From assembly GCA_903827085.1 (NCBI GenBank), contig CAIKHC010000396.1:1-10813 (forward strand): 10,813 nt of DNA, read 5' to 3'. Every line of letters begins with the position of its first letter. The first letter of the stretch is position 1. The notes under the pieces were generated by a model, which made no database searches, was not told the DNA's origin, and saw only the letters and a list, made by a program, of their open reading frames with translations. Positions 1 through 10,813 of this stretch are shown here, one piece after another. Both the position numbers and the translations under genes were made by a program. This DNA is from an uncultured Candidatus Nemicrothrix sp. GTDB lineage: Bacteria; Actinomycetota; Acidimicrobiia; Acidimicrobiales; Acidimicrobilacustridaceae.

Positions 1-603
1 GATGCGTTGACTGCGGCCGGAGCACAGGTTGGCGAAGTGTCCGTTCCTGCTGCGGCCTACGGGTTGTCGGCGTACTACCTCATTGCTCCGGCTGAAGCGT
101 CGAGCAACCTTGCCCGCTACGACGGTGTTCGTTACGGCATGCGCGTCGATGCCCCAACGACTGCCGAAATGAACGCAGCGACGCGTACTGCCGGTTTTGG
201 TGATGAAGTCAAGCGCCGCATCATGCTCGGCACCTACGCACTTTCTGCCGGCTACTACGACGCCTACTACGGCAAGGCACTGAAGGTTCGCACGCTCATT
301 GTGCGCGATTTCGAAAAGGCTTACGCCGATTTCGATTTGCTGCTCACGCCGACTTCTCCGACGACGGCATTCAAGTTTGGTGACAAAACTGCTGATCCGT
401 TGTCGATGTATCTCAACGACATCTGCACAATTCCCACGAACTTGGCTGGGCATCCCGCGATGAGCGTCCCATTTGGCGGCGGTTCTGATGGCATGCCTGT
501 TGGCGTGCAATTGCTCGCGCCAGCGCTGGGCGAGTCGACGATGTTCCGTGCCGCAGCAGTTCTCGAAGCCGCTGCCCCTGCGCTTGATGAGGTGTGGTCA
601 TGA
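1..603 (+). CDS. gatA: GatA, Asp-tRNA(Asn)/Glu-tRNA(Gln) amidotransferase subunit A (C-terminal part)
   Basis: This is the C-terminal 200 residues of an amidase-signature protein; the frame is open from base 1, so the 5' part lies outside the window. GatA releases ammonia from glutamine for the GatCAB complex, which converts Glu-tRNA(Gln) and/or Asp-tRNA(Asn) to the amidated form in the cytoplasm. The visible part carries the conserved GatA block [20 protein letters not shown] (about residues 24-43 of the fragment), followed by a [24 protein letters not shown] block and the late [11 protein letters not shown] and [11 protein letters not shown] segments. The Ser-cisSer-Lys triad and the glycine/serine-rich amidase signature belong to the missing N-terminal half. 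GatA is normally about 480-500 residues, so roughly 60% is missing, by window truncation and not by mutation. Its TGA stop overlaps the gatB ATG (ATGA), which points to translational coupling and equal subunit supply. The family is certain; which tRNA is served in vivo cannot be told from this. Confidence 0.95.
589..592 (+). promoter_or_regulatory. gatB ribosome binding site that sets the start
   Basis: GAGG lies inside the last gatA codons, 7 nt before ATG 600. The in-frame GTG at 594 would leave only 1 nt of spacing, so ATG 600 is the preferred gatB start. Confidence 0.6.
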
Positions 604-2093
604 CGCTCACGCACGAACCGATCGAAGGCGAGCACTTCATCGTCGTCAGTGAAACGACCGGCGATTCATGGGAGATCGTTGTTGGTCTCGAAGTTCACTG
701 CGAGCTTGCGACGGTCACCAAGTTGTTCTGCGGATGTCCAAACATGTTTGGCGATGAGCCCAACACCAATGTGTGTCCGGTGTGTCTCGGCCTTCCTGGT
801 TCGCTGCCGGTGCTGAACGAAAACGTTGTCGAGCTGGCGATGCGATTGGGTCGAGCGCTTCAGTGCTCTGTCGAACCGTCCGTATTTGCTCGCAAGAACT
901 ACTTCTATCCGGACATGCCCAAGGATTATCAGGTCACTCAGTTCGATCGACCGATCAATGTCGACGGATGGCTCGATCTCCCTGATGGCACCCGTGTGGG
1001 CATCGAGCGTGCGCATATCGAAGAAGACACCGGCAAGAACACCCATGCCGGTGGAAGCGGTCGCATCCATGGGGCCGATTACTCGCTGGTCGATTACAAC
1101 CGCGCTGGTGTTCCGCTCGTCGAAATCGTTGGTCGTCCGCATATTCGTCACCCAGAACAAGCCAAGACCTACATCGACGAACTTCGCGCCATCCTTCTCA
1201 CCACAGGCGCATCCGACGCCAAAATGGAAGAAGGATCCCTTCGTGTCGACGCGAATGTTTCGGTTCGACGCGTTGGCGACACTGCACTCGGCACACGTTG
1301 CGAAGTCATGAACTTGAACTCGCTTCGGTCTCTTGGTCGAGCCATCGAATACGAAGCACGACGTCAAGTCGATCTACTCGAAACTGGCGAGCGGATTAAG
1401 CAGGAAACGCGCCATTGGGATGAAGGTGCTGGTCGTACCCGCGCCGGACGTTCAAAGGAAGAGGCAGAGGACTACCGCTACTTCCAAGAGCCTGATCTTG
1501 TGCCGCTCGCGCCAAGTGCCGAATGGATTGCAGCGATCGATGCAGCAATGCCGCCCCTTCCTGCAGCACGACGCGATGCACTTGCAACTTCTGCAGGTGT
1601 TGCAGTTACCGAATCATCTGTCGTTATTGCCGTACAGCGAGATCTCGACCAGCTCGCACTGGCAACAATTGCCGCTGGCGGCGATGGCAAGCGCGTTCTC
1701 ACGCATGTTGAACACAATTTGTCGAGTGATGGCGCTGCCGATCTCAACCCGGCAACCTTTGCGCAACTTGTGGGTTTGGAGCTTGGCGGGCAACTCACGG
1801 CGACACAAGCGAAGACCGTTCTTGCCGAGATGGTGAACTCTGGTCGCGCTCCCGATGTGATCGCAGCGGAACTTGGCTTCGAAGCCATGGATTCTTCTGA
1901 GCTTGAAGGCATTGTCGACGGATTGATCGCGGAGAGCCCCGAGGAATGGGCGGACTTCTGCACCGGTGACGACAAGAAGCGCGCCAAATTGCAGGGCTTC
2001 TTCACCGGCAAAATTATGAAGGCAACGAAGGGGCAAGCCGATGGCAAAGCGGTCGCTGCACTCCTCGAGTCCCGTAGGGCCGAAAGTCTCTGA
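600..2093 (+). CDS. gatB: GatB, Asp-tRNA(Asn)/Glu-tRNA(Gln) amidotransferase subunit B
   Basis: Complete GatB of 497 aa, close to the usual 470-510. GatB binds the misacylated tRNA, phosphorylates the Glu/Asp side chain with ATP, and receives ammonia from GatA. The N-terminal kinase-like domain starts at [13 protein letters not shown] (residues 24-36). A four-cysteine zinc site is visible as C44-x-C46 and C59-PV-C62. Further family blocks in order are [21 protein letters not shown] ([12 protein letters not shown]), [47 protein letters not shown] and the [15 protein letters not shown] block. The C-terminal ~150 residues form the helical and YqeY-like tRNA-binding tail, ending in [20 protein letters not shown]. 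The start at ATG 600 was chosen over GTG 594 on ribosome-site spacing. It is overlapped by the gatA stop, so the two are one operon. The first ~22 residues before the conserved core are a slightly long, non-conserved extension. Confidence 0.97.
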
Positions 2094-2155
2094 CTCGCCC
2101 GTAAGTGAACGTTGTTCTCTATGATCGGTAAAGCGAAAACCCCCTGGGAGTTCAT

Positions 2156-2662
2156 GTGATGCGATCAAGAAAGAAGAGTGCAGCGTTTGCGGCGCTCTTG
2201 ATTGCGAGTTTCGTTCTCGTCGGCGCTGCCTGCGGTGATTCGTCGAGTACGACAGATGCATCGTCGACCACCACTGCGAAGTCGAGCGGTAGTGGTAGCG
2301 ACGCAACTATTTGCGCAGATCTGTTCAATCAGGTCGAAGACCTTGTCGCGACGATGGACGCGTCTGACACAGGGACAACAGACAAGATGTCCCCCGATAT
2401 GTCGCAGACGATGAAATCGCTTGAATCGTTCTCTTCGAGTGTCCCGAGTGAGATCCGCGAAGATTGGAAGACCGTGATCTCCGCTATCAAGAGCTACGTC
2501 GAGGAACTGGCGGGAATCGATTTCGCGAACCCGGCCGACCCAACCACAGAAGCAAAGTTGGCGAAGGCCGAATCTGTGATGGACGACGCGAAGTATCAGA
2601 AAGCTTCCGAAAATCTGGATCAGTGGATCCAAAAGAACTGCCCGAGTTACGCGAACGAGTAG
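2156..2662 (+). CDS. Small Ser/Thr-rich lipoprotein of unknown function
   Basis: 168 aa from GTG 2156, or 167 aa from ATG 2159; GGGAG at 2146-2150 gives workable spacing for both, so the exact start is open. The N-terminus is a lipoprotein signal: basic MMRSRKK, a hydrophobic core at residues 9-25, and the lipobox-like VGAAC with Cys26 as the lipidation site. A low-complexity Ser/Thr linker (about residues 29-48) follows, typical of actinobacterial surface lipoproteins. The globular part (about 50-168) is mostly helical by composition and holds two cysteines, one near its start (ATICADLF) and one near its end (KNCPSY), which could form a disulfide. I do not recognise a family. It lies 62 nt after gatB with no clear terminator between them. 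A TATGAT hexamer at 2120-2125 could be a -10 box, but no matching -35 is seen. Probably anchored in the cytoplasmic membrane facing outward; role unknown. Confidence 0.85.
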   Translation: MMRSRKKSAAFAALLIASFVLVGAACGDSSSTTDASSTTTAKSSGSGSDATICADLFNQVEDLVATMDASDTGTTDKMSPDMSQTMKSLESFSSSVPSEIREDWKTVISAIKSYVEELAGIDFANPADPTTEAKLAKAESVMDDAKYQKASENLDQWIQKNCPSYANE

Positions 2663-2838
2663 TCGGCAGGCAACCAGAATTCAGCATCCTTGGAATAACT
2701 TGGGAGTGTTCCCGGTTGGGCTGGGCCATGGCTGAAGTCTCCTTGCGCGCTTGAGCATCGCATTGGTGAACATCCTGTTTCGATACCATTCCTCAGGAGG
2801 CCTGCGGCGGGCGTGGTGCCAAACACGAGGGAGCTCCA

Positions 2839-3309
2839 GTGACGAATACGGGATCAACAGGCGGAACGTTCTGCACGCAGTGCGGGACTTCGATGTCTTC
2901 GGGGGCAGCTGCCTGCACCTCTTGCGGATTTGCCATGTACACCGGTCGAAACAACTGCTGGAATTGCGGAACTCATACTGCTATCGGGCAGGCGGTATGC
3001 ACCTCGTGTGGTGCGGCGGTGGTCGGTGGATCCGTTGCGACGAGTTCAAAGTCGAAGGTCGCAGCCGGACTTCTTGCAATTTTCCTTGGGGGCTTCGGCA
3101 TCCATAAGTTTTATTTGGGCTACACAACGCCGGCAGTGATCATGTTGGTAGGCGGCCTCATCGGCTTTTGCGGGTCGTTCCTATTTCTTCCCTTACTTCT
3201 CATCATCGCCACGTCGATTGTTGGTTTCATCGAGGGGATCATCTACCTCACCAAGTCCGATGCCGAATTCGAGCAGATCTACGTCCAGGGCACTCGCGAC
3301 TGGTTCTGA
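2839..3309 (+). CDS. Double zinc-ribbon TM2-domain membrane protein
   Basis: 156 aa, GTG start preceded by GAGGGAG (2827-2833) at 5 nt spacing. The N-terminal 60 residues hold four CxxC knuckles: C12/C15, C26/C29, C40/C43 and C54/C57. They are spaced evenly 14 residues apart, which makes two zinc ribbons in tandem. The linker (about 62-72) is Ser/Lys-rich. The TM2 domain follows (about 71-150): a lysine-flanked helix AAGLLAIFLGG, the hallmark GIHKFYLGY (87-95), then a second strongly hydrophobic stretch and IEGIIYLTKSDAEFEQIYV. TM2 proteins are small two-helix membrane proteins of mostly unknown function. The ribbons should lie in the cytoplasm if TM2 forms the usual hairpin (inference). The next gene, a DUF2752 protein, overlaps its 3' end, suggesting coupled expression. 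The 176-nt gap before it separates it from the lipoprotein gene. Confidence 0.9.
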   Translation: MTNTGSTGGTFCTQCGTSMSSGAAACTSCGFAMYTGRNNCWNCGTHTAIGQAVCTSCGAAVVGGSVATSSKSKVAAGLLAIFLGGFGIHKFYLGYTTPAVIMLVGGLIGFCGSFLFLPLLLIIATSIVGFIEGIIYLTKSDAEFEQIYVQGTRDWF

Positions 3310-3673
3310 TCGTCTGGCGGGGAGTCTGTTCCTCGGGGCGACGGTCGCAGTAGCGACTGTCGCCTACGCGCCCGGAGTCTCTGACCGGTTGTTCGCTCAA
3401 GGTGTCAGTTGTCCGAGCCGCATGTGGCTCGGAGTCCTGTGTCCTTTCTGCGGGATGACTCACGCGGCAGTGGCCCTTCTTCGTGGCGACATCCTCGGCA
3501 GTTTGAGCCAGAACGCTTTCGCTTTGTTCTTTCTGTTGGGGCTGTTGGGTTGGCTGGTGACGCTGATTGGATGGTGGAGGCCCAGAATTCCATGGGCACT
3601 CTCGAGATCATTCGTTTCTCTCCTCATCGTCCTCGCATTTGTGGGCTACTCAGTGGGCCGGAACCTGGTCTGA
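3260..3673 (+). CDS. DUF2752 family membrane protein, overlapping the TM2 gene
   Basis: 137 aa from ATG 3260, the only in-frame ATG ahead of the conserved core. The family signature is clear: C51 followed by C61-P-F-C64-G-M-T67-H68, then LLRGDILGSLSQNAFALF, matching the DUF2752 pattern CPxCGxTRA...GD...A..N. The usual Arg after Thr is His here. Three hydrophobic segments are visible (about 20-37, 83-103 and 112-128), so it should be an integral membrane protein; the cysteine motif suggests metal binding or thiol chemistry, but no function is known. The start is uncertain. No good ribosome site precedes ATG 3260 or the alternative TTG 3218, and both lie inside the TM2 gene (50 or 92 nt overlap). 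Starting after the TM2 stop would require a CTG codon and would trim the first helix. I infer translational coupling to the TM2 gene. Confidence 0.75.
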   Translation: MPNSSRSTSRALATGSDRLAGSLFLGATVAVATVAYAPGVSDRLFAQGVSCPSRMWLGVLCPFCGMTHAAVALLRGDILGSLSQNAFALFFLLGLLGWLVTLIGWWRPRIPWALSRSFVSLLIVLAFVGYSVGRNLV

Positions 3674-3743
3674 TTTCGCCGTGGAACGGGAAAATGTCCC
3701 CGAGTTGCCGTTGGGGGCTCCGGGCGGCAAGACTTACGGCCCT

Positions 3744-3785
3744 GTGAGCACGACGGTCCTTACCTCGCTCGTAGTACTCCGCTAG
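3744..3785 (+). CDS. Putative ilvB leader peptide (attenuator), MSTTVLTSLVVLR
   Basis: A 13-codon frame, GTG start and TAG stop, in the gap before ilvB. It encodes MSTTVLTSLVVLR: three Val and three Leu in 13 residues, plus three Thr, and its late part has the run CTC GTA GTA CTC. GTA is an unusual Val codon for this GC-rich DNA and is expected to make stalling sensitive to charged tRNA-Val. The stop codon sits at the foot of a hairpin (3785-3814), and a terminator-like hairpin follows at 3820-3841. This order is the classic layout of a branched-chain amino acid attenuator, and ilvBNC attenuation by a leader peptide is established in Corynebacterium glutamicum. No ribosome site precedes the GTG. 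As I recall, the C. glutamicum leader also lacks one, so leaderless translation is plausible. The frame is open further upstream (TTG 3711, GTG 3681), so the start is not proven. Confidence 0.7.
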   Translation: MSTTVLTSLVVLR

Positions 3786-3814
3786 CACACGCCGGCCTCG
3801 TCCGTCGCGTGTGC
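3785..3814 (+). promoter_or_regulatory. Leader hairpin of the ilvB attenuator
   Basis: GCACACG (3785-3791) pairs perfectly with CGTGTGC (3808-3814) around a 16-nt loop. Its 5' foot contains the last base of the leader-peptide stop codon, so a ribosome finishing the leader would melt it and one stalled on the Val/Leu codons would reach its edge. The loop holds GGCCTC (3794-3799), a copy of the 5' arm of the downstream terminator, and CCGTCG (3802-3807), which is complementary to CGACGG in the leader codons (3751-3756). These give mutually exclusive pairings, as expected of an attenuator. Which pairing acts as antiterminator I cannot settle by eye. Confidence 0.55.
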
Positions 3815-3819
3815 GCCCC

Positions 3820-3850
3820 CGGCCTCCCACTCGGGAGGCCGTTTACGTTC
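3820..3850 (+). terminator. Terminator-like hairpin of the ilvB attenuator
   Basis: CGGCCTCCC (3820-3828) and GGGAGGCCG (3833-3841) form a perfect 9-bp GC-rich stem with loop ACTC, followed by TTTACGTT, a short and imperfect U-rich tail. It lies 64 nt before the ilvB start and directly after the Val/Leu leader frame. Read-through would be needed for ilvBNC expression from any promoter upstream of the leader. The weak U-tract lowers confidence that it works as a full terminator. It could also serve as the terminator of the DUF2752 transcript. Confidence 0.6.
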
Positions 3851-3905
3851 CGCCCGTTCGAACCGGCCCAATCCCGCTGATGTCAAGGCATCGGGGAGGA
3901 CAACC

Positions 3906-5636
3906 ATGAAAACCAACGGTGGTGCCGCACTCATCAAGGCTCTCGAACTCGAGGGTGTCGATGTGATCTTTGGTCTGCCCGGTGGAGCAATCCTTCCGGT
4001 GTACGACCCGATCATCGATTCGCCAATTCGCCACATTCTTGTTCGTCACGAACAAGGTGCAGGACACATGGCCGAGGGCTATGCGCATGCAACTGGCCGT
4101 CCTGGTGTTGCGATGGTGACTAGCGGCCCGGCCGCAACGAACATCATCACGCCACTCGCTGATGCCTACATGGACTCGGTTCCGATGGTGGTCATCACCG
4201 GCCAGGTCGGAACCGCGGGCATCGGAACTGACGCGTTCCAAGAAGTCGACACGGTTGGCATCACTCGTTCGGTTACGAAGCACAACGAACTCGTGACAAA
4301 CGCGGCGGACATCCCGCGCATCGTGCGCGAGGCATTCCACATCGCGACCACAGGTCGTCCCGGCCCCGTTCTTATCGACATTCCGAAAGACCTCGTGGAT
4401 CCCACGAACCCGAACTCGGCGCTCGATTGGTACTGGCCCGATTCCGTCGATCTTGCTGGGTACAACCCTCGCCTCGATGGCGATCCTGCGCTCATCAAAG
4501 ATGCCGCGCAACTGATCATCGCTGCAGAACGCCCCGTCATCTACTCGGGTGGTGGCATCCTCAAGGCGCGGGCCGCAGAGTCGCTGCTTGCCCTTGCGGA
4601 ACTACTCGACATCCCCGTCGTCACGACGCTCATGGCTCGCGGCACGATGCCCGATGATCATCCGTTGTGTCTCGGCATGCCGGGCATGCACGGCAACTAC
4701 ACCGCCGTCACCGCGATGCAGGAATCGGATCTACTCATTGCCCTTGGTTCGCGTTTCGACGACCGAGTCACCGGCAAGGTCGATGCATTCGCAAAGAACG
4801 CCAAGATCATTCACGTCGATATCGATCCTGCTGAACTTGGCAAGGTTCGCCGACCCGACGTCGGAATCACTGGCGATTGTCGTCTTGTCATCGATGAACT
4901 GATTACTGCGCTGAAGCAGATCGGTGCGCCAGAAGTTCAGCCCGATCGTTCAGCGTGGAAGTCCACGATCAGCGGATGGCAAGAGAAGTACCCGCTTACT
5001 TACGTTCAGTCCGAGCCGGGAGATTTGCTCAAGCCGCAGTACGTGCTTGAACAACTTCGTGACAACACCCCCGATGACTGCATTGTTGCATCGGGCGTCG
5101 GTCAGCATCAGATGTGGACTGCGCAGTACTGGAAGTTCAACCATCCCTACACCTGGATCAACTCGGGTGGCCTCGGAACGATGGGTTTTGCGGTTCCGGC
5201 AGCAATTGGCGCCAAGGTCGGGAGACCCGACCGCATGGTGTGGGCCGTCGACGGCGATGGCTGTTTCCAGATGACCGCGCAAGAACTTGTTACCGCTGCC
5301 GCCGAGCGCATTCCGGTGAAGATCGCCATTCTCAACAATGCGTATCTCGGAATGGTTCGTCAGTGGCAGGAAATGTTCTACGAGGAGCGTTATAGCGAGG
5401 TCTATCTCTCTCCTGATCTTCCGGACTACAAGATGTGGGCCGAATCCATGGGTTGTGTCGGCATGCGTGTCGAAGCTCCCGAGGATGTTCTTCCCGCAAT
5501 TCAGCGTGCGAATGAAGTTGACGACCGTCCGGTTGTCATTGACTTCCGCACCGATGCGCGCGAGAAGGTTTTCCCGATGGTGCCTTCGGGCAAGTCGAAC
5601 TCCGACATCGTCGTTGGTCCAGAGGATGAACGATGA
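3906..5636 (+). CDS. ilvB: Acetohydroxyacid (acetolactate) synthase, large catalytic subunit
   Basis: 576 aa, normal length. It catalyses the first common step of Val/Leu/Ile synthesis: two pyruvate to acetolactate, or pyruvate plus 2-oxobutyrate to acetohydroxybutyrate, using ThDP, Mg2+ and FAD in the cytoplasm. The start is supported by GGGGAGGA at 3893-3900. The ThDP Pyr domain begins with GLPGGAILPVYD and RHEQ, giving the catalytic Glu49, and continues through AFQEVD and GRPGPVLIDIPKDL. The central FAD-binding domain includes GGGILKA, TTLMARG and LGSRFDDRVTGK. The C-terminal PP domain has GVGQHQMWTAQ, SGGLGTMGFAVPAA, the G450-D451-G452 ... N477-N478 ThDP/Mg motif and LGMVRQWQEMFYEERYSE. 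One oddity: the usually invariant GPGATN loop reads GPAATN (Ala76). It overlaps ilvN by ATGA. The upstream leader peptide and hairpins indicate attenuation by branched-chain aminoacyl-tRNA. The sequence closely resembles mycobacterial IlvB1 from memory. Confidence 0.98.
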   Translation: MKTNGGAALIKALELEGVDVIFGLPGGAILPVYDPIIDSPIRHILVRHEQGAGHMAEGYAHATGRPGVAMVTSGPAATNIITPLADAYMDSVPMVVITGQVGTAGIGTDAFQEVDTVGITRSVTKHNELVTNAADIPRIVREAFHIATTGRPGPVLIDIPKDLVDPTNPNSALDWYWPDSVDLAGYNPRLDGDPALIKDAAQLIIAAERPVIYSGGGILKARAAESLLALAELLDIPVVTTLMARGTMPDDHPLCLGMPGMHGNYTAVTAMQESDLLIALGSRFDDRVTGKVDAFAKNAKIIHVDIDPAELGKVRRPDVGITGDCRLVIDELITALKQIGAPEVQPDRSAWKSTISGWQEKYPLTYVQSEPGDLLKPQYVLEQLRDNTPDDCIVASGVGQHQMWTAQYWKFNHPYTWINSGGLGTMGFAVPAAIGAKVGRPDRMVWAVDGDGCFQMTAQELVTAAAERIPVKIAILNNAYLGMVRQWQEMFYEERYSEVYLSPDLPDYKMWAESMGCVGMRVEAPEDVLPAIQRANEVDDRPVVIDFRTDAREKVFPMVPSGKSNSDIVVGPEDER

Positions 5637-6121
5637 GCCCGGCGATGCGTCATCACATTCTTTCCGTCCTTGTCGAAAACAAGCCGGGTGTTCTTGCTCG
5701 CGTATCGGGTTTGTTTGCCCGTCGCGGTTTCAACATCTTTTCGCTTGCCGTTGCACCAACCGACGACCCCACTCGTAGTCGCATCACGATCGTGGTCGAT
5801 GTTGAATCAGCACCGCTTGAGCAGATCACCAAGCAGCTCGACAAGCTCATCAATGTGTTGCAGATCGACGAACTTGCTCCCATCGATGCGGTCGAACGCG
5901 AACTCATGATCGTCACAGTCACGGTTTCGGCAGAGTCGAAGCCCGAACTGCTTTCCCTGACTGAGGAATACAGCGGCGCCGTTCTCGATGAGTCCGGAGA
6001 TCGCATCACTGTGTCGCTGGGCGGAACCCCCGAGGCGCTCGATGCCTTTACCTCCCGCATGGGGGCAGCAGTGGTGGCCTACCAGCGCACCGGCCGCATC
6101 GCCCTTCCCCGCATCAATTGA
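5633..6121 (+). CDS. ilvN: Acetohydroxyacid synthase, small regulatory subunit
   Basis: 162 aa, typical for the IlvH/IlvN type. It binds and activates the IlvB catalytic subunit and carries the site for feedback inhibition, usually by valine. The N-terminal ACT domain covers about residues 6-80, with HILSVLVENKPGVLARVSGL and the GFNIFSLAV strand. The C-terminal regulatory domain contains RELMIVTVTV, EYSGAVLDESGDRITVSLGG and ends in the usual RTGRIALPR. The start ATG overlaps the ilvB stop (ATGA) and is preceded by AGAGGA (5621-5626) at 6 nt, so the two subunits are coupled. The Asn/Gly contacts of the ACT valine pocket lie in the VENKPGVLARVSGLF segment and look intact, so valine sensitivity is expected (inference). 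Confidence 0.97.
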   Translation: MSPAMRHHILSVLVENKPGVLARVSGLFARRGFNIFSLAVAPTDDPTRSRITIVVDVESAPLEQITKQLDKLINVLQIDELAPIDAVERELMIVTVTVSAESKPELLSLTEEYSGAVLDESGDRITVSLGGTPEALDAFTSRMGAAVVAYQRTGRIALPRIN

Positions 6122-6145
6122 TCCCTAGGTAGTCCCGGGGTTATG

Positions 6146-7263
<1,118 letters not shown>

Positions 7264-7272
7264 CCCACTTGG

Positions 7273-7302
7273 GTTGACTCTCGTCGACTTCGGTTGACGG
7301 CG
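7273..7302 (+). repeat. Three 10-bp phased GTYGAC repeats after ilvC
   Basis: Three head-to-tail 10-bp units start 10 nt after the ilvC stop: GTTGACTCTC, GTCGACTTCG and GTTGACGGCG. GTYGAC recurs exactly once per helical turn, which places the motif on one face of the DNA, as in many operator arrays. The unit contains TTGAC, like a -35 box, but no -10 box stands at a proper distance from any copy. Function unknown. Confidence 0.5.
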
Positions 7303-7329
7303 ACGGATTGTTATGAGGTGCCCGAGTGG

Positions 7330-7343
7330 CGCTGAAGACAGCG
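7330..7343 (+). other. Small hairpin in the ilvC-metY spacer
   Basis: CGCTG (7330-7334) pairs with CAGCG (7339-7343) around AAGA. It precedes the larger UUCG hairpin by 12 nt. It may be part of the 3' end structure of the ilvC message; no known riboswitch fold is recognised. Confidence 0.35.
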
Positions 7344-7355
7344 GGTGGAGTGCGC

Positions 7356-7375
7356 GAGGGGCCTTCGGGCCCCTC
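7356..7375 (+). terminator. UUCG-capped hairpin, probable ilvBNC terminator
   Basis: GAGGGGCC (7356-7363) and GGCCCCTC (7368-7375) form a perfect 8-bp stem closed by a C(UUCG)G tetraloop, one of the most stable RNA caps. It lies 93 nt after ilvC and before the metY promoter, so a terminator of ilvBNC is likely. The following bases (CGTCGCGTCTGG) have no U-tract. It may therefore act as a U-less actinobacterial terminator, a 3'-end stabiliser, or need Rho. Confidence 0.6.
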
Positions 7376-7408
7376 CGTCGCGTCTGGGCTGCCCTCGCAA
7401 TTGTTGAG

Positions 7409-7437
7409 TTGATTGGTCGGGATTAGGCCCCTAGAGT
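7409..7437 (+). promoter_or_regulatory. Putative metY promoter
   Basis: TTGATT (7409-7414) and TAGAGT (7432-7437) with an ideal 17-bp spacer. Each matches the sigma-70 consensus at four of six bases. Transcription would start near 7444, after the UUCG hairpin, giving metY a leader of about 43 nt and making it a separate unit from ilvBNC. Confidence 0.5.
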
Positions 7438-7449
7438 CTCGCTCCTGTC

Positions 7450-7469
7450 CGACCGGGCTGTGCCGGTCG
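7450..7469 (+). promoter_or_regulatory. Hairpin in the metY 5' leader next to the ribosome site
   Basis: CGACCGG (7450-7456) pairs with CCGGTCG (7463-7469) around loop GCTGTG. It ends 6 nt before the GAGGAG ribosome site, and from the predicted promoter it would be almost the first thing transcribed. It could stabilise the 5' end or tune initiation. It does not match any SAM riboswitch class I know. Confidence 0.4.
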
Positions 7470-7475
7470 ATTGAT

Positions 7476-7481
7476 GAGGAG
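7476..7481 (+). promoter_or_regulatory. metY ribosome binding site that sets the start
   Basis: GAGGAG ends 5 nt before ATG 7487. The in-frame GTG at 7481 overlaps this site, so ATG 7487 is the start and the protein begins MSDNWGFDT. Confidence 0.7.
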
Positions 7482-7486
7482 TGACC

Positions 7487-8797
7487 ATGAGCGACAACTG
7501 GGGTTTCGATACCCGTCAGATCCACGCCGGCCAGGAGCCCGACCCGACCACCGGTGCGCGTGCTGTCCCGATCTATCAGACAACCTCGTATCAGTTCCGC
7601 GACACGACCCACGCCGCGAATCTGTTTGCACTTGCCGAGATTGGCAACATCTACACCCGCATCATGAACCCGACCCAGGGTGTCTTTGAAGCTCGTATCG
7701 CATCGCTTGAAGGTGCAACTGCAACTGCAGTTGGTCTTCCCGGTGCACTTGCCGTTGCATCAGGTCAGGCTGCCGAAGCGCTTGCCATTCAGAACCTCGC
7801 CGAAGCGGGAAGCCACATCGTTGCCTCAGCAGCGCTCTACGGCGGCACCTACAACCTTCTTCACTACACGCTTCCGAAGTTTGGTATCGATGCGACGTTC
7901 GTCGAAGATCCCGACAACCTCGACGAATGGCGCAATGCGATCCGTCCGAACACCAAGGCGTTCTACGGCGAGACCATCGGCAACCCGCGTAACGACGTGC
8001 TTGACATCGAGGGCATTTCGAAGGTCGCTCATGAGGCCGGGATTCCGCTCATTGTCGACAACACCGTTGCGTCACCATGGCTTATTCGTCCGTTCGAGTG
8101 GGGCGCAGACATCGTGGTGCACTCGGCGACCAAGTTCATTGGTGGCCATGGCACCTCAATCGGCGGCCTCGTCGTCGATGGCGGTTCGTTCGACTTCTCG
8201 GCCAACGACAAGTTCCCGATGTTCACCGAACCAGACCCCAGCTACCACGGCCTTCAGTACTGGCCAGCGCTTGGTGCCGGCTCGTACATCATTAAGGCCC
8301 GCGTGCAGTTGCTTCGCGATCTTGGCCAGGCCATCACGCCGTTCAACTCATTCCTGTTCCTTCAGGGTCTTGAGACACTCAGCCTTCGTATGGAGCGTCA
8401 TAACGAGAATGCCGCAAAGGTCGCCGCGTATCTTGCCGGGCACTCGCAGGTCGAAGAAGTGCAGCACGCCAGCCTGACCTCTTCGCCGTGGCATGAGCGC
8501 GCGAAGAAGTACACCGCCGGCAAGGGCTTCGGTTCTGTGCCCGCATTCATTATCAAGGGCGGCAAGGACGCCGGACAGAAGTTTGTCGAGGCGCTTGAAC
8601 TGCACAGTCACGTTGCGAATATCGGTGACGTGCGCAGCCTTGCCATCCAGCCGGCAACCACGACGCATTCACAGCTCACCGAAGCTGAGCAGATCACCGC
8701 TGGCGTGCAGCCGGGTCTCGTGCGTCTTTCGGTTGGCCTCGAGTCAATCGACGACATCATCGCCGACCTTGACAAGGGCTTCGCTGCTGCGAAGTGA
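7487..8797 (+). CDS. metY: O-acetylhomoserine sulfhydrylase (aminocarboxypropyltransferase)
   Basis: 436 aa, the usual length of MetY and longer than the ~380-400 of MetB/MetC-type relatives. It is a PLP enzyme that joins O-acetylhomoserine with sulfide to give homocysteine for methionine synthesis in the cytoplasm. MetY features include the N-terminal [20 protein letters not shown] and [11 protein letters not shown], the [13 protein letters not shown] segment, [17 protein letters not shown] (its stacking Tyr), [19 protein letters not shown], and the PLP lysine K216 in [12 protein letters not shown]. The long insertion after the PLP site ([14 protein letters not shown]) separates MetY from cystathionine synthases. 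The end is the family block [18 protein letters not shown]. It stands alone between its own promoter and a strong terminator. No metX is next to it, although the pair is often adjacent. O-acetylserine activity cannot be excluded from sequence alone. Confidence 0.96.
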
Positions 8798-8823
8798 GTC
8801 ATCGGTAGTCCCAAGTTGTAGAG

Positions 8824-8853
8824 AGAGGCCCGGTCATCGACCGGGCCTCTTTG
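8824..8853 (+). terminator. Intrinsic terminator after metY
   Basis: AGAGGCCCGGTC (8824-8835) and GACCGGGCCTCT (8839-8850) form a perfect 12-bp stem with loop ATC, followed by TTTGCG. It begins 27 nt after the metY stop. This is the clearest terminator in the window and separates metY from the SDR gene. Confidence 0.88.
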
Positions 8854-8896
8854 CGTCCCGGAGCGGCTACGTTCGGAGGCAGATCAAGGGGGAGTA

Positions 8897-9667
8897 ATGC
8901 AAGCAACGTTTGATTTCAGCGGCAAGGTCGTCATCGTCACGGGTTCGACGAAAGGGTTGGGTCGGGCCATGGTCGACGGTTTTGCTGACGCTGGCGCAAA
9001 GGTCGTGGTGAGTAGTCGCAAGCAAGACCTTTGTGATCAGGTCGCGGCAGAACTAACGGAACGCACTGGCGCCGAAGTATTTCCACTCGCATGTCACGTT
9101 GGCGAGTGGGATGCCATTCCTGCGTTTGTCGACAAAGTGGTGGAACGGTTTGGTCGCATCGATGTTCTCGTGAACAACGCTGGCATTAATCCCACGAGCG
9201 ATTCGCTGATGGATACCAACATCGACCTGTGGCGCAAAGTGTTTGCCGTAAACCTCGAGGGGCCACTTCGTATGGCCACATGTGTCGCGCCGCATATGCG
9301 CGATGCCGGTGGCGGTTCAATCGTGAACATTGCGACGGTTGGCGCATATAGCGGCGGCCCGGGCGTCGGCGCTTACGGTGCATCGAAAGCAGGTCTCATC
9401 AATCTGGGACGCACGCTTTCGAAGGAACTCGCATCGTGGAACATTCGCGTGAACACGATTTGTCCTGGTCCGGTGAAGAGCGAACTCACCGAAGGCGCAG
9501 AACGAATGGCTCCAGGCTTTTACGATCGTGCTGCTTCGGCGACATCGCTGAAGCGAGTAGCCGAGACTGCCGAGATCATTGGTCCGGTGATGTATTTGGC
9601 CAGCGATCTTTCTTCATTTGTGACTGGCGACGACATCGTTGTCGCCGGTGGCATGCCTCGCGGCTGA
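8897..9667 (+). CDS. SDR-family oxidoreductase (classical short-chain dehydrogenase)
   Basis: 256 aa, typical of classical SDRs. An NAD(P)-dependent reductase or dehydrogenase of unknown substrate. Rossmann motif T15-G-S-T-K-G20-L-G22 (TGxxxGxG), the NNAG motif at N93-G96, the FAVNLEG helix Asn, and the active-site Y160-G-A-S-K164. Position 13 before Tyr160, where classical SDRs have the catalytic Ser, is Thr147 (NIATVGAY instead of NISS-type). The PG motif CPGPVKSEL follows, then the C-terminal YLASDLSSFVTGDDIVVAGGM, as in FabG-like and gluconate/glucose dehydrogenase-like enzymes. Arg after the second strand (VVVSSRKQDL) suggests NADP(H), but this is weak. ATG start with GGGGGAG (8888-8894) close upstream. 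It is preceded by the metY terminator and followed by convergent serC, so it is a single-gene unit. Its promoter in the ~45-nt gap is not clear. Confidence 0.93.
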   Translation: MQATFDFSGKVVIVTGSTKGLGRAMVDGFADAGAKVVVSSRKQDLCDQVAAELTERTGAEVFPLACHVGEWDAIPAFVDKVVERFGRIDVLVNNAGINPTSDSLMDTNIDLWRKVFAVNLEGPLRMATCVAPHMRDAGGGSIVNIATVGAYSGGPGVGAYGASKAGLINLGRTLSKELASWNIRVNTICPGPVKSELTEGAERMAPGFYDRAASATSLKRVAETAEIIGPVMYLASDLSSFVTGDDIVVAGGMPRG

Positions 9668-9737
9668 GGACGCTGTCTTCGATCTACGAGTTCAGCCGAT
9701 TAGAGCCGGACGCTGCGGCCCGTAGCCAACTGCTTGG

Positions 9738-10813
9738 TCAGATGTTTTCGACCACGTAATCGACGCACTTGGTAAGTGCTTCGACGTCTTCGGGATCGAT
9801 GGCCGGGAACATGGCAACACGGATCTGATTGCGACCGAGTTTGCGATAGCTATCGGTATCGACGATGCCGTTGGCCCGCAGCACCTTGTTGACATCATCG
9901 GCTGAGACCGAGTCATCGAAATCGATGGTGGCAACGACGTGGCTGCGCTCATCGGGATTGGTGACGAAAGGCGATGCATAGGAAGAAGCTTCGGCCCATG
10001 AGTACATGATCTCGGCAGAGCGATCGCATCGTGATGCGGCAAAGTGCAAGCCGCCGTTGTCGTTCACCCATTCGACCTGCTGCACCGCAAGGAACACAGT
10101 TGCCAGTGCTGGCGTGTTGTAGGTCTGGTCTTTGCGAGAGTTGTCGAGCGCAGTGGTGAGGCTGAGCGATTCGGGAATCCAGCGCCCTGATGCACCGATC
10201 TTTTCGATGCGTTCAATAGCAGCGGGGGAGACGGCTGCGAGCCAGAGTCCGCCGTCAGAAGCGAGGCACTTCTGCGGGGCGAAGTAATAGACGTCGGTCT
10301 GCGATGCATCGAAGCGAAGGCCGCCAGCGGCTGAGGTGGCATCGACGAGCACGATTGCTTTGCCTTCGGAGCCAGCGGGGCGCACCAACGGCATCGACAC
10401 ACCGGTTGAGGTTTCGTTATGAGTGAACGCATAGGTGTCGATTGCATCGTCGACGATCGGAAGTGGATGCGTGCCGACTTCGCTCTTGATGATGACCGGG
10501 TCGTCGAGGAACGGTGCAGCGGCGGCGGCTTGACCGAACTTCGAGGAAAACTCGCCGAAGTTGAGGTGCTGGCTGCGGCGATCGATGAGGCCAAAGGTGG
10601 CGATGTCCCAAAAGACGGTCGAGCCACCGTTGCCGAGCATGATCTCGTAACCGTCGGGCAACGCAAACATCTCGGCCAGACCGTTGCGCAGTCGGCTCAC
10701 CATGTACTTGACGGTGTCCTGACGGTGGCTGGTGCCGAGGTAGTCGCGGCCGGCTTCAGCAAGGGCGGCAACGGCCTCGGGGCGAACCTTCGAAGGGCCG
10801 CAGCCAAAGCGGC
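9738..10813 (-). CDS. serC: Phosphoserine aminotransferase, mycobacterial type (5' end missing)
   Basis: Minus strand; the frame is open to the window edge, so only the first handful of residues is absent (358 codons visible, family ~370-375 aa). SerC converts 3-phosphohydroxypyruvate and glutamate to phosphoserine and 2-oxoglutarate, with PLP, in serine synthesis. The visible start reads FGCGPSKVRPEAV, then GTSHRQ, LPDGYEIMLGNGGSTVFWD, AHNETSTGV-like (THNETSTGV), VDATSAAGG, the PLP lysine in YYFAPQKCLASDGG, a DQTYNTPA block, and the C-terminal ANGIVDTDSYRKLGRNQIRVAMFP. These blocks match the actinobacterial/mycobacterial SerC subfamily, which differs from the E. coli type. The usual GSGPSK start is GCGPSK here. 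It runs convergently towards the SDR gene with a 70-nt gap in which I see no strong terminator. Confidence 0.96.
   Translation of the reverse strand, partial: RFGCGPSKVRPEAVAALAEAGRDYLGTSHRQDTVKYMVSRLRNGLAEMFALPDGYEIMLGNGGSTVFWDIATFGLIDRRSQHLNFGEFSSKFGQAAAAAPFLDDPVIIKSEVGTHPLPIVDDAIDTYAFTHNETSTGVSMPLVRPAGSEGKAIVLVDATSAAGGLRFDASQTDVYYFAPQKCLASDGGLWLAAVSPAAIERIEKIGASGRWIPESLSLTTALDNSRKDQTYNTPALATVFLAVQQVEWVNDNGGLHFAASRCDRSAEIMYSWAEASSYASPFVTNPDERSHVVATIDFDDSVSADDVNKVLRANGIVDTDSYRKLGRNQIRVAMFPAIDPEDVEALTKCVDYVVENI

Follow-up and report, generated by a model that had tools for sequence, protein, structure and literature searches.

Leader-peptide attenuators in front of ilvB have already been described in Corynebacterium, Streptomyces and Mycobacterium. 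In C. glutamicum, the ilvBNC operon (Morbach et al. 2000, as cited in PMC11857589) is preceded by a short Leu/Val leader with GUA as a conserved control codon; the model outlined in PMC11857589 comprises three hairpins, where the antiterminator and terminator bases are adjacent, the hairpins overlap by GCC and the third hairpin covers the leader. The Corynebacterium ilvB-II motif, as presented in PMC10272879, includes a BCAA-rich uORF spanning most of stem P1, two stems, a terminator before ilvB, and a P1 loop that pairs with this terminator. The account of M. tuberculosis ilvB1NC in PMC13236596 describes a uORF with LVVI control codons (GUA being drawn as regulatory) and mutually exclusive hairpins in a 166-nt leader; the antiterminator can form when the ribosome stalls at the control codons, but not when it has reached the stop codon. 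The Streptomyces ilvBHC and leuA genes are reported to have BCAA leader peptides (PMC8079986, PMC1262725), which are leaderless in S. lividans. No report of leader-peptide or leaderless ilv attenuation in Acidimicrobiia was found in the open-licence literature; the locus analysed here is ordinary in principle and new in place and detail, being clade-wide, having a distinctive geometry and belonging to a wider regulon.

The window, i.e., the whole stretch of 10,813 nucleotides that was analysed, is contig C396 of a genome of 2.06 Mb in 448 contigs. The named records closest to it are those of Candidatus Microthrix, Microthrixaceae and Acidimicrobiales, which would assign it to an uncultured acidimicrobial actinobacterium. 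NCBIfam models identify ilvB (acetolactate synthase large subunit, 3906–5636), the gene presumed to be controlled, ilvN (acetolactate synthase small subunit, 5633–6121) and ilvC (ketol-acid reductoisomerase, 6229–7263); these genes and all the elements listed below are on the forward strand. The preceding ORF terminates at 3673, 5′ of a promoter-like element read from the sequence, which consists of a −35-like TTGCCG (3705–3710) and a −10-like AAGACT (3729–3734). They are followed by a leader peptide ORF (3744–3785, GTG at 3744 to TAG at 3783–3785, encoding MSTTVLTSLVVLR) with the control codons CTC GTA GTA CTC (Leu Val Val Leu, 3768–3779), a hairpin founded on the stop codon (3785–3814, hereafter hairpin A), a 9-bp terminator-like hairpin with the loop ACTC (3820–3841), a U-rich, interrupted tail, TTTACGTT (3842–3849), and the Shine–Dalgarno-like GGGGAGG of ilvB (3893–3899). 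The control codons are followed by CGC and TAG. The first-pass annotation had placed the frame, its codons and both hairpins correctly and had proposed a leader-peptide attenuator of ilvBNC resembling that of C. glutamicum. The results below support both the proposal and the resemblance: the operon is the same, and the locus is read here as a putative ribosome-mediated transcription attenuator of ilvBNC, with a probability of roughly 0.87. The response of the C. glutamicum (PMC11857589) and M. tuberculosis (PMC13236596) attenuators to these codons, as reported in those sources, provides a precedent; the interruption of the U-tract in the window and the S. coelicolor ilvB leader codon changes reported to be without effect (cited in PMC1262725) count against the attenuator reading.

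The comparison included 111 ilvB loci, namely L001, the best 30 from a search with matches in 35 of 37 genomes, and a further 80 that were the best among the matches listed in another search. Six duplicates and L101, which ends at a contig end, were removed, giving 104 distinct upstream regions. The same layout, comprising a short BCAA-rich ORF, a stop-codon hairpin and a terminator-like hairpin 0–6 nt further on, was found in 97 of the 104; relatives thus keep both the short Val/Leu frame and the stems, on the presence of which the first-pass annotation had made its reading depend. The score of the leader caller rewards Val/Leu/Ile codons, a stable fold downstream and a −10-like box 4–12 nt upstream, so these features are partly built into the leader counts; GTA, codon identity, stop-to-hairpin distance and hairpin spacing are outside the score. 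Hairpin A was folded only as far as the start of the terminator, and overlap was checked separately.

Seven regions were removed between the 104 and the 97. The leader is missing in five: in L039 and L060, the upstream coding sequence extends nearly to ilvB, and L062, L080 and L082 contain no such leader frame. In L013, the leader is present with a changed stop codon, and in L078, it has an in-frame stop at codon 3; both cases could reflect assembly error or decay.

Comparison by eye indicates that the sequence 5′ of the leader varies between relatives, while the leader and the hairpins are kept, so the leader belongs to ilvB. This observation also bears on the suggestion that the structure is merely the terminator of the upstream gene next to a spurious small ORF, with no regulation; the end of the upstream ORF at 3673 and the commonness of intrinsic terminators would agree with such an explanation, but that ORF is separated from the terminator by a promoter-like element, and four kinds of operon have leader codons fitting their pathway (see below), making this explanation highly improbable. 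R2, a covariance model trained on 65 of these regions with a manually specified structure, matched 98 of 120 genomes from the class Acidimicrobiia, some of which had supplied training sequences; in the genome of the window, R2 finds the ilvB attenuator at E 1.5e-18, a value that is not independent because the window's sequence (L002) is among the 65 used for training. Three records titled Bifidobacterium breve, Acidobacteria and Thermoanaerobacterales (L106, L042 and L037, respectively) carry acidimicrobial-type ilvB leaders, so these labels may be wrong.

The leader of the window reads GTG AGC ACG ACG GTC CTT ACC TCG CTC GTA GTA CTC CGC TAG. The 97 leaders start with ATG (55) or GTG (42) and end with TAG (75), TGA (20) or TAA (2); 93 are 10–20 residues long, including 35 of 10–12 residues, and the others have 23, 25, 39 and 39 residues, some starts being doubtful, e.g., those of both 39-residue leaders. 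Relatives contain whole-codon insertions with the frame kept, e.g., SLVVVLR and SLVLVLR versus SLVVLR; the frame survives such insertions in L033, L017, L034 and L014. GTA occurs in the last eight codons of all 97 leaders, and at codon −3 or −4 in 96. Of the Val codons among these last eight, 171 of 253 are GTA, versus 100 of 4644 in ilvB of the same loci, these sequences being related to one another. The last six positions (582 codons) include 239 Val, 134 Leu and 34 Ile codons; since Ile codons are few, the main signal would be Val, then Leu. In six further ilvB leaders found by the model search, the last six codons include 4 Ile, 11 Leu and 9 Val of 36, and five of these leaders contain GTA; L272 has GTC GTT without GTA. 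The codon composition thus points to GTA as the main part of the conserved signal, accompanied by Leu codons; of the signal suggested in the first-pass annotation, the Val/Leu part holds, and the possible contribution of Thr, which is not conserved, does not. Among the tRNAs read from 24 tRNA matches in the genome of the window, there was no Val tRNA with any anticodon, probably because the genome is incomplete.

A −10-like box ends 5–12 nt 5′ of the start codon in 95 of the 97 leaders and 6–9 nt in 87; as the caller favoured boxes 4–12 nt away, the informative part is the concentration at 6–9 nt. When the best of five spacings 15–19 nt 5′ of the −10-like box is taken, 78 of these 95 leaders also have a −35-like element with at least four of six matches to TTGCCA, a count with no control. 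Shine–Dalgarno-like 4-mers precede 6 of 97 leaders (13-nt window) versus 73 of 97 ilvB genes (15-nt window), and no ribosome-binding site is apparent 5′ of 3744 in the window, in agreement with the earlier remark that the leader lacks one and may be weakly or leaderlessly initiated. In the window, the −10-like box ends 9 nt from the GTG, so the transcript should start at the GTG or within a few nucleotides of it. Judging from the promoter spacing and the lack of Shine–Dalgarno-like motifs, the leader transcript is probably leaderless. Comparable starts are on record: ilvL, leuL and trpL1 of S. lividans are reported to be transcribed leaderless (PMC8079986), and the C. glutamicum transcript is stated to start one nucleotide from the leader ATG (PMC11857589).

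Folding of 3744–3850 with RNAfold, a check suggested earlier, returned both hairpins, with a free energy of −46.6 kcal/mol (z −3.33); of 200 dinucleotide-shuffled sequences, one was as stable. The first paired base of hairpin A in the window is the last base of TAG; in all 97 leaders, pairing begins no earlier than base 1 of the stop codon and no later than the third base past that codon, and the gap between hairpin A and the terminator stem is 0–6 nt. The hairpin position differs from the ilvB-II motif, where the uORF is described as spanning most of P1 (PMC10272879), and the beginning of the first hairpin at the stop codon is likewise a difference from the C. glutamicum system as given in PMC11857589. 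In 94 of 97 leaders, the distance from the first base of the last GTA to the start of hairpin A is 9–14 nt. Each of the 97 parsed leaders has a terminator-like hairpin with 3–9 T within the next 12 nt, so that an intrinsic terminator is predicted between the leader and the structural genes.

Both hairpins covary, as the alignment suggested by the first-pass annotation demonstrated. The MAFFT alignment A1 covers 65 of 93 distinct regions, and its two-stem structure was imposed by hand from the hairpin calls made for each sequence; RNAalifold applied to the MAFFT alignment recovered the terminator alone. In the A1 stems, 92.6% of cells are paired (85.0% in shuffles, at most 56.8% with slid partners), the covariation score is 0.277 (0.144 and at most 0.071, respectively), and 13 of 17 stem pairs have changes on both sides (at most 10 with slid partners); there are 46 distinct 8-nt hairpin A arms among the 97 sequences. 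A search of 3744–3850 against Rfam matched no family, even at E 10, and the conserved features are codons, a reading frame and two simple hairpins. These features would be hard to reconcile with a ppGpp or other riboswitch acting on ilvB, an idea that owes something to the ppGpp riboswitches described for ilvB in some Firmicutes (PMC10272879) and that we regard as having very little chance of being right.

A more serious alternative concerns the way in which the terminator is switched. The first-pass annotation had pointed out that GGCCTC in the loop of hairpin A (3794–3799) can pair with GAGGCC in the 3′ arm of the terminator (3835–3840), and CGACGG in the leader (3751–3756) with CCGTCG in the same loop (3802–3807). 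All four motifs are where it placed them, but neither pairing emerged as a general feature: the second was seen, by eye, in close relatives alone, and the first was examined as the basis of a classical attenuator, in which the loop and the terminator 3′ arm would form a mutually exclusive antiterminator. Such a pairing (CGGCCTC with GAGGCCG) is possible in the window, and the ilvB-II model as described in PMC10272879 shares this loop-terminator topology. Within the genus, the loop motif is GGCCTC or GGCTTC, the latter still pairing via G-U, and in the nearest family (23 unique pairs), the loop-arm duplexes are weakly stronger than expected (8 of 300 shuffles as good). Over the 97 sequences, the true partners beat between-species permutations (0 of 2000 as good), with an excess of 0.5 kcal/mol that may be due to relatedness alone. 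Against shuffled loops, only 56 of 97 exceed the shuffle mean (−9.51 versus −9.15 kcal/mol), so that, unlike in the described ilvB-II motif, this pairing is not clearly conserved here, and it was rejected as a class-wide antiterminator; where terminators have been rewritten to CCCCTCGC or GGTCCCC, hairpin A is kept and no obvious matching loop is visible by eye. A classical attenuator of this kind is a possible explanation, to which we give limited credence.

Other partners were considered. Pairing of the hairpin A 3′ arm with the tail gave a sum of 747 versus a shuffled-tail mean of 685 (sd 17; 0 of 200 as high), but 1960 of 5000 permutations of the matched pairs were as high; pairing with the GC interruption of the U-tract was rejected, as matched pairs were no better than permuted ones, and the matches are also poor in L092, L094 and L104, where hairpin A is rewritten. 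When the hairpin A 5′ arm is omitted, 81 of 97 local folds show at least two of the last eight bases of hairpin A in pairs located below the terminator, a count with no control. Capture of terminator 5′ arm bases by hairpin A was found in just 6 of 97, and the two hairpins do not overlap in 91 of 97, unlike the GCC overlap of the C. glutamicum model in PMC11857589; a third conserved hairpin, as in that model, was not found. In the folding calculations, terminator-free structures with a stalled ribosome were on average 12.8 kcal/mol less stable (5.3–19.3), and banning the terminator with the ribosome at the stop codon cost 11.5 kcal/mol (minimum 1.1); for ribosome-free RNA, the mean gap was 8.9 kcal/mol and the minimum 0.0, so some sequences can fold without the terminator. 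At least four bases of the terminator 3′ arm are paired in 95 of 97 terminator-free folds, with no single partner common to 16 examples. Pairing tests and folding over the 97 sequences thus revealed no conserved base-paired antiterminator excluding the terminator, though folding energies cannot rule out kinetic or steric exclusion; exclusion by pairing of the type described for M. tuberculosis (PMC13236596) is not evident here.

The regulatory logic proposed for the ilvB attenuator is the same as that described for ilvB1NC in PMC13236596. Transcription would begin at or very near the GTG, as the promoter spacing suggests, and a ribosome would load at the 5′ end without a binding site. With sufficient charged Val-tRNA, it would read CTC GTA GTA CTC through to TAG, where its front would shield the next 10 nt or so; hairpin A would be blocked, the terminator would form and RNA polymerase would stop. 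When Val-tRNA for the rare GTA, perhaps also Leu-tRNA, is short, the ribosome would stall at codon −4 or −3 with its front just reaching the stop codon, so that hairpin A could form and transcription could enter ilvB. The front of a ribosome lies about 15 nt beyond the first base of the P-site codon. A ribosome at the first GTA would thus reach 3783 and one at the second 3786, so that hairpin A would be almost unobstructed; at the stop codon, it would reach about 3795, covering the 5′ arm of hairpin A. The start of hairpin A 9–14 nt after the last GTA implies that this stalling geometry is kept in 94 of 97 leaders. The constant abutment of the hairpins suggests a steric, non-overlapping antiterminator: in the preferred version, hairpin A, a few nucleotides from the terminator stem, would hinder closure of the base of that stem in the RNA exit channel.

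Alternatively, hairpin A may act as a pause hairpin that synchronises polymerase and ribosome, with the terminator switched by some other pairing. Pause hairpins are described as standard in attenuators (PMC1183508), and the location of hairpin A, 3′ of the control codons and directly adjoining the terminator on its 5′ side, would be compatible with this role; on the other hand, it is founded on the stop codon and not over the early codons, and the leaders of 10–12 residues, probably having no 5′ UTR, would offer almost no upstream strand for another helix. We therefore find this role for hairpin A rather doubtful.

Leaders of this design are also found in front of other operons. In the genome of the window, R2 gave ten matches at E up to 10, two of which, besides ilvB, are attenuator-like; matches in C80, C19 and C210 (E 7.4e-4 to 0.025) outscore the second of the two and look, by eye, like ordinary terminators. 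The first attenuator-like match (L231, contig C236, leader from 1414 to a stop at 1462–1464; E 1.7e-6) precedes leuB, as named by NCBIfam, and its leader MSTPSPHRSRSIVIIR ends in ATC GTG ATC ATT CGC TAG; the frame 3′ of this leuB is one we take to be ilvE-like. The second (L236, contig C122, leader start 3242; E 0.198) precedes an NCBIfam-assigned leuA and encodes MRSFSLELLLR, with CTT CTA CTT CGT TAG at its end, the Leu codons including CTA.

The sister survey covered 40 of the 136 R2 matches listed, mainly second or third matches of a genome; by tblastn likeness, they precede leuB (20), citramalate-synthase-like genes (8), ilvB (6), leuA (3) and no recognised gene (3). The citramalate-synthase-like genes have Ile-rich leaders (L242–L245, L249, L261, L265 and L267); their name rests on L242, one of the eight, for which TIGR00977 is the best model (292 bits for a fragment of 228 residues, short of the cut-off of 450 that applies at full length), and on the likeness of the others to L242. 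The three surveyed leuA genes are presumably of a different type, with a weak likeness to leuA of C122. The last six codons of the leaders comprise 44 Ile, 33 Val and 2 Leu of 120 for leuB, 27 Ile, 1 Leu and 1 Val of 48 for the cimA-like genes, and 12 Leu, 1 Val and no Ile of 18 for leuA; as the caller is blind to the difference between Val, Leu and Ile, this match of codon to product provides independent support. The Ile/Val codons before leuB would make sense if the LeuB-type enzyme also serves isoleucine synthesis via citramalate. Hairpin A of the sister sets is also located at the stop codon (offsets −3 to 0), with a gap of 1–7 nt in 38 of 39 parsed cases; the terminator of one leuA leader escaped detection, and longer loops caused three to be misread. 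The leuA leaders are followed, by eye, by hairpins and a U-rich run, in contrast to Streptomyces leuA, described as lacking a typical terminator (PMC8079986, PMC1262725).

Perhaps these are clade-wide attenuators without a base-paired antiterminator, in which hairpin A, abutting the terminator (0–7 nt), blocks it sterically in the RNA exit channel on a stall 3–4 codons earlier and is removed by a ribosome at the stop codon, and a single module may have been reused, mainly by codon change, for ilvBNC (GTA Val), leuB-ilvE (Ile/Val), cimA (Ile) and leuA (Leu). As a whole, this combined reading is tentative, and we would not expect all its parts to hold. Attenuation of these operons would mean that a class of bacteria, most of them uncultured, controls its BCAA synthesis by a simple RNA switch, and the leader codons would show which amino acid each operon senses; should two non-overlapping hairpins really make up the entire switch, termination would be prevented more simply than by the competing helices of textbooks.

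The survey was extended to 87 further loci (27 + 60), mostly from other classes of the phylum. Leaders were identified by the caller alone, with a criterion of at least four BCAA codons in the last eight and a run of at least three. This gave 28 leaders, 23 with GTA and 8 from the class itself; in the most distant loci, the caller found no leader. The peptide MRTRILVLGKRVG, one of these leaders, is identical in S. lividans (PMC8079986); in this Streptomyces leader, as given in PMC8079986 and PMC1262725, the BCAA codons lie farther from the stop codon than in the leaders described here. Elsewhere in the window, a long hairpin at 8805–8851 (GAGGCCCGGTC/GACCGGGCCTC) lies 3′ of the ORF 7481–8797 and is probably the terminator of that ORF; a weak cyano_het_sRNA match (E 0.13) coincides with it.
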